Below, piece by piece: positions 1 through 37,485 of a stretch of DNA of 37,485 nucleotides (position 1 is its first letter; the number at the start of each line of letters is the position of its first letter). Location of the stretch: NCBI GenBank assembly GCA_019637115.1, contig JAHBWH010000072.1:1-37485 (forward strand), in the 5' to 3' direction. The stretch is from Myxococcales bacterium. GTDB taxonomy: Bacteria; Myxococcota_A; Polyangia; Polyangiales; Houyiibacteriaceae. The translations under genes were made by a program, and so were the position numbers. Below the pieces are notes generated by a model, which was not told the origin of the DNA, searched no databases, and was given only the letters and a program-made list of their open reading frames with translations.

Positions 1-209
1 GCGCCGGTGTGGCGGGGCGTGTCCTCCCCCGCCGTGAGCCACGCAGAGAACAATCCGCAGAGATGCGAACGATCCTCCGACATTCGCGCCTGCCACCGTC
101 AAGGCCGATGGGGCTGTCACGAAGTTACAGCCCCACCAGCGCCGCGCCGGTGTGGCGGGGCGTGTCCTCCCCCGCCGTGAGCCACGCAGAGATCAATCCT
201 CCGACATTC
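1..209. repeat. Tandem duplication, 143-bp period
   Basis: Bases 1-49 recur exactly at 144-192. Beyond that the copies share CAATCC and a 14-base stretch ending CCGACATTC (71-84 and about 196-209), with a deletion in the second copy. The block lies beyond the 3' end of rsmA, in a 284-base stretch where I see no gene. It may extend left of the window. Confidence 0.85.
110..134. other. Hairpin between the duplicated copies
   Basis: GGGGCTGT (110-117) and ACAGCCCC (127-134) form a perfect 8-bp stem with a 9-base loop. There is no T-run on either side, so a Rho-independent terminator for rsmA (minus strand) is possible but not typical. It may simply belong to the duplicated intergenic unit. Confidence 0.4.
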
Positions 210-284
210 ACGTGTCGTGGATCTACCGAGGGACCGCATCCGTGATTCGGGCCTCGGGGGCGCCGACAGCAATCACGACCGTCG

Positions 285-1127
285 TCACTCGAGCGCGCGC
301 GCGAGCAGGTCGAAGGCCTCCACGCTCAACGTCTCGCCCCGCGCGCCCGGGTCGACGCCCGCGGCTCGCAGCGCCTCCTCCACGCGCTCGGTGGGCGCCA
401 ACGACGAGAGCGCGTTGCGGAGCGTCTTTCGTCGCTGATCGAACGCCGCGCGGACCACGCGGCGGAAGCTCTCGGTCTCCTCCGCCCGAGGCGTCGCGTG
501 CGGCACCAGCCGCACGACCGCGCTGTTCACGCGGGGCGGTGGGAAGAACGCGCCAGGCTTCACCATCAACACCGGGACGACGTCGAAGGCCGCGCAGACG
601 AAGACCCCGAGCGCGCCGTAGGCCTTGGTGCCCGGCTCGGCCAAGAGCCGATCGCGGACCTCGCGTTGCACCATCACGACCGCGCGGTCGATGCGCGCGC
701 GCTGCTCCACGAGGGCGCGGAAGATGGCGCCCGTGATGGCGTAGGGGAGGTTGCCCGCAATCGCGACCGGCGGCGCGTCCTCGCCGAGGAGCGCGGCCAA
801 GTCGAGCGCTGCGGCGTCGCCCTCGCGCACCTCGAAGCGCGGGATGGCGCCGAGCTCTTCGCGCAGCAGCGCGATCATGCGCCGGTCCTTCTCGACCGCG
901 AGCACGCGCGCCCCGCGCCGGAGGAGCGCCGCCGTCAGCGTGCCCGCGCCGGGCCCGAGCTCGACCACGCGCTCGTCGTCCCTCGGCGCGACCGCCTCGG
1001 CGATCGCTTCGACCACGGGCTGCGAGACCAAGAAGTTCTGCGAGAAGCGGCGGCTCGGCGCCTGCCCGTGGCGCGCGAGCACCTTGCGCGGATCTTCCCA
1101 GGGCGGCGCCAGCGGTGAGTCGCTCAC
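285..1127 (-). CDS. rsmA: 16S rRNA dimethyladenosine transferase RsmA/KsgA
   Basis: This 280-aa protein has the usual length of the family, which dimethylates the two adjacent adenosines near the 3' end of 16S rRNA (A1518/A1519 in E. coli) late in 30S assembly, using S-adenosylmethionine. Seen in the sequence: RRFSQNFL near the N-terminus, the SAM-binding VVELGPGAGTLT, the catalytic NLPY, then FFPPPRVNSAVVRL and FDQRRKTLRNAL in the C-terminal part. The start is a GTG overlapping the TGA of the DUF58 gene (GTGA) with GGAGGG just upstream, so I prefer it to upstream in-frame codons. It is the last gene of the DUF4350-moxR-DUF58-rsmA operon, an unusual place for it, and probably depends on translational coupling. 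Confidence 0.95.
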   Translation of the reverse strand: MSDSPLAPPWEDPRKVLARHGQAPSRRFSQNFLVSQPVVEAIAEAVAPRDDERVVELGPGAGTLTAALLRRGARVLAVEKDRRMIALLREELGAIPRFEVREGDAAALDLAALLGEDAPPVAIAGNLPYAITGAIFRALVEQRARIDRAVVMVQREVRDRLLAEPGTKAYGALGVFVCAAFDVVPVLMVKPGAFFPPPRVNSAVVRLVPHATPRAEETESFRRVVRAAFDQRRKTLRNALSSLAPTERVEEALRAAGVDPGARGETLSVEAFDLLARALE

Positions 1128-2743
1128 GCGGCCCTCCGTGGGTTCTCTGCTCGCTCTACCGCGACGGCGGCGGGCATACCTTCTCCGACCACCCAGGCCG
1201 TCGCGCCGAGGCGGACGAGGGTGCGGCGCGCGTCGTCGAGGCGACGCGCCTCGGCGCGGCCGTAGATGCGCGCGAGGGTGGCCTCCGCGTCGCTCTCGGG
1301 GGGCGGCGCGAACGCGCGACCGTCGGGAAGCAAGAACGCGACGCGGTTGCCATGCGAGAGCGCGAGGCGCAGCGAGGCGACGACGGGCTCCAGGTCGACG
1401 ACGCCGTCGAAGTCCGTGATGACGAGGATCGCGCCCGGCTCGCGCGAGGCGCCGCCGCTCGTCCGGAGCGCCTGCGCGAGCGCCCCGGACTTCGCGCGAT
1501 CGCTCGGCTCGATCTGATGGGGGAGGGCGAGCCCGCGCTCGCGGCAGAAGGCCCGGAGGACTCGCCCCGTCGAGGTGCCCGCGCGCACCTCGCGCGCCCC
1601 ATGCCCCGGCGTGAGCGCGGCGGCCCGATCGAGCGCCGCGCGGCAATGGGCGACGAGGCCAGGGACGTCGAAGACGCCGCGCCGCCGGAAGTCGAGCCCG
1701 TCTTGTTGTCGCACGTAGCGGCCCACGCGCTCGCAGAGCCCGTCCTCGTCGATGTCGGTCAAGTCCTCGTCCACCAGCTCGGTCATCGCGAGCAGCGCCT
1801 CGTACACGCGCAGCTCGTGTGCGCGGCCTTCCCCGGGCGCGAGCTGCGCGACCACGCGCGTGTCGACGCCCAGGAGCCCCACGCGATCACCTTCGGCGAG
1901 CGCGCCGCGCGCGGCGGCCGCCGCGGCCTCGAGCGCAAAGTCGAGCTTGCGCCGGCCGGGCACCCCACCGCGCATCGTGCCGCTGACGTCGAGGACGATC
2001 CACCGCGTCTGCCGGATCTCCTGCTCGACCTCGCGAACCAAGAGGCGCCCGCGCCGCGCGCTCGCCTTCCAAGCGATCGACTTGAAGGGATCGCCCGGCA
2101 CCAGCTCGCGGAGCTCGTGCAGCTCGGTGCCACCACCCCGTCGGCGCGCGCGCGTGCGTCCCGAGCTCTCCATCGCGGCGCCGTGCGCGCGGGCGGCCCC
2201 GCCGCCGCGTCGGGCCGCGGCCCTCGGGAGCACACGGATGACGAGGGGGTTCGGGAAGTAGAGCGGCGTCTCGAAGAGCCCAAAGGGGCCGCGGAGGCGT
2301 ACGGCGAGGCCGTGCAGGACGATGCGGCCGATCGCGGGCGCGCAGAGGCGCAGCCGGAGCTCCGTGCGGCTCCGGGCGGGGACGACGAAGGCGGGGGTCG
2401 TCTCCACGTCGACCCCGGGTGCGACGATCGGCTCGAGCGCGGCGACGTAGAGATCATCGCTGCCGCGATGGCGCAAGAAGCACCGCACCTCGAAGGGGGC
2501 ACCGGGCACGACCGAGCCGCTCGCGACCCCGGTGCCCTGGTCGATCCACCACGCGAACTCCAGGCGCTGACGTCGGAGCCGGCGGCCAGCGGGCAGGGTC
2601 GCGGCGAGCGCGGTGACGATCCCGACGAGCCCCGCGCCTGCGAGCCCGACCGCGGCGGGCGCCTCGAGCGCCACCGCCGCGGCGAGCCCGGCCGAGAGCC
2701 CGACAAAGAGCCAGATCGCCGCGCGCGAGGGGAGGGGCAGCAT
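1124..2743 (-). CDS. DUF58 / von Willebrand A-like protein
   Basis: A 539-aa membrane protein. Two hydrophobic segments occupy about residues 9-50. A beta-rich region follows, then the DUF58 signature PGDPFKSIAWKASARRGRL (about 217-235) and a vWA-like MIDAS motif, DVSGTM. DUF58 proteins are encoded beside MoxR ATPases and are thought to act with them in metal-dependent assembly or maturation of envelope or enzyme complexes; the client here is unknown. The ATG lies 6 bases after the moxR stop, and the TGA overlaps the rsmA GTG. At 539 aa it is longer than common DUF58 proteins of roughly 300-450 aa, mainly through a long C-terminal vWA half with inserted loops. Confidence 0.88.
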   Translation of the reverse strand: MLPLPSRAAIWLFVGLSAGLAAAVALEAPAAVGLAGAGLVGIVTALAATLPAGRRLRRQRLEFAWWIDQGTGVASGSVVPGAPFEVRCFLRHRGSDDLYVAALEPIVAPGVDVETTPAFVVPARSRTELRLRLCAPAIGRIVLHGLAVRLRGPFGLFETPLYFPNPLVIRVLPRAAARRGGGAARAHGAAMESSGRTRARRRGGGTELHELRELVPGDPFKSIAWKASARRGRLLVREVEQEIRQTRWIVLDVSGTMRGGVPGRRKLDFALEAAAAAARGALAEGDRVGLLGVDTRVVAQLAPGEGRAHELRVYEALLAMTELVDEDLTDIDEDGLCERVGRYVRQQDGLDFRRRGVFDVPGLVAHCRAALDRAAALTPGHGAREVRAGTSTGRVLRAFCRERGLALPHQIEPSDRAKSGALAQALRTSGGASREPGAILVITDFDGVVDLEPVVASLRLALSHGNRVAFLLPDGRAFAPPPESDAEATLARIYGRAEARRLDDARRTLVRLGATAWVVGEGMPAAVAVERAENPRRAA

Positions 2744-2749
2744 CGGCGC

Positions 2750-3718
2750 TCACTCCCGTCGCGGGCCGACCTGCTCGAGGGCTTGCCGGACGACCCGCTC
2801 GGGCCGGAGCCCCTCCATCTCGGCCTCGGGGGTGAGCACGAGGCGGTGTGCGAGCACCGGCGTCGCCAGCGCCTTCACGTCGTCGGGGAGGACATAGGCG
2901 CGCCCCGCGAGCAGGGCGCGGGCGCGCGCCGCCTGCAGGAGCGCGAGCGAGGCTCGTGGGGAGGCCCCGAGGAAGACCCGGCCGTGGTCGCGCGTGAACG
3001 AGGCGAGCCGCACGACATAGTCCAGGACCTCGTCCTCGACGTGGATGCCCGCGGCGAGCTCGCGGAGGCGGAGCACGTCGGCGGGGCTGAGGACCGTGCG
3101 CGGCGCGGGGCTCGAGCCCAGAAACCGACGGAGGATGCCGCGCTCGTCCTGCGGGCTCGGGTACCCGAGCAGGAGGCGCACGAGGAAGCGGTCGATCTGC
3201 GCTTCGGGCAGCGGGTAGGTGCCGGCCTGTTCCACCGGGTTCTGGGTCGCGAGCACCAGGAAGGGCGAGGGCAGCGGGCGCGTCTCGCCCTCGATCGTCA
3301 CCTGCCGCTCCTGCATCGCCTCGAGCAGCGCGCTCTGGGTCTTGGCAGGCGCACGGTTGATCTCGTCGCCGAGGACGACGTTCGCGAAGATCGGGCCCTC
3401 GCGGAGCTGAAAGGTGCCGTCTCGCGGCGAGAGGACGTAGGTGCCCGTGATGTCCGCGGGGAGGAGATCCGGCGTGAACTGAATGCGGCGGAAGCTGAGC
3501 CCGAGCGTCGCTGCGAACGCCTTGACGAGCGTCGTCTTGGCGACCCCGGGGACGCCCTCCAAGAGCGCGTGCCCGCCCGCGATGAGTGAGACGAGGAGGA
3601 GCTCGGGGATCTCGCGCGGACCGACGAACACGGCTTGGACCTCGTCGAGGACGCGCGCCGCGAGGCGGGCCGCTTCGGTGAGATCGTGATCGGGTTGCGG
3701 GGTGGCGGGCTGGGTCAC
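2750..3718 (-). CDS. moxR: MoxR-family AAA+ ATPase
   Basis: A 322-aa protein of standard MoxR length. Seen: Walker A EGVPGVAKTT, the MoxR-typical FTPDLLPADITG, Walker B VVLGDEINRAPAKTQSALLEAM, a sensor-1 region ATQNPVEQAGTYPLPEAQ, the sensor-2/lid GASPRASLAL, and the C-terminal lid domain. MoxR ATPases act as chaperones for metal or cofactor insertion or complex assembly with a DUF58/vWA partner, which is the next gene. The start is a GTG that overlaps the DUF4350 TGA by 4 bases; no ATG lies near, so the start rests on this coupling and on family length. Confidence 0.93.
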   Translation of the reverse strand: MTQPATPQPDHDLTEAARLAARVLDEVQAVFVGPREIPELLLVSLIAGGHALLEGVPGVAKTTLVKAFAATLGLSFRRIQFTPDLLPADITGTYVLSPRDGTFQLREGPIFANVVLGDEINRAPAKTQSALLEAMQERQVTIEGETRPLPSPFLVLATQNPVEQAGTYPLPEAQIDRFLVRLLLGYPSPQDERGILRRFLGSSPAPRTVLSPADVLRLRELAAGIHVEDEVLDYVVRLASFTRDHGRVFLGASPRASLALLQAARARALLAGRAYVLPDDVKALATPVLAHRLVLTPEAEMEGLRPERVVRQALEQVGPRRE

Positions 3719-4962
3719 GGGCGGGCGTCGGCGCGGGGTGAGACGTCGGGTAGGCGGGCGAGCAAGCGCTCGCCGGTGTCTACCATGCGGGCGAGCTCGG
3801 TGGGGGAAACGGTGGGCGGCTTGGGCGGGAGATCGACCTGCGCGCGCAGACGGTCGAGGGTGACGAGGAGCTGCCGGAGCGCGTCTCGCTCGGAGGTCGA
3901 GAGCCCCGCGCGCGCCGCCGCGTCGAGGACATCCTTCAGGCGCGGCGAGCGGGGCAGGCCCAGCCGCTGCGTCAGCTCCTCCTCGAGCTCGTATTTGTAG
4001 ACGAGCGCAGAGTGGACGCGTGCGTCGGCGCGGCGCGCGAAGAAGCTCACGCGGCTCGCGTAGCCGCCGCCGCGCGGAGGCTCGAGCCCGAGCTCGGCCG
4101 CGCTGTAGGGCGAGCGCCGCGGAAGGGTCGAGACCGCGAAGACGAAGAGGATCGCGAGCAGGACGAGGGTGAGCAGGCGCAGCGCGAGCGGCGGCAGGTC
4201 GGCCTTCGCCGCGCGGGCTAGCCAGTCCTCGAGCCGCGCGAGCGCGTCTCGCTGCGCGCCGTGCCGACCCTCGAAGCGGGTCTCGGGCGAGACGACCAGG
4301 ACCCGCCCGCCGCGCTCGCCCAGGTAGCGCAGGAGGTTGCCGACGAAGCGCCGGTTGTCCCGGAAGCGGAGCATGTTGTTGATGAAGAGGCTGCTGTCGC
4401 CGATCACGATGAGCCGGCCCTCGTCGACCGCGCCGGCGAGGACCAGCGCGCTCCCGGGCTCGAAGAGGAGCACTGGGTCGAGGTCGGCGTGGTGCAGCGT
4501 CGCGGGGTGGTTGGCGACCACGCCGCGGACCCCCTCCGTGAGCGGATGCTCGACGTGTGGTGTCGCGAGCGGGAGCCCAGGGTTGCCGCGGAGGAGGAGC
4601 GCCTCGGGCCCAGGCCCGTATCGAGCGCGCTCCACGCCATAGAGGGAGAGGAAGCTCGCGGACTCTCCCTCGTCGTCGGCGATCGCGACGCGACCGCCGC
4701 TGCGGAGGAAGCTCGCGAGGCTGGCGCGCGGGAGCGCGCGCGTGGGGTGGATAATCAGCAGGGCATCGGTCGGACCGAGCCCGCCGAGGTCGATCTCGGA
4801 CGGGGTGTCGATCACGACCTCCGCGGCCGCCGCCACCTCGAGGAGCGCGCCGATGCCGTTCCAAGCGTCCGGATCGAGCGCGAAGTCCTGGGCGGACGCA
4901 GGGGCCGCCGTCGCGGCGGCGAGCAGGGCGCACCACGCCCAGGTCGCCGATCGATGGGGTTG
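3715..4962 (-). CDS. DUF4350-domain membrane protein, start unresolved
   Basis: The recognisable part is about 415 aa. From the N-terminus it has a signal-like stretch [18 protein letters not shown], a DUF4350-type extracytoplasmic domain ([47 protein letters not shown]), a membrane segment near [19 protein letters not shown], and a cytoplasmic tail. DUF4350 proteins normally accompany MoxR and DUF58, as here; the stop overlaps the moxR GTG (GTGA). The oddity is the 5' end. There is no ATG, GTG or TTG in frame before the signal-like stretch until beyond the hexamer array at 4972-5447; the first candidates are ATGs at 5559 and 5562, which would add a long Ser/Ala/Arg/Thr/Glu-rich extension antisense to another gene. 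I give only the supported part. A non-canonical start, a lost start or an unusual extended protein are all possible. Confidence 0.75.
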
Positions 4963-4971
4963 CCCGGCCCC

Positions 4972-5447
4972 GGACCTGGACCTGGACGGGGACCTGGACC
5001 CGGAGGCGGACTCGGAGGCGGACTCGGAGGCGGACTCGGAGGCGGAGGCGGAGGCGGACTCGGAGGCGGACTCGGAGGCGGACTCGGAGGCGGACTCGGA
5101 GGCGGACTCGGAGGCGGACTCGGAGGCGGACTCGGAGGCGGAGGCGGACTCGGAGGCGGACCCGACGGCCCCGGACGTGCACGTGGACGTGGACGTGGAC
5201 GTGGACGTGCACGCGCATGTGCAGGTGGACGTGGACGCGCACGTGGACGCGGACCTGGACGCGGACCTGGACGCGGACGTGGACGCGGACGTGGACGCGG
5301 ACGTGGACGCGGACCTGGACGCGGACCTGGACGCGGACCTGGACGCGGACCTGGACGCGGACCTGGACGCGGACCTGGACGCGGACCTGGACGCGGACCT
5401 GGACGCGGACCTGGACGCGGACGTGGACGCGGACCTGGACGCGGCCT
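4972..5447. repeat. Large hexanucleotide array (about 79 units)
   Basis: Continuous 6-bp periodicity. Plus-strand units are GGAGGC/GGACTC in the first part (about 5000-5165), GGACGT and GCACGT in the middle (5170-5250), then GGACGC/GGACCT to the end. Read on the minus strand every unit contains TCC. All three frames stay open on both strands, which creates spurious Ser-Ala-Ser-Glu, Asp-Ala, His-Val and Trp-Thr-Arg reading frames. It lies between the divergent DUF4350 gene and the 55-aa gene. Confidence 0.95.
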
Positions 5448-5492
5448 GTCCCTCGCTCTCGCCGCCCTCGCGTCGGGGCGGGCGCGTCGAAC

Positions 5493-5520
5493 TTGTGTGG
5501 GAGGGGGCGGTTGCTATAGT
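5493..5520 (+). promoter_or_regulatory. Putative promoter of the 55-aa gene
   Basis: TTGTGT at 5493-5498 and TATAGT at 5515-5520 are separated by 16 bp. The expected transcription start lies about 15 bases before the ATG at 5543, leaving room for the GGGAG ribosome site at 5531-5535. Confidence 0.5.
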
Positions 5521-5542
5521 GCCCTCAAACGGGAGCGAGTGA

Positions 5543-5710
5543 ATGCTACCGCCCTTCATCATCGAGCAGATCCGCAAGCGAGAAGAGGACGAGCGCACCA
5601 TCGAAGAGCGCCCGGTGCTCGAGATCCCGGTACCGCCAGCGCCGCCCCGCGCTGAGCAGGTCGTCGACGACGGGCAACGCGGCCTGGTCGTGATCGACCT
5701 CTTCAACTGA
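5543..5710 (+). CDS. Small conserved-looking protein, 55 aa
   Basis: A 55-aa reading frame beginning MLPPFIIEQIRKREEDER and ending RGLVVIDLFN. The N-terminus is an amphipathic, charged helix; the middle is Pro-rich (EIPVPPAPPRAE); the end is hydrophobic with acidic residues. It has its own promoter-like sequence and GGGAG seven bases before the ATG. The start resembles short hypothetical proteins I recall as common in Myxococcota, which is memory and not a search. No signal peptide or membrane segment is visible, and I assign no function. Its DNA is antisense to any N-terminal extension of the DUF4350 gene. Confidence 0.75.
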   Translation: MLPPFIIEQIRKREEDERTIEERPVLEIPVPPAPPRAEQVVDDGQRGLVVIDLFN

Positions 5711-5785
5711 GGGGCGCCGCGCGCTTTCGACTGAAGGGCGTCGCACGCGCAGACCGGCTCGACGAGCCTCGGGTCGCGCCCCCGC

Positions 5786-6640
5786 TCACCCACGCGTGAT
5801 CTCGCCCCAGAGCCCGCCCAGCTCATCCGCGCGGAACGCCCGTCCTTCGACGAACGCGCCAACCGTCTCCCGGCTCTGCAGGGCGTAGAGGCGGCCTCCC
5901 GCTGCCCCGATGACCTCGCCGTGGACGTCGGCGGCGTCGTCCGAGAGCAGGTACGCGAAGAGCGGTGCGACGTGCTCGGGCATCATCGACGCGGCGGCGA
6001 TGCCGCGAAAGAGCGGGAGATCCTCCGTGAGCCGGGTCCGCGCGGTGGGGACGACCACGTTCACCCGGATCGCGTGCCGCCGGAGCTCGACGGCGGCTGA
6101 GCGCGCGAGGGCCACGAGGCCCGCCGACGCGGCGCTCATCGCGCCCTGGCGGGCGGTGCCGAAGAAGCCCGCGGCGCCCGCGCAGAGCACGATCGAGGCC
6201 CCCCGACCGCGCTCGATCGCGCGCGCGGAGGCGGCGCGGAGGAGCTGGGTGGGCGCCCGGAGCCCGACGCCGAGCACCGCGTCGAGGTCTTCCTCCGCGA
6301 GCTTCGCGACGCTTCGGTCGCGCCGGACACCCGCGGCTGCGACGACTCCGTCAAAGCCGCCGAAGCGCGCGTCCATCTCCTCGAGCATCCGCGTCGCGGC
6401 GTCGACGCTCGTGACGTCGAGCGCCAAGCCGTGGGCCTCGCCGCCGCTCGCGCGCACCTCGTCGACCACCGCGTCGACCACGGCAGGATCGGCGCCGAGC
6501 CCCTCGGGGTCGCAGCCGAGGTCGACGAGCAGCAACCGACCGCCCGCGCGGGCCAGCTCGAGGCTGACCGCGCGGCCCACGCCGCGGCCCGCGCCAGTCA
6601 CGAGAATCGCCTTGCCTTCGAGGGGTCGCTGTTCGGTCAT
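5786..6640 (-). CDS. SDR-fold protein lacking the catalytic tetrad
   Basis: A 284-aa protein with the Rossmann fold of classical short-chain dehydrogenases: TGAGRGVG at residues 15-22, the acidic end of beta-2 (VDLG), LDVTS, and a C-terminal GEVIGAAGGR. Every catalytic position appears substituted: the active-site Asn is Gly126, the Ser is Gly155, the Tyr is Met168 and the Lys is Ser172 (QGAMSAASAG where YxxxK is expected), and the NAG motif reads AAAG (101-104). Cofactor binding may remain, but ordinary dehydrogenase chemistry is unlikely. A noncatalytic NAD(P) sensor or structural role is my inference. The ATG at 6640 begins the SDR core directly; earlier in-frame codons add only unsupported sequence. 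The upstream space of 196 bases is shared with the divergent kinase. Confidence 0.85.
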   Translation of the reverse strand: MTEQRPLEGKAILVTGAGRGVGRAVSLELARAGGRLLLVDLGCDPEGLGADPAVVDAVVDEVRASGGEAHGLALDVTSVDAATRMLEEMDARFGGFDGVVAAAGVRRDRSVAKLAEEDLDAVLGVGLRAPTQLLRAASARAIERGRGASIVLCAGAAGFFGTARQGAMSAASAGLVALARSAAVELRRHAIRVNVVVPTARTRLTEDLPLFRGIAAASMMPEHVAPLFAYLLSDDAADVHGEVIGAAGGRLYALQSRETVGAFVEGRAFRADELGGLWGEITRG

Positions 6641-6836
6641 TCGCTCGTGTCCCGCGCGCCACCTGTTCCTGGGCGGGGCTTTGGAGTATACGCTGGAGGG
6701 CGCGAGCGCACGCGGAAGGTTCGTCGGACGACGAGCCACCCGAAGGTTCTCTTCGGATCCGCGAGGGGGGACGGAGCTCTCCTCGGACGACCCGCGCTCC
6801 CGAGCGTCCCTCGCTCGGGGGGAACCGAGGCGAGGA

Positions 6837-8051
6837 GTGAGCGGGACGTTCTACGGTCGATACGAGCTCTTGAGGAAGATCGCGGCGGGCGGGATGGCCG
6901 AGATCTTCCTCGCTCGCCACTGGGGCGAGGGCGGGTTCTTCCGAGACGTCGTCATCAAGCGCCTGTTCAAGAACCTGGCCGAGCACGAGCCGACGCTGCG
7001 GATGTTTCACTACGAGGCGCGCCTGCTCGCTCACCTCGGCCACCCCAACATCCCCCAGGCCTACGATCTCGGCTTCGCCGAGGGGACCTGGTTCATCGCC
7101 ATGGAGTACGTCGATGGGCTGAACGTCGCCGACGTGTGGCGTACGGGAGTGCGCAGCCGCGTCTTCATGCCCCTGCACGTGACGATCGGTGTCGCGCTTC
7201 AGGTCTGCGAGGCTCTTCATCACGCACACGAAGCGCGCGACAAGGCTGGCCGGCCGCTCCGCATCGTGCACCGCGACGTCACGCCACAGAACGTCATGCT
7301 CACCCGGGACGGGGTCGCCAAGCTGATGGACTTCGGCGTGGCCAAGACCGACGCGCGCGACGACACCGAAGCGGGCGCGGTGAAGGGCACCTGGAGCTAC
7401 ATGGCGCCCGAGCAGGTGCGGGGGCGGAAGGTGGATCGCCGCGCCGACGTCTTCGCGCTCGGCGTGATCCTCTACGAGCTGACGACGGGGACGCGGCTCT
7501 TCCGGGGCACCGACGCGCAGATCATGACGCAGATCGTCGAGGAAGACGCCCCGGCGCCGAGCAGCCGCGTGCCGGAGTACCCGGCAGACCTGGAAGAGAT
7601 CGTGCTCGCCTGCCTCCGACGGGATCTTCGCGGTCGTATCGCGAGCGCGGGTGACCTCGCCCTCCACCTCGAGCACTTCGCCATGCGCAACGGCATGTCG
7701 GTTGGCCCCCGCGCGATCGCGGCGTATCTGGCGGCGATCTTCCCGTCCGAGCCCGTGGTCGATGAGGCGCTGGCGCTGGTGCCGCCCCCGCCCGACGGCG
7801 CCTTGCCTCGCGTCGAGGCCGAGATCGCCTACGCGGACGATGCCGAGCTCCTCGAGGACGACGGGAGCGAGCCTCGAGCGGTGTCGCTCCCGCCCGCGCC
7901 GCTCGCGGGGTTCGTCGACCCAGACGGCTCGGGGCAGGGGCCCGTCGTGGTGCTCGATCGCCCGCGGCATGGCCACGAGCCGCCAGTCGAAGGGCTCGAG
8001 GACGACTACCTCTCCGAGCTCGAGCGGCGTCTCGACTTCGATCGGGAGTGA
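6837..8051 (+). CDS. Cytosolic Ser/Thr protein kinase (Hanks type)
   Basis: A 404-aa protein. The kinase domain spans roughly residues 8-290: glycine loop KIAAGGMAEIFLA, the ATP-binding lysine in VIKRL (Lys41), catalytic loop HRDVTPQN (His145-Asp147), DFGVA (165-169), GTWSYMAPEQ, and the subdomain IX DVFALGVILYEL. The key residues are intact, so it should be active. The C-terminal 110 residues are acidic and Pro-rich, without a membrane segment or a visible sensor domain, so it is likely soluble and regulated through partners. The HRD-V-T/S-PQN loop is typical of myxobacterial kinases. The start is GTG after GAGGCGAGGA. It converges with the glycosyltransferase gene, 15 bases apart. Substrates are unknown. 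Confidence 0.93.
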   Translation: MSGTFYGRYELLRKIAAGGMAEIFLARHWGEGGFFRDVVIKRLFKNLAEHEPTLRMFHYEARLLAHLGHPNIPQAYDLGFAEGTWFIAMEYVDGLNVADVWRTGVRSRVFMPLHVTIGVALQVCEALHHAHEARDKAGRPLRIVHRDVTPQNVMLTRDGVAKLMDFGVAKTDARDDTEAGAVKGTWSYMAPEQVRGRKVDRRADVFALGVILYELTTGTRLFRGTDAQIMTQIVEEDAPAPSSRVPEYPADLEEIVLACLRRDLRGRIASAGDLALHLEHFAMRNGMSVGPRAIAAYLAAIFPSEPVVDEALALVPPPPDGALPRVEAEIAYADDAELLEDDGSEPRAVSLPPAPLAGFVDPDGSGQGPVVVLDRPRHGHEPPVEGLEDDYLSELERRLDFDRE

Positions 8052-8066
8052 TCGGGGCGGGGTGGC

Positions 8067-9437
8067 TCAGGTCGCCGTGTCGCTGCCATCGAGCGGCTCT
8101 GGTGACGAGCCCACATAAGGTGAGGTGTCGGCGCTCATGACCGCAGGGAACTGCCCGACGAGCGTGTCTTCGGACGGCGTTGGCGTGAGGACGGGCGCGA
8201 GCGTGTCGATCTCCTGGGTCTCGTGGGTCTCGAGCATCGAAGACGAGACGGGCGCGCTCTCGGCGGCTTCTCCTTCGAAGGCCTCCGACCAGGCGTCGTA
8301 GCTCTGCGATCCCGGGACGAGCATCTCGTAGACCTCGGCGATCCGCCGCCGCCTCGCGGCGCCGCTGAAACGGTCTCGTACGCGCTGGTAGGCGGCGTCG
8401 ATCACGCGGGCGCGCAGCGCCGGGTCAGTTCCCAGCGCGACGATGGCGTCCGCCAGGCTGATCTCGTCGCCGGGCACGTAGAGCAACCCCTCGCGCTCGT
8501 CGCGCACGACCTCGGCCACGGCGGGGACACCCGCAGCCACGACGGGGCGGCGACACGCGAGGTACTCGAGGAGCGGCTCCGGCAGATCCCCGTGCTCCTG
8601 AAAGCGAGGCGTCGTGCTCGCGCTCACGACGGCCACGTCGCACGCGGCGATGAGTGAAGGGAGGGCGACGGCGCGGGGCTCGCCGCGCACCGTGACCAGG
8701 TGCTCGAGGTCGAACGCGCGCACCATCTGCTCGATGCTCGTGCGACGGTCGGAGTTCGGCTCGCCCGCGAGCAGGACCTTCAGTCGTAGGCGGCTGCCGA
8801 TCGCGCGGACGGCGGCGAGGAGCGTCGAGATCTCCCGATCGAGCGAGAATGGGCCGAGGTAGAGGAGCCGGAGCACCGGCGTCGACGCAGTTGGCCACCA
8901 ATCATAGGTGTCGACGTCCACGCCTGGGCTGACCACGGCGACCTTGCCCCCGTACCCTCGCTCGGCGAGCGCGCGCGCCGCGGCGTCCGCGCCGACGAGC
9001 ACCAGGTCTGCGTCCTCGAGGCAGCGCTCGTGCACGACCGCCCACTCGTCCTCGACGCGCGCACCCTCCGACTCGTCGAAGAAAGACGCGACCTCGTAGA
9101 TGAAGCGGAAGCCCATGGCGCGACGGTGGGCCCGCGCGAGGTCTCCCTCCCACGGACCGCGGACGTGGACCACGTCGTACGCCTCGGCTTCGAGCTGACG
9201 TTTGAACGCCCGCGCGAAGGTCGCGCGCTGCTCGGCCGCGTCGCCCGTGCATCGCACACGGAAGAGTCGGGCCTCGCCAAGCCGGCTCTGGTGCGGCAGG
9301 CTCGCGGTCTTACGCGTCACGATGTCGAGGTCCCCTCGGAGCCCGGCGGCCATCGCGAGGATCGCGCTCGAGTGCGCGTTTGCGCCCGGGACGGTGCCAT
9401 AGGCGGAGACGAGGACGCGCAGACGCTCCGCGCTCAT
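8067..9437 (-). CDS. GT-B glycosyltransferase (family 4-like)
   Basis: A 456-aa protein. The N-terminal Rossmann half begins RLRVLVSAYGTVPGANAHSS. The C-terminal nucleotide-sugar half has LLYLGPFSLDREISTLL, LLAGEP, HGDLPEPLLEYLACRRPVVA and the following acidic region VAEVVRDEREGLL, which fits the donor-binding E-x7-E area of GT4 retaining transferases. It probably adds a sugar to an envelope or capsule glycoconjugate; acceptor and sugar cannot be read. About 75 residues at the C-terminus are acidic, Ser/Thr-rich and outside the fold. The ATG at 9437 has GAGGAG eight bases upstream. An extended -10-like TGC-TACCTT lies on the minus strand near 9510, further upstream. Confidence 0.88.
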   Translation of the reverse strand: MSAERLRVLVSAYGTVPGANAHSSAILAMAAGLRGDLDIVTRKTASLPHQSRLGEARLFRVRCTGDAAEQRATFARAFKRQLEAEAYDVVHVRGPWEGDLARAHRRAMGFRFIYEVASFFDESEGARVEDEWAVVHERCLEDADLVLVGADAAARALAERGYGGKVAVVSPGVDVDTYDWWPTASTPVLRLLYLGPFSLDREISTLLAAVRAIGSRLRLKVLLAGEPNSDRRTSIEQMVRAFDLEHLVTVRGEPRAVALPSLIAACDVAVVSASTTPRFQEHGDLPEPLLEYLACRRPVVAAGVPAVAEVVRDEREGLLYVPGDEISLADAIVALGTDPALRARVIDAAYQRVRDRFSGAARRRRIAEVYEMLVPGSQSYDAWSEAFEGEAAESAPVSSSMLETHETQEIDTLAPVLTPTPSEDTLVGQFPAVMSADTSPYVGSSPEPLDGSDTAT

Positions 9438-9553
9438 CGTGCGCTCCTCGTTCGCGGCGACGTCGCGCTGGGGCGGCGGTCGACCGGGTCGATCATGGGC
9501 ACAAGGTAGCATCCCCACGTCAGCGCGCCGCTCCTCGCGGCGGCGGGGTGGAC

Positions 9554-9583
9554 TCGCGACGCCCCGACCCGATGTGGTAGAAA
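9554..9583 (+). promoter_or_regulatory. Putative promoter of the 84-aa gene
   Basis: TCGCGA (9554-9559), 18 bp, then TAGAAA (9578-9583) with an extended-10 TG one base before it (TGG-TAGAAAT). The 18-bp spacer matches the other promoters in the window; the -35 is weak. Confidence 0.35.
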
Positions 9584-9708
9584 TGCCAAGGCTCCCGTCG
9601 GGGACGGGGCCGACGGACGGTAGCGGTCCCGGAAAACTCCTTGCCAGCCGCGAGCCTCCACGACTACAAGCTTCGACTGCCCCCCCCGATTCTCGACACG
9701 GAGGAACA

Positions 9709-9963
9709 GTGAACCAGCTCGCGCGCTACCTCATGGAGCACATGTACATCGACTTCGACGGGGCCATCTCGATCGACGAGGTGCGTCAGCTCCTGCGAGA
9801 GGAGGATACGCGCGAGTCCCGTGCGCTGCTCTCGAAGCTCATCGAGGACAAGGGCATCGATGACATGATGCTCACCATCGCGGAGATCCTCAAAGATCAC
9901 CTCCGCACCGGGATCTCGGAGACCGTCGTCCGGGAACAGCTGGTGACCTACGGGGAGTCCTGA
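9709..9963 (+). CDS. Small acidic helical protein, 84 aa, unknown
   Basis: The 84-aa protein begins MNQLARYLMEHMYIDFDG and looks all-alpha and acidic, with several amphipathic helices and no signal peptide, membrane segment or Cys. I do not recognise the family. The GTG start follows GGAGGA with a short four-base spacer; an ATG eight codons downstream has no ribosome site, so I keep the GTG. It is preceded by a TG-TAGAAAT promoter-like box and has DNA composition like its neighbours. It might be a small adaptor or regulator, but nothing in the sequence shows that. Confidence 0.75.
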   Translation: MNQLARYLMEHMYIDFDGAISIDEVRQLLREEDTRESRALLSKLIEDKGIDDMMLTIAEILKDHLRTGISETVVREQLVTYGES

Positions 9964-10075
9964 CGCGGAGCTCGCCGGATCTCGGAGTCGGCGACGCGGA
10001 GGAGTGACGAGGCCCGCCATCGCACGGAGTGAGCGAGCCCCGGCGACGCGAGCTCGCGGCACCTCCTGCTACGGC

Positions 10076-10873
10076 GTGAGGCTTGGAGGCGCGCGACGAC
10101 GAGCCGCCGCGAGCGCGCGGGCGCTCATCCTCCTGCTCCTCGTTGGTTGTGACGCGGGCGGGCTCGAATGGGGCCGGCCTCCCGCGCTCGCCTCCTCCTC
10201 GCCAGCCGACGGGGCGACCGAGGTCGACCGTGTCCTGACCTTGAGGGTCCACTACGACGAGCACCTCGCCGCGCGCACCGTGTCGCGCGGGACCGTCACG
10301 CTCCGCTCGGGGCCGCGGACCTACCTCCTCTCGGTGCGCTACGATCCCATCCTTCGCGCGATCGTCGCCCGGGAGTGGGGGAACGCCCCGCTCGAGCCGA
10401 ACGTCGAGCACGAGTTGAGCGTCTCGGGGGTCCGCGGGCTGGATGGGACACCCGCGGAGCCGGTGGTGATCCGCTTCCGGACCGGGGCGGCGCTCGGTGT
10501 CCCGGAGGTCGAAGGCACGACGACATGGTCGCAGGTGCAGCCGATCCTCGCCTCGCGCTGCGGCCCGTGCCACGACGACACGCAGCGCGAGCACGGGCTG
10601 GTGCTGACGAGCCCAAACGGGATCGCGTCCACTGCGGTCGGGGTCGAGGCGCGGCAGACCGCGCGGGTGGGGACCGCAGAGCGTGGCCTGGGCGGGATGT
10701 CGCGCATCCACGTCGTCGCGGGGATCGGGGATCCAGCGCGGAGCTACCTCGTCTACAAGCTCCTCGGCGACGCGCCGATCCACGGCATGCCGATGCCGCC
10801 CGACGAGGCGCTCACCCCGTCGGAGGTCGCGACCGTGGTCGATTGGATCCTGAGCGGCGCGCCGACCGAGTGA
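10076..10873 (+). CDS. Lipoprotein with Ig-like domain and CxxCH heme motif
   Basis: The product is about 265 aa. The signal ends in LLLLVGC, a good lipobox, so it should be anchored by a lipidated Cys. Next comes an Ig-like region (SSSPADGATEVDRVLTLRV to VIRFRTG) of the SbsA/Big type. The C-terminal part has CGPCH, a c-type heme attachment motif, and PMPPDEALTPSEVATVVDWI, whose Met could be the distal ligand and whose end is typical of cytochrome c-like domains in secreted Myxococcota and planctomycete proteins. I infer a monoheme c-type lipoprotein. The start is uncertain: the GTG at 10076 gives a compact signal peptide with an RRR n-region, while a GTG at 10004 would add 24 residues but sits against its GGAGGA with no spacer. 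Confidence 0.78.
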   Translation: MRLGGARRRAAASARALILLLLVGCDAGGLEWGRPPALASSSPADGATEVDRVLTLRVHYDEHLAARTVSRGTVTLRSGPRTYLLSVRYDPILRAIVAREWGNAPLEPNVEHELSVSGVRGLDGTPAEPVVIRFRTGAALGVPEVEGTTTWSQVQPILASRCGPCHDDTQREHGLVLTSPNGIASTAVGVEARQTARVGTAERGLGGMSRIHVVAGIGDPARSYLVYKLLGDAPIHGMPMPPDEALTPSEVATVVDWILSGAPTE

Positions 10874-10885
10874 CGGGTCCAGACC

Positions 10886-10912
10886 CGGACCTCGGAACCG
10901 GACTCGGAACCT
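10886..10912. repeat. Short 12-bp repeat, two copies
   Basis: CGGACCTCGGAAC is followed by the near copy CGGACTCGGAACC. It lies just after the stop of the CxxCH lipoprotein gene. It is a very small version of the NNNTCC-type arrays seen elsewhere in the window (minus strand GGTTCC/GAGTCC). Confidence 0.5.
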
Positions 10913-10976
10913 GTCCCGATGGCGACGCGTCCGAACAGGCGCGCGCGGTTTCGCGGCTGTGCTCGATCGGCGAGGC

Positions 10977-10985
10977 TGCTATGGT
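10977..10985 (+). promoter_or_regulatory. Extended -10 box, leaderless start
   Basis: TGC-TATGGT (TG at 10977, TATGGT at 10980-10985) is followed after seven bases by the ATG at 10993. Transcription would begin at or next to the ATG. This argues against the in-frame ATG at 10981, which lies inside the box. Confidence 0.45.
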
Positions 10986-10992
10986 CGAGGAC

Positions 10993-11877
10993 ATGAGCCT
11001 TCGAGCCTTGCTCGTCGCCGTGTTGGTCCTCTCGGGCTGCGACGACGAAAGCGACGTGGTCGAGCAGCGAGTCGAGAACGTGAACCTCGGCGGGCGCGCG
11101 CCCGCCGCCGAGGCCGCGGCCCCATTGGAGCTTCCGGGCGTCGACCTGGCGTCCCTCGGCGGGGCCGATCGTCGGATGGCGAGCACGTTGCTGCGCGATC
11201 TGCTCTCGCCGTGCGGGGAGCCGATCTCGGTCGCGCGCTGCGTCTCGGAGGGCACGGCGTGCAATCGCTGCGTCCCGGCTGCGCGCTACGTCGTCAGGCT
11301 CGCGGCCGAGGGGCTCCCCGACCACGAGATCCGCACGCTCTACCGGAACCGATACGACCCCGCGGCGCAGAAGACGATCGACCTCGAGGGGGCGCCCGTC
11401 CGCGGCACCCCGATGGGCGCGAGCGTGACGCTCGTCGTCTTCAGCGACTTCGAGTGTCCGTATTGCCGGCTCGCCCATCCGCTGCTGATGCAGCTCCTGC
11501 GCGAGCACGAGGGCCGCGCGCGGCTCGCGTTCAAGCACTTCCCGCTCTCGATGCACGAGCGCGCGGTGCCCGCCGCGTTGGCCGCCGCCGCGGCGCAGAA
11601 CCAGGGCAAGTTCTGGGAGATGCACGACATCCTCTTCGAGCACCAGGACGCGCTCACCGACGCCGATCTCGAGCGCTACGCGCGGGAGATTGGCCTCGAT
11701 CTCGCGCGCTTTCGGGCCGACGTCACGGCCGAGGCCGCGCGTGAGCGGGTCGAGCGCGATCGCGCCGAGGGGCGCGAGCTCGGGGTGCAGGGGACACCGT
11801 CGATCTTCATCAACGGTCGCCGCTTCGAGGAGCCCTTCGAGAACCTCTCCGTGTTTCTGCGCGAGGAGCTGGACTGA
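10993..11877 (+). CDS. DsbA-like thioredoxin-fold lipoprotein
   Basis: The product is 294 aa. Its signal, MSLRALLVAVLVLSGC, ends in a lipobox. A linker is followed by a four-Cys region (SPCGEP...ARCVSEGTACNRC). The C-terminal half is a DsbA/thioredoxin-like domain: FSDFECPYCRLAHPLL with the redox CPYC, helical insertion (FWEMHDILFEHQDALTDADLERYA), and cis-Pro loop GTPSIFING. It likely forms or isomerises disulfides in the cell envelope; the extra Cys region may form a partner pair or a metal site. The next gene is a TlpA-like thioredoxin, suggesting a small thiol-redox cluster. An alternative ATG at 10981 would give an acidic n-region, unlike a signal peptide. Confidence 0.85.
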   Translation: MSLRALLVAVLVLSGCDDESDVVEQRVENVNLGGRAPAAEAAAPLELPGVDLASLGGADRRMASTLLRDLLSPCGEPISVARCVSEGTACNRCVPAARYVVRLAAEGLPDHEIRTLYRNRYDPAAQKTIDLEGAPVRGTPMGASVTLVVFSDFECPYCRLAHPLLMQLLREHEGRARLAFKHFPLSMHERAVPAALAAAAAQNQGKFWEMHDILFEHQDALTDADLERYAREIGLDLARFRADVTAEAARERVERDRAEGRELGVQGTPSIFINGRRFEEPFENLSVFLREELD

Positions 11878-11912
11878 GGCTCGACCCGTGTCTCGTCGAC
11901 CCGTCTCCCCTC

Positions 11913-11931
11913 GACCGAGCGCTCCTCGGTC
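11913..11931 (+). terminator. Terminator-like hairpin after the DsbA lipoprotein
   Basis: GACCGAG (11913-11919) pairs with CTCGGTC (11925-11931) around a five-base loop, 36 bases after the stop. There is no strong T-run, so termination is only a possibility. Confidence 0.4.
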
Positions 11932-11977
11932 TGCCTTGGCTTGAATCACCTCTTCACCGCCACGTCCAAGGATCCCG

Positions 11978-12490
11978 ATGAACAAGCGACGCCGCCTCTC
12001 CTCCAACCTCACCCTCCTCCTGGTCGCGCTGGCCATCCCTGCCGCCATCGCGGCGGCGCAGGTCTCGGCGGGGACTCGCGCGCCGGAGATCGGGTTGAAC
12101 GACACGGCGGGCAATCCGGTCCGGATGGCTCAGCTCCGCGGGAAGGTCGTCCTCGTCGATTTCTGGGCTTCGTGGTGCGCGCCATGCCGCGAAGAGATGC
12201 CGGTCCTCGAGCGCTTCCACCAGCAGTACAAGGACCGAGGGCTCGTCATCGTCGGTGTGAACATGGACCGCGAGGCGCCGAACATGCAGCGCTTCCTCCA
12301 GCGCACCCCTGTCTCCTTCCGGATCGTTCATGACGGACAGAACGCGGTGGCGGGCCGCTACGGGCCGCCGCGGATGCCCTCGTCGTACATCATCGACAAG
12401 CGCGGGGTCGTGCGCTTCGTCCACGCGGGCTTCCGCGCGAGCGACGCAGCCGGCATGGAGCGCGAGATCCAGCAGCTGCTCGCGGAGTGA
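11978..12490 (+). CDS. TlpA-like periplasmic thioredoxin
   Basis: This 170-aa protein has an MNKRRR n-region and a hydrophobic core ending near AIAAAQ (residues 1-28), so it is exported or N-terminally anchored. The AhpC/TSA-Redoxin type fold follows: RAPEIGLNDTAGNPVRMAQLRGK, VVLVDFWASWCAPCREEMP with the WCAPC redox pair, GVNMD, and cis-Pro region PRMPSSYIIDKRG. This is the TlpA/ResA/CcmG group of reducing thioredoxins, which serve cytochrome c maturation or keep envelope thiols reduced; which one cannot be told. AAGGA lies five bases before the ATG. It sits 100 bases after the DsbA-like lipoprotein gene. Confidence 0.9.
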   Translation: MNKRRRLSSNLTLLLVALAIPAAIAAAQVSAGTRAPEIGLNDTAGNPVRMAQLRGKVVLVDFWASWCAPCREEMPVLERFHQQYKDRGLVIVGVNMDREAPNMQRFLQRTPVSFRIVHDGQNAVAGRYGPPRMPSSYIIDKRGVVRFVHAGFRASDAAGMEREIQQLLAE

Positions 12491-12517
12491 GCGAAGAAGC
12501 TCGCCTTCCCAACGATG

Positions 12518-12537
12518 CGGCCGCGTCCGCGCGGCCG
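12518..12537 (+). terminator. Terminator-like hairpin after tlpA
   Basis: CGGCCGCG (12518-12525), loop TCCG, CGCGGCCG (12530-12537): a perfect 8-bp stem 27 bases after the stop. There is no T-run. Strong GC stems of this kind are common 3' ends in very GC-rich genomes. Confidence 0.45.
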
Positions 12538-12592
12538 TGTCCGCGTCGGGTTCCCACGAACGTCGCGAAACGCGGCCATGTCCAGGCGCGGC

Positions 12593-12703
12593 GACGTTCC
12601 GCCACGGACGTTCTGTCACGGACGTTCTGCCACGGACGTTCCGCCACGGACGTTCCGCCACGGACGTTCCGCCACGGACGTTCCGCCACGGACGTTCTGC
12701 CAG
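12593..12703. repeat. 14-bp tandem array, about 8 copies
   Basis: The unit GCCACGGACGTTCC, with TT-CTG variants, is repeated head to tail between the convergent tlpA and GAF genes. I see no gene in 12491-12780; short frames there only translate the array. Confidence 0.9.
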
Positions 12704-12780
12704 ACGCGGCTCGATGCGCGGCGGAATGTCCAGCAAGGCCCGCCGACGTCACAGCGCGCCGCCGGCTCCTTCGACCGTCG

Positions 12781-14838
12781 TCAACGGCGAGGGCGGAGCT
12801 TCGCTTGGTGTAAGAACTGACCGACCTGCCCTGCGACGTAGACGCCGAGGTCGGCGTCCTCTTGGCTGAAGGCGTCGTCGCCGCGGCGGTTGACCAGCTG
12901 GAGCACGCCCAGCAGACGGCCTTGGTGCACGAGGGGTAGGAAGAGGGCGTTGCGGGCGTCGAGACCGACCCAGCCGTCGACCTCTGGGACGAAGCGCGGG
13001 TCGGAGCTCAACGGGGCGACCCGCAGCGCCCCGCCCGACATCGCCGCGGCGACGCCGAAGAGCCCCGTATTGTTGGGGATCGCGTCCCCCTGGCGACCCG
13101 CGCCGCCGTCACCCGAGGCCAACACGATGCGCAGCACGTCGTCGTCGATGTCGTACAGGGCCGCCACGGCGGCCTCTGCGGGCAAGAGCTGCGCGAAGAG
13201 TTTCAGGGCGAAGTCGAGGCCCTCGGTCGCGGACCCGAGGAAGAAGAGGTCCTGGCATGCCTCGAAGGCGTCGGCGAGGCGCGCGTCGTGATCGTCGGTC
13301 GTGCGGCGGGGACGCGGCGCGGGCGCGGGCGTCGAGGCCCGAGCGGTTGACGTAGGTGGGGTCGAAGTAGCCGCGCTCGCCGGAGGCGGGGTCGAGGCCG
13401 TCGTCGGGGCGGCCCATCGGGCGAGCGGCCGGTCGCAGACCAGGTCGCCTTGCCAGTCCTTCCACTGCGCGGTGACCACGGGGGGCCGCAGCGGGCGGTC
13501 GTCCCAGGCGTGGTCGAAGATCGCCACGTTGACGAACTTCCCGGGTCCGCCGCCCTCGAGGAGGGCTCGCAGCGACTCGACGCGCGCAACGGCGATGCGC
13601 TCGGCGACGTCGGCCGAGCTCCCCTCGGCGACGAGGTACGTCCGCTCACGGTAGCAGAGCGGGTTCTCGGCGGTTGGGTCGACGTCGCGGGTGAGGAGCA
13701 GCCGCCAGGCGACGCCCGCGTCGACGCCTTCGGTGGCCTCGGCGGTCGTCGTCGCGGCGGGCGGTTCGGTCGACCCGCCCGCCGCAGCTTCGGGCGGAGC
13801 CGCAGCTTCGGGCGGAGCCGCAGCTTCGGGCGGGCTTGAAACCGGAGTCGCTGCGGGAGCCGCTGCCTCGGGCGCAACCGTGGGCACGCGCGGTCCCGTG
13901 GTCTCGGGGAGCGAGGTTCCGGTCCCGGCGTTCGACGCGACGCTGGTCGGAGCGCTGGCCTCGGGGGCGGGCACGCTGGCGCTCGGGGTCCCCACGACGA
14001 GCTCCGTGAGCGGCGGGCCATCCTTTCCCGCGATGTACGCCATCGTCATCGCGCGCTTCTTCTTGGGCGCGGGCGCGCTCGCCGCCGAGCCAGCGGACGT
14101 CGGGGGTGCGCTCGGCGCCGTCGAGGCGGGGGCGCTCGACGGGGCTGGCCCCGCTGGGGGGCTCGACGGAGCTGGCCCCGCTGGGGCGCTCGACGCGGCC
14201 GGCGAGGAGGCGCCAGCGTCGGGCCCGACCGGGGTGAATACCGGACTCTCGGGCGCACCGGGGGCCTGCGACGCGGGCGCTCCGACCGGGACCGCGGTGA
14301 CGGCGGGCAGCGCCCCGGCCGGGATGTACGCCATCGTCTGCTTCGCCATCTTCTTCGCGGGGGGCGAAGAGGCCATCGCGGGAGGCGGCGACGAGGGCTT
14401 GGTCACGTCGGGCGAGGGGGGGCGATAAGAGTCCGGCGAGGGCGGTCGATACGACGGCGTCTCGGCCTGGGTCGAGGGCGGCCGGTACGATGGCGTCTCG
14501 GAAGACGCGGTCGGCGCAGGCGCAGCGCGCGGTACCTCGTCGGCAGGGATCCGGAGCCCCCGCGGCGGAGGCTGCGAAGGTGGGCGGCTCGGCGAGGTCG
14601 GCGGCGCCGCGGGCTCGGCGGGGGCGAGGCTGAACCGGCGGCGGTCCACTGGATCGAGCACGGTCACGAGGCCGTCGGCCGAGACCGCGCAGCTCGAACC
14701 CGTCGGGACCCCACCTTGCTCACCGAGCTCGGCGCGCCCCTTTCGGAGGGCGGACATCCAGTTGTCGGCCTCGACTTCGACCTCGGCGCGAACCTCCGAG
14801 CCCCCGAGATCCGACACCACCATCCGCCAGCGCTTCAC
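12781..14838 (-). CDS. Pro-rich GAF-domain protein with TMAYI motifs
   Basis: A 685-aa soluble protein. Residues 1-70 form a small folded domain starting MKRWRMVVSDLGGSEV. A long Pro/Ala/Ser linker (about 75-375) contains repeats of YRPPS (118-143) and PPEAAA, and two similar basic motifs, KQTMAYI and RAMTMAYI, with TMAYI at 168-172 and 265-269. A second folded stretch lies at about 375-490. The C-terminus (about 515-680) is a GAF domain with NNTGLFGVAAAMSGG, NALFLPLVHQGRLLGVLQLVNR and FSQEDADLG. GAF domains bind small ligands or act as dimeric sensors. The Thr in TMAYI could be a kinase target, which is inference. The GTG start has GAGGAG six bases upstream and a TTGACC promoter. Confidence 0.85.
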   Translation of the reverse strand: MKRWRMVVSDLGGSEVRAEVEVEADNWMSALRKGRAELGEQGGVPTGSSCAVSADGLVTVLDPVDRRRFSLAPAEPAAPPTSPSRPPSQPPPRGLRIPADEVPRAAPAPTASSETPSYRPPSTQAETPSYRPPSPDSYRPPSPDVTKPSSPPPAMASSPPAKKMAKQTMAYIPAGALPAVTAVPVGAPASQAPGAPESPVFTPVGPDAGASSPAASSAPAGPAPSSPPAGPAPSSAPASTAPSAPPTSAGSAASAPAPKKKRAMTMAYIAGKDGPPLTELVVGTPSASVPAPEASAPTSVASNAGTGTSLPETTGPRVPTVAPEAAAPAATPVSSPPEAAAPPEAAAPPEAAAGGSTEPPAATTTAEATEGVDAGVAWRLLLTRDVDPTAENPLCYRERTYLVAEGSSADVAERIAVARVESLRALLEGGGPGKFVNVAIFDHAWDDRPLRPPVVTAQWKDWQGDLVCDRPLARWAAPTTASTPPPASAATSTPPTSTARASTPAPAPRPRRTTDDHDARLADAFEACQDLFFLGSATEGLDFALKLFAQLLPAEAAVAALYDIDDDVLRIVLASGDGGAGRQGDAIPNNTGLFGVAAAMSGGALRVAPLSSDPRFVPEVDGWVGLDARNALFLPLVHQGRLLGVLQLVNRRGDDAFSQEDADLGVYVAGQVGQFLHQAKLRPRR

Positions 14839-14861
14839 GTCCAGCTCCTCAGTTGTGGCGG

Positions 14862-14891
14862 ACGGTATGCGCCAGCGTCCGTCGGGGTCAA
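14862..14891 (-). promoter_or_regulatory. Promoter of the GAF gene
   Basis: On the minus strand TTGACC (14891-14886), 18 bp, TACCGT (14867-14862). The start of transcription would be near 14855, about 17 bases before the GTG, which leaves room for GAGGAG. Confidence 0.6.
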
Positions 14892-15001
14892 GGCTCGGCG
14901 CCGGTGAGCCGTCGTCACCTACCAGCCACCTTCTCCCTCGGCGCCTGGACCATCGCGCTGCGTGGCGGTACCGTGCGCGCCGGGTGAGCTAGAGGCGAGA
15001 C

Positions 15002-15679
15002 ATGTGGATCTTGGTGGTCGGACCAGAGGCCAAACACGAGCGGGAGGGGAGCGCGGCGGACGTGCTGCGGCAGCTCGGCTGCCGAATTCGCGTCTGCGAC
15101 CTCTGGGACTCGCTCGATGATCCCGCCTTCGGGCGCGAGCCACCGGCCGCGATCCTGGTCGAGGCCGAGGATGAGGTCGACGCGGGCCGCGCCGCGCTCC
15201 AGCGACTCCGCGCCGTCAAACCGCTCGTCGAGGTGCCAGCGTTGATCGCCGTCAGCGTCTCGGGGCTCGGCCGGCTCGACACGAACGACGGCTTCGACGA
15301 CTTCGTGCTCGTCCCCTACGTCCCCGCCGAGCTCTACCTGCGCGTCCGGCGGGCCGAGTGGAAGCGCTCCGACTTCAGCGGGCAAGAGCGCATCAAGATG
15401 GGCGCCCTCTGCATCGATCTCGCCGCGCACGAGGTCACGGTCGACGGTCGCGCGGTGCAGCTCACGCACCAGGAGTTCGCGCTCCTCCGTTTTCTCACCC
15501 AGCAGCGGGGTCGCGTCTTCTCGCGGCAGCAGCTGCTCGAGCGGGTGTGGGGGGTCGACTATTACGGGTCGAGCCGCACGGTCGACATCCACATCCGACG
15601 CCTCCGGATGAAGCTCGGGAGCGCCGTCGACTCGCTCGAGACGGTTCGCGGCGTGGGTTACAAGATCAAGGCGCCGTGA
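15002..15679 (+). CDS. OmpR/PhoB-type regulator with pseudo-receiver
   Basis: A 225-aa protein. The C-terminal half (about 132-223) is a winged-helix DNA-binding domain: LTHQEFALLRFLTQQRGRVF, LLERVWG, RTVDIHIRRLRMKLG, VRGVGYKI. The N-terminal half has receiver length, but its key residues are altered: the acidic pair after beta-1 is absent (MWILVVGPEA), the phospho-acceptor Asp is replaced (AAILVEAED, about Glu54), and the conserved Lys before Pro is Val104 (FVLVPY). It probably works without Asp phosphorylation, through ligand, partner or constitutive dimerisation. No histidine kinase is next to it. Its TGA overlaps the pdxA GTG, so the two are co-translated. AGAGGCGAGAC precedes the ATG. 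Confidence 0.88.
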   Translation: MWILVVGPEAKHEREGSAADVLRQLGCRIRVCDLWDSLDDPAFGREPPAAILVEAEDEVDAGRAALQRLRAVKPLVEVPALIAVSVSGLGRLDTNDGFDDFVLVPYVPAELYLRVRRAEWKRSDFSGQERIKMGALCIDLAAHEVTVDGRAVQLTHQEFALLRFLTQQRGRVFSRQQLLERVWGVDYYGSSRTVDIHIRRLRMKLGSAVDSLETVRGVGYKIKAP

Positions 15680-16683
15680 GCGCGAGTGACCTCGAGGCCG
15701 ATGCGAGGCCGCGCGATGGGCGAGTGAAGCCGCTCGCGATCTCGCTCGGGGACCCGGCTGGGGTGGGTCCCGCAGTCGGCGTGGGCGCCATCGCCGCTCG
15801 CCGGGACGACGCCTTCCTCGTCTTCGGCGACGCGACCTGGCTCGGCCGCGCGCTCCGCGATCGCGGGATCGAGCCGACGGAGGCGTCCGCCGCGATGGCG
15901 CCGGGTGCCGTCGCCCTCGTCGACGTCGCGCGGTGGGACGAGGACATGGTCCGCGCTCACCGTCCCACCGCCGTGGGAGGCCGCGCGCAGCTCATCGCCC
16001 TGGACGCCGCAATCGACAGCGTCGCATCCGGGCGGGCGCGGGGCCTCGTCACGGGGCCCGTCAGCAAGGAGGCGATCTGCCTCTCCGGAGTGCCCTTCGT
16101 CGGTCATACCGAGCGCCTCGCAGAGCGAGCGGGACTCGCGCCGGATGCCGTGACGATGCTCTTCCTCGGCCCGCGGCTTCGAGTCGCGCTCGTGACCACC
16201 CACGCTTCCGTCCGCGACGCGGCTGCCGCCGTCTCGTCGGCGCGCGTCGAGCGCTCGTTGCGGCACCTCGTCGAGGCCCTGCACCGACTCGGCCTCCCTC
16301 GTCCGCGGATCGAGGTCACGGGGGTCAACCCGCACGCTGGCGAGGGGGGGCTCTTCGGAGACGAGGAGCGGCACGTCGAGGTGGCCCTCGCGCGGCTCCT
16401 CCCCCTGGCGAACGCGGAGATCGCGGGGCCGATCCCGGCCGAGGCGAGCTTCCGGCGAGCCGCGAGCGGCGCCATCGACGGCGTCGTCGCGATGCTCCAC
16501 GACCAAGCGACCATCGCGTCCAAGCTCCTCGACTGGGGCGCGGCCGTGAACGTGACGTGGGGGCTCCCCTACGTCCGCACGAGCGTCGATCACGGCGTCG
16601 CGTACGACGCGGCCGCCGCCGACGCCGCCGAGCCCGAAGGGATGATCGCGGCCATCGACATGGCGCGCCTCCTGACGGCCTGA
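15676..16683 (+). CDS. pdxA: 4-hydroxythreonine-4-phosphate dehydrogenase PdxA
   Basis: The 335-aa product fits PdxA, the NAD-dependent enzyme that oxidises 4-phosphohydroxy-L-threonine on the DXP-dependent route to pyridoxal phosphate. Motifs seen: AISLGDPAGVGP, VTGPVSKEAI, GVPFVGHTERLAE (metal His), GVNPHAGEGGLFGDEE (metal His), MLHDQATIASKLL (metal His) and NVTWGLPYVRTSVDHG. PVSK in place of the E. coli PVHK is a known variant among PdxA-like proteins, so a PdxA2-like role is a weaker alternative. The GTG overlaps the regulator's TGA. A second in-frame GTG at 15724 starts right at the family core (VKPLAISLGDPAG) and may be the real start. Confidence 0.92.
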   Translation: MSASDLEADARPRDGRVKPLAISLGDPAGVGPAVGVGAIAARRDDAFLVFGDATWLGRALRDRGIEPTEASAAMAPGAVALVDVARWDEDMVRAHRPTAVGGRAQLIALDAAIDSVASGRARGLVTGPVSKEAICLSGVPFVGHTERLAERAGLAPDAVTMLFLGPRLRVALVTTHASVRDAAAAVSSARVERSLRHLVEALHRLGLPRPRIEVTGVNPHAGEGGLFGDEERHVEVALARLLPLANAEIAGPIPAEASFRRAASGAIDGVVAMLHDQATIASKLLDWGAAVNVTWGLPYVRTSVDHGVAYDAAAADAAEPEGMIAAIDMARLLTA

Positions 16684-16684
16684 G

Positions 16685-16819
16685 CCGGCCCCGGTCGTCG
16701 GCCCCGGTCGCCGGTCGTCGGCCCCGGTCGTCGGCCCCGGTCGTCGGCCCCGGTCGTCGGCCCCGGTCGTCGGCCCCGGTCGTCGGCCCCGGTCGTCGGC
16801 CCCGGTCGTCGGCCCCGGT
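16685..16819. repeat. 13-bp tandem array, about 10 copies
   Basis: The unit CCCCGGTCGTCGG is repeated with one irregular copy at the left end. It starts right after the pdxA stop and ends about 75 bases before the next promoter. I see no gene in 16684-16983 besides this array and the promoter. Confidence 0.93.
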
Positions 16820-16892
16820 GATGCTGGTCCGAGGAGGGCGGGTTGGCTTCGTCCGGCGCGAAGAATTCCCCTGGCGCTGAAACGAAAAAACG

Positions 16893-16922
16893 TTGACCTC
16901 GCCGAGGAGGCCCTCCTAGCAT
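16893..16922 (+). promoter_or_regulatory. Promoter of the 58-aa gene
   Basis: TTGACC (16893-16898), 18 bp, TAGCAT (16917-16922). An A-rich tract, AACGAAAAAACG, lies immediately upstream and could act as an UP element. It leaves a 5' leader of about 55 bases. Confidence 0.6.
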
Positions 16923-16983
16923 CGCTCACCAAACCCGTCCTCGGTGGCTTTCGAGCAGGGCGGCAGGGAAGGAGGCCGACGCC

Positions 16984-17160
16984 ATGTCGTTCTGGGAAGA
17001 TGCGAGCCCGGTGGTGAAGGGCGCAATCGTCGTGGGAGTGATCGGGCTGCTCTACTTCGGCATCGCATTCTTTGCGAAGCTGCCCCCGTTCGGCGGGGGC
17101 GCGGCCGGTGAGACCACCCAGGAGCGAGGCCTCCAGCCTCCTGGTGGCGGCGGGGGCTGA
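16984..17160 (+). CDS. Small single-TM protein, 58 aa
   Basis: It begins MSFWEDASPVVKGAIVVGVI and carries one membrane segment (about residues 11-31, GAIVVGVIGLLYFGIAFF), then KLPPF and a Gly-rich, probably disordered tail of about 20 residues. Support is strong for so short a gene: a perfect AAGGAGG eight bases before the ATG, a TTGACC promoter, and a perfect hairpin after the stop. I do not recognise the family. Short, well-expressed inner-membrane proteins are often subunits or modulators of larger membrane complexes, but no partner is adjacent. Confidence 0.82.
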   Translation: MSFWEDASPVVKGAIVVGVIGLLYFGIAFFAKLPPFGGGAAGETTQERGLQPPGGGGG

Positions 17161-17196
17161 GCGCCAGCCAAGCGCGGCGAGCCACGACGAATCGAG

Positions 17197-17224
17197 GAAG
17201 AGGGGCGCCGCGGCGCCCCTCTTC
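17197..17224 (+). terminator. Perfect 28-base palindrome, terminator
   Basis: A perfect 14+14 palindrome centred at 17210/17211, with arms GAAGAGGGGCGCCG and CGGCGCCCCTCTTC. It lies 36 bases after the 58-aa gene. In RNA it would fold with a small loop; the 3' side ends CTCTTCAC instead of a T-run. A terminator is most likely. Confidence 0.65.
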
Positions 17225-17311
17225 ACGTGTGACGGCTGCAGCGCGCCGGCGCGCGCCAGGATCGCCTCCGTCGTCCATGTGCGCGAAGTGGGCGATGTCC
17301 CACCCTGCGAC

Positions 17312-17317
17312 TACCAT
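17312..17317 (+). promoter_or_regulatory. -10-like box, leaderless start
   Basis: TACCAT lies seven bases before the ATG at 17325, and no ribosome site precedes that ATG. The geometry matches the other leaderless starts in the window. No -35 is evident. Confidence 0.35.
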
Positions 17318-17324
17318 CGCGCTC

Positions 17325-18611
17325 ATGACCCCTTGGACCGTGCTCTGCGACGAGCCGAGCCTCGCCGTCGAGCTCGCCCGCCACGCGGCAGAGATCGGGG
17401 TCTCGTTGCGTCCGGTCCTCTTGGACGAGCCGAGCGGCGAGAGGAACGCGGTGGCGGCCCTCCGGCCGCTCGACCCCGCCGCGCTGGCTCGCCTCGCGGC
17501 TTCCCCTTCGCGCCCCGCGGCCCTCGCGACGCTCGGTGACGGGGCCGAAGCGACCGCGCAAATCGCGAGCGAGCTCGGGATCCCGACCGTCTGCGAGCTG
17601 CGCCCCTTCGTCAGCCTCCTCGCGCTGCTCTCGGCGCCTGCGAGCCCCCTCGAGGCCAGCCCGCGGGGGCTCGAGCCGGTCGACCGGCAGCGGCTCGTGC
17701 GCTTCACGGGGGCACGCCGGGCCACCACGCACTTCGAGCCGCTCGACCACGGGCGGGTGGCCTTCGCGGGCCCTTGGGGCCTGGTCGACGTTGGTGAGGC
17801 GCGTGACCTCGCGCTCGCGCTCGCGGCGCTCGACGCCGCCCGTCACGACGCACGACCGAGCATGCCTCGCGTCGCGGGGATTCAACGGCAGTCCGTGCTC
17901 GACGTGATCTTCGGTCCCGCCCGGGAGCTCTCCGACCCCGCCAGCAAGTCGGCGCTCGCGAACTACGACGTGCCGCTCCCCCTCGAGGAGGTCTGCGCCA
18001 GCCCGAGCCGCGCGGCGGCGGAGGCGACGCGGATCGGCTTTCCTGTTCGGGTCGCGCTCGCCTCGCCCGATCTGCGGGGCTGGGAGCACCGTGATTTGGT
18101 CGCCGAGCGCGTCGAGAGCGCCTCCCGCGTGCGCGACGTGTTTCGACAGGTGATGAGCCTCGCGCAGGAGCGCGCGCCGCAGGCTCGCTTGCTCGGGGTC
18201 ACGGTGTCCGCGACGTCGGAGACGCGCGCGCTCCTCAGGGTCGACGCGCGGTTGCTTCGGGAGGGGCTCGCGCTGGCGCGGATCGCCTTCGCCGACCCCC
18301 ACGGGGAAGCCTGCGGTGATGCGACGCACGTGGTGCTGCCGTGCACACACGCGGGGTTGGAGCGCGCGCTCGGGCGGCTTCGGGGCGCGGCGCTCTTGCT
18401 CGCAGGAGGGGCGGTCGAGCGCCGGGCCGTGGTCACGTCGGTCGGCGACACCCTCCTGCGCGTGGCGGCGTTCCTCAACGACTGGCCCGAGGAGGTCGAC
18501 CGCATTCGGCTCCAGCCGCTCGCCATGTTGGTCGACGGGCGTGTCGAGATTCGGGAGGCATCCGTGGCCGTGACCGACGCCTTCGAGCGTAACCTCATCG
18601 CCGCCCGCTGA
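17325..18611 (+). CDS. Degenerate ATP-grasp / acyl-CoA synthetase-like protein
   Basis: The product is 428 aa and cytosolic. The middle stretch DPASKSALANYDVPLPLEEV...AEATRIGFPVRVALASPDLRG resembles the opening of the ATP-grasp beta subunit domain of NDP-forming acyl-CoA synthetases (the usual sense is Y-G-I-P-x-P, then GFPVVLKxxSPD). The following VTVSATSETRALLRVDARLLREG would fill the place of the metal/ATP-binding part but lacks obvious catalytic residues; the Lys expected after GFPV is Arg. The N-terminal half may be a degenerate CoA-binding-like fold. I infer a diverged, possibly noncatalytic relative; function unknown. Start choice rests on the -10-like box; ATGs at 17277 and 17295 are alternatives. 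Confidence 0.72.
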   Translation: MTPWTVLCDEPSLAVELARHAAEIGVSLRPVLLDEPSGERNAVAALRPLDPAALARLAASPSRPAALATLGDGAEATAQIASELGIPTVCELRPFVSLLALLSAPASPLEASPRGLEPVDRQRLVRFTGARRATTHFEPLDHGRVAFAGPWGLVDVGEARDLALALAALDAARHDARPSMPRVAGIQRQSVLDVIFGPARELSDPASKSALANYDVPLPLEEVCASPSRAAAEATRIGFPVRVALASPDLRGWEHRDLVAERVESASRVRDVFRQVMSLAQERAPQARLLGVTVSATSETRALLRVDARLLREGLALARIAFADPHGEACGDATHVVLPCTHAGLERALGRLRGAALLLAGGAVERRAVVTSVGDTLLRVAAFLNDWPEEVDRIRLQPLAMLVDGRVEIREASVAVTDAFERNLIAAR

Positions 18612-18623
18612 CGCCGCGCGCCG

Positions 18624-18632
18624 TGATACGCT
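18624..18632 (+). promoter_or_regulatory. Extended -10 box, leaderless start
   Basis: TGA-TACGCT (TG 18624-18625, TACGCT 18627-18632) stands eight bases before the ATG at 18641, 13 bases after the preceding stop. No ribosome site lies between. Confidence 0.45.
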
Positions 18633-18640
18633 CCTCGCTC

Positions 18641-19555
18641 ATGGGGCGCGTCGCAGGGTACGTGGGGCTGCTCGTCGGGATCTGCGGGATCTGCGAGGTC
18701 TTCGGGCTCGCGCCGAGCGCGATCTCGGCGCAGGCCCCGGCGGCCGAGGCGCCGACGCCGGAGGACTCCGAGGCCGCGAACGTCGCGCGTGCGCGCTTCC
18801 GGGAGGGCATGGAGCACTTCCAGGCGCGCCGCTTCCGCGAGGCGATCCAGTCGTTCCGGCTCGCCGCTCAGGCGGTGCCGAGCGCGGACCTCTGGTTCAA
18901 CATCGCCCGCGCTTATGAAGAACTGAGCGATCCGACGGCGCTTCCCCTCGCGGTCGAGCACTACCGCCGGTACCTGCGTGATCGCGTAGATCCTCCCGAC
19001 CGAGATGCTGTCGAGCGCCGGATCGCGTCGCTCGAGGAGCGGATCGAGGGTCACCGGCGCGCCATGCTAGAGCGACCGACGACGGGGACGCTGCGGATCG
19101 GCGCGTCTCACGATGGCGCCGAGGTGCGGGTCGGCGACCAGCCCGTCGGAGAGACCCCCGTCGCGGCCCCGCTCACGCTCGCGCCCGGCCAACACCCGGT
19201 CGCCCTCGAGCGGGAAGGGTACGTCCCGTTCCGGGCGGAGGTGCGGGTCGACGCGGGCGCCACGACGACGAGCTACGCCCGACTGACCCCGCAGACCCGT
19301 TACCGGGCCGTGCGGGGGCGACGGATCTGGACCTGGGTGCTCACGGGACTGGCGGCTGCGGCGCTGGCGGCGACGGTCGGGCTGGGCGTCCACGCGCGCT
19401 CGTTGGCGAGGGACGATCTGGAGCAGGGCCGTCGGTGGGCGGCGTTCAGTGATTACGCGCTCGGAGGGACGATGGCCCTCGGCGTGACGGCGCTGGTGGT
19501 CGGCTTCTTCGAGGGGCGCGCGATCGGCACCGAAGAGGTGACCACGCCGCCCTGA
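18641..19555 (+). CDS. TPR and PEGA-domain secreted membrane protein
   Basis: The protein is 304 aa. A signal peptide ends near AISAQA (residues 1-32). TPR-like helices follow (FREGMEHFQARRFREAIQSFRLAAQAVPSA..., about 48-130). A PEGA domain lies at about 145-215 (GTLRIGASHDGAEVRVGDQPVGETPV and LAPGQHPVALEREGYVPF), and two C-terminal membrane segments (about 227-250 and 270-290) finish the chain. TPR-PEGA proteins are frequent in Myxococcota envelopes and probably bind partners or surface components. It starts 29 bases after the previous gene but from its own -10 box, so operon membership is not required. Confidence 0.85.
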   Translation: MGRVAGYVGLLVGICGICEVFGLAPSAISAQAPAAEAPTPEDSEAANVARARFREGMEHFQARRFREAIQSFRLAAQAVPSADLWFNIARAYEELSDPTALPLAVEHYRRYLRDRVDPPDRDAVERRIASLEERIEGHRRAMLERPTTGTLRIGASHDGAEVRVGDQPVGETPVAAPLTLAPGQHPVALEREGYVPFRAEVRVDAGATTTSYARLTPQTRYRAVRGRRIWTWVLTGLAAAALAATVGLGVHARSLARDDLEQGRRWAAFSDYALGGTMALGVTALVVGFFEGRAIGTEEVTTPP

Positions 19556-19646
19556 GGTGTGGCGGGGCGGCGTCTACGGTCGGGGGTCCGATCGTGGGCG
19601 CTCCCGATCCGTCCGGAGTCCGTCCGGAGGGCGCGTGACGACGCCC

Positions 19647-19676
19647 TTGACCCGGGCGAGCCGTTCTTGGTACTTC
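19647..19676 (+). promoter_or_regulatory. Promoter of the CACHE/HAMP gene
   Basis: TTGACC (19647-19652), 18 bp, TACTTC (19671-19676), with an extended-10 TG (TGG-TACTTC). It leaves a leader of about 100 bases in which I see no other structure. Confidence 0.55.
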
Positions 19677-19781
19677 CTTCCTTGCCAGAGCCCCGAATTT
19701 TCGAGCCTTTCGCGGGTCGACTGGGGTAGCCGGGTCGGGGGTTCGACAGAGGCGCCGGAGTGCCGGCGGGAGAGTGGGTCC

Positions 19782-21236
19782 ATGCGCCTGAAGATCATTG
19801 CGGGCAATCTCGTCGCCGTCCTCCTCGTGGGGCTCGGGTCGTTCTTCTTCGTGAAGACCGACATCGAGGCGGAGCTGGGGGCGCGCCTCGACGCCGAGAT
19901 CTCCACCAACGGTGAGGTGCTCGCGGACGCTTGGCGGCTGATGGCGGCCGAGTTCGAGGGGCAGGTGCGCAACCGCGCCGCGCAGCCCGAGCTTCGGCTC
20001 GCCTACGGCGCGCTCGACCTGAACAGCCGCCGCCAGCGGATCCACAGCGTCGCCAACTCGATCTCGTCGTGGTTCGAGGATCCGTCGCGCAACCACGGTG
20101 GACGCCCCGACGTGGTGCTCCTCACGGACGAGACGGGTCGAGTCATCGCGCGCGATCAGGACATCAACCGCCTCAACGACTTCAACCTGGTCCGGCCGCT
20201 GCCCACCGTTCGTCGGGTGCTGGGTGGCGAGAGCGTCCACGACTCTTGGTTCAGGGAGGACGAGGGCAAGCTCTTCCAGGTCGCGATGGCGCCCGTGCGG
20301 AGCGAAGAGGGCTCGGTCATCGGCGCGGTCCTCGTGGGCTACGACATCTCCAACGGGGTCGCGCGCCGCCTCGGGGCGAAGGTCGGTCGTGACGTCGCGT
20401 TCGTGCGCGGCGGCGAGGTGTACAGCTCGAGCCTCTCGACCTCGGCGGCCGATGGGTTCCGCGGACAGCTCCGCGGCCCGCTGCAGGCGGCGGCCACGGC
20501 CGCACAGGGCGGCGCCGTGAGCGCGAATTTCCAGGTCACGCTGGCGGGTGACAGCTTCATCGGCGCGCTTCGCCCGCTACCGCTCGCGGCTTCGGAGCCG
20601 GCGGCGTTCGCCGTCCTCGGCAACCGCACGGAGGCGATCGCCCCTGCGAAGGTGTCGAACTTCATCCTCGCGCTCATGGGCCTCGGCATCCTCATCGTCT
20701 GCGTCTATGGCTTCGTGATGGGCTCGGGCTTCCTCAAGCCGCTCGAGATCATCGAGGAGGGCGTGCTGCAGATCATCAACGGGCGCACGGATCTGCGGAT
20801 CGACGTCGAGAGTCCGGAATTCGGTGGCCTCGCCTATCGAATCAACCAGCTCGTCAACGTGTTCACCGGGACCGAGGAGACCGACGAAGAGGGACGTTCC
20901 TCCGCGCCCGCGGGCTGGGCGGGCCCAGCGGAGGCGGGCGGAGGCGGCGCCGCCGCTGGCGCGTCGGGGGGCGACGAGGACGACGAGGATCCTGAGCTCG
21001 CGGCGAAGCTCGCAGCGGAGCCCGAGGACGCCTACCACGCGCGTGTCTATCGCGAGTACGTGGCCGCGAAGCAGGCGGCGGGCGAGGACGTGTCGAACAT
21101 CCCCGAGGATCGGTTCCTCGCGCGGCTCCAGAAGAACGCGGCGAGCTTGGTCACGAAGCACGGCTGCCGGATGGTGCGCTTCGAGGTGCAGACCAAGGGC
21201 GACCAGGTGATCCTCAAGCCGGTCATCATCCGCTGA
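19782..21236 (+). CDS. CACHE/HAMP sensor with MXAN_5187-like C-terminus
   Basis: The product is 484 aa. TM1 is at about 7-25 (AGNLVAVLLVGLGSFFF). A large extracytoplasmic CACHE/PAS-like sensor follows (to about 285), with VVLLTDETGRVIARD and GAVLVGYDIS typical of that fold. TM2 is at about 290-312 (FILALMGLGILIVCVYGF). A HAMP-like region (FLKPLEIIEEGVLQIINGRTDLRI...EFGGLAYRINQLV) and a disordered Ala/Gly/acidic linker lead to a C-terminal domain of about 80 residues (DAYHARVYREYVAAKQAAGE...) that I take for the MXAN_5187 C-terminal type. There is no kinase or chemotaxis output domain, so it signals through that domain. The ATG follows GGGAGAG. Confidence 0.8.
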   Translation: MRLKIIAGNLVAVLLVGLGSFFFVKTDIEAELGARLDAEISTNGEVLADAWRLMAAEFEGQVRNRAAQPELRLAYGALDLNSRRQRIHSVANSISSWFEDPSRNHGGRPDVVLLTDETGRVIARDQDINRLNDFNLVRPLPTVRRVLGGESVHDSWFREDEGKLFQVAMAPVRSEEGSVIGAVLVGYDISNGVARRLGAKVGRDVAFVRGGEVYSSSLSTSAADGFRGQLRGPLQAAATAAQGGAVSANFQVTLAGDSFIGALRPLPLAASEPAAFAVLGNRTEAIAPAKVSNFILALMGLGILIVCVYGFVMGSGFLKPLEIIEEGVLQIINGRTDLRIDVESPEFGGLAYRINQLVNVFTGTEETDEEGRSSAPAGWAGPAEAGGGGAAAGASGGDEDDEDPELAAKLAAEPEDAYHARVYREYVAAKQAAGEDVSNIPEDRFLARLQKNAASLVTKHGCRMVRFEVQTKGDQVILKPVIIR

Positions 21237-21250
21237 GACCCCAGCGCTCG

Positions 21251-21278
21251 CGGGCGAGCTGCTCACCGAGCTCGCCCG
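21251..21278 (+). terminator. Hairpin after the sensor gene
   Basis: CGGGCGAGCT (21251-21260), eight-base loop, AGCTCGCCCG (21269-21278): a perfect 10-bp stem starting 14 bases after the stop. There is no T-run. Likely 3' end of the transcript. Confidence 0.55.
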
Positions 21279-21450
21279 ATGGTCCCGCACGCAGCTCACT
21301 GGCGCGGGGTTGGGCCCAAGGTCGCGGCGGGGACGGTGCTCGGTCCCGTGAGCCCGTGGCGCTGCGCCGCAGAACGCCGTAGCGGCGACGCCCTCGTTGG
21401 GTCATCTTTCGCGCGACCGTCGCTCGGTGGGCGGCGAGATGGACGTGATC

Positions 21451-22170
21451 ATGGGCCTATTCGACTTCTTCGGCCGCAAATCCGGCAACGGTGGGCTGGC
21501 CAAGCACGCCGCACGCGCGGGCAACAAGCGCGCTCAGAACCCCGACCGCTGGCAGTCGCTTCGTGCGCTGGGCGAGATGAAGACGCCCGAGGCGGTCGAG
21601 GCGCTGCTCCAGCGCTTCACCTTCCGCATCGATCCGAGCATCACGGACCAGGAGGAGAAGGATCTCGCGATGGACGGGATCCTGCGGGCGGGCGAGGCGG
21701 CGATCGAGCCCGTGCGCGCGTTCTTGCGCGCCAACGAGAGCATCGCGTGGCCCGTGAAGATGCTGCAGGAGCTGGTCTCCCCCGAGGAGCTCGTCGGCGA
21801 TCTGTTGGGGCTGCTCGAGACGATGGGGACGGAGTACGAGCGGGACCCGCAGCGCAAGGTCGACACGATCATGCAGCTCGAGGAGCTCCGCGATCCGCGG
21901 ATCGTCCCGGCGGTGGCGCGCTTCTTCGACGACGCGAACGAGAGCGCGCGCTTCCACGCCGTGCAGACCGTGGTCGCACAGGACGAGGCCGACGACGCGA
22001 AGGAAGCGATGCTCGCGCTCTGCGCGCGGGAGGAGAGCGTCCGCGTGCGGGTCCGCATCTTCGACGCCGCCGCGACGCGCGAGTGGTCACTCGGCGACGA
22101 CCCGTCTCGCTTCGACTCACTCTTGCCACCTGGCTTCAAGCGTGAGGGCGAGAAGATCGTCAAGAAGTGA
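21451..22170 (+). CDS. HEAT-repeat protein
   Basis: A 239-aa all-helical protein beginning MGLFDFFGRKSGNGGLAKH, a common N-terminus of small cytosolic HEAT-repeat proteins. Successive helical pairs follow: RWQSLRALGEMKTPEAVEALL, DGILRAGEAAIEPVRAFL, MLQELVSPEELVGDLLGLL, IMQLEELRDPRIVPAVARFF, ESARFHAVQTVVAQ, and VRIFDAAATREWSLG. HEAT/PBS-lyase-type repeats here serve protein-protein contacts; no enzymatic residues are visible. The ATG at 21439 would add MDVI; I chose 21451 for the family-like N-terminus. It is separated from the sensor gene by a terminator-like hairpin. Confidence 0.82.
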   Translation: MGLFDFFGRKSGNGGLAKHAARAGNKRAQNPDRWQSLRALGEMKTPEAVEALLQRFTFRIDPSITDQEEKDLAMDGILRAGEAAIEPVRAFLRANESIAWPVKMLQELVSPEELVGDLLGLLETMGTEYERDPQRKVDTIMQLEELRDPRIVPAVARFFDDANESARFHAVQTVVAQDEADDAKEAMLALCAREESVRVRVRIFDAAATREWSLGDDPSRFDSLLPPGFKREGEKIVKK

Positions 22171-22244
22171 GCGTCGCGGCCTGACCTGACCGTCGTCGAG
22201 CGCTCGACTCGGCCGGATCGCCATCGTCCGCTCCAGCGAGCTGT

Positions 22245-22329
22245 CCTCGGTGCGGTGCGCCCTCGGTGCGCTGCGTCCTCCTGCGTCCTCGGTGCGCGGC
22301 GTCCTCCTGCGTCCTCGGTGCGCTGCGTG
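22245..22329. repeat. 26-bp repeat, about 2.6 copies plus a partial
   Basis: The unit starts CCTCGGTGCGCTGCGTCCTC and ends CTGCGT. Copies begin at 22261, 22287 and 22313 (partial), with a related fragment before them. It lies between the convergent HEAT and triple-DsbA genes. No gene is visible in 22171-22501; the stretch holds this repeat, a terminator and the 24-bp element. Confidence 0.8.
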
Positions 22330-22404
22330 TGGCCGATGTTCGGCCCGGGCGGCGGGCATGAGGTCGGCGGCGCGACCGCGTACGAGTCGCGTACACAAAC
22401 GAAG

Positions 22405-22429
22405 AGGGCCGCCCCGAGGGGGCGGCCCT
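22405..22429. terminator. Strong terminator hairpin between convergent genes
   Basis: AGGGCCGCCCC (22405-22415) and GGGGCGGCCCT (22419-22429) form an 11-bp stem with a three-base loop, T-rich on the right (CCTTTCG) and A-rich on the left (AAACGAAG). It can serve the HEAT gene and, read in reverse, the triple-DsbA gene. Confidence 0.75.
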
Positions 22430-22436
22430 TTCGTCA

Positions 22437-22460
22437 GTCAGCTTCCTATGAGGGGCTGTC
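22437..22460 (-). repeat. 24-bp 3' element, copy A
   Basis: On the minus strand it reads GACAGCCCCTCAT then AGGAAGCTGAC. It lies 41 bases after the triple-DsbA stop, just before the terminator. It differs from copy B (34000-34023) at two positions and from copy C (35567-35590) at three. It has the same orientation as the gene before it. Confidence 0.7.
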
Positions 22461-22501
22461 GCCAGCCTCCCTTACGGGGCATGAAGCCCCGCGGGGCCCC
22501 C

Positions 22502-24556
22502 TCACTCCGCGAGGGCGGCGTCGATCTCGCGCTTGAAGGCCTCGAAGGGCTGCGCGCCCTGGAGGAGGCGACCGTTGATGAAGAAGCTCGGCGTGCCGAT
22601 GCGCGCGCCGGCGCGCTCGACGGCGGCCATGTCCTCGTCGACGGCGGCCTTGTGGCGCTCGCTGTCGAGGGCGGCGCGGAACTGGGCCATGTTCAGCCCG
22701 ATCTGCTCGGCGTAGCGCTCGAGATCGGCGCGCGCCATCGCGCGCTGGTTCTCGAAGAGCAGGTCGTGGTAGGCCCAGAACTTGTCGTTGCCGCCCTGGC
22801 GGAACGCCTCCATCGCGGCCTGCGAGGCGAGGTGCGCGTTCTGGTGGAAGGGCAGCGGGTAGTTGCGCCAGATGATCTGAACGCGGTTGCCGTACTCGTC
22901 CAAGATCTGGCGGAGCGTCGGGTTCACGCGCCCACAGAAGGGGCACTCGAAGTCGCTGAACTCCTGGATGACGACCCGCGCGCCGCGCGCCGCGCCCTTG
23001 GTCGGGGCGTTGCGGGGGACGGGGATCTCGTAGCGCTCGGGGGCCGGGGGCGCCGAGGGCTGCGCGGCCGGGGCCGCGGCGCCGGGGGCGTCGATGAACT
23101 GCGGCTCCGTGGCGCCCGACGCGATGATGGTCGCGTAGACGCGGTTGCGCGGGGTGCCGCGTTCGACGAGCGCGCGCGCCTTCGCGAGCTCCTCGTCGAC
23201 CATGGCCTTGAAGCGCTCGTAGGGCTGCGCGCCGCGGAGGTTGCGGCCGTTGATGAAGAAGCTCGGGGTGCCGGTCGCGCCGAAGCCACGGACCAGCTCC
23301 TGCTGCTGCTCGATCACGCGCGCGTGCGTGTTGTTGTCGAGCACGGAGCGGACACGCGCCATGTTCAGGCCGATCTCCTGGGCCCAACGCTCGAGGTTCT
23401 CCCGGGTCAGCTCACGCTGGTTCTCGAAGAGGATCTTGTGCAGGCGCCAGAACTTCTCGTTGCCGCCCTGCTCGAAGGCCTCGACGGCGAGCTGGTGCGC
23501 GGGACCCGCGTTGCGGTGGAAGGGCAGCGGGTTGTTGAGCCACACGACGCGGACGTCGCGCGGGTACTCCTCGAGGAGGCGGTCGATCGTCGGCTCGACG
23601 CGCGAGCAGAAGGGGCACTCGAAGTCGCTGACCTCGACGATGGTGACGAGCGCGTCGTTCGGGCCGCGCTGGGGGAGGGGGCCCGAGAGCTCGACCTTGT
23701 AGACCGCGTTCGGGTCGGGCTGCCGCTGCGGCTGCTGCGGGCGCTCGGGGGCGTCCGCCGCGGGCGCGGGCGAGGTGCGGCCGTCGCGGATGAGGTTCGC
23801 ATAGACCTGCGCCGCGGGGGTGCCGCGCTGCACCATGGCGCGCGCGGTGGCGAGCTCACGATCGATGACCTCCTTGAAGGCCTCGAAGGGCTGCGCGCCC
23901 ATGAGCTGCACGCCGTTGATGAAGAACGCCGGGGTGCCGCGGGCGCCGAGGCTGTTCGCGAGCGCCTGGTCGGCGTCGATCTTGTCCTTGTGCTCCTGGT
24001 TGTCGAGCGCCGCGCGGACCTGTTGCATGTTCAGGCCGGCCTGCTGCGCGTAGCGCTCGAGATCCTCGCGACCGAGGGCGCGCTGGTTCTCGAAGAGGAG
24101 GTCGTGCACCTGCCAGAACTTGTCGGCGCCGCCCTGCTCGAAGGCCTCCATCGCCAAGATGGCGGCCGGGGTGGCCTCCTGGTGGAAGGGGAGGGGGTTG
24201 TTGCGCCAGACGACGCGGACCTGGCCGCGGTACTCGTTCTGGATCCGCGAGAGCGTCGGGAGCACTCGGGCGCAGAAGGGGCACTGGAACTCCGACCACA
24301 CGACGATGCTCACGAGCGCGTCGGCCGGGCCCTTGCTCGGCTGGTCGGCCGTGATCGGCACGCGGTAGCGCACGACGTCGCCCGCGCCCTCGGCCGGCGC
24401 TGCGGCGCCAGCGGCCGAAGGCGCCGGGCCTCCGCGCCCGAGCTCGACGGCGGCGACCTCTTCGCCTCCGCCGTCCTTGCTGCCGGTGATCTGCCCGATG
24501 GCAAACCCTCCGACGAACGCGATCATGATCGCGATGATGGCTGATCCTCGACTCAT
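22502..24556 (-). CDS. Membrane-anchored triple DsbA-like thioredoxin protein
   Basis: The 684-aa product has one N-terminal membrane anchor (GSAIIAIMIAFVGGFAIGQI, residues 4-23) and three consecutive DsbA-type thioredoxin domains. Each keeps the redox CPFC (92-95, 314-317, 538-541), the helical insertion (AMEAFEQGGxDKFWxxHDLLFENQR-like), and the cis-Pro loop GTP-A/S-FFING (about 207, 429, 654). Spacing between CPFC motifs is 222 and 224 residues, so this is an internal triplication joined by Pro/Ala linkers. It should act outside the inner membrane as a disulfide oxidant, isomerase or reductase. No DsbB/DsbD partner is nearby. The ATG has AAGGAGA six bases upstream, preceded by a leader hairpin. 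Confidence 0.92.
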   Translation of the reverse strand: MSRGSAIIAIMIAFVGGFAIGQITGSKDGGGEEVAAVELGRGGPAPSAAGAAAPAEGAGDVVRYRVPITADQPSKGPADALVSIVVWSEFQCPFCARVLPTLSRIQNEYRGQVRVVWRNNPLPFHQEATPAAILAMEAFEQGGADKFWQVHDLLFENQRALGREDLERYAQQAGLNMQQVRAALDNQEHKDKIDADQALANSLGARGTPAFFINGVQLMGAQPFEAFKEVIDRELATARAMVQRGTPAAQVYANLIRDGRTSPAPAADAPERPQQPQRQPDPNAVYKVELSGPLPQRGPNDALVTIVEVSDFECPFCSRVEPTIDRLLEEYPRDVRVVWLNNPLPFHRNAGPAHQLAVEAFEQGGNEKFWRLHKILFENQRELTRENLERWAQEIGLNMARVRSVLDNNTHARVIEQQQELVRGFGATGTPSFFINGRNLRGAQPYERFKAMVDEELAKARALVERGTPRNRVYATIIASGATEPQFIDAPGAAAPAAQPSAPPAPERYEIPVPRNAPTKGAARGARVVIQEFSDFECPFCGRVNPTLRQILDEYGNRVQIIWRNYPLPFHQNAHLASQAAMEAFRQGGNDKFWAYHDLLFENQRAMARADLERYAEQIGLNMAQFRAALDSERHKAAVDEDMAAVERAGARIGTPSFFINGRLLQGAQPFEAFKREIDAALAE

Positions 24557-24570
24557 GGAATTCTCCTTGG

Positions 24571-24592
24571 GCACGGGGACAATCCCCCGTGC
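24571..24592 (-). promoter_or_regulatory. Leader hairpin or operator before the triple-DsbA gene
   Basis: GCACGGGG (24571-24578) and CCCCGTGC (24585-24592) form a perfect 8-bp inverted repeat with a six-base centre, ending two bases before the AAGGAGA ribosome site on the minus strand. It could be an RNA structure controlling translation or a protein-binding operator. The rest of 24557-24826 shows no gene. Confidence 0.5.
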
Positions 24593-24826
24593 GAAGCACT
24601 GGTGGTTGGATGAAGAGCAGGCCAACGGGGTCCGACGGGCGGCGTCTCGCCGACGGGCTCATCGGCGGACGGCGACGCGCGCCTCTCGACTCCTCCGCCG
24701 CGGATCCCCGGACCGAGCTTCGGCCTGGGGGATTCCAGCGACGGTGGCTGGTTGAAGGGAGCCCTCTCGCGTGCGGGCGCGCTGCGACGACCTCGACCTG
24801 AGGCGAGGCGGACGAAGCGCGCGACG

Positions 24827-25279
24827 TCAGCGGGGCGGCCGCACGAGCCCGAAGCGCACGCCGCGGGCGTGCGACAACCCGACCCGCGCGGAGCGGGTCG
24901 ACTCGCTCGGTCGACCCGAGCGAGCGGCTTGCGCCTGCGTCAACGCGGCCGGGGGCGTGGTCGCCACCGACGCGCTCGGCGGCGCCGGATTCCCCGGCGC
25001 GCAGCGGGGATCGTCGCCGCCGTCACACCAGAGCACGCGCTCGGGAGGATCGGGCATGCGGCTCGTGATGTCCTCGATGGGACGCGAGAGCGCGTCGGGG
25101 TCGAGGCGGAGCGTCAGCGGGCGCATCGGCGCGATCGCGGGCGCCTCGAGCGTCGAGACCTCCGTGGAGCGCGCGCGCGACTCGCTCGCGTCGAGCCCCG
25201 TCCAGCACACGCAGCTATCGGCCTCGGCCGTGACCGGCGAGAGCGCGAGGAGCAGGGTGGTGACGAGGCCGAGGCGCAT
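24827..25279 (-). CDS. Secreted hypothetical protein, 150 aa
   Basis: An N-terminal signal peptide, MRLGLVTTLLLALSPVTAEA (residues 1-20), with an AxA-type cleavage site, leads into a mature part with four Cys (ADSCVCW, VLWCDGGDDPRCAPG) and a Pro/Ala/Arg-rich C-terminus. It has no recognised domain. Two disulfides are plausible, and the triple-DsbA gene follows on the same strand, but a functional link is only a guess. The reading frame runs on upstream through the CCCGTG array; I reject that extension because the signal peptide starts cleanly at this ATG, with TATGCT 11 bases before it. Confidence 0.68.
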   Translation of the reverse strand: MRLGLVTTLLLALSPVTAEADSCVCWTGLDASESRARSTEVSTLEAPAIAPMRPLTLRLDPDALSRPIEDITSRMPDPPERVLWCDGGDDPRCAPGNPAPPSASVATTPPAALTQAQAARSGRPSESTRSARVGLSHARGVRFGLVRPPR

Positions 25280-25290
25280 CGTTGAGCGGG

Positions 25291-25296
25291 AGCATA
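25291..25296 (-). promoter_or_regulatory. -10-like box before the secreted-protein gene
   Basis: TATGCT on the minus strand (25296-25291), 11 bases before the ATG at 25279. TATTGC stands 18 bp upstream of it. There is little room for a ribosome site, so the message may be nearly leaderless. Confidence 0.35.
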
Positions 25297-25497
25297 GTCC
25301 CTCCCCCGAGCACCGCAATAGCCGGGGAGGCGGGCGGGTCGAAGGAGGGAGTGGCGGCGCGGAGGCGTGGGTCCGATGTGTGGGATTGGGGAAGTGGAGA
25401 GGACGGCAACACCGGTGGTGGGCCTCCGCGCCTGCCGGAGACTCAACGCGCTGGGTGGAGGGGCATTCCGGGAAATCGCCCGCGACCAAGTCCGCAT

Positions 25498-25756
25498 CGT
25501 GCCCTTGCCCGTGCCCGTGCCCTTGCCCGTGCCCGTGCCCGTGCCCGTGCCCGTGCCCGTGCCCGTGCCCGTGCCCGTGTCCGTGACCGTGCCCGTGCCC
25601 GTGCCCGTGCCCGTGTCCGTGACCGTGCCCTTGTCCGTGCCCTTGTCCGTGCCCTTGTCCGTGACCGTGCCCTTGTCCGTGACCCTGTCTGAGTCCGTAC
25701 CCGAGTCCGTACCCGAGTCCGTACCCGAGTCCGTGCGCGTGCCCGAGTCCGTGACG
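25498..25756. repeat. Hexamer array, CCCGTG / TCCGTG / CCCTTG family
   Basis: About 43 six-base units: mostly CCCGTG to about 25610, interspersed TCCGTG, ACCGTG and CCCTTG to about 25685, then a 12-bp GAGTCCGTACCC phase. It encodes spurious Pro-Val or Gly-His repeats in different frames. It lies just beyond the 3' end of dppB. The stretch 25297-25497 holds nothing I can support. Confidence 0.95.
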
Positions 25757-25779
25757 GAGTGAGCTCGGAGGCGGCCCCG

Positions 25780-26769
25780 TCACCCTCGGTCGAGTCGAAC
25801 GCGCGGATCGAGGACTGCGATCGCGACGTCGGCGAGGAGGTTGCCCACCTGCACGGTCACGGCGAAGACCACGACCACCCCCATCACCGTGGGGGCGTCC
25901 AGGTTCACGATGCTCTCGATCGCGAGGCTCCCCATCCCCGGCCAGCCGAAGATCTTCTCCGTGATGATCGCGCCCGCGACGAGGAGCGGCAGCGAGAGCC
26001 CGATCAGCGTGACCACCGGGAGCAGGGCGTTGCGGACGGCGTGCCCGACCACGCGACGCGGCGGCAAGCCCTTCGCTGCGGCCGTGCGGACGAAGTCGCT
26101 ACGCAGCGTGTCGACCAGCTCGCTCCGCATCACGCGTGCGTAGGTCGCGGCGCCGAGGATGGCGAGCGTGAGCGCGGGCAGGATCGCGTGGTGCAGGTGA
26201 TCGACGAAGTCGACGCCGTACCCACCGAGCGGGAACCACCCGTAGCGGAACGCGAACGCGGCGAGGAAGAGCGGCCCCGTGACGAAGGTCGGCAAGCTGA
26301 TGCCGAGGAACGCGACGCTCATCAGCCCGGTGTCGAGCCAGGTGTTGCGTCGAACGGCGGCGAGGATGCCGACGCCCAGGCCGAAGAGGAGCTCGAAGAA
26401 CATCGCGACGGCGCCGAGCAGCAACGTCCGCGGGAGGCGCTTGGCGATCACGGCGCCGACCGGCTCGTCGTGCGAGAAGGACTGCCCGAAGTCCCCCTGG
26501 AGCAGCCCACAACGCTCCCCGCGCGCGTGGCGCGGCGACGCGGGGCGGGCGCAGGGTAGGACACCCACGTAGCTCCCGAACTGCACGACGAGCGGCTGGT
26601 CGAGGCCCTGCTTCTGCTTGAAGTCTTGGATCTGCTCGGGGCCCGCGTTCGGCCCGAGGGTGGCCACGGCGGGATCTCCGACCGCGTTGACGAGCAGGAA
26701 CACGCCCGCGACCACGGCGACCGTAATGACCGAGGCGAGCAAGACCCGGCGAACGATCCACGCCGTCAA
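25780..26769 (-). CDS. Peptide ABC transporter permease, DppB-like
   Basis: A 329-aa protein with about six membrane segments and the BPD_transp_1 EAA region (MRSELVDTLRSDFVRTAAAKGLP) that contacts the ATPase. Typical DppB features: TAWIVRRVLLASVITVAVV at the start, GDFGQSFSHDEPV, ISLPTFVTGPLFL, and ITEKIFGWPGMGSLAIESI. About 20 residues with two Cys (LPCARPASPRHARGERCG, about 71-88) are inserted before GDFGQSF, in an extracytoplasmic loop. The start is TTG: its TTGA overlaps the TGA of the binding-protein gene, with GGGAGG upstream. It is the last gene of the dppC-SBP-dppB operon. Confidence 0.92.
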   Translation of the reverse strand: MTAWIVRRVLLASVITVAVVAGVFLLVNAVGDPAVATLGPNAGPEQIQDFKQKQGLDQPLVVQFGSYVGVLPCARPASPRHARGERCGLLQGDFGQSFSHDEPVGAVIAKRLPRTLLLGAVAMFFELLFGLGVGILAAVRRNTWLDTGLMSVAFLGISLPTFVTGPLFLAAFAFRYGWFPLGGYGVDFVDHLHHAILPALTLAILGAATYARVMRSELVDTLRSDFVRTAAAKGLPPRRVVGHAVRNALLPVVTLIGLSLPLLVAGAIITEKIFGWPGMGSLAIESIVNLDAPTVMGVVVVFAVTVQVGNLLADVAIAVLDPRVRLDRG

Positions 26770-28535
26770 CGTGGCCTCCCGTCGCGCGGGCGTGCGGGGA
26801 AGGGGAAGCGCGCAGCGGGCACGCCGCCGCCGAGGCCCGCCAGCCCGGCCGACGCGCGGCGCCGGGGGAGGTCGAGCCAGAGGTCGCGGTAGTCCTGCGA
26901 CCAGACCGGGTGGGGCCGATAGCCGCGCACGTAGGGCTGCCAGACCTCCATCGTGCTGGCGTAGTAGAGGAAGGCCCACGGGGCGTCGTGCGCGATGATC
27001 TCGTTGGCCTGCCGGAAGAGGGCCAAGCGCGTCTCGCGATCGGTCTCGGATTTGGCCCGCGCCAGCAGGTCGTCCACCTCGGGGTTACGGTAGAAGACCC
27101 GGTTCTCCGAGTGCTCCGGGTGGATCGACGACGAGTCGAAGAGGAAGAGGAAGTTCGAAGCGTCCGGGAAGTCGAGGTTCCAGCCGGTGAACATCGCGGG
27201 GACGGTGTTCGGCTTGCCCGACTCCGTCAGGTAGACGGCGAAGCTGACGTTCCGCAGGCGCACCTCGATGCCGATTCGGGCGAGGTCGGCCTGAAGCAGC
27301 TCGCCGTATTGCCGTGAGGTGTCGTCCTGCCCGGTCACCCAGACGGTGATCGGCTCGGGGAGCCCGTCGGGGTGGCCCGCGAGGCGCATCTCCTCGCGCG
27401 CCCGATCGAGGTCGAAGACCTGGAGCGAGGGGAGCTCGGGATCGTAGCCCGGGATCGTCGGCGGGAGGAGCTGGCCGGCGGGCATCAAGCGACCTCCGCG
27501 CGCTCGGGACCACCCCTCGCGATCGAGCGCGAAGGCGATCGCGCGCCGGACGTGCACGTTGGTGAAGGGCTCCATCTCGCAGTTCAGCCCGATGCCGTAG
27601 ACCGAGCCTCGCGGCTCTTCCAGCACGTAGGGCTGCCACGCGGGGGCTCGCTTGAAGAAGCGGTAGTCGCTCGACGAGAGGCGGTGGATGGCGTCGATGT
27701 CGCCGTTGCGGAAGCGCTGTGTCGCGAGCTCGCGGGCGATGTTCTCGAGGTAGAGCATCCGGTCGGGGCGCTCGCCGCCCGCCCAATAGGCGTCGTTGCG
27801 GACGAAGGTGAGCTGCACGCCCCGCTCCCAATCTTCGAAGATGAAGGGCCCGGTGCCGACCGGGTGTAGCCGCACCTCTTCGCCCCAATGCTCGTAGTTC
27901 TCGCGCGGGACGGGGTACGCGAAGGGCATCGCCATCGCGTTGAGGAAGGTCTGGTCGGGCTCGCTCAGCCGGATCTCGACGGTGTAGCGGTCGAGGACCC
28001 GCACGCCGGGGACGTCCTCGGCCTCGCCCGCGTGATAGGCGGGCGCCCCCTCGATGGCTGCGTAGAAGGGGAAGCCCGGTGAGCCCACGTCGTGGCTCAT
28101 CAGCCGGAGCAGGGACCAGCGCACGTCCTCGGCGACGAGCTCGCGCCCCTCGGGCAGGCCCGGCATCGGGTGGAAGCGCACCCCCCGGCGGAGGCGGAAG
28201 CGGAAGGTCTTCCCCTCGTCGCGGATCTCGGGGAGCGTCTCCGTCAGGCTCGGGACGAGCTGCGCGTCGTGGTCGTAGTCGAGCAGGCCGTCGAAGACGA
28301 GACGGATGGCCATGCCCGAGAGCTCGTCGTAGGCGAGGTGGGGGTCGAGGCTGCGGACGTTCGACTCGTGATGGAAGACGAAGGTGCCGCCGCTCCGGGG
28401 CGTCGGGTCGTCGGCGCCGAGCCAGCGGGGCGCCTCCGGGGGCTCGGGCATGCCCAGCGCGATCGCGAGGAGCGCGCAGGCGCCGGCGCCCGCGAGCGCG
28501 GCGCAGCCGATCCGTTCTCGCGTGGACCCGGGCAT
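26766..28535 (-). CDS. Peptide ABC transporter substrate-binding protein (SBP family 5)
   Basis: This 589-aa binding protein has a hydrophobic N-terminus (CAALAGAGACALLAIALG), so it is exported or membrane-tethered. Family-5 features: GGTFVFHHESNVRSLDPHLAYDELS, LVFDGLLDYD, TFRFRLRRGVRFH, AEDVRWSLLRL, VGTGPFIFEDWERG, VRRAIAFALDREGW, and LARAKSETDRETRLALFRQANEI. It should deliver oligopeptides or similar ligands to the DppBC pore. The ATG at 28535 begins two bases after the dppC stop codon; an ATG at 28559 would overlap dppC. The gene lies between the two permease genes, an unusual order. Confidence 0.92.
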   Translation of the reverse strand: MPGSTRERIGCAALAGAGACALLAIALGMPEPPEAPRWLGADDPTPRSGGTFVFHHESNVRSLDPHLAYDELSGMAIRLVFDGLLDYDHDAQLVPSLTETLPEIRDEGKTFRFRLRRGVRFHPMPGLPEGRELVAEDVRWSLLRLMSHDVGSPGFPFYAAIEGAPAYHAGEAEDVPGVRVLDRYTVEIRLSEPDQTFLNAMAMPFAYPVPRENYEHWGEEVRLHPVGTGPFIFEDWERGVQLTFVRNDAYWAGGERPDRMLYLENIARELATQRFRNGDIDAIHRLSSSDYRFFKRAPAWQPYVLEEPRGSVYGIGLNCEMEPFTNVHVRRAIAFALDREGWSRARGGRLMPAGQLLPPTIPGYDPELPSLQVFDLDRAREEMRLAGHPDGLPEPITVWVTGQDDTSRQYGELLQADLARIGIEVRLRNVSFAVYLTESGKPNTVPAMFTGWNLDFPDASNFLFLFDSSSIHPEHSENRVFYRNPEVDDLLARAKSETDRETRLALFRQANEIIAHDAPWAFLYYASTMEVWQPYVRGYRPHPVWSQDYRDLWLDLPRRRASAGLAGLGGGVPAARFPFPARPRDGRPR

Positions 28536-28536
28536 C

Positions 28537-29433
28537 TCAGTCTTTGGGATCGAAGGCATCGCGCAGGCCTTCGCCGAGGAGGTTGAAGCCGAAGACCGTC
28601 ACGACGATGAGCGCGGCCGGGAAGAGCATGAGCCGGGGCGCGTCGTTCACGAGCGCCTGGCCCTCTTGGAGCATCGAGCCCCAGCTCGGCTGGGGCGGCG
28701 GGACGCCGAGGCCGAGGAAGGAGAGGGCGGACTCGAAGATGATCATCTGCGCGACGAGTGTGGTCCCGAGGACGATGATCGGGCCCAGCACGTTCGGCAG
28801 CACGTGGCGCAAGAGGATGCGGCCGTGCCCCATCCCGAGCGCGCGGGCCGCTTGCACGAACTCGAGCTCGCGGATCTGCAGGGTCTTGGCGCGGGTGACG
28901 CGGGCGAGGCTCGTCCACGAGAGCAGCGACATCAGCAGCACCAGCACCCAGAAGGCGGGGCTGCGGAGCCCGAACTCGCCTTGCGCCGGGCTGAGGGCGG
29001 CGAGGTCGAGCACACGCACGAGCGCGATGGCGACGAGGAGGAAGGGCAGCGAGAGGAGCAGGTCGACCGTGCGCATCCAGAAGGTGTCGACGAGCCCGCC
29101 GAAATATCCCGAGGTGATGCCTGCCGTGGTCCCCACGAGGATCGCGATCGTGGTCGCGACGTAGGCGACGAGGAGCGACACCCCGCCGCCGTGCAGGAGG
29201 CGCGAGAGCAGGTCGCGGCCGATGCTGTCGGCGCCGAGCAGGTGCCCGGCCACGGCGCCGACCCCAGCGGGGCTGCCGTCGTCGTCGAGCAGGACGTCGC
29301 GGAGCTGCTCGGAGGGGTCGTGCGGGGCCGCCAGCGGTCCCACGAGCGCGAGCAGGGTCACCGCGATCACGAGGCCCGCGCCGACGAGCGCGCCCTTGTT
29401 CTTGCGGAAGCGTTGCCAGGCGCGGGGGTCCAT
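28537..29433 (-). CDS. Peptide ABC transporter permease, DppC-like
   Basis: A 298-aa inner-membrane permease. The OppC_N type start FRKNKGALVGAGLVIAVTLLAL is followed by HLLGADSIGRDLLSRLLHGG, typical of DppC, and by the EAA loop VQAARALGMGHGRILLRHVLPNVLGPII. About six membrane segments. The end is FGFNLLGEGLRDAFDPK, again family-typical. It is the first gene of the operon and has no ribosome site: a TTGACG-18-TACGCC promoter puts the RNA start about eight bases before the ATG. No DppD/DppF ATPase gene is next to the operon, so ATPases must be encoded elsewhere or shared. Confidence 0.93.
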   Translation of the reverse strand: MDPRAWQRFRKNKGALVGAGLVIAVTLLALVGPLAAPHDPSEQLRDVLLDDDGSPAGVGAVAGHLLGADSIGRDLLSRLLHGGGVSLLVAYVATTIAILVGTTAGITSGYFGGLVDTFWMRTVDLLLSLPFLLVAIALVRVLDLAALSPAQGEFGLRSPAFWVLVLLMSLLSWTSLARVTRAKTLQIRELEFVQAARALGMGHGRILLRHVLPNVLGPIIVLGTTLVAQMIIFESALSFLGLGVPPPQPSWGSMLQEGQALVNDAPRLMLFPAALIVVTVFGFNLLGEGLRDAFDPKD

Positions 29434-29447
29434 GCGGGGCGAGCGTT

Positions 29448-29477
29448 GGCGTAGTCCACCGCGACGTGCGGCGTCAA
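29448..29477 (-). promoter_or_regulatory. Promoter of the dppC-SBP-dppB operon
   Basis: On the minus strand TTGACG (29477-29472), 18 bp, TACGCC (29453-29448). The RNA start would be near 29441, about eight bases before the dppC ATG. Confidence 0.55.
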
Positions 29478-29523
29478 CCGACTCCGCCGACGCGCCGGGC
29501 GGGATGTGGCCCTCGAGCGGCGC

Positions 29524-29784
29524 TCATTGGCCGAAGGGGGTCGCGTCGCGCCGCAGGCAGATCACGACGCCTTCTTCGGTGGCGCCGCTGCAGCTCCATC
29601 CCGTGGGGCAGTCTTCGCTGCTCGCGCACGTGCGGGTGCAGGCGGGCTCGTCCCCCTGGACCCCCGCGACGCAGAGCCCCGAGACGCACTCCTCCGCGCC
29701 TCCGCATGGGGCGCCAATCTCGCGCCGTTCCCGAGGACAGCCGACGAGGGAGACGAGCGAGAGGAGCAGCAGGAGGCGAGGCAC
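29524..29784 (-). CDS. Small Cys-rich lipoprotein
   Basis: An 86-aa lipoprotein: MPRLLLLLSLVSLVGC signal and lipobox, then a compact domain with nine further Cys in a regular pattern (APCGGAEECVSGLCV...ACTRTCASSEDCPTGWSCSG...ICL). The C-x(n)-DCPxGxxC pattern is common in Myxococcota surface proteins and resembles dickkopf/EGF-like knots. All Cys after the lipid Cys could be disulfide-bonded. The GTG start is chosen because the signal begins there; longer in-frame starts give Arg-rich sequence. The frame continues upstream across the small AATCCC array, which I do not include. Confidence 0.72.
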   Translation of the reverse strand: MPRLLLLLSLVSLVGCPRERREIGAPCGGAEECVSGLCVAGVQGDEPACTRTCASSEDCPTGWSCSGATEEGVVICLRRDATPFGQ

Positions 29785-29857
29785 GGCGGGAGCCTGCTCG
29801 GCGAGAGCCAGCAGGGCAAGCGCCACGGACGGGCCGGCGTCGGGCCAGCGTCGTGTC

Positions 29858-29887
29858 GGTCCCAATCCCGATCCCAATCCCGATCCC
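29858..29887. repeat. Hexamer array GGTCCC/AATCCC/GATCCC, five units
   Basis: Five consecutive six-base units of the NATCCC type upstream of the Cys-rich lipoprotein gene, in the divergent region before merR. Confidence 0.75.
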
Positions 29888-30040
29888 GCTTCGCGCCAGC
29901 GGATCGCTTTTGCGAGCGGCGAGCGGGACTCACGCCGTCCCGGCCACGGCCGAACCTCTGCGAACCTACGCCGAAAATTAGCCAAATCCGCCAGAAATGG
30001 CGCATGCGAGGGGATCGTGTGAGACGCTTGCACAAAATTA

Positions 30041-30080
30041 TTGACCGTCTTCCATTCAATGGAATACATCGATGCGCATC
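30041..30080 (+). promoter_or_regulatory. merR promoter with palindromic operator in the spacer
   Basis: TTGACC (30041-30046), 18 bp, TACATC (30065-30070). The spacer contains a perfect inverted repeat, TTCCATT-C-AATGGAA, at 30050-30064. A second perfect palindrome, GATGCGCATC, occupies 30071-30080 around the expected RNA start. MerR-family proteins bind between -35 and -10 of promoters with lengthened spacers, so autoregulation is the natural reading. The AT content here is well above that of the surroundings. Confidence 0.65.
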
Positions 30081-30087
30081 TGAGATC

Positions 30088-30663
30088 ATGACGACGACGA
30101 AACGAGAACGGTTAACACAAGAGGGTCGTCATCTGGCGACCCCCACGGCGCCGTTCCGTGAAGAGGAGCTCGAGGAGCTCGAGAAGGGCCACCCCGAAGG
30201 GCTCGGGGTGCAGGAGATCGTCGAGGCCTTCACCGCGAAGGGCGAGCGCCTGACCGAGGCGACGTTCCGGAAGTACGTGCAGCTCGGCCTCCTGCCGAGG
30301 AGCCGGCGGGTGGGTCGGAAGGGCAAGAACCGCGGGTCACTCGGCCTCTACCCGGCGACGACGGTGCGGCAGCTCGCCCACCTCCGTCACCTGATGGGGC
30401 TCGGCTTCACGATCGACGAGATCCAGCGGGAGTTTCTCTTCGTCCGCGGTGACATCGAGGCGCTCGGGCGCCAGCTCGAGCGGGTCTACGCGGCCATCGA
30501 GCAGGCGCTGCAGGGGACGTCCGCGAGGGTCGGGGGCGGTGACGAGCCGCTCGCGCATCAACTCGAGGCGGCGAGGGAGGTGGGCGAAGACCTCCTTCGG
30601 CGACTCGAGCAGATGGAGCGACATCTCACGATGAGCGCGCGTATGTCGCGGGCAACACTTTGA
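30088..30663 (+). CDS. MerR-family transcription regulator
   Basis: A 191-aa protein. After a charged N-terminal extension (1-37), the winged helix lies at about 38-118: [42 protein letters not shown]...[27 protein letters not shown]-terminal coiled coil (about 120-185) should dimerise it. There are no Cys, so it is not a metal- or redox-sensing MerR of the classical type, and no effector domain is visible. The ATG has no ribosome site and lies about 11 bases after the expected RNA start. The palindrome in its promoter suggests self-control. The next gene, 61 bases on, is a sigma region-4-like protein. Confidence 0.85.
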
Positions 30664-30724
30664 ATTGATTAGAGCTTATTGGGCGAAAATGTCGAGCGTA
30701 CCTGGGCGATTCAGGGAGGGTGTC

Positions 30725-31234
30725 ATGGCGGAATTGGCGGTGGTGTCGAACGTAGGTGAGGACGAGACGTTGCGGCTGGAGTCGCTCGCGGATGCGATCC
30801 CCGAGCGCCGTCGAGGGCGCCGCAAGCGCCGGGCTCGCGCGCGCGCGAAGACCATCTCGATTCGGCGCCTGAGCAAGAGCGAGCTCAACCGCGGTCGCGT
30901 GCTCTATCCTGAGACCGACTACTGGAAGCCCATGTCGCGCGTCGAATGCGCCGACATGGAGCGTCCGTGCCCATTCGTCAGCTGCAAATACCACCTGTAC
31001 GTCGACGTCCATCCCGTGCGCGGTTCCATCAAGCTGAACTTCCCCGACGTGGAGGTCTGGGAGATGACCGAGACCTGCGCGCTCGACGTGGCCGACCGTG
31101 GCGGCATCACGCTCGAGGAGGTCGGCGAGATCATGAACCTGACGCGCGAGCGCGTGCGTCAGGTGGAGACCGCGGGCCTCGCGAAGCTCGAGGCGCTGCG
31201 CGACATCGAGCGTCTCAAGGACTACGTCCTCTGA
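30725..31234 (+). CDS. Sigma region-4-like HTH protein with Cys cluster
   Basis: A 169-aa protein. Residues 1-25 are variable, 28-48 are strongly basic ([15 protein letters not shown]). The central part is Cys-bearing: Cys75, Cys82, Cys87 ([13 protein letters not shown]) and Cys118 (TETCALD), placed to bind Zn or an Fe-S cluster. The C-terminus (127-155) is an HTH of sigma-70 region 4 type, [23 protein letters not shown], which in true sigma factors reads the -35 element. Regions 2 and 3 are absent, so it cannot act alone as a sigma factor. The whole resembles the sigma factor-like HTH proteins I recall from deltaproteobacteria. The ATG at 30725 has GGGAGG five bases upstream; an ATG at 30689 lacks one. 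Confidence 0.85.
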
Positions 31235-31431
31235 TCTCGCCGCCCGGCCTCCGACGATCGCCTCAACGACGCTGAGATCTCGCTGCGGGCTTCGCCGAAC
31301 GCCTCTGCGACACTGAGATCGTGTGTTGGTCGTGGCTCTGGGTGGGCACCGTTGGCTGTTGGGGCGTGTGCGCGAAAACGGGGGCGTGCGCGAGCTTCCT
31401 CCGACCTGCTCGAACGCGCACGTCATGGGCA

Positions 31432-31512
31432 CGCGGACCCGGACGCGGACCCGGACGCCGACCCGGACGCCGACCGGACGCGGACGCCGACCGGACGCGG
31501 ACCCGGATGCGG
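31432..31512. repeat. Hexamer array CGGACC/CGGACG type
   Basis: About 13 six-base units (CGGACC, CGGACG, CCGACC), on the minus strand again TCC-containing, between the convergent sigma-like gene and the outer-membrane-like gene. Apart from it I find no gene or clear terminator in 31235-31560. Confidence 0.88.
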
Positions 31513-31560
31513 CCACCCACGAGGCGGACCCGCCGACACAGACTCCGAGAGAGCGAGGGC

Positions 31561-33126
31561 TTAGAACGCGACCTGCAGGCCGAGCGTCGGATCCATCGCG
31601 AAGAGGCTCGTCGGCAGCATCAGGTGGGCCGTGAAGCGGAAGAAGAGCCCGACGTTCGGGGTGAAGCGGTAAGCCGCTCCGAGGCCGGCGTGGAGGTTCA
31701 CGAGGCCGCTGATCGCGAAAGGCTCGGTGTCGGGGGCCTGGACCTGATATTGGCCGCCGCCGCCGCCGAGGAAGGCGACGGCTTCGAAGCCCTCGCGCGC
31801 CGGAGGCGTGAGGCGGATGGAGAGGCGGCCGCCGAAGAGGATGCGGCTGAGGCTGCCTTCGCCGGCCTTGACGGCGATGCGCGCGAAGACGCCGAGGGCG
31901 ACGCGAGAGTGGAGCCAGCCGCCAGCGTGGATCTCGATGCCAGGCGCGAGCGCGATGCCATCGGCGACGAGGTTCAGACAGTACCCGTCTTCGGCCACGT
32001 CGGCGTTGCACTCGGGGCTCCCGGGCTCGAAATAACCCAGGTTGGCGGCGTTGCTAGGCTCCGAGGGGATGCGATCGACGGGCATGCCCGACTTCACGAC
32101 GCCCAAGCCGATGTTGAACCCAACCTCCAGGAAGAAGCGCGAGAACTCGCCAGGCTCGCTCGAGCCGCCGCCGCCGCCGCCTGCATCGGCGACGCAGAAG
32201 TCGTCGTCGCAGACGAGGCCCGCGCGGCACTCCTGGGTCGAGCGGCAGGTGTCGCCGAGGCCTGCGTTCCCGCGGCCGCTCGTGCAGCCGGGCATGCCGG
32301 GCGGGCACTCGGTCTCGGTGCATTGCTCCGGGGGCGCCTGGCCGGGGAGCGCGGGAGCAGGCTGCGTGCGCGCGGAGACGATGTTGACGCTGAAGGGCTC
32401 CTCGGCGCTGCCCGCGAAGCCCATCGGCGCACCCGAGGTGTCGAAGGCGACGATGTAGTACTGGACCCGCGGGGCCATCACCTCGCCACAAGGGAGCTCG
32501 ACGCCGAACCCGCCCGTGACGCGGCGCATGTCCATGCGCCGGTAGTCGCGCATGCCGGGCGCCTTGTAATAGACGTAGATGGCGCCGACCGGGGCGTCGT
32601 CGGGTGCCTCCACGAAGATCGGCAGGGCCGTGTTCGAGAGCTGCTCGGGGTGCGGGCGGTGCGGGATGGTGCCTGGCGCTGCAGTGGGCGTCGGAGTCTG
32701 CGTTTGGGTCTGCGTCTGTGTTTGCGTCTGCGTCTGCGTGCCGCCGCTTCCGACGCGGCTCTGCGCCAGCGTGAAGACGGATTGGATGTCCGGCGTGCTG
32801 GTGAGCGGGTCGAGCTGCACCGTCCGGTCGGCTCGAAGCGCCTCGACGAAATACTGCAGCCCTTGGCCGTTGTCGCCGAATCCCCCGATCGCGACGACCC
32901 CGAGGTTCAGGTAGGTGCGCCCCAGCGGCGCGCCCGTGACCCCGTTGCGTTGAGCGTTCTGCAGTGCTTCTTGGAGCGTCTGCATCGCCTGCTCGATCTC
33001 GAGGTTGTTGTAGGCGTCCATGGCCTGGCGATTCAGGTCCAAAACGCGGCGGAGTTGCGCCTCGACGACCGTGCTCGAGGAGAGCAGCGAAGCCAAGACG
33101 ACGACCAAGCTGAGACGCTTCATCAT
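31561..33126 (-). CDS. Outer-membrane-like protein with Thr-Gln repeat
   Basis: The product is 521 aa. A signal peptide (MMKRLSLVVVLASLLSSSTVVEA) leads into a TPR-like helical part (LDLNRQAMDAYNNLEIEQAMQTLQEAL...), then a Thr-Gln run, a beta domain (LPIFVEAPDDAPVGAIYVYYKAPGM...), a Cys-rich stretch of about 60 residues (CTETECPPGMPGCTSG..., GDTCRSTQECRAGLVCDDDFC) and a C-terminal region of alternating residues ending LPTSLFAMDPTLGLQVAF, whose terminal Phe suits an outer-membrane beta-barrel. I infer an outer-membrane protein with a periplasmic N-terminus. The double ATG follows a GGGTGA; ATG 33138 is an alternative, since a TATCAC box stands 13 bases before it. Confidence 0.8.
   Translation of the reverse strand: MMKRLSLVVVLASLLSSSTVVEAQLRRVLDLNRQAMDAYNNLEIEQAMQTLQEALQNAQRNGVTGAPLGRTYLNLGVVAIGGFGDNGQGLQYFVEALRADRTVQLDPLTSTPDIQSVFTLAQSRVGSGGTQTQTQTQTQTQTQTPTPTAAPGTIPHRPHPEQLSNTALPIFVEAPDDAPVGAIYVYYKAPGMRDYRRMDMRRVTGGFGVELPCGEVMAPRVQYYIVAFDTSGAPMGFAGSAEEPFSVNIVSARTQPAPALPGQAPPEQCTETECPPGMPGCTSGRGNAGLGDTCRSTQECRAGLVCDDDFCVADAGGGGGGSSEPGEFSRFFLEVGFNIGLGVVKSGMPVDRIPSEPSNAANLGYFEPGSPECNADVAEDGYCLNLVADGIALAPGIEIHAGGWLHSRVALGVFARIAVKAGEGSLSRILFGGRLSIRLTPPAREGFEAVAFLGGGGGQYQVQAPDTEPFAISGLVNLHAGLGAAYRFTPNVGLFFRFTAHLMLPTSLFAMDPTLGLQVAF
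32696..32740. repeat. In-frame GTCTGC-type hexamer run coding Thr-Gln
   Basis: Seven six-base units (GTCTGC, GTTTGG, GTCTGT, GTTTGC), read on the minus strand as a run of Thr-Gln inside the outer-membrane-like protein. The period is 6 bp, as in the intergenic arrays. It forms the linker between the helical part and the beta domain. Confidence 0.85.
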
Positions 33127-33264
33127 TGGGTCACCCATTGCGCGACGGCGAGTGATAGCAGGAAGGCGAGATTTTTTCTCCCTTATCCTCATGCGGGGGA
33201 TGGACGGCCCCGAGTGAGGTCGATTCGCCGGGCCCGTCGATGTCGGTCCTGGGCCGTCGTGGCC

Positions 33265-33330
33265 GTATCCAGGTCCGAATCCGGGTCCGACTCCGTATCC
33301 GGGTCCGAGTCCGAGTCCGAGTCTGGGTCG
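33265..33330. repeat. Hexamer array NNNTCC, eleven units
   Basis: GTATCC, AGGTCC, GAATCC, GGGTCC, GACTCC, GTATCC, GGGTCC, GAGTCC and so on: every sixth position starts TCC while the three bases before it vary. It lies in the divergent gap between the outer-membrane-like gene and the next membrane-protein gene. I see no gene in 33127-33422. Confidence 0.9.
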
Positions 33331-33404
33331 GGGCCGTCTGGACCCGGTCACGGGCCCGAACCTGAGCTTCGGTCGGAAGACTCGATGGGCAGCGCGGTCC
33401 ACCG

Positions 33405-33413
33405 TGCTATCTT
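33405..33413 (+). promoter_or_regulatory. Extended -10 box, leaderless start
   Basis: TGC-TATCTT (TG 33405-33406, TATCTT 33408-33413), nine bases before the GTG at 33423. No ribosome site is present between them. Confidence 0.45.
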
Positions 33414-33422
33414 CGCGCGCGC

Positions 33423-33977
33423 GTGCCGCTTCCGACCCTCCTCTGCGTCACCTTCGCGTCCGGCATCGCCGCCGCCCTCGCGTCCCGGGTGGAGCTGCGG
33501 GTGAGCCCGAGGCCGCCACTTCTGACGCGAGCGTTCGCCGCGCAGCTCCTCTTCACCGCCCTCGTGACCGTGCCGGCGGGCGTCTATTTCTACGTCTTTC
33601 ACGGTGACTGGTTCCTCCTCTACACCGTGGACGTCGCGCGCATCCCGTCCGCGGCGGCGCTCGTCGGCTTCCTCGCCCTCGGGGGGGTGACCGGGCTCGG
33701 CTTCGTCGTCGGGGCGAGCGCGGTGCGCAGCCAGCGCGAGATCGTAGGCGGCGCGGTCGCCGGGGCGGCCGTCCTCGCGGGCGTGGGCGCCGCATTCGTG
33801 GCGAAGGAGCGGCTGGGCCTGGTCGGCACGTTTGCGCAGTTCCAAGGCGCGTTCGGGCTCCGGTCGTTCACCGAGGACATCATCTTGCACGGCACGTTCC
33901 TCGCGTGGACCGTCTTCCTGGCCGGCCAGGTCTTCACGCTGCTGCGTCTCGGCTTCGGCGCCCGCCGGGGGACCTGA
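33423..33977 (+). CDS. Multi-TM membrane protein, 184 aa, unknown
   Basis: Five hydrophobic stretches are visible (LCVTFASGIAAALAS, RAFAAQLLFTALVTVPAGVYF, AAALVGFLALGGVTGLGFVVGA, VGGAVAGAAVLAGVGAAFVA, ILHGTFLAWTVFLAGQVFTLL). It has no signal peptide cleavage site, known domain or Cys cluster, and I cannot name the family. The GTG start follows a TG-TATCTT box and lacks a ribosome site. A 24-bp element of the shared 3' type follows its stop by 22 bases. Confidence 0.75.
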   Translation: MPLPTLLCVTFASGIAAALASRVELRVSPRPPLLTRAFAAQLLFTALVTVPAGVYFYVFHGDWFLLYTVDVARIPSAAALVGFLALGGVTGLGFVVGASAVRSQREIVGGAVAGAAVLAGVGAAFVAKERLGLVGTFAQFQGAFGLRSFTEDIILHGTFLAWTVFLAGQVFTLLRLGFGARRGT

Positions 33978-33999
33978 GTACAGCTCCTCGGAAGTTCGC

Positions 34000-34023
34000 G
34001 ACAGCCCCTCATGGGAAGCTGTC
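34000..34023 (+). repeat. 24-bp 3' element, copy B
   Basis: GACAGCCCCTCAT then GGGAAGCTGTC. Two differences from copy A. The ends GACAGC and GCTGTC are complementary and could pair. A weaker related sequence, ACAGCTCCTCGGAAG, lies immediately before it (33980-33994). Confidence 0.7.
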
Positions 34024-34040
34024 CTGAGCGCCCGAAACCG

Positions 34041-34070
34041 TTGACCTCGCGGGGCGAGCCCTGATACTCC
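34041..34070 (+). promoter_or_regulatory. Promoter of the DUF4398-ompA operon
   Basis: TTGACC (34041-34046), 18 bp, TACTCC (34065-34070), with an extended-10 TG (TGA-TACTCC). The ATG at 34079 is eight bases further, so translation is leaderless or nearly so. Confidence 0.6.
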
Positions 34071-34078
34071 CAGCGACG

Positions 34079-34432
34079 ATGAGCGCGCCGCGCCCGCAGT
34101 CCATGCTCGGGCCCACCGTGGGTCGACGCACGAGGGGTCGCTGGATCGCGTACGCCTGCGCTGCGTGGGCTGTCGCGTGCTCCGGCTGCGCGCCCGCCGT
34201 CTACACCACGCACGTGCTCCCGGCCTCACGCCTCGTCGCCGAGGCCGAGCAGGCCGGCGCCGCCGAGCGGGCCCCCTACGAGTATTACTACGCCCGCGCG
34301 CACCTCGAGCAGGCGCGGGTGGTCGCGTCGGAGGCGGCGTATCAAGACGCGATCCGCTACGCGAAGACCGCGGCCGAGTACGGTCGACGGGCGCAGCGCC
34401 AGATGAGCGAGCGGCCGCGGAGCCGCGAGTGA
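34079..34432 (+). CDS. DUF4398-type lipoprotein
   Basis: A 117-aa lipoprotein: signal WIAYACAAWAVACSGC with lipobox ACSGC, preceded by a long basic n-region (GRRTRGR), then a helical DUF4398-like domain (LVAEAEQAGAAERAPYEYYYARAHLEQARVVASEAAYQDAIRYAKTAAEYGRRAQRQ). This domain commonly precedes an OmpA-family gene in Myxococcota and probably binds the envelope with it; its TGA overlaps the next gene's GTG. The leaderless start follows the TTGACC promoter directly. Confidence 0.85.
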   Translation: MSAPRPQSMLGPTVGRRTRGRWIAYACAAWAVACSGCAPAVYTTHVLPASRLVAEAEQAGAAERAPYEYYYARAHLEQARVVASEAAYQDAIRYAKTAAEYGRRAQRQMSERPRSRE

Positions 34433-35568
34433 GGGTAGCCTTGAAGCTCCGCACCGTCTGCGCCGTCGGGCTGCTCTGCGGCTGCGCCGCCGCCACTCAG
34501 GTCGATGGGCGGATCTCGGGCCTGCGGCGGGTGCTCGACGAGGCCGAGGCCAACGGCGCGATGGCGTGCGCTCCACGCGAGCTCGCGCTCGCGCGGGCCC
34601 ACCTCGGTTTCGCCGAGGATCTCCTGGAGCGGGGGTACCCACAGCGGGCCGAGGAGCACGTCGTGGTCGCCGAGCCGAACGCTCGGGCCGCGCTTCGGCT
34701 GAGCCCTGCGGCGCGGTGTCGGGAGGGGGCGCCACCACCGCCGCCGCCTGCGGCCCCGCCCCCGCCCGGAGATCGCGACGGCGACGGAATCCCGGACGAG
34801 GACGATCGTTGCCCGGACGAGCCGGAGGACTTCGACGGCTGGGAGGATCACGACGGCTGCCCCGACGATCAGGACACCGACGGCGACGGCATCCCCGACG
34901 CGCGTGACCTCTGCATCCTCGAGCCCGAGGATCGCGACGGCCGCTTCGACGAGGACGGCTGCCCCGACCCGGACGATGACCTCGACGGAGTGCCGGATGC
35001 GGCGGATCGCTGCCCCACCGAGCCCGAAGATCGCGACGGTTACCTCGACGAGGACGGCTGCCCGGATCTCGACGACGATCAGGACGGCGTCCCGGACGTC
35101 GAGGACGACTGCCCCGACGAGCCCGGCGCGGCGGCCGACCGGGGGTGCCCGCGGGTCTATCAGGCGGTGCAGGTCACCCGAACGCATGTTCGCATCACCC
35201 AGCAGGTCCACTTCGCGACCAACCGCGCCCGCATCCTCCCCGACAGCTTCGAGCTCCTGAACACGGTCGCGCAGGTGCTGCGGGACTACCCCGAGATCAC
35301 GCTCGAGGTGCAGGGCCACACGGACGATCGCGGTCGCGACGACTACAACATGCGGCTCTCCGATCAGCGCGCGAACGCGGTCCGCGACTACCTCCTCGGG
35401 CAGGGCATCCCGTCTTCGCGCCTCGTCGCCCGGGGATACGGAGAGACCCAGCCGATGGAGTCGAACCGCACGCCGGCTGGCCGCGCCGCGAACCGCCGCG
35501 TGGAGTTCGTCCGCACCGACGAGGCCGCCCGGCGGTACCGGCAGGAGCAAGGGCAAGCCATCCCCTGA
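34429..35568 (+). CDS. OmpA-family protein with calcium-binding TSP3 repeats
   Basis: A 379-aa envelope protein. The N-terminus has a signal and lipobox-like LLCGCAAA. A DUF4398-like helical part (VLDEAEANGAMACAPRELALARAHLGFAEDLL) is followed by a Pro run and about five thrombospondin-3-like repeats rich in DxDxDG (RDGDGIPDEDDRCPDEPED, QDTDGDGIPDARDLC), which bind Ca2+. The C-terminal OmpA domain (about 240-365) has VHFATNRARILPDSFELLNTV, GHTDDRG and LSDQRANAVRDYLLGQGI with GRAANRRVEF, which binds peptidoglycan. It links the outer membrane to the wall. The GTG start overlaps the preceding TGA (GTGA); a TTG four codons later is possible. Confidence 0.93.
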   Translation: MRVALKLRTVCAVGLLCGCAAATQVDGRISGLRRVLDEAEANGAMACAPRELALARAHLGFAEDLLERGYPQRAEEHVVVAEPNARAALRLSPAARCREGAPPPPPPAAPPPPGDRDGDGIPDEDDRCPDEPEDFDGWEDHDGCPDDQDTDGDGIPDARDLCILEPEDRDGRFDEDGCPDPDDDLDGVPDAADRCPTEPEDRDGYLDEDGCPDLDDDQDGVPDVEDDCPDEPGAAADRGCPRVYQAVQVTRTHVRITQQVHFATNRARILPDSFELLNTVAQVLRDYPEITLEVQGHTDDRGRDDYNMRLSDQRANAVRDYLLGQGIPSSRLVARGYGETQPMESNRTPAGRAANRRVEFVRTDEAARRYRQEQGQAIP

Positions 35569-35590
35569 CTGCCCCTCGGAGGAAGCTGAC
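35567..35590 (+). repeat. 24-bp 3' element, copy C
   Basis: GACTGCCCCTCGG then AGGAAGCTGAC, starting inside the ompA stop codon. It differs from copy A at three positions. Same orientation as the preceding gene, like copies A and B. Confidence 0.65.
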
Positions 35591-35598
35591 GCGGCGGC

Positions 35599-35628
35599 TT
35601 GCGACGGGCGAACCTTCGGCGGTACACG
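35599..35628 (+). promoter_or_regulatory. Putative promoter of the two-TM protein gene
   Basis: TTGCGA (35599-35604), 18 bp, TACACG (35623-35628). The -35 is a weak form of TTGACC; the 18-bp spacing matches the others. The GTG at 35643 is 14 bases beyond. Confidence 0.4.
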
Positions 35629-35642
35629 TTGTCCAAGGTTCC

Positions 35643-36284
35643 GTGACGACCAAACCCGACGAAGCGCTCCTGGCGCGGCCCCTGGAGGTCGACCCCGAGC
35701 TCCTGGCGTTGCCAGCGCCCGCTCGTGGTCGACGTCTCGCGACCTTGGTGCTCATGGCCGCTGCGTCCGCGGCGTCGCTCGCCTTGCTCGCAGGCCTGCG
35801 CAACGACGTCGGCTACTTCTTCGCGCCTGCCCAACCAACGCACGTCGGGGACGTGCTGGAGCTCGAGCCGTCGACGCTCATCCCCAACACGTTCGTGACG
35901 ATCGCGGGCACGCCGATGGCGTCGACGCAGGTGAGCTACGCGCGCGCGTTCGGCGAACGCTACGCGGTCTTCGCGCTCGCGGGGCAGCGCCGGGTGCTCG
36001 TCCAGGTGCCCGCCGACGACCACTTCGAGGTGCGAACGAGCGCGCGCCGCGAGTTCTCAGGTCGGCTGGTCAGGGTCTCCGACCTCGGAGGGCGCTTCTC
36101 GGCAGTGCGGCGCCACTACGAGCGCATGCAGGTCCCCGTGACGGGGGAGACGTTCGTCCTCTTGGCGGACGAGCCGCCCGGCAGCTACGGGTGGGCCATT
36201 GGCCTCGCGGCGCTCTGCCTGGTCTTCGTGCTCCTGAACCTCTTCCTCTTGCTCCGATGGTTCCGCCCGATTCGGCTGAAGTGA
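35643..36284 (+). CDS. Two-TM envelope protein, unknown
   Basis: A 213-aa protein. A cytosolic N-terminus (about 1-32) is followed by TM1 (about 33-53, LATLVLMAAASAASLALLA), an extracytoplasmic beta-rich domain of about 125 residues (THVGDVLELEPSTLIPNTFVTIAGTPM...YAVFALAGQRRVLVQVP...), and TM2 near the C-terminus (WAIGLAALCLVFVLLNLFLLLRWF). I do not recognise the family; the layout suggests a protein that places a small domain outside the inner membrane. The GTG start has AAGG five bases upstream. Confidence 0.75.
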   Translation: MTTKPDEALLARPLEVDPELLALPAPARGRRLATLVLMAAASAASLALLAGLRNDVGYFFAPAQPTHVGDVLELEPSTLIPNTFVTIAGTPMASTQVSYARAFGERYAVFALAGQRRVLVQVPADDHFEVRTSARREFSGRLVRVSDLGGRFSAVRRHYERMQVPVTGETFVLLADEPPGSYGWAIGLAALCLVFVLLNLFLLLRWFRPIRLK

Positions 36285-36331
36285 GCGCGCAGCCCGCCTG
36301 ACGGCCCCGTCCGGCGGTGGTCATCGGCGCT

Positions 36332-36528
36332 TGGACGCGGTCATCGGACGCGGTCATCGGACGCGGTCATCGGACGCGGCCATCGGACTCGGTCATCGGA
36401 CTCGGTCATCGGACGCGGTCATCGGACGCGGTCATCGGACGCGGCCATCGGACGCGGCCATCGGACGCGGCCATCGGACGCGGCCATCGGACGCGGCCAT
36501 CGGACTCGGTCGTTGGACGCGAGCGGCG
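36332..36528. repeat. 13-bp tandem array, about 15 copies
   Basis: The unit GGACGCGGTCATC varies as GGACGCGGCCATC and GGACTCGGTCATC. It lies between the two-TM gene and the prepilin peptidase gene. No gene is supported in 36285-36612; frames there translate only the array. Confidence 0.95.
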
Positions 36529-36612
36529 CGCTGCGGGGAATCGTCGCCGTCGCAACCGTCGTTCCGACCCGGGTCGGGTCGACGGATTCGCGACCGCCCG
36601 ACCGCTGCCGAC

Positions 36613-36618
36613 TATGCT
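36613..36618 (+). promoter_or_regulatory. -10-like box, leaderless start
   Basis: TATGCT seven bases before the ATG at 36626, with no ribosome site between. No convincing -35. Confidence 0.4.
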
Positions 36619-36625
36619 TGCGCCG

Positions 36626-37485
36626 ATGCTCGTCGACGACCTCCCGCCCGCGTTCGTGCGCGGCTTCGCCTTCGTCTTCGGCGCGCTCTGGGGCAGCTTC
36701 TTCAACGTCGCGATCTACCGGTGGCCGCGCGAGATGAGCGTCGTGACCCCGCCGAGCCACTGCCCCTCGTGCGGCGCGCCGGTGCCCGCGTGGCGGAACG
36801 TCCCCATCGCCGCGTACCTCTGGCAGCGCGGCCGGGCGGCGTGCTGTGGCGCCAAGCTCACGCCGCGCTACGTGCTCGTCGAGCTGCTCTGCGGGGTGCT
36901 CGCGCTCGCGCTCGTCGAGCGCCTCATGCTCTCGACCCCGCACGCCGAGCTCGTGCCGCGTGCCATCGAGGTCGCGCTCTACTTCGGGTTCGTCGGGGGT
37001 CTGGTCGTCGCGACCTTCACCGACCTCGAATGGATGATGATCCCCGACGAGGTCACCCTGCCGGGCGCGGCGCTCGGCCTCGCGAGCGTCACGGCACGTG
37101 ACGTCGACGTCGAGGCGATGGCGCTCGGCGCGGGGATCGGCTTCTTGATCGTCCAGGTGCTCTTCGTCTGGAGCTACGAGCGGCTCTTCGGGCGTCGGGG
37201 AATGGGGGAGGGCGACGCGAAGCTGCTGCTCTTCATCGGCGCGTTCACCGGCTGGCAGGGGGTGCTCTTCTCGATCTTCGCGGGATCGATGCAGGGGGTC
37301 GTCGTCGCCGTGGTCGGCCTCGTCGCCCGTCGCCCGCTCCTCCCGGAGGACTTCGCCGCCGAGGACGGCCCGGCGAACCGCGGCCTCGCCGAGGACGCCG
37401 TCTGCACCGACCTCACGCGCCCGGCGGACTCGGACTCGGACTCGGACTCGGACTCGGACTCGGACTCGGACTCGGACTCGGACAC
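36626..37485 (+). CDS. Prepilin peptidase (PilD-like), cut by the window end
   Basis: The first 286 residues are visible, with no stop. It fits the GxGD aspartic protease that cleaves and N-methylates type IV prepilins and type II pseudopilins: GALWGSFFNVAIYRWPREM, the N-terminal Zn-type Cys (HCPSC and later AACCG), TDLEWMMIPD and GMGEGDAKLLLFIGAFTGWQG with the two catalytic Asp, and multiple membrane segments. The second Cys pair is CC instead of the usual CxxC. From about residue 267 the frame becomes a pure Asp-Ser run (a GGACTC array), where related proteins have a linker before a last PFGPFLALG helix; that last part must lie beyond the window. Start: ATG with TATGCT seven bases before. 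Confidence 0.88.
   Translation, partial: MLVDDLPPAFVRGFAFVFGALWGSFFNVAIYRWPREMSVVTPPSHCPSCGAPVPAWRNVPIAAYLWQRGRAACCGAKLTPRYVLVELLCGVLALALVERLMLSTPHAELVPRAIEVALYFGFVGGLVVATFTDLEWMMIPDEVTLPGAALGLASVTARDVDVEAMALGAGIGFLIVQVLFVWSYERLFGRRGMGEGDAKLLLFIGAFTGWQGVLFSIFAGSMQGVVVAVVGLVARRPLLPEDFAAEDGPANRGLAEDAVCTDLTRPADSDSDSDSDSDSDSDSDSD
37425..37485. repeat. GGACTC hexamer array inside the prepilin peptidase frame
   Basis: About ten GGACTC units in a row to the window end. In the peptidase frame they read as Asp-Ser. On the minus strand each unit contains TCC, like the arrays at 4972-5447 and 33265-33330. Confidence 0.93.

Follow-up and report, generated by a model that had tools for sequence, protein, structure and literature searches.

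A myxobacterial protein with three DsbA-type domains and three conserved active sites behind one probable membrane anchor

Why should a single protein chain carry three complete DsbA-type domains, each with an active site of its own? The question is raised by a gene of a Myxococcales bacterium (assembly GCA_019637115.1, contig JAHBWH010000072.1), which we analyzed within a stretch of DNA of 37,485 nucleotides, hereafter the window. The reading frame is open from its ATG, and the start agrees with that of the relatives (MSRGSAII... against MSKGSA...); the positions of its features are collected in Table 1. The preliminary description of this DNA had claimed three complete DsbA-like domains, each with a CPFC motif and a cis-Pro loop, and this claim is borne out by the translation, the Pfam matches and the motif positions. 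PF13462 matches three separate stretches of the protein with 246.7 bits (cut-off 23.2, E = 1.7e-73), as does PF01323 with 222.2 bits (cut-off 25.6, E = 6.7e-66). The CPFC motifs are spaced by 222 and 224 residues as described, the GTP of the cis-Pro loops starts at residues 207, 429 and 654, and the six cysteines of the protein all lie within the three CxxC motifs. Domains 1 and 2 are identical at 57.1% of 210 columns, domains 1 and 3 at 62.7% of 158 columns, and domains 2 and 3 at 55.3% of 159 columns. Since these comparisons reach E-values of 8.5e-88 to 1.6e-64, the triplicate domains are not a product of chance; the identities and the scores far above the cut-offs also rule out a low-complexity repeat.

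Table 1. Features of the triple-DsbA gene and its product (positions in the window; aa, amino acid residues of the protein)
Feature	Position	Strand	Basis
Triple-DsbA gene, 684 aa, ATG to stop	22502..24556	-	Translation; Pfam PF13462 x3, PF01323 x3; NCBIfam NF041057
N-terminal hydrophobic helix, aa 4-23, probable membrane anchor	24488..24547	-	AlphaFold2; similar N-terminus in relatives
DsbA domain 1 with helical tail, aa 61-256	23789..24376	-	Pfam, AlphaFold2, structural matches
Active site 1, CPFC, aa 92-95	24272..24283	-	Motif positions, alignment
Thr-Pro of cis-Pro loop 1, aa 208-209	23930..23935	-	Motif positions, alignment
Inter-domain helical motif GTPxxxVY after domain 1, aa 245-256	23789..23824	-	Sequence, AlphaFold2
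DsbA domain 2 with helical tail, aa 285-478	23123..23704	-	Pfam, AlphaFold2, structural matches
Active site 2, CPFC, aa 314-317	23606..23617	-	Motif positions, alignment
Thr-Pro of cis-Pro loop 2, aa 430-431	23264..23269	-	Motif positions, alignment
DsbA domain 3, aa 507-684	22505..23038	-	Pfam, AlphaFold2, structural matches
Active site 3, CPFC, aa 538-541	22934..22945	-	Motif positions, alignment
Thr-Pro of cis-Pro loop 3, aa 655-656	22589..22594	-	Motif positions, alignment

The predicted structure agrees with this division of the chain. The AlphaFold2 model, run on an alignment of 57 rows, has a mean pLDDT of 89.2 and consists of one N-terminal helix (residues 4-23) and three DsbA folds, with most 10-residue blocks above 90. 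The pLDDT falls below 50 only at residues 1-4, 16-58, 268-274 and 494-503, the second of these stretches being a disordered linker behind the N-terminal helix. This hydrophobic helix is the predicted membrane anchor. Because the pTM is 0.57, the model does not fix the arrangement of the domains relative to each other. Domain 1 closes with two helices (224-243 and 248-256) and domain 2 likewise (446-465 and 470-478). The second tail helix of both begins in the motif GTPxxxVY, which recurs after domain 2 (23123-23158) and is missing after domain 3, where the chain ends in a helix at 671-683 and the second tail helix is absent. The thioredoxin fold with its helical insertion is present, with Z-scores of up to 22.8. 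The closest solved structures are BdbD (3eu3, Z 22.8, 1.8 A, 173 residues), alpha-DsbA2 (6eez, Z 21.6, 2.6 A, 175 residues), ScsC (6mhh, Z 21.2, 2.0 A, 169 residues) and BcfH (7jve, Z 20.9, 1.9 A, 174 residues), differences of about 1 in Z counting as ties. BdbD is an oxidase. The nearest relatives in the fold search also include TsdA and DsbA of C. diphtheriae. Eukaryotic UGGT appears among the Foldseek matches as well (580-708 columns, rmsd near 20 A), at most a likeness of architecture.

The preliminary description took the triple form to be unusual and proposed a search for two- and three-domain relatives. Scanning the species-genome collection with a pattern gave at least 575 confirmed stretches, of which we studied the best 80, ranked by likeness to the triple query. 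By title, 72 of these 80 loci belong to Myxococcota and two to Pseudomonadota, and six name no phylum. One of the two Pseudomonadota records, L045 ('Comamonas sp. KCTC 72670', 9 Mb), has triple-DsbA domains that fall among those of Myxococcaceae and Archangiaceae in the domain tree, and is probably mislabelled. The 80 loci hold 69 frames with three domains, 16 with two, seven with four and five with one, in a count that leaves out the loci of the own genome (L001-L009) and in which frames are split at UGA, so that some arrays are undercounted. Matches at E <= 1e-30, which do not by themselves imply the triple architecture, occur in 356 of the 377 genomes of the phylum. In the class sample, at least 11 of the 20 genomes have a frame with three or more PF13462 domains (G000, which is the own genome, G006, G076, G094, G258, G263, G298, G319, G362, G377 and G379). 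Array lengths among the relatives are two, three, four (L095, L096, L099 and L103), five (L123), seven (L097, in 1698 codons, with seven PF13462 stretches) and eight domains (L122, in 1735 codons of a frame from 1643 on the forward strand), and L104, which runs into a contig end, has five domains and a fragment of a sixth. At several loci, two or three multi-domain genes are neighbours. The closest relative, in genome G206 (76% identity), is a triple gene near frames with three and two further domains (L100). Among 11 matching plasmid records, one covers at least 80% of the query, at 32.8% identity. Tandem DsbA proteins are thus widespread in Myxococcota, and the window protein is an ordinary member; the triple form is routine in the phylum, and not unusual there.

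That triple homologs might be routine and have a known function had been named as a ground for giving up the initial reading. The first part is what we found, and in the literature searched on tandem or myxobacterial DsbA no function of triple-DsbA proteins was found. Nor did the search, which covered neither subscription papers nor preprints, find a description of tandem, triple or myxobacterial DsbA proteins, also where it was directed at selenoproteins and ScsC. The wording 'triple DsbA' in two papers refers, in the text available, to a triple mutant and not to a triple-domain protein; by what is accessible of them, PMC1262709 concerns a mycobacterial kinase and PMC12992588 an unrelated annotation.

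All three active sites are conserved. We aligned 57 proteins, the window protein and 56 relatives from the best 80 loci, leaving aside four-domain, two-domain, cut and odd loci (L078 and L081 among them). Site 1 reads CPFC in 53 proteins, CPYC in two, CPFS in one and CRFC in one; site 2 is CPFC in 53 and CPYC in four, and site 3 CPFC in 55 and CPYC in two. A CxxC motif is therefore kept in 56/57 proteins at site 1 and in 57/57 at sites 2 and 3, with the first cysteine invariant at all three, and Thr-Pro is found at all three cis-Pro loops in every protein. Among the 207 domains of the 69 three-domain frames, three lack a CxxC within the first 60 residues but retain the first cysteine. They belong to otherwise triple proteins, L059, L078 and L081, in each of which one domain has serine in place of the second cysteine (CPFS, CPFS and CRYS, respectively); these might be monothiol or trapping domains. 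With CxxC missing in only these three, degenerate spare domains are ruled out for the window protein and nearly all its relatives. The selection for three working centres that had been proposed from the window sequence is supported by these near-invariant sites and by the catalytic UGA codons of some relatives described below, and we consider it very probable that the protein is an oxidoreductase with three working centres.

Four multi-domain relatives, drawn from three genomes, have 14 domains between them. In 11 of these, an in-frame UGA takes the exact place of the first catalytic cysteine, and no further in-frame UGA occurs within the 14 domains. Written with U for the UGA, the sites are UPFC, UPFC and UPYC in L094 and again in L105 (both G204), UPFC, UPFC and CPFC in L106 (G166), and UPFC, CGFC, UPYC, UPYC and CPFC in L123 (G385). 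The single-domain frames L120 (G046) and L121 (G099) have one catalytic UGA each. These relatives were picked up where searches reported internal stops, and do not represent a systematic count. SelB is present in all five genomes, and was not matched in the own genome (G000) or in G206, G057, G212 and G169. A clear tRNA-Sec (66.6-76.1 bits) was detected in G204, G385, G046 and G099, while the best match in G166, which is 91% complete, scores 48.3 bits and reads as tRNA-Ser; three matches of 47-49 bits in genomes other than the own one read as tRNA-Ser in ARAGORN. Selenocysteine in the own genome is rejected, with no SelB match and a best tRNA-Sec match that, at 41.8 bits, stays below the gathering score of 47.

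For SECIS elements, we considered the ten UGA sites of the loci other than L123; the pattern used caught six of them, the misses being site 1 of L105, both sites of L106 and the site of L120. In the best hairpin at the six sites, a GTC or GGTC loop on a stem of 6-8 begins 22-23 nt from the U of the UGA. At eight cysteine sites the best stems are 4-6 (6 at four sites), and none has a loop of this kind. Shuffle values for single sites range from 0.03 to 0.36, and the argument is carried by the site pattern and SelB, the hairpins being weak singly. On these grounds selenocysteine as the nucleophile in two or three domains per chain is well supported and probably real. Its placement at the catalytic position of several domains in one chain argues strongly that every domain is catalytic: replacement domain by domain would be difficult to account for if the domains did not each turn over substrate. 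As far as the accessible text of PMC13188914 goes, most prokaryotic selenoprotein families have a single selenocysteine and a small subset two or three. The relatives with several UGA codons would be multi-selenocysteine thiol-disulfide enzymes in bacteria, and would imply that each centre matters.

The genomic surroundings reveal no partner of the triple-DsbA gene, which stands alone in the window. A HEAT-repeat protein gene (21397-22170, forward strand) lies downstream in convergent orientation. Genes of an oligopeptide-type ABC transporter lie upstream on the same strand as the triple-DsbA gene, beyond a repeat-rich stretch (25498-25753). In this stretch, which lies roughly 0.9 kb upstream of the triple-DsbA gene, a GC-rich unit of 12 bases is repeated about 21 times. 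Other short-unit arrays of the window are located at 4971-5448, 12593-12702, 16686-16819 and 36333-36521. The comparison of the window with the loci of the relatives yielded 232 clusters of neighbouring frames and no conserved operon partner among them; the one cluster that includes a window frame contains the frame antisense to the triple-DsbA gene itself. Among the 30 largest clusters, the top two consist of frames antisense to DsbA genes and many others represent Myxococcaceae synteny. One cluster, found in 27 loci some kilobases off, resembles a Ser/Thr kinase, and is absent at the window gene. A defence function was dropped after PADLOC gave no match for the gene.

The own genome (98.19% complete) encodes further thiol-disulfide proteins. 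The window contains a second DsbA-like protein (11416-11835, forward strand, in a frame ending at 11877), with a single domain, a CPYC motif, and a lipobox-like LSGC and four further cysteines ahead of the domain. A two-domain CPFC protein with PF13462 is encoded on contig C384. The only VKOR match belongs to a VKOR-DsbA fusion on C334 (L009, 2241-3608, forward strand), and DsbB was not found at E <= 0.001. Since the VKOR is already fused to a DsbA-type domain of its own, the genome has an oxidant with a dedicated partner. Two DsbD_TM proteins score above the cut-off for that domain, each with a C-terminal thioredoxin domain; as DsbD-like proteins they reach 261.1 and 102.1 bits, below the NCBIfam DsbD cut-off of 330. 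DsbD_TM matches lie on C32, C237 and C190, and none on the contig of the window (C405).

What would three working centres on one anchor do? Our tentative reading of the combined evidence is that the protein may be a membrane-tethered, multivalent disulfide foldase of the periplasm. Three DsbA-type domains, each catalytic by itself, would be flexibly tethered to an inner-membrane anchor, and the three neighbouring reactive dithiols would take hold of incorrect disulfides (or oxidised cysteines) of exported proteins and rearrange or reduce them, presumably in the isomerase or reductase direction and with electrons from a DsbD-like donor. The multimer would have arisen by gene duplication within one chain, with covalent proximity in place of a non-covalent trimer. 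We have lowered our confidence in this proposal because Thr-cis-Pro does not tell isomerase from oxidase. As a mark of isomerases it was dropped: it is present in the isomerase CcScsC, but, from what the sources show in part, apparently also in oxidase-type DsbA. The structure titles alpha-DsbA1 T172V and S. aureus DsbA T153V in the list of structural matches suggest Thr-cis-Pro there too, and both proteins are oxidases. Sequence and fold do not separate oxidase from isomerase.

Precedent bears on the direction of the reaction in both ways. According to the available part of PMC5524982, PmScsC without its trimerisation stalk loses isomerase activity and becomes an oxidase. In the accessible portion of PMC8900818, three close DsbA-like domains are suggested to contribute to the isomerase activity of trimeric alpha-DsbA2; CcScsC is given there as a trimeric isomerase and BcfH as both oxidase and isomerase. 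The precedents of PmScsC and alpha-DsbA2, the two DsbD_TM proteins and the VKOR already fused elsewhere would incline us, with reserve, towards the foldase direction. Against it stand the top Z-score of BdbD, the DsbD-like proteins below their cut-off, a domain geometry left loose by the model (pTM 0.57), the lack of a shared neighbour and a domain number that ranges from 2 to 8. Moreover, because PmScsC turns oxidase when its stalk is removed (PMC5524982, as far as its available text shows), separate domains strung like beads could be oxidases.

A high-capacity dithiol oxidase is the first alternative: three DsbA units per anchor would oxidise exported proteins and be reoxidised by VKOR. BdbD and the C. 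diphtheriae proteins TsdA and DsbA among the closest solved relatives are in line with such an oxidase, as is a genome with VKOR and without DsbB at the threshold used. Yet the only VKOR carries its own DsbA-type domain, and selenocysteine at the nucleophile in relatives would fit reduction at least as well; we regard this alternative as unlikely, though a serious one.

The history of the array bears on a second alternative, which is compatible with the oxidase: that unequal recombination merely raises dosage, producing arrays of 2 to 8 independent domains that do not cooperate. We built a tree of 87 domains from 29 of the 57 aligned proteins, whose bootstrap had not settled. Position labels change 13 times on it against a mean of 41.7 for shuffled labels; the three position groups need 9, 9 and 5 changes, and 28 of 84 inner branches are open. 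On a FastTree of 276 domains the labels change 24 times, compared with at least 85 in 100 shuffles. Each domain of the window protein groups with the same-position domain of relatives, and domains 1, 2 and 3 are most alike to their counterparts in L010 (74, 68 and 78%). A single starred group of 16 (99/99) unites the third domains of the window protein, its nearest relatives and Polyangiaceae, while first and second domains form no single group each. Seven sister-tip pairs on the FastTree come from the same protein, four with support above 0.9 (L061, L058, L027 and L063), and the arrays of L058, L061, L027, L063 and L070 look homogenised.

The position grouping and the homogenised arrays indicate an old three-domain form in which local exchange or re-duplication took place later; it predates the split of the nearest relatives of the window protein from Polyangiaceae. 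The domain-wise phylogeny proposed earlier to date the triplication thus recovers an old form with clustered position labels, but does not show a single clean triplication before the phylum diversified, given the 9, 9 and 5 changes, the unsettled bootstrap, the open inner branches and the homogenised arrays. The varied array length, the same-protein sister pairs and the adjoining multi-domain genes agree with dosage as the driving force. The retention of the three-domain form across distant families, the position grouping and the nearness of the window domains to their same-position counterparts in L010 speak against it, and we consider it, like the oxidase, unlikely as the main explanation, though a serious alternative.

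The preliminary description had also offered a relay of electrons; an ordered relay along the three domains would fit positions conserved as positions, but it is without support and very improbable because relatives have anywhere from 2 to 8 domains and the active-site motif is nearly identical at the three positions, with parts of the inter-domain linkers at pLDDT below 50.

We return to the membrane-tethered foldase. Its relatives could be viewed, provisionally, as a poly-DsbA class of Myxococcota with 2-8 domains per chain: covalent multivalent foldases that in some lineages would have selenocysteine at several (up to three) sites, each with a SECIS-like hairpin. With their varied length, the fused arrays would form a natural series for asking whether multivalency is enough by itself to make an isomerase out of a DsbA oxidase.

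Several known systems share parts of this architecture. The amphioxus selenoprotein P 3NSelP, by the accessible text of PMC3473315, has three repeated thioredoxin-like domains with selenocysteine and two further selenocysteines; its domain is that of animal SelP and not of the DsbA type, and the likeness would be convergent at most. BdbD of Bacillus and other single-domain DsbA oxidases have the same fold, but one domain only. The best NCBIfam model, NF041057 (Rcas_1661 family thioredoxin-like (seleno)lipoprotein; 275.9 bits against a cut-off of 190, summed over three stretches), describes one domain of 247 positions and is named for lipoproteins, whereas the window protein has three domains and, with its cysteines confined to the CxxC motifs, no lipobox cysteine. 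The available part of PMC13188914 lists this family as 'DsbG-like protein' with UxxC and one selenocysteine, compared with up to three per protein in the selenocysteine relatives described here.

Further parallels are the isomerases of the DsbA fold, which in the cited papers (including PMC5524982 and PMC8900818), as far as their accessible text goes, are assemblies of separate chains. The alpha-DsbA2 of Wolbachia and BcfH of Salmonella are described, in the portions available, as isomerases that bring three DsbA-like domains together; they do so as non-covalent homotrimers, the window protein as a single chain. ScsC of Proteus mirabilis and Caulobacter crescentus shares with the window protein the DsbA-type domain (Z 20.1-21.2) and the CxxC and Thr-cis-Pro motifs, which are not diagnostic of isomerases. 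It shares also, by the parts of the sources available, the principle of three catalytic domains cooperating on flexible connections. The scsC gene occupies a locus with scsB, whereas the contig of the window has no DsbD/ScsB-type gene. ScsC consists of separate chains trimerised by an N-terminal stalk; in the window protein the AlphaFold2 model has one hydrophobic helix followed by disorder in place of such a stalk, and the three domains are joined in one chain behind a probable anchor.
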